From Chloroflexota bacterium (lineage in GTDB: Bacteria > Chloroflexota > Anaerolineae > Anaerolineales > VGOW01), in assembly GCA_016197225.1 (NCBI GenBank), contig JACPWC010000037.1, positions 1 through 40,289 on the forward strand: a DNA stretch of 40,289 nucleotides. The letters are read 5' to 3'. A model generated the notes under the pieces. The model had not been told where the DNA came from, did not search any database, and saw nothing but the letters and a program-made list of their open reading frames with translations. A program made the position numbers and the translations under genes. Below are positions 1-40,289 of the stretch, piece after piece (position 1 is the stretch's first letter; each line of letters starts with the position of its first letter).

Positions 1-1654
1 GGCTGGTCTCGTGCAGGGCAGTGAGCGCCGCAACCTGGCGATGCTCGGCCTCAAAGAGCCGGGCATTCTGAATTGCCACCCCGGCCTGCCGCCCGATGGA
101 GGCGGCCAGGGCCAGATCGCGTTTGCCAAAAACGCGCGCCGGGTCGAGGCTGAACAACCCCAAAGCGCCCAGGCGAACATCGCCGGCCACCACCGGCACG
201 CCGATAAATGCCTTGACGTCAGCTTCGATCAAAGGCGGGTTGGCCTTTGGATGAGCGCTATAGTCTCTCAGCAATACCAGCTCGCCGGTCTCGATCACGT
301 GCCAGGCAATTCCCTGGCCTTTTGGCAAAGGGCCGAGAATGATATCTGGCAAGTTGTAAAGGTAAGGGAAGTCTATGATTTGCCCGTCTGCCGACACCAG
401 GCCCAGTGAACCTGCGTCGGCCCCGACGAGTTCGGCGGCCAGGCGAACAATGTTCGAGAGCACGCTGGGGAGGTCGAGCGTGCCGCCGATAACGCGCGAG
501 ATGTCGTTCAGTCTTTTTTCGCGGCTGAGTGTTTCACTCATTTCGGCGAACAACTCTGCATTTTCGATCAAGGCCCGGGTCTGGTTGGAGAAGATGCTCA
601 CCAGGCGGGCGTCGTCGTTGTTGAAGCCGCCCGGCTTGTTGGCGATGACGATCAGGCCCACCATCCGGCCAATGGAGGCGACCATCAGGGAGTCAATTTG
701 CAGATGGCGGGCCAGCAGGTCAAACAGTTCGGGCTTGTCGGTCTGGTGATTGGCTACAAACACGTCGTGGCGATGCAGATCCAATATCTGTTGCGCGTCG
801 TGGAGGGAGTAGCGAATCGTGAGCAGGGTTTCATCGTCAATGCCGTAGGCGGCAGGTTTGGCGCAGAGTTCGGCTTTGTGCGGCTCATAGAACAACAGCA
901 AGCAGAGTCGGGCGCCCAGTAGTTCGGCCAGCCGCCGGGTCATGATTCCGTAGCTTTCATTCGAATCGGTGATCACACCCAGGGCGCGGGTGATTTCATG
1001 CAAACCGACAAGTTGCTCGGCGCGCCGCCGCTCAACCTGATACAGGCGGGCGTTTTCAATGGCCAGGGCGGCCTGGTCGGCCAGCAAGCGCAGGGTTGCC
1101 AACTCTGCTTCCGAGAAGGTGTGGGGGCGGGGATAGGCCACGTTCATCACGCCCACCACCCGTTGCCCAATTTTGAGCGGCAGGCCGACGATGGCCCCGC
1201 CCCAGTGGCCGGGGGCGCTGGCGTACAGCGGGTGGGTGCTCATGTCGCTCACGGCCACGGTTTCGCCGCCGCGAGCGACTGTGTAAGTGAGGCCGTGAGG
1301 CCGGGGCGCAGGCCAGGGCGCCGCTTTTCGGCCATCGGAGCGCACGGCGGCGCCAAACGTCAACCGATCATTTTCGGAGTCGTAGCTGAAGACGTGAACG
1401 TTCTTCGCGCCTTTCATCAATTGAAAGACGATTTTGAGGATGGTCTCCAGAACGGTTGGCAGATCGAGGCTGGCGGTCAGGCTCAGGCTTAACTGACGGA
1501 CGGCTTCGAGTTCGGCGGCGGGTGTGGGTGGCGCCGGCTCGGCAGAAGGATAGTTGTAGAGGGAGGGGTCGGGGCGAGTGGCGGCTTCCCCGTCGTCAAA
1601 GCCGGTGGGCGGGGGCAGGTCTCGCTTGGTCACGCGTGGGCTGTTAGAGGCCAT
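1..1654 (-). CDS. Multi-GAF-domain sensory protein (3' end outside window)
   Basis: Reading the minus strand from an ATG at 1654-1652, the frame stays open for 551 codons to the left edge, so the C-terminus is missing. After a Pro-rich leader (about residues 1-45) there are three GAF-type modules at roughly 55-200, 220-380 and 390-540. Each is preceded by a helical linker that recurs in similar form (for example VERRRAEQLVGLHEIT and EHRQVAALTALHET) and each ends in a helix such as DQAALAIENARLY. GAF domains bind small ligands or chromophores and normally feed an output domain; here the output (kinase, cyclase, phosphatase or more GAFs) lies outside. The start is 15 nt after the selD stop, so the two are probably co-transcribed. 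No strong ribosome binding site is visible. A TTG four codons upstream is an alternative start. GAF architecture is confident; function is not. Confidence 0.85.
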   Translation of the reverse strand, partial: MASNSPRVTKRDLPPPTGFDDGEAATRPDPSLYNYPSAEPAPPTPAAELEAVRQLSLSLTASLDLPTVLETILKIVFQLMKGAKNVHVFSYDSENDRLTFGAAVRSDGRKAAPWPAPRPHGLTYTVARGGETVAVSDMSTHPLYASAPGHWGGAIVGLPLKIGQRVVGVMNVAYPRPHTFSEAELATLRLLADQAALAIENARLYQVERRRAEQLVGLHEITRALGVITDSNESYGIMTRRLAELLGARLCLLLFYEPHKAELCAKPAAYGIDDETLLTIRYSLHDAQQILDLHRHDVFVANHQTDKPELFDLLARHLQIDSLMVASIGRMVGLIVIANKPGGFNNDDARLVSIFSNQTRALIENAELFAEMSETLSREKRLNDISRVIGGTLDLPSVLSNIVRLAAELVGADAGSLGLVSADGQIIDFPYLYNLPDIILGPLPKGQGIAWHVIETGELVLLRDYSAHPKANPPLIEADVKAFIGVPVVAGDVRLGALGLFSLDPARVFGKRDLALAASIGRQAGVAIQNARLFEAEHRQVAALTALHETS

Positions 1655-1669
1655 CGCTTCAATCAAGTA

Positions 1670-2746
1670 TCAACAGAAGATGAGTTCACCGGCCAGGCCG
1701 CTCTCAGCCTGGCCAATCTTCCAGCCCGGCGCGCGGCGCAGAAACTCGTCGGCCCGGTTCGCGTCCAGAGCAATTAACAAGCCGCCGCTGGTTTGCGGGT
1801 CGAACAACAACATTCGTTCCCAGTCGGCCAGTTGGCGTTCGAGCTTTACCCATTGCGAATAATAATGTTCGTTGCGTTCCGCGCCGTCGGGGAAAATCCA
1901 CTCGCGGGCATAACGTTCGGCGCCGGGTAGCCAGGGTAGTTTAGCAAATTCAAGCCGGATCGCACAGCCGGACAGATGGGCCATTTCGTGGCCGTGCCCG
2001 GCGAGGCCAAAGCCGGTGATGTCGGTGACGGCGCGAATGGCTGAACCGAATTCCTGCGCGGCGCGGGCCGAGTCACGATTCAACTTCATCATGCTTTCAA
2101 TGCAGGCGCTGGCATCAGCTTCGCCGACCTGGTCGCGTTTGATGGCGGTGGTGATGGCCCCGGTTCCGAGCGGCTTGGTGAGAATGAGGGCATCACCAGG
2201 ACGAGCGCCGCCTTTGGTGAAAATGTGGTCGGGATGAACAAGGCCGGTGACGGCCAGACCGTATTTGGGTTCGCGGTCGGTGATGGTGTGGCCGCCGGCG
2301 ACAACCGCCCCGGCCTCCTTCACCTTCTCGGCCCCGCCGCGCAAAACGTCCGCGAGCAGGGCCGGGTCAACATCGTCCGGCCAGGCGGCCAGGTTGAGGG
2401 CGAACAATGGCTCGCCGCCCATGGCGTAAATATCCGAGAGGGCGTTGGCCGCCGCAATGGCTCCAAACTCGTAAGCCTCATCAACAACCGGCGGGAAGAA
2501 GTCGGTGGTGGAGATGATGGCCTGCGCGTCGTTAAGGCGGTAGACGGCGGCGTCATCGGGCGCGTTTAAGCCAACCAGCAGAGCCGGGTAGTCTTTGGGT
2601 TGAAACAGTTCGCCCAACGAACGGACTACTTGCCCCAGAACCTGAGGATCAAGTTTGGCCGCTCAACCGGCGCACGAGGCCAGCGTTGTCAGGCGAATTT
2701 GTTTGCCCGGTGAATGATTGGTTATTGGTAATTTGTTATTTGTCAT
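1670..2746 (-). CDS. selD: Selenide, water dikinase SelD, itself a selenoprotein (in-frame UGA)
   Basis: SelD makes selenophosphate from selenide and ATP, the selenium donor for Sec-tRNA and for selenouridine. A conventional reading starts at 2617 and lacks the catalytic N-terminus. Reading upstream in the same frame through a TGA at 2665-2663 restores it: ATG at 2746, then RLTTLASCAG-U-AAKLDP, giving 358 residues with Sec at 28 and the catalytic Lys at 31. That is the same three-residue spacing as Cys17/Lys20 of E. coli SelD. The rest is typical: STTDFF near 65, an AGGHT segment, DITGFGLAGHGHEM and LFDPQTSGGLL. An in-frame stop lies just upstream of the ATG, which helps fix the start. The first dozen residues (MTNNKLPITNHS) are encoded inside a low-complexity word array. 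A hairpin follows the UGA. Expression therefore needs selA, selB and selC elsewhere in the genome (inference). Confidence 0.9.
2629..2653 (-). promoter_or_regulatory. Candidate bacterial SECIS hairpin of selD
   Basis: On the minus strand, nine nucleotides after the UGA codon, a stem forms from arms CTTG and CAAG (outer), a two-base AT bulge, and arms CCTCAG and CTGGGG (inner, one T-G wobble), closed by a GTT loop. The loop begins 22 nt after the UGA and has a G at its first position. Bacterial SECIS elements lie inside the coding region immediately 3' of UGA with the apical loop about 16-37 nt away and a G near the loop apex, so position and shape both fit. The assignment is by eye, without folding energies. 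Confidence 0.75.
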
Positions 2747-2775
2747 TCGTCATTTATCATTTGCCATTCGTCGTC
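2711..2775. repeat. Intergenic word array (CATTCGTC/ATTTG words)
   Basis: AT-rich degenerate array of short words such as ATTTGTCATTCGTC (2738-2751) and ATTTATCATTTGCCATTCGTC (from 2752). It contains the selD start codon and encodes SelD's first residues. It is one of several locally distinct arrays in this window. Confidence 0.6.
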
Positions 2776-2840
2776 ACATTGTCCCACACTTGCTCAAGCG
2801 TGCAAGTGTTCGGGCCGTAAATTTTCCCCGGCACCTCCCA

Positions 2841-2849
2841 TGCTATAAT
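2841..2849 (+). promoter_or_regulatory. Extended -10 promoter of the fhaA-like gene
   Basis: TGCTATAAT is a perfect extended -10 (TGn plus TATAAT at 2844-2849). Only seven bases separate it from the ATG at 2857, so transcription should start at or next to the start codon and the mRNA would be leaderless. No Shine-Dalgarno sequence is present. Confidence 0.7.
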
Positions 2850-2856
2850 CCCCGCC

Positions 2857-3672
2857 ATGAGCAATCGTCTGGCTATTTTAGAGGCTCAGATCGAGCAATT
2901 AGTGGAAGGCACGCTCTCGCGATTGCTGGCCGGACGGCTTCAGGCCCGCGAGGTGGCCGTGCGGCTGGCGCGAGCTATGGAAGACCACGCCCTGCCCGGC
3001 CCCGGCGGAGCGCGGTTGGCGCCGAGCCGCTACGTTGTTCATCTTAACCCCGATGACGTTGCCGCGTTGCAAACGGCCTCACCCGAACTGACTCAACGTT
3101 TGACCGACGAGCTGGTGATCTTTGCCCGCGAACTTGATCTGACTCTGGCCGCGCCGCCAGCAGTCGTCATCGAAGCCAACGCCGAGGTTGAACTTAACGG
3201 CATTCGCGTTGACCCGGCGCCGGCCCAACCCAGAGAGCCGACCCAGCCCATGATCTCAATGAACACGCCGCTCCCGGCCCAGCGCGCGCCCAAAGCCTAC
3301 TTGATTGTGGGCGGCGACCGGCACTTGCAATTGGATCGGCCCGTCATCACACTGGGGAGGCGGCTCGACAACACCGTGATTCTGGATGACCCGCGAGTCT
3401 CACGCCATCATGCCCAGCTTCGCCAGCGATATGGCCGCTGGGTGCTCTACGATCTCGGTTCAGCCGCCGGCACGTCGGTCAACAACGATCGCGTGGAAGA
3501 ATGTGTGCTCCGCCCCGGCGACGTGATCTCGCTGGCCGGGGTCGCGCTTATTTACGGCGAAGAAGAACCGGGCGGCAACCCCGAAGACACCGGCCACACC
3601 CGCCCCATGCAGACTCGCGCTGATGCCAGGCCTAAAATGAAGGATGAATTACGAAGGATGAAGGATGAATAA
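2857..3672 (+). CDS. FhaA-like protein: DUF3662 plus FHA domain
   Basis: 271 residues. Residues 1 to about 115 match the DUF3662 domain found at the N-terminus of actinobacterial FhaA (MSNRLAILEAQIEQLVEG, then a region rich in RLARAMEDH-type helices). After a Pro-rich linker (about 117-145) comes an FHA domain at about 146-236 with G167-R168, S182-R183-H184 and a C-terminal NN turn, the residues that bind phosphothreonine. In mycobacteria FhaA is a Ser/Thr-kinase substrate that acts with MviN and the RodA/PbpA cell-wall genes; the same neighbours occur here, although no kinase or phosphatase gene is in the window. The last dozen residues (KMKDELRRMKDE) are encoded by AAGGATGAA repeats of the following intergenic array, so the native end was probably extended by the array. 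Probably leaderless. Confidence 0.85.
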   Translation: MSNRLAILEAQIEQLVEGTLSRLLAGRLQAREVAVRLARAMEDHALPGPGGARLAPSRYVVHLNPDDVAALQTASPELTQRLTDELVIFARELDLTLAAPPAVVIEANAEVELNGIRVDPAPAQPREPTQPMISMNTPLPAQRAPKAYLIVGGDRHLQLDRPVITLGRRLDNTVILDDPRVSRHHAQLRQRYGRWVLYDLGSAAGTSVNNDRVEECVLRPGDVISLAGVALIYGEEEPGGNPEDTGHTRPMQTRADARPKMKDELRRMKDE

Positions 3673-3727
3673 CGCAATGACAGGTTCGTTGCCTCTTTCA
3701 TAATTCTGCCTTCTTCCTTCATCCTTT
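3640..3727. repeat. Intergenic word array (AAGGATGAA) with inverted copy
   Basis: AAGGATGAA occurs at 3640-3648, 3654-3662 and 3661-3669, and its reverse complement (within CCTTCATCCTTT) at 3716-3727. The array overlaps the 3' end and stop of the upstream FHA gene and ends three bases before the next start codon, so it could fold into a hairpin spanning the gene junction. Confidence 0.7.
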
Positions 3728-3729
3728 CC

Positions 3730-4167
3730 ATGTCCCCCGCTTTCGCGCTGTTCCTGCTTCGTCTAGTTTTAGCGCTCCTGCTTTACACATTTCTCGGCGG
3801 CATTCTATATTTATTGTGGCTCGACACACGCCAGGCCCTGGCCCGCGCTCAGGCCCGCGACCGGGCGCGTGGCCGCCTCGTCTTGATCGCCTGCGACCTG
3901 CCTTCGCCGTCGCTCGGCGAAACGTTCCCGCTTCTGCCGCTCACCTCCATTGGCCGCGCGCCCACCAACACCGTTCCCCTGCCCGACGAAACGGCCTCGC
4001 TTGAACATGCCCTCATCACCCATCGCAACGGCAAGTGGTGGCTGGAAGACTTGGACTCGCGCAACGGCACCACCCTCAACGGTCAGGCCGTCACCACGCC
4101 TACCGTCGTCAGCACCGGCGACGTGGTGGGGCTGGGGCGGGCGCAGTTTAAGTTGGAGGTGGAGTGA
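3730..4167 (+). CDS. FhaB-like membrane-anchored FHA protein
   Basis: 145 residues. One N-terminal transmembrane helix (about 5-30, LLRLVLALLLYTFLGGILYLLW) is followed by a basic, Ala-rich linker and a C-terminal FHA domain (about 60-145) with G75-R76, an SLEHALI segment (the equivalent of SRxHA) and S110-R111-N112-G113-T114. Size and order match actinobacterial FhaB/FipA, which binds phosphorylated division and wall-synthesis proteins at the membrane. It lies 57 nt after the fhaA-like gene, with the word array between, and is followed by mtnP, SEDS and PBP genes. The SRNGTTLNG loop is complete, so phosphothreonine binding is plausible. No ribosome binding site is visible, which may reflect coupling or array invasion. 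Confidence 0.83.
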   Translation: MSPAFALFLLRLVLALLLYTFLGGILYLLWLDTRQALARAQARDRARGRLVLIACDLPSPSLGETFPLLPLTSIGRAPTNTVPLPDETASLEHALITHRNGKWWLEDLDSRNGTTLNGQAVTTPTVVSTGDVVGLGRAQFKLEVE

Positions 4168-4238
4168 GGGGAAACAAGTAGACAGGTTGACGTTTGTCGT
4201 TTGGCATTTCACACTATACGCCTCAAAGGAGCCTCCTC

Positions 4239-5105
4239 ATGCCCGATAAAATCTCTCTCGCCATCATCGGCGGCTCCGGCCTCTACAACATGGCCGGGCT
4301 AACCCACACCGAAGAGCGCCACATTGTCACTCCGTTCGGTCCGCCCAGCGACCCAATCGTCGTTGGCACGCTTGAAGGAAAGCAAGTGGCCTTTCTGGCA
4401 AGGCATGGTAAAGGCCACCGCTTCTCGCCTACCGAGGTGAACTACCGGGCCAACATTTATGCTCTCAAGATGCTGGGCGTGGAGCGCATTGTTTCGGTGA
4501 GCGCCTGTGGCTCACTGCGCGAAGATTACGCGCCCGGTCACATCGTCATCCCCGACCAGATTTTCGACAACACCAAGAGCCGCGAGCGCAGTTTCTTTGG
4601 GCGCGGGCTGGTAGCTCACGTCGGCGTAGCCGACCCGTTCTGCCCCGACCTCTCGGCTCAACTCTACGAGGCGGTCAAAGCCACCGGCGCGCCGGTTCAT
4701 CAGGGCGGCTCGTTCATCACCATCGAAGGCCCGCGCTTCAGCACCAAAGCCGAGAGCCAGACCTTCCGCAGTTGGGGCATGAGCCTGGTGGGCATGACGG
4801 CCAGCCCTGAGGCCTTTCTGGCCCGCGAAGCCGAAATTTGCTACGCCTGCATGGCCCACGTCACCGACTACGACGTGTGGCACGTCTCCGAAGCGCCGGT
4901 CACGGTGGAGATGGTCATTCGCATTCTGACCCGGAACACAGCGGTCGCCCAGAAGGCCATTGCCGGTTTGACCGGCAACTTGCGCTCCGAGCGCAACTGC
5001 CACTGCGGCTCGGCCCTGGCCGACGCCCTCATCACCGACCGCGCCCGCATCCCTGAAAGCGCGCGCAATGAGTTGAGGGCGATTGTCGGGAAATATCTCC
5101 AGTAA
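4239..5105 (+). CDS. mtnP: S-methyl-5'-thioadenosine phosphorylase
   Basis: 288 residues from the ATG at 4239, chosen because AAAGGAG (4225-4231) lies just upstream; a longer in-frame start at 4194 lacks such a site. The enzyme cleaves methylthioadenosine with phosphate to adenine and methylthioribose-1-phosphate in methionine salvage. Family features: IIGGSGLY at the N-terminus, the phosphate-binding RHGKGHRFSP segment, SACGSL, TIEGPRFST, and T209-D210-Y211-D212, which places the base-recognising Asp pair typical of MTAP rather than guanine-type PNP. The usual MT-hydrophobic-PE loop reads GMTASPEA. Its position between fhaB-like and rodA-like genes, where actinobacteria carry the PstP phosphatase gene, is unusual; a functional link is not evident. 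Confidence 0.92.
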   Translation: MPDKISLAIIGGSGLYNMAGLTHTEERHIVTPFGPPSDPIVVGTLEGKQVAFLARHGKGHRFSPTEVNYRANIYALKMLGVERIVSVSACGSLREDYAPGHIVIPDQIFDNTKSRERSFFGRGLVAHVGVADPFCPDLSAQLYEAVKATGAPVHQGGSFITIEGPRFSTKAESQTFRSWGMSLVGMTASPEAFLAREAEICYACMAHVTDYDVWHVSEAPVTVEMVIRILTRNTAVAQKAIAGLTGNLRSERNCHCGSALADALITDRARIPESARNELRAIVGKYLQ

Positions 5106-5185
5106 ACAGTGAGCAGTGAACAGTCCGGCAGGAGGCCGCTCACTGTTTACTGATTACTGTTCACTGCCTACTGCTCACTATTCAC
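5101..5185. repeat. Intergenic word array (AACAGTGAGCAGTG), long inverted repeat
   Basis: AGTAAACAGTGAGC (5101-5114) and its exact reverse complement (5138-5151) form a 14-bp dyad. A second near-match pairs AGCAGTGAACAGT (5112-5124) with 5156-5168 (12 of 13). The mtnP stop codon lies in the first arm, and the array ends beside the GTG start of the SEDS gene. Confidence 0.75.
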
Positions 5186-5186
5186 C

Positions 5187-6446
5187 GTGCTCGCCTCTCG
5201 CCGCCAAGAAACGATTCTCCTCGCTCTCGCCCTCAGCTTCGTGGCCGTCGCCTTTGCCGCGCTGGGCCTCGCGCCTGCGGTTCGGCTGGCCCATTGGGAC
5301 GTAGCGTTTCCACTTGGATATATCGCCTCGCTCGGCGTGTGGGCGATGTGCGCCGTTGCCGGCCATGTTTTGCTCGCACGCCGCCTGCCTCATCGAGATC
5401 CGCTTCTCTTTCCGCTCGTCATGTTCTTGTCGGGCTGGGGGCTGGCGCTGATCTGGCGGTTGGCCCCGGCCTTTGGTCTGAGGCAAACGATCTGGCTCGC
5501 CATCAGTGTCGCCGGAATGTTGCTCGTCACTTACGCGCCGGGCGACTTGCGCTGGCTGAGGCGTTACCGTTACTTGTGGCTGGTGGCCGGGCTCGGTCTC
5601 ACCGCCCTCACTCTGATCGCCGGAGTCAACCCCTCGGGCGGCGGCCCAACCTTGTGGCTGGGCTGTTGCGGCCTCTACTTTCAACCCTCCGAAGCCCTCA
5701 AGCTTCTCTTCGTCGTCTATCTCGCCGCCTATCTGGCCGAGAAAGGTTCAAGCACAGGCGTGGTGACCGCGCCCCTGCTCGCCCCCATCATTTTGATGTG
5801 GACGTTCTCCATTGTCCTGCTCGTCTCGCAGCGCGATCTCGGAACCGGCTCGCTCATCTTTGCCGTCTTCATCGCCCTGCTCTACCTCGCCACCGGCCAG
5901 CGCCGCTACTTGATCATTGGCGGCCTGCTGTTGATCGTCGGCGCGAGCCTCGCCTATTTTCTATTTGACGTGGTGCGCCTGCGCGTGGAGGCCTGGATCG
6001 ATCCGTTTGCCGATCCCTCCGGGCGCTCATTTCAAATCGTCCAGTCACTCATCGCCGTGGCCGACGGCGGACTCTTTGGCAACGGTTTCGGCATCGGGTC
6101 GCCGACGGTGATTCCGGTTGTGCACTCAGACTTTGTCTTCGCGGCGATCGTTGAAGAATGGGGTCTGATCGGCGGTTTGGCCGCCATTGGGTTGGTGGCC
6201 GCTCTCGTGTTCCGGGGCTTTCGCGCCGCGATCCTGGCGCGTGGCACGTTCCGGCGCTTGCTGGCCGGCGGCCTGGCGGCGCTGATCGGCCTGCAATCCA
6301 TTCTCATCGTCGGCGGCGTGATCAAAGCTCTGCCGCTCACCGGCGTGACGTTACCCTTCCTCAGTTACGGCGGCTCGTCCATGCTGGCCCACTTCATCAT
6401 CATCGGCCTGCTCCTCAAACTCTCCGACGATGCCCAATCCGCCTGA
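5187..6446 (+). CDS. SEDS-family peptidoglycan glycosyltransferase (RodA/FtsW type)
   Basis: 419 residues from a GTG start, polytopic with about ten membrane helices. SEDS proteins polymerise lipid II into glycan strands together with a class B PBP. Diagnostic features are QPSEALKLLFVVYLAAYLAEK-like sequence from Q166, a long extracellular loop with the DPFADPSGRSFQIVQSL segment, GGLFGNGFGIGSP, and HSDFVFAAIVEEWGLIG, followed by LPLTGVTLPFLSYGGSS near the C-terminus. RodA and FtsW are hard to separate by eye, but the following pbpA-like gene, overlapping by 17 nt, matches the actinobacterial rodA-pbpA arrangement. No Shine-Dalgarno sequence precedes the GTG, which follows directly on the word array. 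The key loops look intact, so the SEDS enzyme is probably functional even though its partner is not. Confidence 0.9.
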   Translation: MLASRRQETILLALALSFVAVAFAALGLAPAVRLAHWDVAFPLGYIASLGVWAMCAVAGHVLLARRLPHRDPLLFPLVMFLSGWGLALIWRLAPAFGLRQTIWLAISVAGMLLVTYAPGDLRWLRRYRYLWLVAGLGLTALTLIAGVNPSGGGPTLWLGCCGLYFQPSEALKLLFVVYLAAYLAEKGSSTGVVTAPLLAPIILMWTFSIVLLVSQRDLGTGSLIFAVFIALLYLATGQRRYLIIGGLLLIVGASLAYFLFDVVRLRVEAWIDPFADPSGRSFQIVQSLIAVADGGLFGNGFGIGSPTVIPVVHSDFVFAAIVEEWGLIGGLAAIGLVAALVFRGFRAAILARGTFRRLLAGGLAALIGLQSILIVGGVIKALPLTGVTLPFLSYGGSSMLAHFIIIGLLLKLSDDAQSA

Positions 6447-7521
6447 CCCGCTCCGCCCGATTCGCGATCTGGCCGTTTTCTTTCTTGTGGCCTTCGCCGG
6501 GCTGGGCCTGGCCACCGGCTACTGGAATTTTGTTGCCCGCGAGTCGCTGGTGAGCCGCGACGACAACCCGCGAACCGTTATCCTCTACAATCGAATCCGT
6601 CGCGGAATCATTTTGGATCGCAACAACGCCGTGCTGGCTGGGACGACAGGTGAACCGGGTGATTACGTGCGCTACTACGACACCTCTGCGGCGCAAGTGC
6701 TTGGCTACGCTTCGTTTCGTTATGGCCTGAGCGGAGTCGAAGCCGCCGCCGACTCAACCTTGAGCGGCGAGGAAGGCCTCGGCGATCTTGAGCGCCGGTG
6801 GCGGCACGATCTTCTGGGCGAGCCACAGGTTGGCCGCAACGTAAAGCTCACTCTCGATCTCAACCTGCAACACGCAACCTTCAACGCCCTGGCCAACCGC
6901 CCGGGCGCCATTGTCGTCATTGATCCACACACTGGCGATCTGCTGGCGTTGGCTTCGTCGCCTTCGTTCGATCCGGCCAAACTCGACGCCGACTTTGAGA
7001 GCTTCACTGCCGACGCCAACGGGCCGTTGATCAATCGGGCCGCCGCTGTTTACCCGGCGGGCAACCTGCTCGCCCTCTTTCCATCTACTCTCGATCTTTC
7101 TTCAGCGCCCAGCCTGCCCATTCCAACCCTCGCTGCCGAGGGTGACAAAGTTTCGCCTTTGCAACTGGCCCTGCTTGCCGCCGCCCTCGTCAACAAAGGC
7201 GAAATGCCCGCGCCACGATTGATTGACGCCATTTGCGCCGAGGCACTTGGTGGCTGCGCCCCTCAGCCAGTCACCGGCCACCCCGTCGCCGTCATCCCGC
7301 CCGACGTGGCCGACGAATTACGAATCGAGTTTGAGTTGAACGGCGTTCAGGCCGGCCTGCCTCTGCCCGGTTATGCCGCCACCCTTCCCTCCGGCTTTGG
7401 CGACGGCACAGTAGGTTGGTTCATCGGCTTTGCGCCCGATGACTCGTTTGCCATTTGTGTGTTGTTGGAAGACGGAACGGGTGAAGAGGCGGCCCAGGTT
7501 GCCGCTCTGGCGTTGAAGTAA
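6430..7521 (+). CDS. PbpA-like class B penicillin-binding protein, transpeptidase motifs lost
   Basis: 363 residues, shorter than the roughly 490 of PbpA proteins. It has an N-terminal membrane anchor (about 13-32), a dimerisation-type region with RRGIILDRNNAVLA and the YGLSGVEAAADSTLSG segment, then GAIVVIDPHTGDLLALAS leading into the transpeptidase domain. Where the active-site SxxK should follow YPPG, the sequence is Y208-P-A-G-N212-L-L-A215, so both Ser and Lys are absent. The stretch that normally carries SxN is deleted, with KVSPLQLALLAAALVNKG following almost at once. The KTG position reads ATLPSGFGDG before GWFIGFAP. All three catalytic motifs are therefore missing (seen), so DD-transpeptidase activity is very unlikely. 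The frame is clean, and the start overlaps the SEDS stop by 17 nt, so it may persist as a structural activator of the SEDS enzyme (inference). Confidence 0.85.
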   Translation: MPNPPDPLRPIRDLAVFFLVAFAGLGLATGYWNFVARESLVSRDDNPRTVILYNRIRRGIILDRNNAVLAGTTGEPGDYVRYYDTSAAQVLGYASFRYGLSGVEAAADSTLSGEEGLGDLERRWRHDLLGEPQVGRNVKLTLDLNLQHATFNALANRPGAIVVIDPHTGDLLALASSPSFDPAKLDADFESFTADANGPLINRAAAVYPAGNLLALFPSTLDLSSAPSLPIPTLAAEGDKVSPLQLALLAAALVNKGEMPAPRLIDAICAEALGGCAPQPVTGHPVAVIPPDVADELRIEFELNGVQAGLPLPGYAATLPSGFGDGTVGWFIGFAPDDSFAICVLLEDGTGEEAAQVAALALK

Positions 7522-7544
7522 AATATGCCGCCAGCGGCCACAGG

Positions 7545-7634
7545 TCGCGCTTTTTTCGAATCCACGAAGACACACGAAGTTTCACGAAGCCTTGGTGTGG
7601 CTTCGTGTGACTTCGTAGAAGAAAACGCGCGCAG
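7545..7634. repeat. Palindromic word array (CACGAAG) between convergent genes
   Basis: CACGAAG-type words read inward from both sides. The inner hairpin is CACGAAGCC (7583-7591) and GGCTTCGTG (7599-7607) with a 7-nt loop; the outer flanks are CGCGC-T6-C and GAAGAAAACGCGC. It sits between the converging PBP-like and MFS genes and could act as a bidirectional terminator, but no clean T-tract follows the stem on either strand. Confidence 0.6.
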
Positions 7635-7641
7635 TATAGCT

Positions 7642-8826
7642 TTATCGCCGCCGGGCGACAGCCAACATTCCAACGCCCAGGGCTGTCAACACTGCCGCCA
7701 CCGGAAAGACGGCGAACACGCTGATCTGAGTCGCCACACTGCCAATGGCCGGGCCGATCATCGAGCCAACATTGACCGGCAAATAAGCGAACGACATCAC
7801 CCGCCCGCGCACCTCAGTAGTGGCCGAGTCCGAGAGGACGCTGAACGAGATGGCAAACACGCCCGACATCACACCGTTGAGGGCGGCCCAGGCAATGGTG
7901 AAGAGGACGAGATTGGGGGTCAGGGCCGGAAGCGGCCACAGGGCAACCGAGGCGGCGGCCCCGATGATCAACACTCGCCAGTGGCCGAAGCGGTCAGCCA
8001 ACGATCCAACCACCGGGCTGAGGATCAGAGTCACCAACCCGCCCGCGCCGAGGACAATGCCAATGGCCGTGCCTGGATCGTCTCCCGAATATAACGCAGT
8101 GATAGCCAGAGGAACGTAGGTGAAGGCGATCATCCAACCTGCGAACAGGATGAAGAGGGCGATGAACAAGACTCGCAGACGCGATGACTGTCCGATGATG
8201 CGAACCGAGTCGACGGCCATTTGAAAGAGCGGGCCACGATCAGTGCCGCGAAACGAGTCGCGATAGCCGAGTGACAAGGCCAGAATGACGACGGCCATGA
8301 GGACGGTGTTGACGCCGATGAGGGCCGGGAAGCCCCATTTGTCTACGATAGGGCCGCCGAGGAGCGGGCCGACGAATGCGCCAAGCGGCGCGGCGCTGTT
8401 CATGATGGCAAACGACAGACCCTGGCGCTCGCGAGGCGCGCGCTCGGTGAGGGTCGTCATCATCAGACCGCTGTTGCCGAGCGCAAAACTCATCGCCGCC
8501 CGCGCCAGCACAAACACCCAGATGTTGCGAGCCAGGATAGCCAGCACGCCGGCGATCAAGTGAGCAACAAACGAGCGGACGATGATGGGCTGTCGCGCAT
8601 AACGATCGGCGAGCGCGCCCCACAGCGGCAAAAACGGAATGCCTATCGCGCCCGACAGCGCCGCAATCGCGCCTGTCCAGGTTGGAACCTGTTCAGGCGC
8701 GACGCCGAGTTTGGGCAAGTAGAGCGGCGTGAACCCGCTCATCTGTCCCCAAAACATTGTTTCGATAAAACCGGCGATTGAGAAGAGGGCCAACAACCAG
8801 GCCCATGACGAGAAGAAGCGCCTCAT
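7642..8826 (-). CDS. Major facilitator superfamily transporter
   Basis: 394 residues with about twelve hydrophobic helices. Loop 2-3 carries the MFS signature in the form LPLWGALADRYARQPIIV, with a second copy in the C-terminal half (SPVVGSLADRFGHWRVLII), the usual internal duplication. FVLARAAMSFALGNSG and ERQGLSFAIMNSAAPLGAFVGPLLGG resemble drug:H+ antiporter (DHA1-like) members. Substrate cannot be told. The ATG at 8826-8824 overlaps the tyrS stop as TGATG on the minus strand, which suggests translational coupling to tyrS. The C-terminus ends in a basic ARRR just before the palindromic array. A separate MFS gene at 13325 is not a close copy. Confidence 0.88.
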   Translation of the reverse strand: MRRFFSSWAWLLALFSIAGFIETMFWGQMSGFTPLYLPKLGVAPEQVPTWTGAIAALSGAIGIPFLPLWGALADRYARQPIIVRSFVAHLIAGVLAILARNIWVFVLARAAMSFALGNSGLMMTTLTERAPRERQGLSFAIMNSAAPLGAFVGPLLGGPIVDKWGFPALIGVNTVLMAVVILALSLGYRDSFRGTDRGPLFQMAVDSVRIIGQSSRLRVLFIALFILFAGWMIAFTYVPLAITALYSGDDPGTAIGIVLGAGGLVTLILSPVVGSLADRFGHWRVLIIGAAASVALWPLPALTPNLVLFTIAWAALNGVMSGVFAISFSVLSDSATTEVRGRVMSFAYLPVNVGSMIGPAIGSVATQISVFAVFPVAAVLTALGVGMLAVARRR

Positions 8827-10028
8827 CAGCGCGAGACTTTCACAAAGGCGCGTTTGCCTACTTGCAGAATACCCTCGCTTGCCAGCGCATTGACATCGTT
8901 CACGGTCTGGCCGTCGAGCTTCACCCCGCCCTGCTCGATCAACCGCCGCGCCTCATTCTTGCTCTTCACCAAATTACTAACAACCAATAACTCCACTAAC
9001 TTCGGCGTCCCTTCCAGTTTGACAACCGGCATTTCGTCGGGCAGGCCGCCTCTTTGAAACACGGTGCGGAAGTGTTCCTGAGCCGCGTCGGCGGCGGCAT
9101 CGCCGTAGAATGACGACGTGATCTCCCAGGCCAGGATCATCTTCACATCGCGCGGGTGCGCGCCAGCCTTGAGGCCGGCTTCCACTTCGGCCACCTTGTC
9201 CGGCGTCCAGCGTGTGGTCAGACGGAAGAACTTGCTCATCGCTACGTCCGGCACGCTCATCACCTTGCCGTACATATCTTCGGGCGTGGAGTTGAGCGGG
9301 ATGTGGTTGCCCAGGCTCTTGGACATCTTCACCACGCCGTCGGTGCCGGGCAGGATACCCATGATGATGCCCACCTGCGGCTTCTGCCCAAAGGCCTCTT
9401 GCAGTTTGCGCCCGGCGGTGATGATGTTGAACAGTTGATCCGTGCCGCCCACCTGAACGTCGGTGTGTTGGGCCACAGCGTCGTAGCCCTGCATCAGCGC
9501 ATAAAATGTCTCGTGCAAAAAGATCGGCTCGCCCTTCTCAAACCGCTTGGCAAAATTCTCGCGATCCAAAAATTGCTGGAGGGTGAAGCTCTGGCCGAGC
9601 TTGATCAGGTCAATCAATTTCAAGTCGGCCAGCCACTGGCCGTTATGCACAAGCCTGGTCTTGGACATGTCGAGGATGCGGGCGGCCTGGTCGGCGTAAG
9701 TCTCCGAGTTGCGGTTCACGTCCTCAATCGTCATCACCGGGCGCGTCTTGTCCTTGTCGGACGGGTCGCCCACGAGCGAGGTGTACGAGCCGATGAGGAA
9801 ACTCACCTCATGGCCGAGTTCCTGGAACTGGCGCAGTTTACGCATGGTGATGGTGTGGCCCAGGTGCAGGTCGGCGGTGCGCGGGTCGTAGCCGCAGTAC
9901 ACTTTCAGCGGGCGGCCTTCGGCCAGCTTGGCCCGCAGTTCGGCCTCCATGGCCTTCGCCAGGTTTTCGTCGCCGTATTCGGTGCCCTGCATCAGGAGGG
10001 CGAGTTGTTGGTCGAGAGAGAGAGTCAT
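8826..10028 (-). CDS. tyrS: Tyrosyl-tRNA synthetase
   Basis: 400 residues from the ATG at 10028, chosen because sequence from there (MTLSLDQQLALL) resembles TyrRS N-termini; a 19-residue longer reading includes non-homologous sequence. The enzyme charges tRNA-Tyr with tyrosine. Class I features: VYCGYDPRTADLHLGH with the HIGH equivalent at 55-58, the tyrosine pocket segment GYDAVAQHTDVQVGGTDQ (about 181-198), KMSKS at 234-238, and a C-terminal S4 RNA-binding domain from about 343 to 400. The KMSKS form and sequence are closer to the TyrZ-like branch than to E. coli TyrS (recalled, moderate certainty). It is followed by an MFS gene in a TGATG overlap and preceded by a small DUF2442-like fragment. 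No T-box leader was recognised. Confidence 0.95.
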   Translation of the reverse strand: MTLSLDQQLALLMQGTEYGDENLAKAMEAELRAKLAEGRPLKVYCGYDPRTADLHLGHTITMRKLRQFQELGHEVSFLIGSYTSLVGDPSDKDKTRPVMTIEDVNRNSETYADQAARILDMSKTRLVHNGQWLADLKLIDLIKLGQSFTLQQFLDRENFAKRFEKGEPIFLHETFYALMQGYDAVAQHTDVQVGGTDQLFNIITAGRKLQEAFGQKPQVGIIMGILPGTDGVVKMSKSLGNHIPLNSTPEDMYGKVMSVPDVAMSKFFRLTTRWTPDKVAEVEAGLKAGAHPRDVKMILAWEITSSFYGDAAADAAQEHFRTVFQRGGLPDEMPVVKLEGTPKLVELLVVSNLVKSKNEARRLIEQGGVKLDGQTVNDVNALASEGILQVGKRAFVKVSR

Positions 10029-10036
10029 AGTCAAGG

Positions 10037-10159
10037 TTATGGCACAAACTTCAATGGAAATCGCTCTGGGTTCTCCAACGCACAAAAGCCATGCGCCGCT
10101 ATATTCGTCACTTCACTGTGAGAAATGCTTTCGCCAAGCAGATTTGAACTCATTTTCAT
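10037..10159 (-). pseudogene. Small DUF2442-like fragment upstream of tyrS
   Basis: A 40-residue frame on the minus strand starts at the ATG at 10159 behind GGGAG and ends 8 nt before tyrS. Its segment SEVTNIAAHGFCALE resembles the N-terminus of small DUF2442 proteins (EVTNIS-HGFWLL...), which usually continue for another 40 or so residues through a FLPFEEFPWF segment. Here the frame diverges after about residue 30 and ends in RFPLKFVP. It is most simply a truncated remnant; a short leader peptide for tyrS is the alternative. DUF2442 proteins often sit beside DUF4160 partners in small accessory modules, and none is present here. Confidence 0.5.
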
Positions 10160-10175
10160 GCTCCCTATGTGGCTG

Positions 10176-10181
10176 ATTATA
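10176..10181 (-). promoter_or_regulatory. Probable -10 box for the DUF2442 fragment and tyrS
   Basis: On the minus strand TATAAT lies at 10181-10176, 16 nt before the ATG at 10159 that has GGGAG as ribosome binding site. No convincing -35 is seen. Confidence 0.45.
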
Positions 10182-10211
10182 CATTCAGAATTTGAGACGG
10201 CTGGTTCAGTT

Positions 10212-10318
10212 TCTAATCCGCTATGATTCCTTGTTCGTTGATTCCCTTTGACTCTGCCGGGGAAGCGCCCCGGCAGAATCAGGATCAACTTAGAATCAAA
10301 GGGTAAGGGCGGATTAGA
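10212..10318. repeat. Nested three-tier inverted repeat between divergent tyrS and alaS
   Basis: Three exact pairs share one centre near 10265: TCTAATCCGC (10212-10221) with 10309-10318; CCCTTTGA (10244-10251) with 10296-10303; TCTGCCGGGG (10253-10262) with CCCCGGCAGA (10268-10277), with an AAGCG loop. The spacers between tiers are unpaired or weakly paired. No T-tract follows, so it is not an ordinary terminator. It lies upstream of both synthetase promoters. Confidence 0.8.
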
Positions 10319-10363
10319 GCCGCTAAATCAACACCGATTCCCCCCTCGCAAGCCATTCTCACG

Positions 10364-10369
10364 TATAAT
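10364..10369 (+). promoter_or_regulatory. Probable -10 box of alaS
   Basis: TATAAT at 10364-10369 lies 46 nt before the alaS ATG, with TTTTGGAGCA as a ribosome-binding region. No clear -35 hexamer lies 17 nt upstream. Confidence 0.5.
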
Positions 10370-10415
10370 CCCCCCTCACCAATAACAAATAACCGATTTT
10401 TGGAGCAACACTCGA

Positions 10416-13193
10416 ATGACAAAGAAGTCCACCAAAGTTTCAAAGCGCCCAACCACCGCCGCCGAAATCCGGCAGGCGTTTCTCGATTTCTTCACCGAGA
10501 TGGGCCACACCATCGTTCCATCCGCGCCGCTGGTGCCGGGCAACGACCCGACTCTGCTCTTCACCAACTCCGGCATGGTGCAGTTCAAAGAAGTCTTCCT
10601 CGGCACCGACAAGCGCCCTTACACTCGCGCCGCCGACTCGCAGAAGTGCCTGCGCGTGGCCGGCAAGCACAATGACCTGGACGATGTGGGCCGCGACGAC
10701 TCGCATCACACCTTCTTCGAAATGCTCGGCAACTGGTCGTTCGGCGACTACTACAAGGCCGAAGCCATTTCCTGGGCCTGGACACTGCTCACCGAAGTCT
10801 ACGACCTGCCTAAAGACCGGCTGTGGACGACCTGCTTTGAAGACGAGAAAGGCGTCATCCCGCGCGACGACGAAGCCGCCGATATTTGGAAGCAACAACC
10901 CGGCTTCGACCCGTCGCACGTTCTCTACTTTGGCCGCAAAGACAATTTTTGGGAGATGGCCGAGACCGGCCCCTGCGGCCCCGACAGCGAAATCCATTTT
11001 GATCGCGGCCCCGAATATTGTGACATGCAGAGCGTGCCCGGCCACGTCTGCCGGGTGAACGGCGACTGCAAACGCTTCCTCGAACTGTGGAACCTGGTGT
11101 TCATCCAATACAACCGCACCAACCCGACCGACCTCACGCCCCTGCCCCGCAAACACGTGGACACCGGCATGGGTCTGGAGCGCATCGTCTCCGTCGTGCA
11201 AAACGTGGATTCAAACTACAAGACCGACCTCTTCACGCCGATCCTGGCGACGATCCAGAAGATGGCCGGACACAACGACGACGAACGGGCCGCCAACCTG
11301 ACCCCCTACCGGGTGGTCGCCGACCACGCCCGGGCCGCCTCGTTCCTCATCGCCGACGGCGTCGTCCCCGGCAACACCGACCGCAACTACGTCTGCCGAA
11401 TGGTCATCCGCCGCGCCGCCCGCTTCGGGCGCAAGATCGGCTTCGCCGATCCGTTTATGGCGAAGGTCGCCGAGACGGTCATCGAAGAGTATGGCAACGC
11501 TTATCCTGAACTGAGAAAGAACAAGAACGCAATTCTGCAAACGCTGACTCAGGAAGAGATTCGTTTTCAGCGCACGGTGGACACTGGCGTTGCCAACCTT
11601 GAAGGGCGGCTGGCCGATTTGGGCGCGCACGGCAAAGCCATGCTCGACGGCGGCACGGCGTTTGAGTTGTACGGCACTTACGGTTTGCCATTCGAAATCA
11701 CCCGCGACATCGCCCGCGAGCGCGGCGTTGAGGTGGACGAGGCCGGGTTCAAGGCGGCTATGGATGCTCACAAGCTGGCCTCGGGCGCAGGTCAGGCTAT
11801 GGGCGAGATCGGCGGCGAGTCGGCGGAGGTTTATCACAAACTGCTGGCCGACCTGCAAGCCGAAGGCAAGCTTGGCTCCGACGGAGTCGAATACAACCCT
11901 TACGGCTCGACCGAAGTAGAAGAGCCGGCGCTGACATTGTTGGTGGATGGCAAGCGAGTCGCCAGGGCCAAGGCCGGCGACAAGGTGGAAGTGGTCATCG
12001 CCAGAACCCCGTTTTACATTGAGATGGGCGGCCAGGTGGGCGACATTGGGACGATTGCCCACTACCGAAACGAGTCGGACGAGAAACCGGAGTGGGAGAT
12101 TCAGATCGAGAATGTGACCCGCCCGGTGTCGGGCATCATCGTCCATCATGGCCAGGTGACACACGGTTCGCCAAAGGAAGGTGAGAGCACCTGGGTGGTA
12201 GTGGACTTTGACCGGCGCTGGGACATCATGCGCAATCACACCGCCACCCATTTGTTGCACTGCGAATTGCGTTACGTGCTGGGCGACCACGTGCGGCAGG
12301 CCGGGTCCCTCGTCGCGCCCGACCGTCTGCGCTTCGACTTCACTCATCACAGCATGGTGACTCAGGATGAGATGAACGCGATCAGCCGCAACGTGAACGA
12401 CGCCATCCTGGCGAATTTTGAAGTACAAATTGCGTTCAAGGCTCGCGAGGAGGCGATTGGCGAAGGCGCGATGGCGCTCTTTGGCGAGAAGTACGGCGAC
12501 GTGGTGCGGACGATCAAGATCGGCGAGCCGGAAGCGTTCTCTTACGAGTTGTGCGGCGGCACCCACGTCCCCGAAACCGCCGACATCGGCCCGTTCATCA
12601 TCACCAGCGAAGGCTCGGTCGGGGCCGGCTTGCGGCGGGTCGAGGCCGTGACCGGTCGGGCGGCGCAGGAGATCATCCAGCGGCGGCTGGCCGTGCTCGA
12701 TAAAATGGCGGCTTACATCGGCGTGACCCCGGACGAGGTGGATCGCAAGTTGCTGAACCTGATGGACGATTTGCAGAACGCGAAGAAAGAGATCGAACGT
12801 CTGGGGCGCGAGTCGGCTCAACACAACTTTGACAAACTGCTGTCGCAAGTGAAAGAGGTGAAAGGTGTGCCGGTGCTGACTGCCAACATCAACGGCGTGA
12901 GCGCCGACACTTTGCGCGAGATGACCGACTGGTTCCGCCAGAAAGTGCCGAGCGGCGTGGCCGCCCTGGGCGTGGTGAGCGACGGCAAGCCGACGCTGAT
13001 CGTGGCCGTGACCGACGATCTGGTGAAGCGCGGGCTGGACGCCAACAAGATCGTCAAGACGATTGCTAAAGCGGTAGGCGGCGGCGGCGGCGGCAAGGCC
13101 ACGCTGGCCCAGGCCGGCGGCAAAGACCCGTCACGTCTGGCTGAAGCCCTGGCGCAAGTGCCAGACTTGGTGGCAAGCGCCTTGAGTCAATAA
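10416..13193 (+). CDS. alaS: Alanyl-tRNA synthetase
   Basis: 925 residues, slightly longer than E. coli AlaRS. It charges tRNA-Ala and edits Ser/Gly mischarging. Class II catalytic core features include NDPTLLFTNSGMVQFK and the FFEMLGNWSFGDYYK motif 2 region, then DTGMGLERI (motif 3). The editing domain has H608-TAT-H612 and the zinc/editing motif C713-GGT-H717. The C-terminal C-Ala region ends in an oligomerisation/DHHA1-type segment with a hexaglycine run (GGGGGGKATLAQAGG), the usual glycine-rich loop of AlaRS. The start is preceded by GGAG at a good distance. It is transcribed divergently from tyrS across a 107-bp nested palindrome. All expected domains are complete. Confidence 0.97.
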   Translation: MTKKSTKVSKRPTTAAEIRQAFLDFFTEMGHTIVPSAPLVPGNDPTLLFTNSGMVQFKEVFLGTDKRPYTRAADSQKCLRVAGKHNDLDDVGRDDSHHTFFEMLGNWSFGDYYKAEAISWAWTLLTEVYDLPKDRLWTTCFEDEKGVIPRDDEAADIWKQQPGFDPSHVLYFGRKDNFWEMAETGPCGPDSEIHFDRGPEYCDMQSVPGHVCRVNGDCKRFLELWNLVFIQYNRTNPTDLTPLPRKHVDTGMGLERIVSVVQNVDSNYKTDLFTPILATIQKMAGHNDDERAANLTPYRVVADHARAASFLIADGVVPGNTDRNYVCRMVIRRAARFGRKIGFADPFMAKVAETVIEEYGNAYPELRKNKNAILQTLTQEEIRFQRTVDTGVANLEGRLADLGAHGKAMLDGGTAFELYGTYGLPFEITRDIARERGVEVDEAGFKAAMDAHKLASGAGQAMGEIGGESAEVYHKLLADLQAEGKLGSDGVEYNPYGSTEVEEPALTLLVDGKRVARAKAGDKVEVVIARTPFYIEMGGQVGDIGTIAHYRNESDEKPEWEIQIENVTRPVSGIIVHHGQVTHGSPKEGESTWVVVDFDRRWDIMRNHTATHLLHCELRYVLGDHVRQAGSLVAPDRLRFDFTHHSMVTQDEMNAISRNVNDAILANFEVQIAFKAREEAIGEGAMALFGEKYGDVVRTIKIGEPEAFSYELCGGTHVPETADIGPFIITSEGSVGAGLRRVEAVTGRAAQEIIQRRLAVLDKMAAYIGVTPDEVDRKLLNLMDDLQNAKKEIERLGRESAQHNFDKLLSQVKEVKGVPVLTANINGVSADTLREMTDWFRQKVPSGVAALGVVSDGKPTLIVAVTDDLVKRGLDANKIVKTIAKAVGGGGGGKATLAQAGGKDPSRLAEALAQVPDLVASALSQ

Positions 13194-13245
13194 CTGAAAG
13201 AGCTTCACGGCAACGATAAACCCAACAGGAAATCAAAACCTTTAG

Positions 13246-13317
13246 CCACGAATTACGCGAATTGGCGCGAATTGAACTTATTCGCGAAATTAGCGAAATT
13301 CGCGGCTTGATTTTTTT
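13246..13317. repeat. Intergenic word array (GCGAATT) ending in a T7 run
   Basis: GAATTACGCGAATTGG-like words alternate with their complements; for example CGCGAATT (13266-13273) pairs with AATTCGCG (13297-13304). A run of seven T follows at 13311-13317 a few bases after the last arm, so the array may double as the alaS terminator. An in-frame upstream extension of the next MFS gene through this array is not believed. Confidence 0.65.
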
Positions 13318-13324
13318 CGCCAGT

Positions 13325-14497
13325 ATGTCCCCTTCCCGAAACCTCACTGTCCTCACCCTCTCGGTCATCATCCTCTCGCTCGGCCAGAACATGTGGTTTG
13401 GCTTCGCGCCGGAGTTCCTGCGGGCGCTGGGCGCGGGCGCGCTCGTCATCGGCGCGTTCAGCAGTTTGCAAACCTTCTTTGAGGCGCTCTATCAGTTTCC
13501 TGGCGGATGGATGACGGATCGCTTCGGCCTGCGCCGGGCGCTGGTGACGGCCAACGTGGCCGCCGCTGTTGGCTATTTCATCTATCTGATCAGCCCCAAC
13601 TTCTCGATTGTGTTTCTCGGCCTGCCGTTTGTGATGGTCTGGCCGGCGTTTGTGGTTCCGGCCACCACCGGCCTGCTGGCCGAGACGGCGGCCCCGCAAG
13701 CCTCGCGCCGCGCCTTCAACTTTGCCGCTCAGGAAGTGATCACTCGCCTGCCTCTGCTGATCGCGCCTGTGGCCGGTGGTTTGCTCATCACGTTGTTGAG
13801 CGATGTGCAGGCTGGAGTCAGAGTCGGGCTGGGGATCACGCTGGCGGCGGCGATGTTGACTCTGTTTCTTCAAGGCGCTGGCTATCAGTCAAACACAAAG
13901 TTGTCTGAGGCGAAAAGCATCTTTGGCATCTGGCAGGAGATGGACGGCGGCCTCAAGCGTCTGCTGGCCAGCGAAATTCTGGTGCGCTACGCCGAAGTTC
14001 TGCCGCGCGCCCTGCTGGTGTTGTATGCCATTCAAATTTTGAATGCGCCGTACTGGGGCTTTGGGTTGTTGTTGGCCGTCGAGGCTGGCGTCGCCATTCT
14101 GGTTCGCGGGCCGTTGGCGAAGCTAGTGGATGCGGCGGGCTACAAGCAACTTCTGCTGATGTCGTTTCTGGCAACCGCCCTCTTCCCGATCACAATTGTG
14201 TTTGCGCCGAGTTGGCTGTGGCTGTTCGCCGGCTACGTCATTTCGGGTTTGAAAGCGGCCGGCAATCCGATCCGCAGTGCGTTGATTTCCGACTTGGTGA
14301 ACCCGGCGCGAAGCGGCCAGCACGTGGGTCTGTACGAGTCACTGGTAAACCTGGCCGTTCTGCCCGCCGGTTTCATTGGTGGCCTGCTGTGGATCGCGCG
14401 GCCAGTTCTGCCGTTTTGGCTGGCGTTGGCGACCGGCCTGATCGGATGCGTTCTGTTTGCGCGGTTGGGGCCGGGCGATAAGCCAAACTTGCAGTGA
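13325..14497 (+). CDS. Major facilitator superfamily transporter
   Basis: 390 residues from the ATG at 13325. A longer frame from 13262 would add 21 residues encoded entirely by the GCGAATT word array and is rejected. About twelve membrane helices. The loop 2-3 signature appears as FPGGWMTDRFGLRRALV, and later ISGLKAAGNPIRSALISDLV marks the second half. Opening sequence NLTVLTLSVIILSLGQNMWFGFAPEFL suggests a drug- or metabolite-exporter-like MFS, but the substrate cannot be read from sequence. It lies between alaS and glpK on the same strand; glpK appears to have its own promoter. Confidence 0.87.
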   Translation: MSPSRNLTVLTLSVIILSLGQNMWFGFAPEFLRALGAGALVIGAFSSLQTFFEALYQFPGGWMTDRFGLRRALVTANVAAAVGYFIYLISPNFSIVFLGLPFVMVWPAFVVPATTGLLAETAAPQASRRAFNFAAQEVITRLPLLIAPVAGGLLITLLSDVQAGVRVGLGITLAAAMLTLFLQGAGYQSNTKLSEAKSIFGIWQEMDGGLKRLLASEILVRYAEVLPRALLVLYAIQILNAPYWGFGLLLAVEAGVAILVRGPLAKLVDAAGYKQLLLMSFLATALFPITIVFAPSWLWLFAGYVISGLKAAGNPIRSALISDLVNPARSGQHVGLYESLVNLAVLPAGFIGGLLWIARPVLPFWLALATGLIGCVLFARLGPGDKPNLQ

Positions 14498-14540
14498 CGG
14501 TTTCACCCAGAATTTCTCGGTTTCGCGTAACAACCAAATC

Positions 14541-14549
14541 TGCTATAAC
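14541..14549 (+). promoter_or_regulatory. Extended -10 promoter of glpK
   Basis: TGCTATAAC: TGn followed by TATAAC at 14544-14549, 33 nt before the glpK ATG at 14583. GGAGA just upstream of the ATG serves as ribosome binding site. Confidence 0.55.
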
Positions 14550-14582
14550 TCTGACTCAACACTCTAACTTTTGGAGACCCTC

Positions 14583-16079
<1,497 letters not shown>

Positions 16080-16132
16080 CGTATTGCGTGTTGCGTATTC
16101 CGTTTACGCAATACGCAATACGCGCTACGCAA
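16080..16132. repeat. Intergenic word array (GTATTGCGT)
   Basis: GTATTGCGT (16081-16089) is followed by GTTGCGTATT, then reverse-complement copies ACGCAATAC at 16106-16114 and 16113-16121 and CTACGCAAC near 16126. It forms a hairpin-capable palindrome between glpK and ppdK. Confidence 0.7.
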
Positions 16133-16150
16133 CATGTAACGGAGGTGATT

Positions 16151-18736
16151 GTGGATACCTGGGTCTATCTCTTCGAGCAAGGCGACCGGAGCATGGGTTC
16201 AACGCTGGGCGGCAAGGGCGCGGGCCTGGCCGAGATGTCGCGGGCCGGCCTGCCCGTGCCGCCCGGCTTCACCATCACCACTGCCGCCTGCAACGCCTAC
16301 TACGCCAACGACAAGCTCTTCCCCGAAGGCATGTGGTCGCAGAGCAAGGCGGCGCTGAAAGTGGTGGAGGAAAAAACGGGCAAACGATTCGGCGACCCCG
16401 GCAACCCTCTGCTCGTCTCCGTCCGCTCCGGCGCGCCCATCTCCATGCCCGGCATGATGGACACCGTTCTCAACCTGGGCCTCAACGCCGACACCCTCAA
16501 AGGTCTGGCCGCCCTCACCGGCGACGAGCGCTTCGCCTGGGACGCTTACCGCCGTTTTGCGCAGATGTTCGCCAACATCGTTCTGGACGTGCCCAAAGAA
16601 AAATTGGATCGAGCGATGGAGGCCGTCAAGGCCCGCGCCGGAGTCCACCGCGACTCCGACCTCACCCTCGCCGACCTTAGAGCCATCGTGGATCGATTCA
16701 AAGAGATCATCTTCGGTGAAACTCGCCAGAACGTCCCTGACGACCCCGAAGAACAACTGCGGATGGCGATTGCCGCCGTATTCGACTCGTGGTCGAGCCG
16801 CCGGGCCATTGACTACCGCCGGGTCAACCGCATCAGCGACACGCTGGGCACGGCAGTGAACGTGCAGGCCATGGTGTTCGGCAACGCCGGAGAAGATTCG
16901 GGGACGGGCGTGGCCTTCACCCGCAACCCCAACACCGGCGAGCCGACACTGTTCGGGGAATATCTCACCAACGCCCAGGGCGAGGACGTGGTAGCCGGGA
17001 TTCGGACTCCGCTCCCCATTCAACAAATGGCCGAGGCCATGCCCGAAACCTATCGCCAATTTTTGCAGACCGCGCGCCAACTTGAGAATCATTATCACGA
17101 CATGCAGGATTTGGAATTCACCATCGAGCGCGGCAAGCTATGGATGTTGCAAACGCGGCGCGGCAAGCGCACCGGCAAGGCCGCCACTCGCATTGCCATT
17201 GATCTGGTGAACGAGGGCGTCGTCTCGCGCAAAGAAGCGCTGATGCGCGTCAGCCCGGAGCAACTCGAACAACTTCTGCATCCCATCGTTGATCCGGCGG
17301 CCACGGCCACAGCCCTGGCCGCCGGGTTGCCCGCCTCCCCCGGGGCGGCGGCAGGCAAAGTTATCTTCGACGCCGATGAAGCCAAAGCTCTCGGCGAGGC
17401 CGGCGAGAAAGTGATCCTTGTCCGCCACGAAACCAACCCCGACGACTTTCACGGCATGGTGGCGGCGCAGGCGATTGTGACGGCGCGCGGAGGGATGACG
17501 AGTCACGCCGCTGTGGTCGCCAGAGGCATGGGCAAGTGCTGTGTCGTCGGGTGCGACGAATTGCAAATTGACTATGGCCAGCAGTTGTTCACGGCGGGCA
17601 AGGCCAAAGTGTCGCGCGGGGACTGGATCACGGTGGATGGAACCAGTGGCCGCGTCTTGTTGGGCGACGTGCCGACGATCCGGCCCGAACTTGATCACTA
17701 CTATTACACGGTCATGAAATGGGCCGACGAGTTCCGCGCCTTGAAAGTACGGGCCAACGCCGACACACCGACCGATGCTCAGGTGGCGCGCAAGTTTGGC
17801 GCGGAAGGCATTGGCCTGTGCCGCACCGAGCACATGTTTTTCGAGGGCAGCCGCATCGAGGCCATGCGCGAGATGATCATGGCCCCCAACGTCGTCGCCC
17901 GCCGCGAGGCGCTGGCGAAGCTGGAGCCGTTGCAGATTCAGGACTTCGACGGCATCTTCACCGCCATGGACGGCTTCCCCGTCACCATCCGTTTGCTCGA
18001 CCCGCCTCTGCACGAATTCCTGCCGCGCCACGAAGAGACGGCGCTGACGATCACCGATCTCAAATTGAAACTGCGGCTGGCCTCGAGTCTCGAAGAAATC
18101 GATTCCCTGCTCAAGCAAATCAACGCTAAAGAAGCGATCCTGGCTCAGGTCGAACGGCTGGCCGAAGCCAACCCCATGCTCGGCCATCGCGGCTGTCGGC
18201 TGGGCGTGATCTTTCCCGAAGTGACCGAGATGCAGGCCCGGGCGATCTTCACCGCCGCCGTGCGTTGTCAGGAGCGCGGAGTGAAAGTGATCCCCGAAGT
18301 GATGATCCCGCTCGTCGCCTTCACGTCAGAATTCAAACAGCAAGAGGAGATCGTGCGCCGTATCGCCGACGAAGTGTTTGCCAGCCATGGCGGGGTGCGC
18401 GTCGCCTACACCGTTGGGACGATGATCGAACTGCCGCGCGCCGCGCTGACTGCGGGCGAGATCGCCAAACACGCCGAGTTCTTCTCCTTCGGCACCAACG
18501 ACCTGACGCAAACCACGTTGGGCCTGAGCCGCGACGACTCGTCGCGCTTCCTGCCGGGTTACGTGGATCGCGGCCTGCTCTCCGACGATCCCTTTCAGAC
18601 GATTGACGTGAACGGCGTGGGCCAACTCGTGACAATGGGCGTTGAGCGCGGACGGGCGACCCGCCCCGATCTCAAAATTGGCGTGTGCGGCGAGCACGGC
18701 TCAAAAGAAGGCCGTTGTCAAAGGCGAACGGGGTGA
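16151..18736 (+). pseudogene. ppdK: Pyruvate, phosphate dikinase, 3' end displaced by an insertion
   Basis: PPDK interconverts pyruvate, ATP and Pi with PEP, AMP and PPi. The start is GTG at 16151 behind GGAGGTGATT; an earlier ATG at 16067 lies in glpK and the word array. ATP-grasp features (GGKGAGLAEMSRAGLPVPPGF, VFGNAGEDSGTGVAFTRNP) and the swivelling domain with GGMTSH452AAVVARGMGK, the phosphohistidine, are intact. The PEP-binding TIM barrel runs to GTNDLTQTTLGLSRDDSSRF and LKIGVCGEHG at about residue 850. There homology stops: the frame continues as SKEGRCQRRTG and ends at 18736. The lost C-terminus, including the catalytic Cys of the SCSPFR motif, is found 0.36 kb downstream beyond a toxin gene. 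Without it the enzyme should not turn over pyruvate, so I call it an interrupted gene. Confidence 0.88.
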
Positions 18737-18776
18737 ACTGTTTGAAGACGTTGTAACGCGACTTGGGCTGGCTTGA
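18702..18776 (+). pseudogene. Possible antitoxin remnant (C-terminal tail only)
   Basis: In a different frame from ppdK, about 24 codons read KKAVVKGERGELFEDVVTRLGLA and stop with TGA at 18774-18776, five nt before the toxin ATG. Position and spacing fit the tail of an antitoxin gene in an antitoxin-toxin operon whose 5' part was lost at the ppdK junction. The family cannot be named from this tail. Confidence 0.45.
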
Positions 18777-18781
18777 CCGCC

Positions 18782-19045
18782 ATGTACACCGTTCGAATTC
18801 TGAAGGCGGCGAGTCACGAACTGGCAACGCTTGACAAGCCTGTCGCCCGCCGGATTGTCGAGCGCATTCGCTGGCTGGCCGAAAATCTGGATAGCATTAA
18901 GCCCAAAGCCTTGAGGGGCGAACTGTCCGGACTCTACAAGCTCCGCGAAGGCGACTACCGCATCATTTACGGGATCATCCGCAAAGAGAAAGTCGTCGTC
19001 ATTCACAGCATCGGCCATCGCAAAGAAGTTTATCAAAAGCGATGA
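18782..19045 (+). CDS. RelE/ParE-family toxin inserted in ppdK
   Basis: 87 residues from the ATG at 18782. The sequence follows the RelE/ParE fold pattern: MYTVRILKAASHELATL, a helical pair with VARRIVERIRWLAENL, then the strand region LRGELSGLYKLREGDYRIIYGI and the end VVVIHSIGHRKEVYQ. In RelE-type mRNA interferases the conserved basic and aromatic residues lie in the YKLR-GDYRIIY and GHRKEVY segments, and both are present, so it could be active. It lies between the two parts of ppdK with only an antitoxin tail upstream. Its stop codon is in the same frame as the displaced PPDK tail, 18 nt away. If active without a local antitoxin it must be silent or neutralised from elsewhere (inference). 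Confidence 0.8.
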   Translation: MYTVRILKAASHELATLDKPVARRIVERIRWLAENLDSIKPKALRGELSGLYKLREGDYRIIYGIIRKEKVVVIHSIGHRKEVYQKR

Positions 19046-19049
19046 TATA

Positions 19050-19063
19050 GACGTCACCTGACG
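19050..19063. repeat. Short dyad at the right junction of the ppdK insertion
   Basis: ACGTCA, two bases (CC), TGACGT: a 6-bp dyad directly between the toxin stop and the displaced PPDK tail. It may mark the recombination junction; chance is also possible. Confidence 0.4.
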
Positions 19064-19165
19064 TTCTTCCACAGCGCCGGGCTGAATTACGTCAGTTGCT
19101 CGCCCTTCCGTATTCCAATCGCGCGGCTGGCGGCGGCGCAGGCGGCGTTGGGGGCAAAGGCATGA
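19064..19165 (+). pseudogene. ppdK: Displaced C-terminal end of PPDK
   Basis: 34 codons ending in TGA read [20 protein letters not shown] and then [13 protein letters not shown], the standard C-terminus of pyruvate phosphate dikinase. The Cys of SCSPFR (codon at 19097-19099) corresponds to the catalytic acid/base Cys831 of the Clostridium symbiosum enzyme. Nothing upstream in this frame provides a start: the frame is that of the toxin gene, closed by the toxin stop. Together with the 5' part, only about six to eight PPDK residues (the usual GDPxSV stretch) are missing. Confidence 0.88.
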
Positions 19166-19245
19166 TGCCCAAACTCCCTACCACCGCTCGCATCGAAGCC
19201 TTCAGCGACGGCGTCATTGTCATCATCGTCGCCCTTAAACTGTGA
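19162..19245 (+). pseudogene. N-terminal stub of a TMEM175/DUF1211-type channel
   Basis: Overlapping the end of the PPDK tail, a 27-codon frame reads [20 protein letters not shown] and then IIVALKL before TGA. The RxxAFSDGVxxI pattern is the start of the first helix of TMEM175-family (DUF1211) potassium channels, which continue for about 200 residues with a second related repeat. Here the frame stops at the end of helix 1 and the following sequence belongs to the beta-propeller gene, so this is a truncated remnant. Confidence 0.65.
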
Positions 19246-19253
19246 GACGCGGC

Positions 19254-22064
19254 ATGTCCACCCTCACCCCGTTGCCCAAACGCGAGTCCTGGCTCGGTTG
19301 TTTCACCATCGCCATCAGCCTGCTGGGCCTGAGCCTGTGCATCTGCCTAGCCCTGGTCTTCACTGCCGCCGACCTCGTCCCTTCGCAACTTGACCGCTAC
19401 GTAAACCTTGAGCCGGGCCAGGCCAGCCTCTATCGCGTCACTTACGCCGGCGGTAGTCAGGGCTTTCTGTCCCAAAACGTCGTCCGCCCCGACACCGACG
19501 CCATTCCTTACGCCAGGCTTCAAGGCGAAGGCGGCCAGGCAGTGCAAATTCAGTCCATCTTCACCAACTGGCAAGGGAGCGGACAAACCATCACCTCCAA
19601 AGATTTCTACGCCCGAGGCCGAAGCCAGTTGCTCCTCATCGCCCGGCATCTGCAGGGCAACGTCAACTTGTTTCAACCGGCGATCTCCATCTGGGCCGAT
19701 GACCTCTTTGCCCAACCGTTGAGCAACGAAACAACCCTCAACGGAAATGCGCTGAGTTATCGTCTTTCAAGGCAAGGCGAAGAAACCGTCACCCTGCCAA
19801 ACGGAGAAGCCGTCAGCGCCGTCATCGTTCTCATCGAGTGGCGGTTTCAGGATCAACTCTATGATCAAACACTCTCCTGGTTTGTGCGCGATGTAGGGCT
19901 GGTGCGCTCTGAGGAAAGCGACGGTCAGGGAAACTTGATTCAACAACTTGAACTTCTCAACAGCACCCGCCTCTCCGGGGCCGCCGCCCCTCCAATTCTC
20001 CAATCCTCATCTTCTGTTGCCGTCTTCCGCGAAGACCTCGCCCGCACCGGCGCTCACCCGGCTGTTATTCTGCCCAACGCCGACTTCAAGATCGTCTACC
20101 GCCTCAAAGCCGAACAACCCTTCACGGCTTCGGCCACCGTCGCCGACGGCTTGCTGTTTGCCGCCGATCAGTCGGGTGTGCTCACTGCTTACGAGGCCGG
20201 GCAAGGCGCGCCGCGCTGGCAGTTCACCGCCGGAGGCGCGCTCGTGGCCGCGCCCGCCGTGGCTAACGGCATCGTCTACATCGGCGCTAGCGACAAAACA
20301 CTCTACGCTCTCGAAACCCAACACGGCCTCTATCTCTGGAGCCGTCGCTTCGGCGACAACGTCGCAACATCGCCCGTCATCGCCGACGGCGTGCTCTTCC
20401 TTGGCGTGGAAGATCGGACATTCCACGCCCTCGACGCAACCACCGGCGAAACGCTTTGGTCGTTCACCGCCGGCGATCGCATTGTCAGTTCACCAGCCCT
20501 CAGCGGCGACCTGATCTTTTTTGGCTCCGATGATTCAATCTTGTACGCTCTGAATCGGATCAGCGGCGAAGCCCGATGGCGGTTTTCTCTCGACTCACCT
20601 GTTGCCGCCGCGCCTGCCGTTTCGGCGGATGGGATCGTGTATGCCGGTTCCACCGGCGGGCGTTTTGTGGCCGTGGAAGCCGCCACTGGAAACGAGCTTT
20701 GGTCCATCGAGACCCGTTTTGGATTCGCCGCCTCGCCGGTTGTCGGCGAACAACTTGTGTTCGTGGCCGACGACGGCGGCGAAGTGCGAGCGCTCAACCG
20801 GCGTTCGGGCGAGATGGTTTGGGAGTGGAGAAACGTCGCCCCCAGCATCGTCGGCTCACCCTTGTTGCTGGGAAACCGGTTGCTCGTCCCCGATTACGAC
20901 GGCATGTTACACATCATCGAAGCCGACACGGGTCAAGTCCGCCAAACCCTGAAGCTGGGCGCAGATGTGAGCGCCTCGCCAACCTGGGACGGCGAGCGGA
21001 TTTACCTGACCACGCAAGACAGCGAAATTTTTGCCCTGCAGCCGACCGCTGAGGCCGCCAGTCTCCTGCTCAACCTGCTTTGGGAGAAGGAACTCAACGA
21101 TGTGAATGAGTTCAACGCGCCATCGGCAGACCCGGTCTATGCCGACGGCAAACTCTACGCTCTTTTGCACGAGGGCGACCTGGTTGCAATTGAGATGGAG
21201 ACGCAGAAGAGCAATCGCCTGCTTCAACTCGGCGAGACGGTTGACGGGCCGGCGCCGGTTGTGCATGGAGGCAATTTGTATCTCGTTACCGACAAAGGAA
21301 AAGTGGTAGCGTTTGATCTCAACACCCGGCAAGCGATCTGGCAGGTGAGGGTTGGAGGCCAATTTAATTTTGGCCCGGCAGTGGATGGCGAGCATGTTTA
21401 CGTCCAAAGCGCCGGCGTTAACAGCCAGGTGACGGCCTTGGATGCCGTCACCGGCCAAACCGTTTGGACGCAACCTATTGAGAACGGCGCGGGTTTCGTG
21501 GCGCTGACTGAAGAAACATTGTTCGCAACCGGGCGCAACATTTACGCCCTCGACCGGGCTACCGGCGAAGAAAAATGGCGGTCAGAGCCGTTCCTCAGTT
21601 TAGGGAGTCTGGCAGTTTACGATGGCGTTCTTTACGCCGGCGGCTCGGACGGCGAGACTGTCACGCTCATCGCCCTGAACGCAACAACGGGCAAGACGCT
21701 TTGGAAGCAGGATGACCCGGTTCTGTTTTTCAAAAACCGGCCAAGTTATGACCCGGCTACCCACACGATTTTTATCGGCGCGAAGGATGGCAAGCTCTAC
21801 GCCTACAACGCCGAAGACGGCGCGTTGCGCTGGCGCTTTCAGGCTGACGCCGCCATTCAGAGCAACACTCACCTGCAAGAGGGCGTGGTGTACTTCACAA
21901 CTTTCAGCGGCACAACTTATGCTGTTGACGCTCAAACCGGCTCTTTGCATTCAAACTTCCGGCCCGGCACAGCCGTGAACACTTTCGTCGGCCCGGTCGT
22001 TTTGCCCGGCCTCGTATTTGCCGTCAATGGCACAACACTTTACGCATTGGCGGTAGAAAGATAA
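19254..22064 (+). CDS. Membrane-anchored PQQ-type beta-propeller protein
   Basis: 936 residues from the ATG at 19254; a GTG at 19242 is in frame but overlaps the channel stub. One transmembrane helix (about 15-40) is followed by an extracytoplasmic region. Residues about 45-260 are a beta-rich domain without recognised motif. From about 270 to the end, at least a dozen repeats of the PQQ/PilB type recur (for example VYIGASDKTLYALETQHGLYLW and LDATTGETLWSF), enough for one large or two 7-8-blade propellers. No dehydrogenase catalytic motif is evident, so a binding or scaffold role, comparable to BamB-like or PQQ-like domain proteins, is more likely than enzymatic. No ribosome binding site is seen; the gene abuts rearranged DNA and may have lost its native promoter. 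Confidence 0.8.
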   Translation: MSTLTPLPKRESWLGCFTIAISLLGLSLCICLALVFTAADLVPSQLDRYVNLEPGQASLYRVTYAGGSQGFLSQNVVRPDTDAIPYARLQGEGGQAVQIQSIFTNWQGSGQTITSKDFYARGRSQLLLIARHLQGNVNLFQPAISIWADDLFAQPLSNETTLNGNALSYRLSRQGEETVTLPNGEAVSAVIVLIEWRFQDQLYDQTLSWFVRDVGLVRSEESDGQGNLIQQLELLNSTRLSGAAAPPILQSSSSVAVFREDLARTGAHPAVILPNADFKIVYRLKAEQPFTASATVADGLLFAADQSGVLTAYEAGQGAPRWQFTAGGALVAAPAVANGIVYIGASDKTLYALETQHGLYLWSRRFGDNVATSPVIADGVLFLGVEDRTFHALDATTGETLWSFTAGDRIVSSPALSGDLIFFGSDDSILYALNRISGEARWRFSLDSPVAAAPAVSADGIVYAGSTGGRFVAVEAATGNELWSIETRFGFAASPVVGEQLVFVADDGGEVRALNRRSGEMVWEWRNVAPSIVGSPLLLGNRLLVPDYDGMLHIIEADTGQVRQTLKLGADVSASPTWDGERIYLTTQDSEIFALQPTAEAASLLLNLLWEKELNDVNEFNAPSADPVYADGKLYALLHEGDLVAIEMETQKSNRLLQLGETVDGPAPVVHGGNLYLVTDKGKVVAFDLNTRQAIWQVRVGGQFNFGPAVDGEHVYVQSAGVNSQVTALDAVTGQTVWTQPIENGAGFVALTEETLFATGRNIYALDRATGEEKWRSEPFLSLGSLAVYDGVLYAGGSDGETVTLIALNATTGKTLWKQDDPVLFFKNRPSYDPATHTIFIGAKDGKLYAYNAEDGALRWRFQADAAIQSNTHLQEGVVYFTTFSGTTYAVDAQTGSLHSNFRPGTAVNTFVGPVVLPGLVFAVNGTTLYALAVER

Positions 22065-22076
22065 GTGAACAATGTT

Positions 22077-22108
22077 CGGGCGGAAGTTCAACTTCCACCC
22101 GCGCTTTA
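22077..22108 (+). terminator. Possible intrinsic terminator after the beta-propeller gene
   Basis: CGGGCGGAAGT (22077-22087) pairs with ACTTCCACCCG (22091-22101) around a TCA loop with one C-A mismatch, followed after two bases by CTTTATT. The T-tract is weak. It lies between the propeller stop and the preferred start of the next gene. Confidence 0.45.
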
Positions 22109-22110
22109 TT

Positions 22111-23997
22111 ATGCCCAACCTCCTCGGCCTCGCCCCGCGCCTCCTGCGCGCCCTCAGCCAACTGTTTTGGGCGCTGATGCGTGACGCCTGGGAAATGATG
22201 GTGTGGGGCAATGTCCGCGCCGGCTCCATCTCGTTGGCCGACGCGCCCCGCAGTTTCCGTCTGCTTATCCGGTTCGGCTTGTGGCTCACCCTCCTTCTCT
22301 GCCTCGCTCTGCCCCTCAGCGACTTCTGGCGCGCCCTCTCTCCTCTGCAACCGCTCATACTCTACACGAATGCTTTGGCCGGGCTGTACGTTCCCATCCT
22401 CATCGTCCCCGTCATCATCGGCCTGCTGGCCCTGGCCTGGGCCTACTTGTTGTGCGGCGCGCTTCACGCCCAGTGGGTTGCCAAACTTGCCGCCCTGCTC
22501 CTCTTCGCCCTCTTCAACTTCAGCTTCGTGCTTCACCTGTTGAGCGATGTCCTGCTTGAAATAGCAATAACGTTCGGCGGCCTCGGCCTCAATCTGTGGA
22601 GCACCCTGGCCTTGCTCATTCAAACCGGGTGCTGGCTGGCGCTGTTGGCGCTGTTCGTCATCCGCTGGCGGCGTCCCGTCCGGCCCGGCCTGGAATTTCC
22701 GATCGTCCTCGGCCTCATCGCCCTCATGTTGTTCACCAGTTACTTTGGCATCCAACTCAGCGGCCAGGCTCTCCAGTCCACGTCTTCGTCCAACGCGCTC
22801 CTGCTCACCGAAGCCCTGGACGCCATCCTCAACTTTCTTGTGCCATACCTGGTGCTGGGCGGCGTCGAAATGGCCGGGCTTGGCCTGACGCTCACTCAGG
22901 CCATCGCAGGCCGGATGAAGAACGCTCCAGAACCGGGAACGGGCCGGGCAAGGCGGCTGTGGATCGCCGGGTTGGCCGTCGTGCTGGTGGGTCGCTTCAT
23001 CGCCCAATGGATCGTCCCGCTCTTCAACGGCGACGAGATCGCCTTCAGTTGGGGCGCCGTCGTCATTGCCCTGCTTCTGCTGGTCATCTTCGTCCGCGCT
23101 CAACGCCCCTCCCCGCCCGACGAACTGCCCTGGTGGATAGTCCCGGCGCTGGCCCTCATGCTGTTTGCGGTTTTCTTCGTTCTTCAGGTCAACGCCCTCA
23201 TTGCCCAACTGTTCGCCGTCGTCGCCATCGCCTTCAATCTCAATCCCGACCTTATCTTTGGCATCTTCGTGCGCCTCACTAATGCCATCAGCCTGTTGCC
23301 GACCGAAACCTTTGCCGCGCTTTTCGCCCTGTTCCTCGGGTTGGCAATGTGGCTATGGGCCGCGATCAAGCGCCGTCCGTTTCCGGGGCGCGCCCTGTTT
23401 CTGTTCGTGTTCAGCCTGTGGGCATTCTGGGGGGCCGTCACCCGGCCCGGCCGGCCGCTGGGCGCGCTGTCATTTCGCTACGAACACTTCTCCACTTTCA
23501 TGACGTTGATTCTGACAAGCATTTTCGTCACAGCCGCCCTCGCCCGCCGATTGTCTCCGCGCCGGCTGTTGTATTTGACGGCGGCCACGATTCTGCTGTG
23601 GGCGCTTGAGTTTCGCGATTTTCTGGCCGACCCGCTCTCGCCCCTGTTTGGCCTGTTGGGAGCCGGGGTCGCCGTCGTCAGCGTTGGCATCTTTCTCAAT
23701 GTCATGTCTGCCGGGAACCGCTTCAGCCTCAACACCGAAGCCCGATCGTTTCCGCGCCAGTCTCGCAGCTTGATGTACTTCGGTTACGCCTTGTTGGTCG
23801 TCATCACCATCAACTGGCTGGCCGCCTCCCACAACGCCGACCAGATGGCCCAGAACAACGTCGTCACCAACGGCGGGTTCCAGATCATCGGCCTGCCGCT
23901 GGCCTTGTGGGCGCTAATAACCGGAAGCGCGACCATGATGGGCGAGAGCGCGAGAAAAGAGCCTGACGCTCGCGATAATTTGTCCCCCGCCGTTTAA
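22111..23997 (+). CDS. Polytopic membrane protein of unknown function
   Basis: 628 residues from the ATG at 22111; an upstream in-frame ATG at 22072 would add 13 residues encoded by the hairpin and is less likely. About 14-16 hydrophobic segments are spread over the whole length, joined by short loops, with a charged loop near 270-290 (RMKNAPEPGTGRARR). Two clusters are conspicuous: LILYTNALAGLYVPILIVPVI near the N-terminus and the segment around FVRLTNAISLLPTETFAALF in the middle. I do not recognise a transporter, glycosyltransferase or channel motif. It follows the propeller gene with 46 nt, the pair perhaps forming a membrane complex (inference). Compositionally it is like its neighbours. 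Confidence 0.7.
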   Translation: MPNLLGLAPRLLRALSQLFWALMRDAWEMMVWGNVRAGSISLADAPRSFRLLIRFGLWLTLLLCLALPLSDFWRALSPLQPLILYTNALAGLYVPILIVPVIIGLLALAWAYLLCGALHAQWVAKLAALLLFALFNFSFVLHLLSDVLLEIAITFGGLGLNLWSTLALLIQTGCWLALLALFVIRWRRPVRPGLEFPIVLGLIALMLFTSYFGIQLSGQALQSTSSSNALLLTEALDAILNFLVPYLVLGGVEMAGLGLTLTQAIAGRMKNAPEPGTGRARRLWIAGLAVVLVGRFIAQWIVPLFNGDEIAFSWGAVVIALLLLVIFVRAQRPSPPDELPWWIVPALALMLFAVFFVLQVNALIAQLFAVVAIAFNLNPDLIFGIFVRLTNAISLLPTETFAALFALFLGLAMWLWAAIKRRPFPGRALFLFVFSLWAFWGAVTRPGRPLGALSFRYEHFSTFMTLILTSIFVTAALARRLSPRRLLYLTAATILLWALEFRDFLADPLSPLFGLLGAGVAVVSVGIFLNVMSAGNRFSLNTEARSFPRQSRSLMYFGYALLVVITINWLAASHNADQMAQNNVVTNGGFQIIGLPLALWALITGSATMMGESARKEPDARDNLSPAV

Positions 23998-24100
23998 CAC
24001 GTCAATTCTCTTTAGCATCCGGAATGTAACGTGACACATTGGATGTGACTGCATTTTCTGCCGGAATGAATTTGAAAAGTAAATTTTCTGCTACCTGTTG

Positions 24101-24130
24101 TTGACAGGACTAGGCATTTTGTCATATAGT
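24101..24130 (+). promoter_or_regulatory. Sigma-70-type promoter of the RND operon
   Basis: TTGACA (24101-24106), 18-nt spacer, TATAGT (24125-24130): the best -35/-10 pair in the window. The predicted start near 24137 leaves a leader of about 230 nt. Confidence 0.75.
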
Positions 24131-24210
24131 CCCATTGTTTATACATAGAAGCAATAGCAGGGTATTAGTGCGATTGAGTCTCAGCCAGGTAAGTTGACCT
24201 TAACCACCAA

Positions 24211-24254
24211 ACCGTCTCATTGGCATCTTGAAATTGCGCCGGTGAGACGGTTTT
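24211..24254 (+). terminator. Terminator-like hairpin in the RND leader (possible attenuator)
   Basis: ACCGTCTCATTGGC (24211-24224) pairs along its full 14 nt with GCCGGTGAGACGGT (24238-24251), counting two T-G wobbles, around a 13-nt loop, followed by TTTT. It lies about 75 nt into the predicted leader and upstream of the ribosome binding site. It could end a short RNA or act as a regulated attenuator for the efflux genes. Confidence 0.65.
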
Positions 24255-24369
24255 CGTTAGTGGCGAGATAAGTCGGAAGGCGCAACTATTGGCGTGGCGG
24301 TGGTCGGGATGGCCGTTGCACAGCGCCAAGTCCAAGTTGGAAATAACTACATAAGGGAGGTCTCCACCT

Positions 24370-27300
24370 ATGATGCGCGGGATAATTAATACCAGTCTAC
24401 AGTTTCGCTTCCTGGTGCTTGTGGTCGCCGCCGTGGCGATGGTCGGCGGCATTGTCCAACTCCGGAACATGCCGGTGGACGTTTTGCCCGAATTTTCGCC
24501 TCCGTACGTTGAAATTCAGACCGAGGCCCTCGGGTTATCCGCAGAAGAAGTGGAGCAGATGATCACGGTTCCAATGGAGCAAGACCTGCTTGCCGGGGTT
24601 GCCTGGGGCAACGTCATTCGCTCCGAGTCTGTTCCCGGGCTGTCATCGGTCGTCATCTTCTTCGAGCCGGGGACCGACCTCTTCCGCGCCCGGCAGATGG
24701 TGTCCGAGCGCCTGTCACAGGCGGCAGTCGGGTTGCCCCACGTTTCAAAACCGCCGACAATGATTCAGCCCCTCTCCTCATCCAGCCGGTTTATGATCAT
24801 CGGGCTTTCCTCGAATGACCTGTCCCTGATCGAGATGTCGGTGCTTGCCCGGTGGGTGATCAGCCCTCGCTTGTTGAGCGTGCCAGGGGTAGCCAACATC
24901 GCCATCTGGGGCCAGCGCGAGCGGCAACTTCAGGTGTTGGTTGACCCGGAACTGTTGCGCGCTCAGGGTGTTTCGCTGGAGCAAGTCGTCGAAACCACCG
25001 GAAATGCGCTGTGGGTGTCGTCACTCAGCTTTTTGGAAGCCTCGTCGCCCGGAACGGGAGGCTTCATTGACACTCCCAATCAACGGCTTGGAGTCTGGCA
25101 CGTCCTGCCCATCTCCTCACCCGAAGACCTGGCGCAAGTGCCCGTTGACGACGCAAAGTCGCTGGTGCTGGGCGACGTGGCCGAACTGGTGGAAGATCAT
25201 CAGCCACTGATCGGGGACGCGATCATCAACAACAGCCCCAACCTTTTGCTCGTCGTCGAAAAGCTGCCGGGGACGAACACTCTCGAAGTGACGAAGGGAG
25301 TGGAAGGCGCGATCGAAGCCTTACGGCCCGGCATGGCCGGCATCAAGTTTGACGCCTCACTTTTCCGGCCGGCCACCTTCATCGAGATGGCAATTGCCAA
25401 TCTCACCCGGACGCTGATCATCGCCGCCGTGCTGGCCGTTTTGGTTCTGGGCGTCTTTTTCTACGGGTGGCGCACGGCGCTGATCAGCTTGGTGACTATC
25501 CCGCTGGCTCTGGTCGCCGCGCTGCTCGTGCTCTACCTGCGCGGGGCGACGCTCAACACGGTATTGTTGGCCGGGCTGGTGATCGCCCTCGGCATGATCA
25601 TTGACGACGCCGTCGTAGATGTCGAGCACATTATGCGGCGACTGCGAAGCCAGCCTCGCCAGGGCGAGGCGTCGTTGGTGGACACTGTTCTCGAAGCCTC
25701 CGCCGAAATGCGCAGTTCCCTCTTCTTCGCAACGCTGATCACTCTGCTGGCGGTGACGCCGATCTTCTTCATGGAAGACGCATCCGGCGCATTGTTCCAA
25801 CCGCTAGCCATCTCTTATGCGCTGGCGGTGCTGGCCTCCATGGTCGTCGCGCTGACGGTTACACCGGCGCTGAGTCTGATTCTGTTGCCCGGCGCGTCTA
25901 CCGCCTCGCCGGAGCGCCGCGAATCCCCGCTCGTCGCCTGGCTACAAGGCGTCTACGACGGGGCGCTTTCGCCGTTCATCCAAAGGCCGCTTCTGGCGTA
26001 CGCAGTCGCCGCCATCCTGGTGGTGGCCGGCCTGGCGATGGTGCCGTTCCTCAGTCCGAAACAATTGTTGCCCTCGTTCAAGGAACCGTACATTTTGATT
26101 CAATTGGATGGCGCGCCCGGCGCGTCCCACACGGCCATGAGCCGGATCGTGGCGCGGGCCAGCAGTGAACTGAAATTGATAGACGGAGTCCAAAACGTCG
26201 GCGCTCACCTGGGGCGAGCGGTGTTTGGGGATCAGGTGGTCGGCATCAATTCCGCCGAATTGTGGGTCAAAGTAGATCCCCAGGCCAACTATGAGACGAC
26301 GGTGACCGCCATTCAAGAGATGGTTGACGGTTACGCCGGGCTGGATCATCAGGTAAAGACCTATTTGCAACAAACGCTCAGTCCGTCCTCAGACAGCGCC
26401 AGCAACGGTCTAGCCGTGCGGGTCTATGGCGAGGATCACGAAGACTTGAGCGAGGAAGCGGTGAAGTTGCAACAGGCCCTGGCAGGGATTAACGGCGTCG
26501 TTAATTCGAGAGTGGATTTCCCGGTTGAGGAAGCGACTCTGGAAATCAAGGTGGATTTGGCCGCCGCTCAGGAGTATGGCATTAAACCCGGCGATGTCCG
26601 CCGGGCGGCCGCCATCTTGTTGTCGGGCCTTCAAGTCGGCGCGCTCTTCGAGGAGCAGAAGGTGTTTGATGTTGTAGTGTGGAGCCAGCCCGACGTGCGC
26701 CAGAGTCTGACCGACATTCGCGAGCTTTTGATCGCCACGCCCAACGGCCATGTGCGTTTGGGAGACGTGGCCGACGTGCGGATCGTGGCCGCTCCAACCG
26801 TCATCCGTCGTGAAGCTATCTCGCCCTACCTTGACATCCTCTTTGACGTGCAGGGCCGCGATGTCGCCGCCGTGACAAGCAACATCAAAGCAACTTTGCA
26901 GGAGTTCCCGTTCCGGCTGGAGTACCATGCGGTGGTGTTGGGTGAGCAGTCAACGCAACAGGCGGCTCAACAACGCATCCTGCTGGCGGCGGTGGTCGCC
27001 GTGATCGGGATATTCCTCCTTCTTCAAGCATCCTTCGATAGCTGGGGCCTGGCCGCCGCAACCTTCGTAACCCTGCCGGCGGCGCTGGCCGGAGGCGCAG
27101 TGGCGGCTATCGCCGGCGGCGGCCCGCTCTCGCTGGCGGCGCTCTTTGGATTGCTTGCAGTGTTAGGAATTGCGGCTCGCCACAGCGTTCTGCTGGTCGG
27201 CCACTATCGCCGCCTTGAGCAGGAAGGCGAAGCCTTTGGCTCGGGACTAGCCCTGCGCGGGGCGCGCGAACGGCTGAGTCCAATGGTCATGACTACGCTC

Positions 27301-27525
27301 ACCACCGGGCTGATTCTTCTGCCCTTTATCTTCTCCGGCAACATCCCCGGACTCGAGGTCGCGCGTCCAATCGCAATCGTGATTTTGGGCGGCCTGGTCA
27401 CTTCGACCTTGCTCAGCCTGTTTGTGATGCCCGCCCTGTATTTGCGGTTCGGCGCCAGGCCTGCACCCGAGTCGGCGAGCTTGCCGTTGGGCGCTCAGCC
27501 AAGCCTCGGCTCCTCAGCCGACTGA
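24370..27525 (+). CDS. RND-family efflux pump (CusA/CzcA-like), first copy
   Basis: 1051 residues, full length for an RND transporter, behind a strong AGGGAGGT. The N-terminal helix (LQFRFLVLVVAAVAMVGGIVQL) is followed by MPVDVLPEFSPPYVEIQTEALG, the standard opening of the HME branch, then a periplasmic-type loop (to about residue 340), helices 2-6, a second loop (about 570-860) and helices 8-12. Helix 4 reads ALGMIID412-D413-AVVDVEHI, the proton-relay region of heavy-metal RND pumps. RND pumps drive export with the proton gradient and normally need an adaptor and an outer-membrane factor. Here the adaptor follows but no outer-membrane factor gene is seen, consistent with a single-membrane host (inference). 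Substrate (metal or small molecule) is unknown. Confidence 0.92.
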   Translation: MMRGIINTSLQFRFLVLVVAAVAMVGGIVQLRNMPVDVLPEFSPPYVEIQTEALGLSAEEVEQMITVPMEQDLLAGVAWGNVIRSESVPGLSSVVIFFEPGTDLFRARQMVSERLSQAAVGLPHVSKPPTMIQPLSSSSRFMIIGLSSNDLSLIEMSVLARWVISPRLLSVPGVANIAIWGQRERQLQVLVDPELLRAQGVSLEQVVETTGNALWVSSLSFLEASSPGTGGFIDTPNQRLGVWHVLPISSPEDLAQVPVDDAKSLVLGDVAELVEDHQPLIGDAIINNSPNLLLVVEKLPGTNTLEVTKGVEGAIEALRPGMAGIKFDASLFRPATFIEMAIANLTRTLIIAAVLAVLVLGVFFYGWRTALISLVTIPLALVAALLVLYLRGATLNTVLLAGLVIALGMIIDDAVVDVEHIMRRLRSQPRQGEASLVDTVLEASAEMRSSLFFATLITLLAVTPIFFMEDASGALFQPLAISYALAVLASMVVALTVTPALSLILLPGASTASPERRESPLVAWLQGVYDGALSPFIQRPLLAYAVAAILVVAGLAMVPFLSPKQLLPSFKEPYILIQLDGAPGASHTAMSRIVARASSELKLIDGVQNVGAHLGRAVFGDQVVGINSAELWVKVDPQANYETTVTAIQEMVDGYAGLDHQVKTYLQQTLSPSSDSASNGLAVRVYGEDHEDLSEEAVKLQQALAGINGVVNSRVDFPVEEATLEIKVDLAAAQEYGIKPGDVRRAAAILLSGLQVGALFEEQKVFDVVVWSQPDVRQSLTDIRELLIATPNGHVRLGDVADVRIVAAPTVIRREAISPYLDILFDVQGRDVAAVTSNIKATLQEFPFRLEYHAVVLGEQSTQQAAQQRILLAAVVAVIGIFLLLQASFDSWGLAAATFVTLPAALAGGAVAAIAGGGPLSLAALFGLLAVLGIAARHSVLLVGHYRRLEQEGEAFGSGLALRGARERLSPMVMTTLTTGLILLPFIFSGNIPGLEVARPIAIVILGGLVTSTLLSLFVMPALYLRFGARPAPESASLPLGAQPSLGSSAD

Positions 27526-27571
27526 AAGACAGACATGAACAGGTTCAACTCTACTGCGCACTAAGGAGGTC

Positions 27572-28345
27572 ATGATGAAACTCAACATACGATGGATGGT
27601 TGCCGCACTGGTCATCGCCGCTCTGCAACTCTCGGCATGTGCGGGAACGCCGCCCGCCAGCACCAAAGTCTCCCCCGCCAAAGTCGCGACGATCGAAGGG
27701 TCGAATCTCAAGTGGGTGGTGTTGACCGACAAGGCCGCCGAACGGCTTGACATCCAGACGACCCAGGTTCGCGAAGATGAAGTCGCGCGAACGCGGACGG
27801 TCGGGGGCGAAGTCGTGGCGGCGGCGGAAGCGAACGCCGCCAGCTCCGGCGGAATTTGGGTGCGCGTGCATCTTAACGTCAGCGACCTGAACCAGGTGGA
27901 CGTGAGCCAACCCGCGTTCGTCCGCGATCTGGATGACGACGAAGAGGATGACGAAGAAGGCGGGTTGGAGGCCGAAGCGGATGATCCTCCTGATGAAGTG
28001 GATGACGCCGAGGACAACGCCGACGGAGGTGGGACTCTGTATTTCTCGGTGGGCGACGGCGGGCAGACTCTTGTTCCGGGGCAACGAGTTTGGGTCCGGC
28101 TGTCTCTGGTGAACGGCGCAGGCTCACGAAAGATCATCCCTTACGCCGCCGTGATTTACGACGTGAACGGCCAGACCTGGGTGTACACAAATCCCGAACC
28201 CCTGACCTTCGTTCGGCAGAGTGTCACCATTGACTACATCGAAGACGACCTCGCGTTTCTGACGGAAGGCCCGGACACGGGCACGGAGGTGGTGGTGGTT
28301 GGGGGAGCCGAGTTATACGGGACGGAGACCGGCGTTTCCAAATGA
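27572..28345 (+). CDS. Reduced RND adaptor lipoprotein with acidic insert
   Basis: 257 residues, behind TAAGGAGG. Signal peptide with lipobox LSAC, lipid-anchored at Cys23. Residues about 65-118 resemble the hinge and beta-barrel part of periplasmic adaptors (GGIWVRVHLNVSDLNQVDVSQPA), and 155-257 the barrel end and membrane-proximal domain (KIIPYAAVIYDVNGQTWVY, then GTEVVVVGGAELYG). The lipoyl domain and the coiled-coil hairpin of usual CusB-like adaptors (about 400 residues) are missing. Between the two barrel halves is an extremely acidic stretch, residues 119-151, almost all Asp, Glu, Gly and Pro. That segment could bind metal ions or calcium (inference). It lies between two RND pump genes, 46 and 76 nt away, and is the only adaptor in the operon. 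Confidence 0.85.
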   Translation: MMKLNIRWMVAALVIAALQLSACAGTPPASTKVSPAKVATIEGSNLKWVVLTDKAAERLDIQTTQVREDEVARTRTVGGEVVAAAEANAASSGGIWVRVHLNVSDLNQVDVSQPAFVRDLDDDEEDDEEGGLEAEADDPPDEVDDAEDNADGGGTLYFSVGDGGQTLVPGQRVWVRLSLVNGAGSRKIIPYAAVIYDVNGQTWVYTNPEPLTFVRQSVTIDYIEDDLAFLTEGPDTGTEVVVVGGAELYGTETGVSK

Positions 28346-28421
28346 CCAAGCAGGCGAGAGGGGACTCGGTCGCTGGTAGCCTGGCCTGCCCCCTACTCTA
28401 CTGCATCGGGAGGTACTCAAC

Positions 28422-31400
28422 ATGCGTTGGATAGTCAAAACCAGCTTGCAATACCGATACCTTGTAGTTTTTGCCGCCCTGGCGATGATGGTCTTCGGCA
28501 TTGCCCGATTGAGCAACTCGTCGGTGGATGTCTTTCCCGAATTCGCGCCGCCCAAAGTAGAGATCCAGACCTTGAGCCAGGGGCTTTCCGCCGCCGCCGT
28601 TGAAGAACTGGTCACCGTTCCCCTGGAGCAGGCCCTCAACGGCTTGCCGGGGCTGGACGTGATGCGCTCCCGGTCGGTTCCCGATCTCTCGGATATCGTC
28701 CTCATCTTCAAGCCCGGCACCGACCTCATCCTGGCGCGACAGTTGGTGCAGGAGCGTGTCGCGGCAGTGACGCCCCAGTTGCCAACCTGGGCCGCGCCGC
28801 CGGTGATGATCCAGCCCCTGTCGTCCACCAGCCGGGCCATGAAGATCGGGATTTCCTCGGATCAACATAGCTTGATGGATCTATCCATGATCGCCTATTG
28901 GAAGATCCGCGCCCGCCTGCTGGACGTGCCTGGCGTAGCGAATGTCCCGATCTGGGGCGAGCGGATCAAGATGCCGCAGATGCAGGTAGACCTGGAGCGG
29001 ATGCGGGCCTATGACGTTTCGCTCACCGAAGTCATGGATGTCACCTCGAGCGCCCTGGACGTCGGGTTGCTGATGTACTCCGAAGGCTCGGTCATCGGCA
29101 CCGGCGGATTCATTGACACGCCCAATCAACGGATCGGAATCCAGTCCGTTCTGCCGGTTCTGACGCCGGACACACTGGCCCAGGTGCCCATCTATGATCG
29201 CCGGAAATCCGACGGCACGGCTCTGCGCCTCGACGACGTGGGTGATGTGGTGTGGGATACCTGGCCGCTCTTCGGCGACGCAGTCATCAACGAAGGCCCC
29301 GGCCTGATGCTGATCGTCGAAAAACTCCCCTGGGCCAACACCCTGGACGTGACTCGCGGGGTGGAAGCCGCCATTGACGAAATGCAGCCCGGCCTGCCCG
29401 GCATTGAAATTGACACCACCATTTTCCGGCCGGCGACCTTCATCGAACTATCAATTGACAATCTCACCAACTCTCTGCTTCAGGGCGCTGTTCTGGTGGT
29501 GATCGTGCTGCTCTTCTTCTTGTACGAGTGGCGCGTGGCCTTGATCAGCGCCACCATCATCCCGCTGTCGCTGATGGCCTCCCTGCTCGTGCTCAACCTG
29601 ACCGGGGTGACGATCAACGTCATGACCCTGGCCGGCCTGGCCATTGCCATCGGCGCTGTGGTGGACGACGCCATTGTGGATGTCGAAAACATCGTGCGGC
29701 GCATACGCCAGCTTCGCAAAGCGGGAAGCACCCAATCCACGTCGGACATCATTCTCGAGTCGTCGCTCGAAGTGCGCGGCGCTATCGTCTACGCCTCGCT
29801 CATCGAAATCTCGGCGTTAATGCCGGTCTTCTTCCTGCAAGGCCTGTCGGGCGCGTTCTTCAAGCCGCTGGCTACCGCCTATGTGGTGGCGGGGCTGATC
29901 TCCCCGTTTATTGCACTGACCGTCACTCCGGCGATGGTCCTCATTCTCTTGTCCAACGCGCCGATTGACCACCGCCCCTCCCCGATCATCCCGTGGTTGC
30001 ACCGGGCCTACGACGGGGTTCTCTCGCGGGTCGTGCCCAAGCCGGGGCTGGCCTACGGTACCGTCGCCGCCCTGGTGCTGGTGGGTGTGGGCGTGTGGCC
30101 CTCGCTTGGTCAGGAACTGCTGCCGTCGTTCAAGGAACGGGACTTCCTGATGCACTGGATCACCAAGCCCGGCACGTCCCACCCGGAAATGTGGCGGATC
30201 ACGGCTCAGGCCTGTCGTGAGTTGTTGGCCATTGAGGGGGTGCTCAACTGCGGCTCCCACATCGGGCAAGCCATGAGCGCCGATGAACCGTACGGCATCT
30301 ATTTCACCGAGAACTGGATCAGCGTTGATCCCTCGGTGGACTACGACAAGACCCTGGCCGCCGTTCAAGAAACAGTGGACGGCTACCCCGGCCTGATTCG
30401 CGATGTGCAAACGTATCTGAAAGAAAGAATCCGGGAAGTCCTAACCGGATCGAGCGACACCGTCGTGGTGCGCATCTACGGCCCCGAACTGGAGGGGTTG
30501 CGCGCCACAGCCGACGAGGTGCTGGCCGCTTTGGAGGGGATTGACGGGGTTGTAGATCTAAAAAAGGAAGCCCACGTGGACGTGGCTCAGGTGAACGTCG
30601 AGGTTGATCTGGCGGCGGCCCAGCAGTACGGACTCAAACCCGGTGATGTCCGCCGGGCGGCGGCCTTCCTGGTGCAAGGCGAAGAGATCGGCGACATTTT
30701 CGCGAACGGGAAGACGTACGACGTGAACGTATGGAGCACACCGGAAACGCGCAACAGCCTGACCGATATTCGCGAACTGCTGATTGACACCCCTGACGGC
30801 GGCCACGTGCGGCTGGCGGACGTGGCCACGGTAACCATCGTGCCGGCCCCGAACGTCATCGAGCGCGAGGGACAATCCCGCAAGATTGACGTGTCGGCCA
30901 ACGTGAAGGGACGCGATCTCGGCTCTGTTGCCCAGGACGTTGAAAGGGCGATTCAGGGCCTGGAGTTTCCTCTAGGGTATCACGCCGAATTGTTCGGCGA
31001 GTACGCAGAACGGCAGGCGGCTCAGCAGAATTTGCTCCTGGCCGGGTTGGTGGCCGTGGTGGCGATTTACTTCCTCCTGTATACATCTTTCGAGAACTGG
31101 CGGCTGGCGACGCTGACGTTCTTCACCTTGCCCTGGGCGCTGGTGGGCGGCGTGCTGGCCGCCTACTTTACCACCGGCGTCCTGTCCCTCGGTTCCCTGG
31201 TCGGCCTGCTCACGATCCTGGGGATTGCCACCCGAAACGGGATCATGATGATCAGCCACTTCCAGCATCTGGAGACGGAAGAAGGTGAACCTTTCGGCCC
31301 CGGTTTGGTTCAGCGGGGGGCGCGTGAACGAATTGCGCCGATCATGATGACGGCGCTCACCACCGGCCTGGCCCTGGTGCCGCTGGCATTCGCCGGCAGT

Positions 31401-31535
31401 ATTCCAGGTCACGAAATTGAGCACCCGATGGCGATCGTGATTCTGGGCGGCCTGGTCACTTCGACCGTTCTGAACCTGCTCGTCGTGCCTTCTCTGTACT
31501 TGCGCTTTGGGAAAGCAAGAGTTAAAGTTGTCTAG
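28422..31535 (+). CDS. RND-family efflux pump (CusA/CzcA-like), second copy
   Basis: 1037 residues, behind GGGAGG. Paralogue of the pump at 24370: the same opening ([19 protein letters not shown], then [24 protein letters not shown]), the same [10 protein letters not shown] segment and the same helix-4 motif (AIGAVVD415-D416[12 protein letters not shown]). Both proteins also share the loop-2 opening LLPSFKE and a GRDLGSV/GRDVAAV-type segment near the end of the second loop, but they differ clearly in between, so the duplication is old. Paired RND genes often encode a heterotrimeric pump (as in MdtBC), which is a reasonable reading of two copies sharing one adaptor (inference). No outer-membrane factor gene follows. 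Confidence 0.92.
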
Positions 31536-31553
31536 TAAATCAAGGAGCTTGAG

Positions 31554-33068
31554 ATGCGACGCCTGCACCTCGTTTCTGTAGCAGTTGTGCTGGTTCTGGC
31601 AATTCTGGTTTCGGCCTGTAATGGCGGGCCTTCCCCCACCGCGACGATTGAAGCGGTGTCTTCCCCGGAAGCCACTACCGGAAGTGAGATCGCTGAAAAA
31701 GATTTCGAGGACTTCGACCCCGGCAATTTCGACCGCCCGGCGACCGTTGACAACCAATGGTTCCCCCTCAAGCCAGGAACGCAGTTCATCTACGAAGGGA
31801 CGACCGTCGAGGATGATGGCACGGTCGTTCCGCACCGGGTGGAGATCACCGTCACCGATTTGACCAAAGTGATCGGCGGCGTGCGCTCGGTCGTTTCCTG
31901 GGACCAAGACTACAGCGACGGCGAACTGGTAGAGGCGGAACTCGCCTTCTTTGCCCAGGACAACGACGGCAATGTCTGGCGCATGGGCGAGTACCCGGAA
32001 GAATACGAAGAAGGGAAGTTCGTCGAGGCCCCAACCTGGATCCACGGCCTTGAAGACGCCAGAGCCGGAATCATGATGCGGGCCGACCCTCAACCGGGCA
32101 CTCCCAGCTATTCTGAGGGATGGGGGCCGGCGGTGGATTGGACAGATCGCGGGCAGGTGGATCAGGTGGGCCAGGAGACCTGCGTTCCTGCTGACTGTTA
32201 CAATGACGTTCTGGCGATTGCCGAGAGCAGCCGATCGGAACCGGGCGCCTTCCAACTCAAGTATTACGCGCCCGGTGTGGGGAATATTCAAGTGGGCTGG
32301 AGAGGCGCCGATGTCACCCAGGAGAAGCTGGAATTGGTCGAGATCGTGCAACTCAGCCCCGAGGCCTTGGCAGAGGCTCGCGCGAAAGCGTTGGGATTGG
32401 AAAAACACGCTTACGAGGTCAGCCAGGACGTGTACGTTTACACCTCACCGGCAGAATATCCGGAAGGAACTCCCCTGCTCGCGATCACGCCTTTAGTCCC
32501 CGAAACGCCCGAAGCCGGGCCGCCGGAGGCGGCCTCATCTGAGATCATCGTCTATTCTTCCGACCTGCCCGAGAACACCCTGTTCGAGATGGACTTTGTC
32601 GAAGACCCGGCCTCGCCCGGGGGCAAGATGATCAGCCTGCCCAACAACGGAGATGAACTGGATCCGCCCCCTGAAAGTGATCCGCACGTGACCTTTACGA
32701 TCCAGGTTCAAAGCGGCATCCCCTATCGGTGCTGGATCCACATGAAAGTCGGAGAGCCGTTTGGCGTTTCGCAGGCCAACGTCATTTATGCGCAATTCAC
32801 GGACGCCGTTGACGAGGCCAACAACGAGATCCTAAACGTGGGCACCGGGAGTTACCTGACTGCGGAAGGGCCGACCCAGTTGGGCTGGGCATGGGTGGAA
32901 TGTGACCGGGCCGACTCAGAGGCGGAACCGCTGGTCTACTTCCGAACCGACGGCGAGGTGACAGTGCGCTTGCAGGCCGGCATGGAAGGGGTGGGGTTCG
33001 ACCAGTTCCTGCTCAGTCCGGCCCGCTTCCTGGATCAGCCCCCCACTGAACCGATCGTCGAGAAGTAG
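31554..33068 (+). CDS. Two-domain secreted lipoprotein of the RND operon
   Basis: 504 residues, with GGAG ahead of the ATG. Signal peptide with lipobox LVSAC, anchor at Cys22, then a Thr/Pro/Ser/Glu linker. Domain 1 (about 55-285) begins DNQWFPLKPGTQFIYEG and is a beta-rich region of a type I associate with secreted actinobacterial proteins (recalled, weak). Domain 2 (about 333-495) begins IIVYSSDLP and contains PYRCWIHMKVG, ANVIYAQFTDAV and a final GVGFDQFLLSP strand; its pattern is that of a jelly-roll carbohydrate-binding-like module. No catalytic motif was recognised. It lies 18 nt after the second RND gene and is clearly in that operon, so it may be an extracytoplasmic substrate-binding or wall-binding partner of the pump (inference). 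Confidence 0.72.
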   Translation: MRRLHLVSVAVVLVLAILVSACNGGPSPTATIEAVSSPEATTGSEIAEKDFEDFDPGNFDRPATVDNQWFPLKPGTQFIYEGTTVEDDGTVVPHRVEITVTDLTKVIGGVRSVVSWDQDYSDGELVEAELAFFAQDNDGNVWRMGEYPEEYEEGKFVEAPTWIHGLEDARAGIMMRADPQPGTPSYSEGWGPAVDWTDRGQVDQVGQETCVPADCYNDVLAIAESSRSEPGAFQLKYYAPGVGNIQVGWRGADVTQEKLELVEIVQLSPEALAEARAKALGLEKHAYEVSQDVYVYTSPAEYPEGTPLLAITPLVPETPEAGPPEAASSEIIVYSSDLPENTLFEMDFVEDPASPGGKMISLPNNGDELDPPPESDPHVTFTIQVQSGIPYRCWIHMKVGEPFGVSQANVIYAQFTDAVDEANNEILNVGTGSYLTAEGPTQLGWAWVECDRADSEAEPLVYFRTDGEVTVRLQAGMEGVGFDQFLLSPARFLDQPPTEPIVEK

Positions 33069-33159
33069 AGGAGCAGGTTGAACGGTTGGGCATCCTGTGG
33101 TCAACGTTGGATCACTTCGAGGCAATCGTTGACAAATCCTGTTCTTCATTCTCGCTTCA

Positions 33160-33188
33160 TTGTTCTTTCATATTTGGTCTGCTAGAAT
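33160..33188 (+). promoter_or_regulatory. Promoter of the lipoprotein-HlyD-MacB unit
   Basis: TTGTTC (33160-33165), 17-nt spacer, TAGAAT (33183-33188) with TGC ahead, i.e. an extended -10. The predicted start is near 33195, beside an ATG at 33198, though a Shine-Dalgarno-preceded GTG at 33231 is the likelier translation start. Confidence 0.6.
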
Positions 33189-33230
33189 TTAACGCAAATG
33201 GAGAGTGATAGACCAAAGGAGAGCCAGCCC

Positions 33231-34196
33231 GTGAAAACTGTTAGAAATGTTGTGCGAAAAATCATAGCCCTAAGCGCCAAGCTTCAGAGCTACCGAACTG
33301 ATCTCCTGACCCTCGGGCTCGTCTTTGCTCTCCTCGTGGCCGCCTGCGGCAATGGTTCGACCCCCACCCTGGCCGTGAGCCAGGGCGACGCTGCCGGCCA
33401 ACCCGGCAAGCCAGGGACAGAAGAGTTTGGCATGACCAAAGAGGAACTCGTCAGGAACATCGAGGCGACAGAGGCCCTCGTCGCCAAATGTATGAGCGAC
33501 GCCGGGTTCGAGTACATCGCCGTTGATTACGATACGGTCCGCAAAGGGATGACCGCCGACAAGGCGCTGCCCGGGGTCACCGACGAACAGTTCGTCGCCC
33601 AGTACGGCTACGGAATCTCGACGCTGTACACCGGCAAATCTCCGCAGTTGGCCGACATCCCCACCGCCGCCCAAATCGGCCTGGGTGAACAGAACGCCCA
33701 AATCTTCAAAAGCCTGTCGCCTGCTGATCAGGTGGCCTACAATATCACCCTCTTTGGCCAGAACTCCGACGCAACCTTCGCGGTTTCGCTCGAGGCCGAA
33801 GATTTCTCACGCGCCGGGGGTTGCACCCGCGCCGCCGTCGAGCAGGTTTTCACGAGCGAGCAGTTAAGCACGACCTATCTCAACCCCAAGGACGCCCTCA
33901 TCGCCCAGGATCCGCGCATGATCGCCGCCGTGAGGGAGTTTTCCGATTGCGTTCGCGAGGCGGGTTTCAGTTACAATCACCCGAATGAGATCGAGGCCGA
34001 CATCAAGAACCGTCTCGCCGGCATCACCAAAAACCTCCCGCTTGAGGCGTTGTCGCCCGACGCCCTCACCGCTCTGACAGAACTTCAGGGCGAAGAGCGA
34101 GCGGTTGCTACAGTCGCCACTGAGTGCGAGGCCAACATTATTGAACCTGTTGCAGTTCAAATAGAGAGAGAATTGTATGGTGGCCCACAACCGTGA
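33231..34196 (+). CDS. Lipoprotein of unknown function
   Basis: 321 residues from the GTG at 33231, preferred because AAAGGAGAG lies 7 nt upstream; an ATG at 33198 would add 11 hydrophilic residues and lacks such a site. After a basic N-region comes a hydrophobic stretch and lipobox LVAAC, anchor at Cys39. The mature part is mostly helical and hydrophilic, with paired cysteines in VAKCMSDAGF and later DCVREAGFSYNHP. These two related CxxxxGF segments suggest an internal repeat and possible disulphides with the Cys in AGGCTRAA and ATECEAN. Proteins with such CM-DAGFEY segments beside PG-binding adaptors and MacB-like transporters are known to me from actinobacteria (recalled). It is the first gene of a three-gene export unit. 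Confidence 0.72.
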   Translation: MKTVRNVVRKIIALSAKLQSYRTDLLTLGLVFALLVAACGNGSTPTLAVSQGDAAGQPGKPGTEEFGMTKEELVRNIEATEALVAKCMSDAGFEYIAVDYDTVRKGMTADKALPGVTDEQFVAQYGYGISTLYTGKSPQLADIPTAAQIGLGEQNAQIFKSLSPADQVAYNITLFGQNSDATFAVSLEAEDFSRAGGCTRAAVEQVFTSEQLSTTYLNPKDALIAQDPRMIAAVREFSDCVREAGFSYNHPNEIEADIKNRLAGITKNLPLEALSPDALTALTELQGEERAVATVATECEANIIEPVAVQIERELYGGPQP

Positions 34197-34260
34197 CTGG
34201 AACAGGAGCCGCAGGGGATGATTGTCGAGGCAGGTTCGTGCTACAGAAAATCAGATCAGT

Positions 34261-35769
34261 ATGAACCGAAAACGAATCATAATACTCTTCTTTGTTCTTG
34301 GGCTTATGGTTCTATCTGCGGCCATCGGCTGGGTGGCGGCCTCAAGAATCATATCGCCCGCCGAAGCGGCGGCGCGCACCGCGCCGCCGACGCCATCGCC
34401 GATTCTGGTCCCGGTCGAAGAGCGCGTGTTAACGTCCGACATCGTGACTCGCGGCACGGCCCGCTTTGGACTGCCACAATCCATCTCCATCATTCCATCC
34501 GCCTTGAAACCTCAGATCGGAATCATCACTACACTGCCTCTGCGGAACACTCAATTGAAAGAGGGCGATGTGATGCTCACCGCCTCAGGCCGCCCGGTAT
34601 TTATTCTCCAGGGTGATGTCCCGGCCTATCGAGACCTCGTCCCCGGCAACTCGGGCGAGGATGTTCACCAATTGGAGCTTGCTCTCAAGCGTTTGGGGTT
34701 TGATCCCGGTGTCGTTGACAAAGCTTACGATGAACACACCAGCGCGGCTGTGGCCGCCTGGTATGACGCGGCGGGTTGGGAGCCGTTTGGGCCGACGCCT
34801 AATCAGCTGGCAACTATCCGCGCCCTCGAACAGGAATTGGCCCTCGCGAAAAACAGGCGAGCGACGGCCTACGACGCCGTCGCCGCCGCCGACCTTGCTA
34901 TAGAAGCCGCGCGCGCCAATGCCGAGAGCGCCAACATCGCGGCCAGCGCCGACGTGGGCGTAAAGACCAGGATCAAGGACAGAGTTGGGGCGGACCGGGA
35001 GGCATCCGGTGAGGATAAAGCCAACGCTGCCGCCGCGCTGGCCGCGGCCCAGGCCGCCGAGACCGCCACTCGTTCGGCAGGCCAGGCGGCCATTCAGGCC
35101 GCCGTTGACGCCCAAAAGGCCGCCGCCCGTGAAGCCAGGCTGGCCGCCGACGCAGTCACCCGGCTCGAGACTGATCTCGAAGTGGCCCAGAGCAAGGTGG
35201 GGGTGCAGGCGCCGGTTGACGAGATCATTTTTGTTCCCGTTTTGCCTGTCCGCGTCGGGCAGATCAATGTTGTGGTGGGCGACCCGGCGGGCGGGCCGGT
35301 GATGGCGGTGACAGATAATCGTTTGGCAATTGATTCATCCCTGGCTCTCGACGAAGCGCCGCTCGTCAAGCCGGGTATGCCAGTCACTATTGACGAACCG
35401 TCTCTTGGCATCAAAGCCTCCGGGGTCGTGGCCCGGGTGGCCGACACACCTGGAACCTTCGGGGTTGACGGATTCCACATCTACTTTGAAGTTCAGGTGA
35501 ACGAAACCACTACGGCCCTGGAAGGTTTCTCATTGCGCCTCACGATCCCGGTCAAATCAACCGGGACGGCGGTCACCGTCGTTCCGATCAGCGCCCTGTT
35601 TCTCGCCGCCGACGGGACTTCAAGGGTGCAGGTAGAGGACAACGGGGCGCTGGGGTTCATTGTGGTCGAGCCGGGACTGTCGGCCAACGGCTATGTTGAA
35701 GTGAAGCCGGTTGACGGGACGCTAACGCCGGGCCAGCTCGTGGTCGTGGGGTTTGAGACAACACCATGA
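34261..35769 (+). CDS. HlyD-like adaptor with peptidoglycan-binding domain
   Basis: 502 residues from the ATG at 34261; a TTG 13 codons upstream is in frame but unlikely. Membrane helix at about 5-27. A beta-rich stretch (50-120) is followed by a peptidoglycan-binding type 1 domain at about 121-173 (LVPGNSGEDVHQLELALKRLGF). A long Ala-rich coiled coil runs from 182 to 312, then the second half of a lipoyl/barrel domain (VQAPVDEIIFVPVLPVRVGQI) and the membrane-proximal domain with VVPISALFLAADG and GQLVVVGF. This is an MFP adaptor whose wall-binding module could fix the complex to peptidoglycan in a cell without outer membrane (inference). Its stop overlaps the start of the ABC gene as ATGA, so the two are translationally coupled. 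Confidence 0.87.
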   Translation: MNRKRIIILFFVLGLMVLSAAIGWVAASRIISPAEAAARTAPPTPSPILVPVEERVLTSDIVTRGTARFGLPQSISIIPSALKPQIGIITTLPLRNTQLKEGDVMLTASGRPVFILQGDVPAYRDLVPGNSGEDVHQLELALKRLGFDPGVVDKAYDEHTSAAVAAWYDAAGWEPFGPTPNQLATIRALEQELALAKNRRATAYDAVAAADLAIEAARANAESANIAASADVGVKTRIKDRVGADREASGEDKANAAAALAAAQAAETATRSAGQAAIQAAVDAQKAAAREARLAADAVTRLETDLEVAQSKVGVQAPVDEIIFVPVLPVRVGQINVVVGDPAGGPVMAVTDNRLAIDSSLALDEAPLVKPGMPVTIDEPSLGIKASGVVARVADTPGTFGVDGFHIYFEVQVNETTTALEGFSLRLTIPVKSTGTAVTVVPISALFLAADGTSRVQVEDNGALGFIVVEPGLSANGYVEVKPVDGTLTPGQLVVVGFETTP

Positions 35770-37724
35770 CGACGGATCCCGGCGCCGGCCAATATGTCCT
35801 CGACCTCAACAAGATTGGCCGGCAGTATGGAAGCGAACCGGCTGTCCACGCGCTTGTGGAGGTGGACCTTCAGGTAAGGCCCGGCGAGTGGCTGGCGATT
35901 ACCGGCCCCTCCGGCGCTGGGAAGTCAACCCTGCTCCACATCATCGGCTGCCTGGATCATCCAACCAGCGGCAACTATTTTCTGGATGGTATCAACACCA
36001 CCCGGTTAAGCGATGCAGAACGCGCCGGACTGCGGGGTCGGCGCATCGGGTTCGTGTTTCAATCTTTCCATTTGCTGCCCTACCGAACTGTGTTGGAAAA
36101 CGTCATGCTGGCGGAAGTGTACCGCCAGCAATCCCACCGTGGCCGACAAGAGCGGGCGCTGGCGGCCATAGCCCGAGTCGGGCTTAGTCATCGCGCCGAT
36201 TTCCTGCCGACGAAGCTGTCTGGCGGCGAGAGACAACGGGTTGCTATCGCTCGCGCCCTGATGGGTTCTCCCAGCCTGCTATTGTGTGACGAACCGACGG
36301 GAAATCTTGATTCAAAGTCAACGGCCAGCCTGCTCGACCTCTTTGCCGATCTCAACCAGCAGGGTCTTACACTGGTCGTTGTGACCCACGACGAGAACGT
36401 CGCCCAACGGGCCGGCCGCCGCGTGCACATCATTGATGGCCTACTGACAGACATCACCAGCGGAGAAAATGAGCGGCAACCGTCACCCGCCCCGGAACCA
36501 TACGTCAACACGAACGCCATGAAGCCGTCCGGCATCACGCTCATGGACCTCTTCAATGAGGCACTGGCAGGGATGTTCGCCAGGCCGGGCCGGATGGCGC
36601 TGACGGTGTTGGGCATCGTCATCGGGCTGACGGCCCTCGTGGCGACGCTGGGCCTGTCTCGCACCGCCAACAACCGCATCATCAGCGCCTTCGACGAGTT
36701 AGCCGCCACCGGTATTGTCGTTGCCGCCAAGCCCGGCCCGACGGGCGTTGACCCCAAAGCCATTCCCTGGGACGCCCCCACCCGTCTTGGCCGGTTGAAC
36801 GGCGTCGCCGCCGTCGGAACGCTAAGTGAGGTCAATGTCGGAAGTGCGCTGGTGAGCACATCGCTGGTGAGAGACCCGCAGAGCCAGACCGCTTTCCGGC
36901 TTTCGGTCAAGGCGGCTTCGCCCGGCCTGTTTGCGGCAGTCAGAGCGGAGCTTGAGACCGGACGTTTGCCCGACTTGGGACATTCGGAGAGGAAGGATCG
37001 GGTTGCCGTGCTTGGCCCGACGGCCGCGCTCCGGCTCGGTATTGTTAACCTCAAGCAGTTGCCGGCAATTGCCATCGGCGATAACCTCTACCTGGTTATC
37101 GGCATCTTGCGCGGCGTCGCCCGCCAGCCCGAACTGCTGGGCGCAGTCATCATTCCCGAAGGCACGGCCCGACAGGATTTTGGCTTGGCGGGTCCTGGCA
37201 CCGTGATCATCGAGACTCGCATTGGCGCGGCCTCTCTCATCGCCCGGCAATCCCCATTGGCGTTGCGGCCCGATAACCCCAAGATTCTCAGAGTTGAGTT
37301 TCCCCCGGAGCCTCAGCGTGTGCGCGACACGGTGCAGACTGACCTGAATACGATGTTCGTCTTGCTGGGCGGTTTGTCTCTGATTGTCGGCGCTATCGGC
37401 ATCGCCAACATTACGCTCGTGTCGGTGATTGAGCGGATCAGTGAAATCGGCCTGCGCCGGGCCATCGGCGCCACACGCGGGCACATCGCCGCGCAGTTCT
37501 TGCTCGAGAGCGCTTCGATGGGGCTGATTGGAGGCGTGCTCGGCGCCAGCCTGGGCGTTCTCATTGTGGTGGCCGTCTCGGCCTACCAGGTCTGGACTCC
37601 GGTGCTGGACCCGGCGGCGCCCCTCCTGGCCCCACTTGTCGGTGGCGGAATCGGCTTGTTGTCGGGAACTTACCCGGCGGTGCGCGCAGCACAGTTGGAA
37701 CCGATTGAGGCGTTTCGGAACTGA
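35766..37724 (+). CDS. MacB-like ABC transporter (fused ATPase and permease)
   Basis: 652 residues. The N-terminal ATPase (1 to about 235) has Walker A GPSGAGKST at 47-55, Q-loop FQSFHLL, signature LSGGERQ at 151-157 and Walker B with D175-E176. The C-terminal permease has a helix near 272-295 (MALTVLGIVIGLTALVATLGL), a large extracytoplasmic domain (about 300-525) and three helices from about 527, including GAIGIANITLVSVIERISEIGLRRAIGAT, the MacB/FtsX-type signature. This topology gives a mechanotransmitting exporter rather than an importer. It is coupled by ATGA to the HlyD-like adaptor. Substrates of such systems include antibiotics, peptides and lipoprotein-like molecules; nothing here narrows it. 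It converges with the PucR-like gene, 7 bp between the stops, with no visible terminator. Confidence 0.93.
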   Translation: MTTDPGAGQYVLDLNKIGRQYGSEPAVHALVEVDLQVRPGEWLAITGPSGAGKSTLLHIIGCLDHPTSGNYFLDGINTTRLSDAERAGLRGRRIGFVFQSFHLLPYRTVLENVMLAEVYRQQSHRGRQERALAAIARVGLSHRADFLPTKLSGGERQRVAIARALMGSPSLLLCDEPTGNLDSKSTASLLDLFADLNQQGLTLVVVTHDENVAQRAGRRVHIIDGLLTDITSGENERQPSPAPEPYVNTNAMKPSGITLMDLFNEALAGMFARPGRMALTVLGIVIGLTALVATLGLSRTANNRIISAFDELAATGIVVAAKPGPTGVDPKAIPWDAPTRLGRLNGVAAVGTLSEVNVGSALVSTSLVRDPQSQTAFRLSVKAASPGLFAAVRAELETGRLPDLGHSERKDRVAVLGPTAALRLGIVNLKQLPAIAIGDNLYLVIGILRGVARQPELLGAVIIPEGTARQDFGLAGPGTVIIETRIGAASLIARQSPLALRPDNPKILRVEFPPEPQRVRDTVQTDLNTMFVLLGGLSLIVGAIGIANITLVSVIERISEIGLRRAIGATRGHIAAQFLLESASMGLIGGVLGASLGVLIVVAVSAYQVWTPVLDPAAPLLAPLVGGGIGLLSGTYPAVRAAQLEPIEAFRN

Positions 37725-37731
37725 CAGGACG

Positions 37732-39218
37732 CTACAGAGAAGCCGAACTCAGCTTTGTGGTTTGGGTCGCTCTCAAGTAATAGGCCTTCACCGCCACGTG
37801 CAGGTTCAGTCGCTGAGACACATTGCGCAGATCGACTCCCAAAATTGACTCGATCCGTCCCAACCTGTAGAGCATCGTGTTCCGGTGAACGCTGAGGGCC
37901 GAGGCCGCTTCGGCCAGCGCCCCGTTGTAATCGAGATAGGCCGCCAGCGTCCGCGCCAGATCGCTGTTATTCTTGCGGTCGTGCTCGGCCAGCGCCTCAA
38001 TTTTGGCAAGATAGGGGTTGGCCGCCAGCACGTCGGCAGGCAAACGATAAAGCCAGTCGAGCAGACCCAGTTCCCAAAAACAAGTGACGGGCATCCCGCT
38101 GAACTGCCCGCCGATCATGGCGGCCTCCAACGCTTCATCGTAAACCCGCCGCAGTGACTTGTCGTTGGTCGTTTGCCCCACGCCCGTCCTCAACGTTTGA
38201 GACCGGTTGCCAATCTCGGCCACCATTCTTTGCGCCAGCGCCTGCCCGGTTGCGTTCGATTTCGATTCGATAATTAGGGCAATGCCTTGCTCGCGCACCA
38301 CAACCAGCCCCCACTGACCCTCAAAAAGTCGCCGCGCGCCGCCTGCTGGGCCTCGCGCACCGCCTGCTCCTTCACCATCACCAGCGCCGCCACCGTCGCC
38401 GCGTGTTCGATTGCCAACTCGTCCAGATCGGTCAGCGGATGATCGCCGGCTACCACCCAAATGTAGCCGTAAATTTCGCGGCGAGCCACAATAGGCGCAA
38501 TCACCCGTTCCATCGTCATGCCAATGTCGGGCATGGTTCCCACGCGAACCGGTTTCATCTTTTCTTGTAGTTGGGCGTAGATGCCGCGTTTCATTAACCG
38601 CTGGCTGACCTCGCGCGGCGTATAGCCAAGCTCAATGGCCCGCAAACGGTTTTCGTCCACTGGCCCGTGAAGGGTCGAGGCCAGCACTTCAAAGGCCGGG
38701 CTTTCGATCAGCACCGAGCGGTTGAGAATGGCGGCCAGGGTTTCAGTCAACGAGGAGAGGTCGCCGCCCTCCAGCACCAACTGAGTCAGCCGGCGGTGGA
38801 TGTCGTCGGCGCGTTCCTTCAGCGCAAACTGTTCGTTGAGGATCTCCAGGTACAGCCGCTCAATGAGGTTGATGAATTGCACATCGGGCGGCACGGCAAT
38901 GATGGGGAAACCGTATTCGTCCGCCGCCCGGCGCATCACTTCCGGCACGGCCTCAAAATACCAGCCGGTAGAAAACACCATGCCGGCCAACCCCTGCTCG
39001 GCCAGCGCCGGGATGAAAATTTTTTGCTCGGCCGGGTTGTCCTTAATCCCATAACCGGCAGTGAACATCAACAGACCCCGGCCCCAGTCGGCGTAGTCGG
39101 TGCCGGGGATGTCCACCACGTGAGCGCGGCGGATAATGTGATCAAGGCCGCCTTCGCCGGCGACAACCTGAGCTTTCTCGAATCCGGGGAGTTGAAGCGC
39201 CTGGCGCAGAGTGAGCAT
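37732..39218 (-). pseudogene. PucR/CdaR-type regulator, frameshifted and internally deleted
   Basis: The ATG at 39218 opens a 314-residue frame with an N-terminal PucR sensory domain (MLTLRQALQLPGFEKAQVVAG to about 125), a coiled linker and a GAF-like middle (about 130-300) that breaks off after AARGDFL. The C-terminal part continues in another frame (EGQWGLVVVREQGIALI, then a CdaR-like segment and the HTH_30 helix-turn-helix NGALAEAASALSVHRNTMLYRLGRIE) to the stop at 37732. The frames join at a run of five T (minus strand, about 38326-38322); six T, or three, would restore one frame. Beyond the shift, about 80-100 residues that normally separate these parts are missing. Loss of function is likely; homopolymer error could explain the shift but not the deletion. 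The DNA-binding half is intact. Confidence 0.75.
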
Positions 39219-39224
39219 GAAGAG

Positions 39225-39230
39225 ATTATA
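39225..39230 (-). promoter_or_regulatory. -10 box of the PucR-type regulator
   Basis: TATAAT on the minus strand (39230-39225) with six bases to the ATG at 39218, predicting a leaderless mRNA. No clear -35. Confidence 0.55.
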
Positions 39231-39286
39231 GACGAAAGACGGAGGCTGTCGTCTTTCGCCCGACGCGCAACTTTTAGATCAATTCT

Positions 39287-39303
39287 CCTGTATAGTTTAC
39301 AGG
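39287..39303. promoter_or_regulatory. Operator-like palindrome over the sigma-factor promoter
   Basis: CCTGTA (39287-39292), five bases TAGTT, TACAGG (39298-39303): a perfect 17-bp dyad. It covers the TATAGT -10 box (39291-39296) of the ECF sigma gene, whose ATG is at 39305. A repressor or the divergent PucR-type protein could bind here (inference). Confidence 0.55.
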
Positions 39304-39304
39304 C

Positions 39305-39841
39305 ATGCCTGACGTTAGCGACCGCGACCTTGTGCTCCGCGCCCGGCGCGGCGACGCTGAAGCCTTTGGCGAACTCGTCCGCCGCACTCAAACGTCGGTG
39401 TTCAACGTGTGTTACCGATTGATGGGCGAGCGGCGCGAAGCCGAAGACCTGGCCCAGGAGGCCTTTATTCGAGCCTATGAACGACTCGGCACGTTTGACC
39501 CGGATCGGCCTTTTGGCCCCTGGATGCGACGGGTGGCCGCCAACCATTGCCTCAACCGTCTCTCGGCCCAGGCCCCGGCAGACGCGCCGCTGGACGAAGA
39601 ACGCGACGAGGACGAGCGGGGCAAGCCGGAGGCGATCCGCGAAGCAAGGGAGCAAGCCGAGCTGGTGCGCGCCGCTATTCTGGCCCTGCCGCCGAATTAC
39701 CGGGCCGTGATCGAATTGCGGCACTTTCAGGACATGAGCTATGATGAGATCGCCGGCCTGCTGAGCATTCCATTGAGCGACGTGAAGAGTCACATCTTCC
39801 GCGCCCGCAAACTGCTGGCCGAAAAACTGGAACGCAGATGA
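39305..39841 (+). CDS. ECF-type RNA polymerase sigma factor
   Basis: 178 residues. Region 2 (about 9-75) has ARRGDAEAFGELVRR, DLAQEAFIRAYERL and FGPWMRRVAANHCLN; region 4 (about 120-172) has ALPPNYRAVIELRHFQDMSYDEIAG and a helix-turn-helix ending in VKSHIFRARKLL. There is no region 1 or 3, as in ECF (group 4) sigma factors. It directs RNA polymerase to a stress or envelope regulon and is normally held by a cognate anti-sigma, encoded next. The start follows a TATAGT -10 by eight bases, so the transcript is probably leaderless. Its final codons and stop lie inside the AACGCAGAT word array. Confidence 0.95.
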   Translation: MPDVSDRDLVLRARRGDAEAFGELVRRTQTSVFNVCYRLMGERREAEDLAQEAFIRAYERLGTFDPDRPFGPWMRRVAANHCLNRLSAQAPADAPLDEERDEDERGKPEAIREAREQAELVRAAILALPPNYRAVIELRHFQDMSYDEIAGLLSIPLSDVKSHIFRARKLLAEKLERR

Positions 39842-39923
39842 ACGCTGAACAACCGCTGATAAACGCAGATAAACCTTCATAAAAATCTGCGTTCATCATT
39901 TCAAATCAGCGTTTATCTGCGTG
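39831..39923. repeat. Word array (AACGCAGAT) between sigma and anti-sigma genes
   Basis: AACGCAGAT at 39831-39839 and 39862-39870, with reverse complement ATCTGCGTT at 39885-39893. CGCAGATGAACGCTG (39833-39847) pairs with 39907-39921 in 14 of 15 positions. The sigma stop codon is inside the first arm. Confidence 0.72.
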
Positions 39924-39931
39924 CTAAAGCA

Positions 39932-40289
39932 ATGACGCACTTGGACGACATCGCCTTCAACGAGTACCTCGACTCTGCCCTCGACCCGGCCCGCCACGCC
40001 GAAGTTGAGGCGCACCTCGCCGCCTGCCCGGACTGCGCCGCCCGCCTGGCCGGACTGCGCGCCCTCTTCGCCGCGCTTGAGTCCCTGCCGGACGTGCCGC
40101 TGGAACGCGACTTATCCTCTTCAGTAGTGACTGCCCTTCGTAAGAGTCGTGGGATGAGTGACAGCGCCAAGGCATTGCGCTTACGACCGACGCTCCGCTT
40201 CGCCTTTGCCGCCCAGGCGCTGGCCGCCCTCATCTTGCTCGCCATCGCCCTGCCCTTCGCAACACAGGCAACGTTATGGGAGCAGGTTT
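39932..40289 (+). CDS. Zinc-finger anti-sigma factor (3' end outside window)
   Basis: The frame is open from the ATG at 39932 to the right edge (119 codons). An N-terminal zf-HC2 anti-sigma domain has HxxxCxxC as H28-C32-C35 (EAHLAACPDC), with its usual amphipathic helix (AARLAGLRALFAALESL). A membrane helix begins near 95-110 (RFAFAAQALAALILLAIALPF). Such proteins hold the ECF sigma at the membrane until a signal releases it. The pairing is deduced from order: it follows the sigma gene by 90 nt, with a word array in between. No Shine-Dalgarno sequence is visible. The C-terminal extracytoplasmic domain is outside the window. Confidence 0.85.
   Translation, partial: MTHLDDIAFNEYLDSALDPARHAEVEAHLAACPDCAARLAGLRALFAALESLPDVPLERDLSSSVVTALRKSRGMSDSAKALRLRPTLRFAFAAQALAALILLAIALPFATQATLWEQV

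Follow-up and report, generated by a model that had tools for sequence, protein, structure and literature searches.

Sec-containing SelD (Sec-SelD) is a long-known class. In the accessible portions of the literature, selenocysteine (Sec) occurs in 19% of SelD genes of reference prokaryotes and NADH dehydrogenase-like SelD fusions carry Cys (PMC4561486), SelD and FdhA are held largely responsible for maintaining Sec decoding (PMC1794560), and Anaerolineales single-cell genomes contain Sec formate dehydrogenases and Sec translation factors (PMC4959059). Bacterial SECIS elements (bSECIS), as delimited in the accessible part of PMC13188914, have an apical loop of 3–9 nt with a G in its first two positions, an upper stem of 4–16 bp, 16–37 nt between the UGA and the loop, and a free energy of –7.5 kcal/mol or lower. 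In the E. coli fdhF-type element, according to an excerpt of PMC8659212, U17 is bulged and G23 and U24 lie in the loop. The selD gene analysed here lies in a 40,289-nucleotide stretch of DNA from a Chloroflexota bacterium (the window). It is an ordinary Sec-SelD, of the same family, with Sec at the Cys position in the N-terminal loop and a SECIS directly downstream, and the available excerpts on Sec-SelD and on Anaerolineales Sec genes make the finding ordinary in kind. One feature sets it apart: in most bacterial Sec-SelDs compared the SECIS loop lies near nt 37, counted here and below from the U of the UGA, whereas in the window it lies near nt 25.

Read through its UGA, window selD spans positions 1670–2746 on the minus strand and encodes 358 aa with the Pfam domains AIRS and AIRS_C, ending in a TGA stop at 1672–1670. 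It matches NCBIfam TIGR00476 (family cut-off 125) at 371.1 bits when the genome is searched, the match enclosing a single TGA, and at 377.1 bits as a protein. The ATG start codon (2744–2746, minus strand) follows an in-frame stop at 2752–2750, as the initial annotation had noted, and agrees with relatives of the same genus, which have an ATG at the matching place (L050, L065) or five residues further out (L053; L, G, C and f numbers denote loci, genomes, contigs and families). A run of degenerate 7-base units (AATGGCA, AATGATA, AATGACG, AATGACA, AATAACA, AATTACC and AATAACC, at 2775–2711 of the minus strand) extends across this start codon, so that part of the N-terminus is encoded by these units; AATCAGC-like units occupy the same place in L050 and L053 of the same genus.

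The UGA read as Sec (2663–2665, minus strand) is in frame and is codon 28 counted from the ATG. Translation through it gives IRLTTLASCAG-U-AAKL and so restores the SCAG-U-AAKL motif named in the initial annotation. We aligned the protein with solved SelD 3u0o (database title: selenide, water dikinase), which we take to be the E. coli enzyme. The two are homologous along 320 residues, and the Sec of the window falls on the first Cys of GAGCGCK in 3u0o; the second Cys of CGC is Ala in the window. A Lys stands three residues after the Sec or Cys in both proteins, in agreement with the equal spacing claimed in the initial annotation. U28 and K31 are invariant across a ten-row SelD alignment. With Sec at the place of the catalytic Cys of other SelDs, SelD would depend on its own product.

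When the UGA is treated as a stop, the longest selD ORF runs from a TTG at 2617 to 1670 and encodes 315 aa, 43 residues fewer, exactly the loss foreseen in the initial annotation. Gene callers that treat UGA in this way are likely to truncate window selD. That only these 43 N-terminal residues are missing, and that both AIRS domains begin after them, could be taken to mean that the TGA is a nonsense mutation or an assembly error and the gene dead or misread. We give this reading almost no credence, as UGA stands at the same position in 72 of the 77 related SelD loci retrieved from the samples of the class and the order, in many genomes; the protein upstream of the UGA is conserved in relatives; and selA, selB and tRNA-Sec are present in the genome. 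Mutation or assembly error is already refuted by the conservation of the UGA. Judged by these 72 loci, the window UGA at the conserved Cys/Sec site is certainly more than chance, and window selD is confirmed at the sequence level as a selenoprotein gene of a kind already known.

Of the remaining five loci, two have Cys at the Sec position (L045 and L089) and three were unread by the motif (L019, L020 and L049), L020 showing Cys. The class-wide matches agree with a conserved UGA, at least six of those listed being without a stop. Among the 61 genomes of the order sample, 48 SelD matches exceed the cut-off; 45 contain one TGA and three contain none, namely two within frames of 743 and 750 aa and the Cys-bearing SelD of G283. 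SelA exceeds its cut-off in 39 of the 44 genomes with UGA-SelD, against 3 of the 17 without (Fisher p 2.5e-7). Five genomes with UGA-SelD have no SelA over the cut-off: two are only 59 and 63% complete, another has SelA in two nearby pieces that are both below the cut-off, in a fourth the match is a 27-bit fragment, and the fifth, G254 (91% complete), is without any SelA match. The three genomes with SelA and no UGA-SelD are 84, 72 and 69% complete.

Several SelDs outside the main pattern deserve mention in their own right. The SelDs of L020, L049 and L019 form part of TGA-free open frames, 743 to 770 aa long, which may be the known NADH dehydrogenase–SelD fusions; their genomes (G243, G295 and G049) also carry a separate UGA-SelD. 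SelD free of TGA is found in family f48 (L045, read as Cys, and in G107 and G222) and in L089 of G283, again with Cys. The SelA search gave no match in G283, and its SelD therefore probably serves something other than Sec. In L065 (G287:C142) the SelD-holding frame is 935 aa long counting the TGA, whereas most others have 350–400 aa; this locus may therefore lack the usual selD stop.

The genome (4.8 Mb in 126 contigs, 97.95% complete) was searched for the machinery that the initial annotation had proposed looking for, and all of it is present: selA on contig C126 (536.9 bits), selB on C104 (326.4 bits, or 355.7 with its neighbour in the frame) and tRNA-Sec, the product of selC, on C75 (72.6 bits, anticodon TCA; Rfam and ARAGORN). 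The SelB protein carries SelB-wing_2 and wing_3 domains. Rfam gives one other tRNA-Sec match above the cut-off, which ARAGORN identifies as a tRNA-Ser (anticodon TGA). A below-cut-off SelB-like match near a contig end (L004, G000:C3:17833-18714; 192.3 bits) is perhaps another translation factor. The genome search found no selenouridine synthase (TIGR03167), which makes Sec the probable destination of selenophosphate. UGA also occurs within fdhA on C56 (L077; 991.8 bits, one TGA). In this second UGA gene a hairpin with the loop GGUCU at nt 22–26 follows the TGA, although 147 of 200 shuffles fold at least as well as the entire stretch. This loop lies close to the position of the window selD loop, in another gene and with five nucleotides instead of three.

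A genome-wide reassignment of UGA, for instance to Trp or Gly, would make a SECIS unnecessary. Nothing was found in its favour and we hold it to have practically no chance of being right, even less than a dead gene: of the 24 long non-overlapping ORFs in the window, 11 terminate in TGA, selD itself included, the UGA residue aligns with the Cys of SelD, and the tRNA-Sec has the anticodon TCA. The TGA stops already refute this possibility. The interpretation of the gene as a Sec-SelD is supported overall; of the two findings named beforehand as speaking against it, absent Sec machinery and a stop in relatives with no homology upstream, neither was encountered.

The hairpin that would direct Sec insertion at the window UGA has the upper stem-loop CCUCAG-GUU-CUGGGG at 2633–2647 on the minus strand (nt 19–33), with the GUU loop at 2641–2639 (nt 25–27). 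The minimum free energy (MFE) structures of 56 and 46 nt extend it to 2628–2654 by a 5-bp lower stem (2654–2650 with 2632–2628) beneath an AU bulge (2649–2648); the lower stem is only partly kept in relatives. Folding bears out, as a sound prediction, the hairpin reported earlier with its GUU loop starting 22 nt after the last base of the UGA. Set beside the limits available from PMC13188914, the hairpin has a 3-nt loop with G in its first two positions, a 6-bp upper stem, 21 nt between the UGA and a loop that begins at nt 25, and free energies of –15.5 kcal/mol (46 nt) and –19.5 kcal/mol (56 nt), both for structures that contain it; all of these values fall within the limits. Like the E. coli fdhF-type element, as far as the excerpt of PMC8659212 describes it, it is a small upper stem-loop after a bulge, with G and U in the loop. 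It differs in its 6-bp upper stem and 3-nt loop, and with the bulge at A17 U18 and the loop at G25 U26 U27 it is one to two bases further from the UGA.

Taken alone, the window hairpin exceeds chance only moderately. A 37-nt piece without the UGA folds otherwise (–10.9 kcal/mol), dinucleotide shuffles fold as well as the native sequence in 13 of 200 cases for 56 nt and 17 of 200 for 46 nt (z –1.56), and an Rfam search of 2550–2760 at a permissive threshold (up to E 10) gave four weak matches, none to a SECIS family. This weakness on its own is one reason to consider that the UGA does encode Sec but the hairpin at nt 19–33 is a chance by-product of Gln-Val-Leu codons, and that SelB uses another structure, for example at the nt-37 place. 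We think this unlikely. The published bSECIS limits accommodate the hairpin, to the extent that PMC13188914 was available, and the corresponding nt-37 place in the window (nt 30–46, 2620–2636 on the minus strand) shows no hairpin with a G in the first two loop positions; its score is 0 when that G is required, and without this requirement a weak stem scores 10 (p 0.33 in the synonymous-codon test described below). Together with the relatives, the sequence evidence for the window hairpin appears stronger.

Most relatives have a stronger hairpin, approximately GGCGCAG-GUN-CUGCGCC, with the loop at nt 37–39 (the distal seat), and by a plain stem score the distal seat is the stronger in 54 of the 72 UGA loci. 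By inspection, 13 of the 74 read loci have the hairpin at a proximal seat with the loop near nt 24–25. Five belong to the window's own genus (L001, which is window selD, L050, L053, L065 and L087), three to f65 (L051, L055 and L056), four to f69 (L061, L066, L085 and L086) and one, L046, to f37, where L026 scores distal and L048 is weak at both seats. The registers of the proximal helix are one base off in f65 and in L061 and L066 of f69. At a threshold of 11 the plain score assigns both seats to 27 of the 74 class loci with the distal one stronger, and to 5 with the proximal one equal or stronger; so many calls of both seats indicate that plain stem scores are not specific. When a G early in the loop is required, the distal score is 0 in 11 of the 13 proximal loci, the window included, with 7 in L066 and 12 in L053, which argues against the use of an nt-37 structure in these genes. 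The two seats are 12 nt, or four codons, apart. At the proximal place the window encodes P-Q-V-L-G where other loci commonly encode P-E-A-L-A, from which a second QVL, matching the one that codes the loop, appears to have arisen four residues before it. In L053 a GGT stands at nt 24 and another at nt 36, and the 49-nt MFE fold of this locus lacks the proximal hairpin. We found no description of two SECIS seats in selD in the literature searched, which gave a partial view, and the displaced SECIS is a modest new detail. The less usual place of the hairpin is an aspect invisible to a reading of the window sequence alone.

Whole-region free-energy z-scores were too weak to separate the seats, so we used a codon test in which synonymous codons are redrawn while the protein is kept fixed, either with any loop or with a G in the first two loop positions. 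It was applied to 12 proximal loci (L087 was left out) and the 59 other UGA loci. In the any-loop form, p fell below 0.05 at the proximal seat in 9 of the 12 proximal loci and at the distal seat in 2 of them (L050, p 0.018, and L053, p 0.0475); among the 59 others it did so at the distal seat in 39 and at the proximal seat in a single locus. The three f65 loci, with p 0.056 to 0.127 in this form, are not significant; these values, the fold of L053 and the register offsets of f65, L061 and L066 count against the shift. In the G-loop form, the proximal seat gave p below 0.05 in 10 of the 12 proximal loci and the distal seat in 1; among the 59, the distal seat did so in 39 and missed this level in 20, and the proximal seat did so in 1. 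The window itself gave p 0.0385 (any loop) and 0.037 (G-loop form) at its proximal seat. Of the two class loci read as Cys, one, L045, falls below 0.05 at the distal seat in both forms; this distal hairpin (p 0.0155 with any loop) is perhaps a remnant. The pairing at the distal seat of L050 and L053 is the second point in favour of a chance hairpin; codon choice in 10 of 12 loci points the other way. The test supports one seat or the other and rarely both, and it carries the main weight of the case for the shift. At the level of sequence the related loci show two hairpin positions with a codon bias for each, downstream of a conserved UGA and in company with the machinery genes.

Helix pairing was examined in alignments without the three loci that the motif did not match (L019, L020 and L049). 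In 45 of the 59 other UGA loci (A2, none from L085 on), 89.8% of the cells of the distal helix are paired, a value reached by 0 of 500 shuffles (87.6% in shuffles); 8 cells are changed on both sides, again reached by 0 of 500, and three pairs are changed on both sides, reached by 50 of 500. Slid by –1 column, the helix has an equal covariation score at 24.4% paired. The same 45 loci are 40.7% paired at the proximal helix. Nine of the 13 proximal loci (A1, without L046 and L085–L087) are just 52.4% paired at the distal helix, less than the 65.1% attained by slid versions of it, which again disfavours a distal structure in these loci. Seven proximal loci in one register (A4) are 100% paired at the proximal helix, as are 11 of 500 shuffles. 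The sole pair changed on both sides is 24–28, with GC exchanged for AU, and 446 of 500 shuffles equal this. Covariation support is thin for both helices.

The full SelD tree, which includes the SECIS-coding residues, places 11 proximal loci in one group (93/86) beside the distal L042, with L046 apart; L087 and L101 (partial) were left out of the trees. Without the SECIS-coding residues, the tree places f65 apart from the remaining proximal loci, though this is weakly supported, and the main group of 11 would then need two changes. In the AU test without these residues, a single clade of the 11 is not rejected (p-AU 0.561) and one clade including L046 is rejected (p 0.001), so that two or more moves within the sample fit the tree better than one. 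These results favour an independent move of the hairpin in L046. From the spread of the two seats and the tree, distal would be the older state and the move one from distal to proximal.

Beyond the class, we examined the best 80 named matches listed to a ten-SelD alignment headed by the window's own protein; having been chosen in this way, they give seat frequencies biased towards the window's kin. They comprise 67 Sec-SelDs, 7 Cys-SelDs and 6 unread. In the G-loop codon test at 0.05, 42 of the 67 Sec-SelDs are distal and 13 proximal (loop start nt 20–26); 53 are supported at one or both seats, 2 at both and 14 at neither. None of the 7 Cys-SelDs is below 0.05 at either seat. Proximal cases among these best 80 include Clostridium ragsdalei (L160), Desulfogranum japonicum (L163) and a Rokuibacteriota MAG (L168). 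At neither seat does a G-loop hairpin exceed the plain threshold in the Sec-SelDs L107, L111 and L161 of the best 80 and L048 of the class set. Within the class, as in other phyla, the seat with the loop near nt 37 appears to be the more common one, and we read the pattern as repeated relocation of the SECIS inside a coding frame, as far as sequence comparison goes.

We lean slightly towards a more general proposal, that bacterial selD carries its SECIS in one of two preferred seats, with the loop near nt 37 or at nt 20–26, and has switched between them several times. The lineage of the window would have moved by exactly four codons, about one turn of a protein helix, with QVL repeating the QVL of the old loop and L053 showing GGU at both places, the RNA signal and the protein helix being traded within one frame.

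For the locus itself, window selD is very probably a working gene for a Sec-SelD, in which SelB would deliver Sec at the UGA by means of a hairpin that would have moved 12 nt towards the UGA in the window's genus and in two further families of the same order. SelD, as predicted here, would make selenophosphate from selenide and ATP, and SelA would use it to make Sec-tRNA(Sec). SelB would carry Sec-tRNA(Sec), bind the hairpin just after the UGA and deliver Sec in place of termination; in the window, the bound structure would be the hairpin at nt 19–33. In the window's genus, f65 and f69 the loop would have moved from near nt 37 to near nt 25, a move that was presumably neutral or mildly advantageous. 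Homologous selD genes with and without the displacement form natural pairs, in which the distance of the SECIS from the UGA differs by 12 nt while the proteins are alike. Such pairs are a ready-made test of how far SelB tolerates changes in the spacing between UGA and SECIS.
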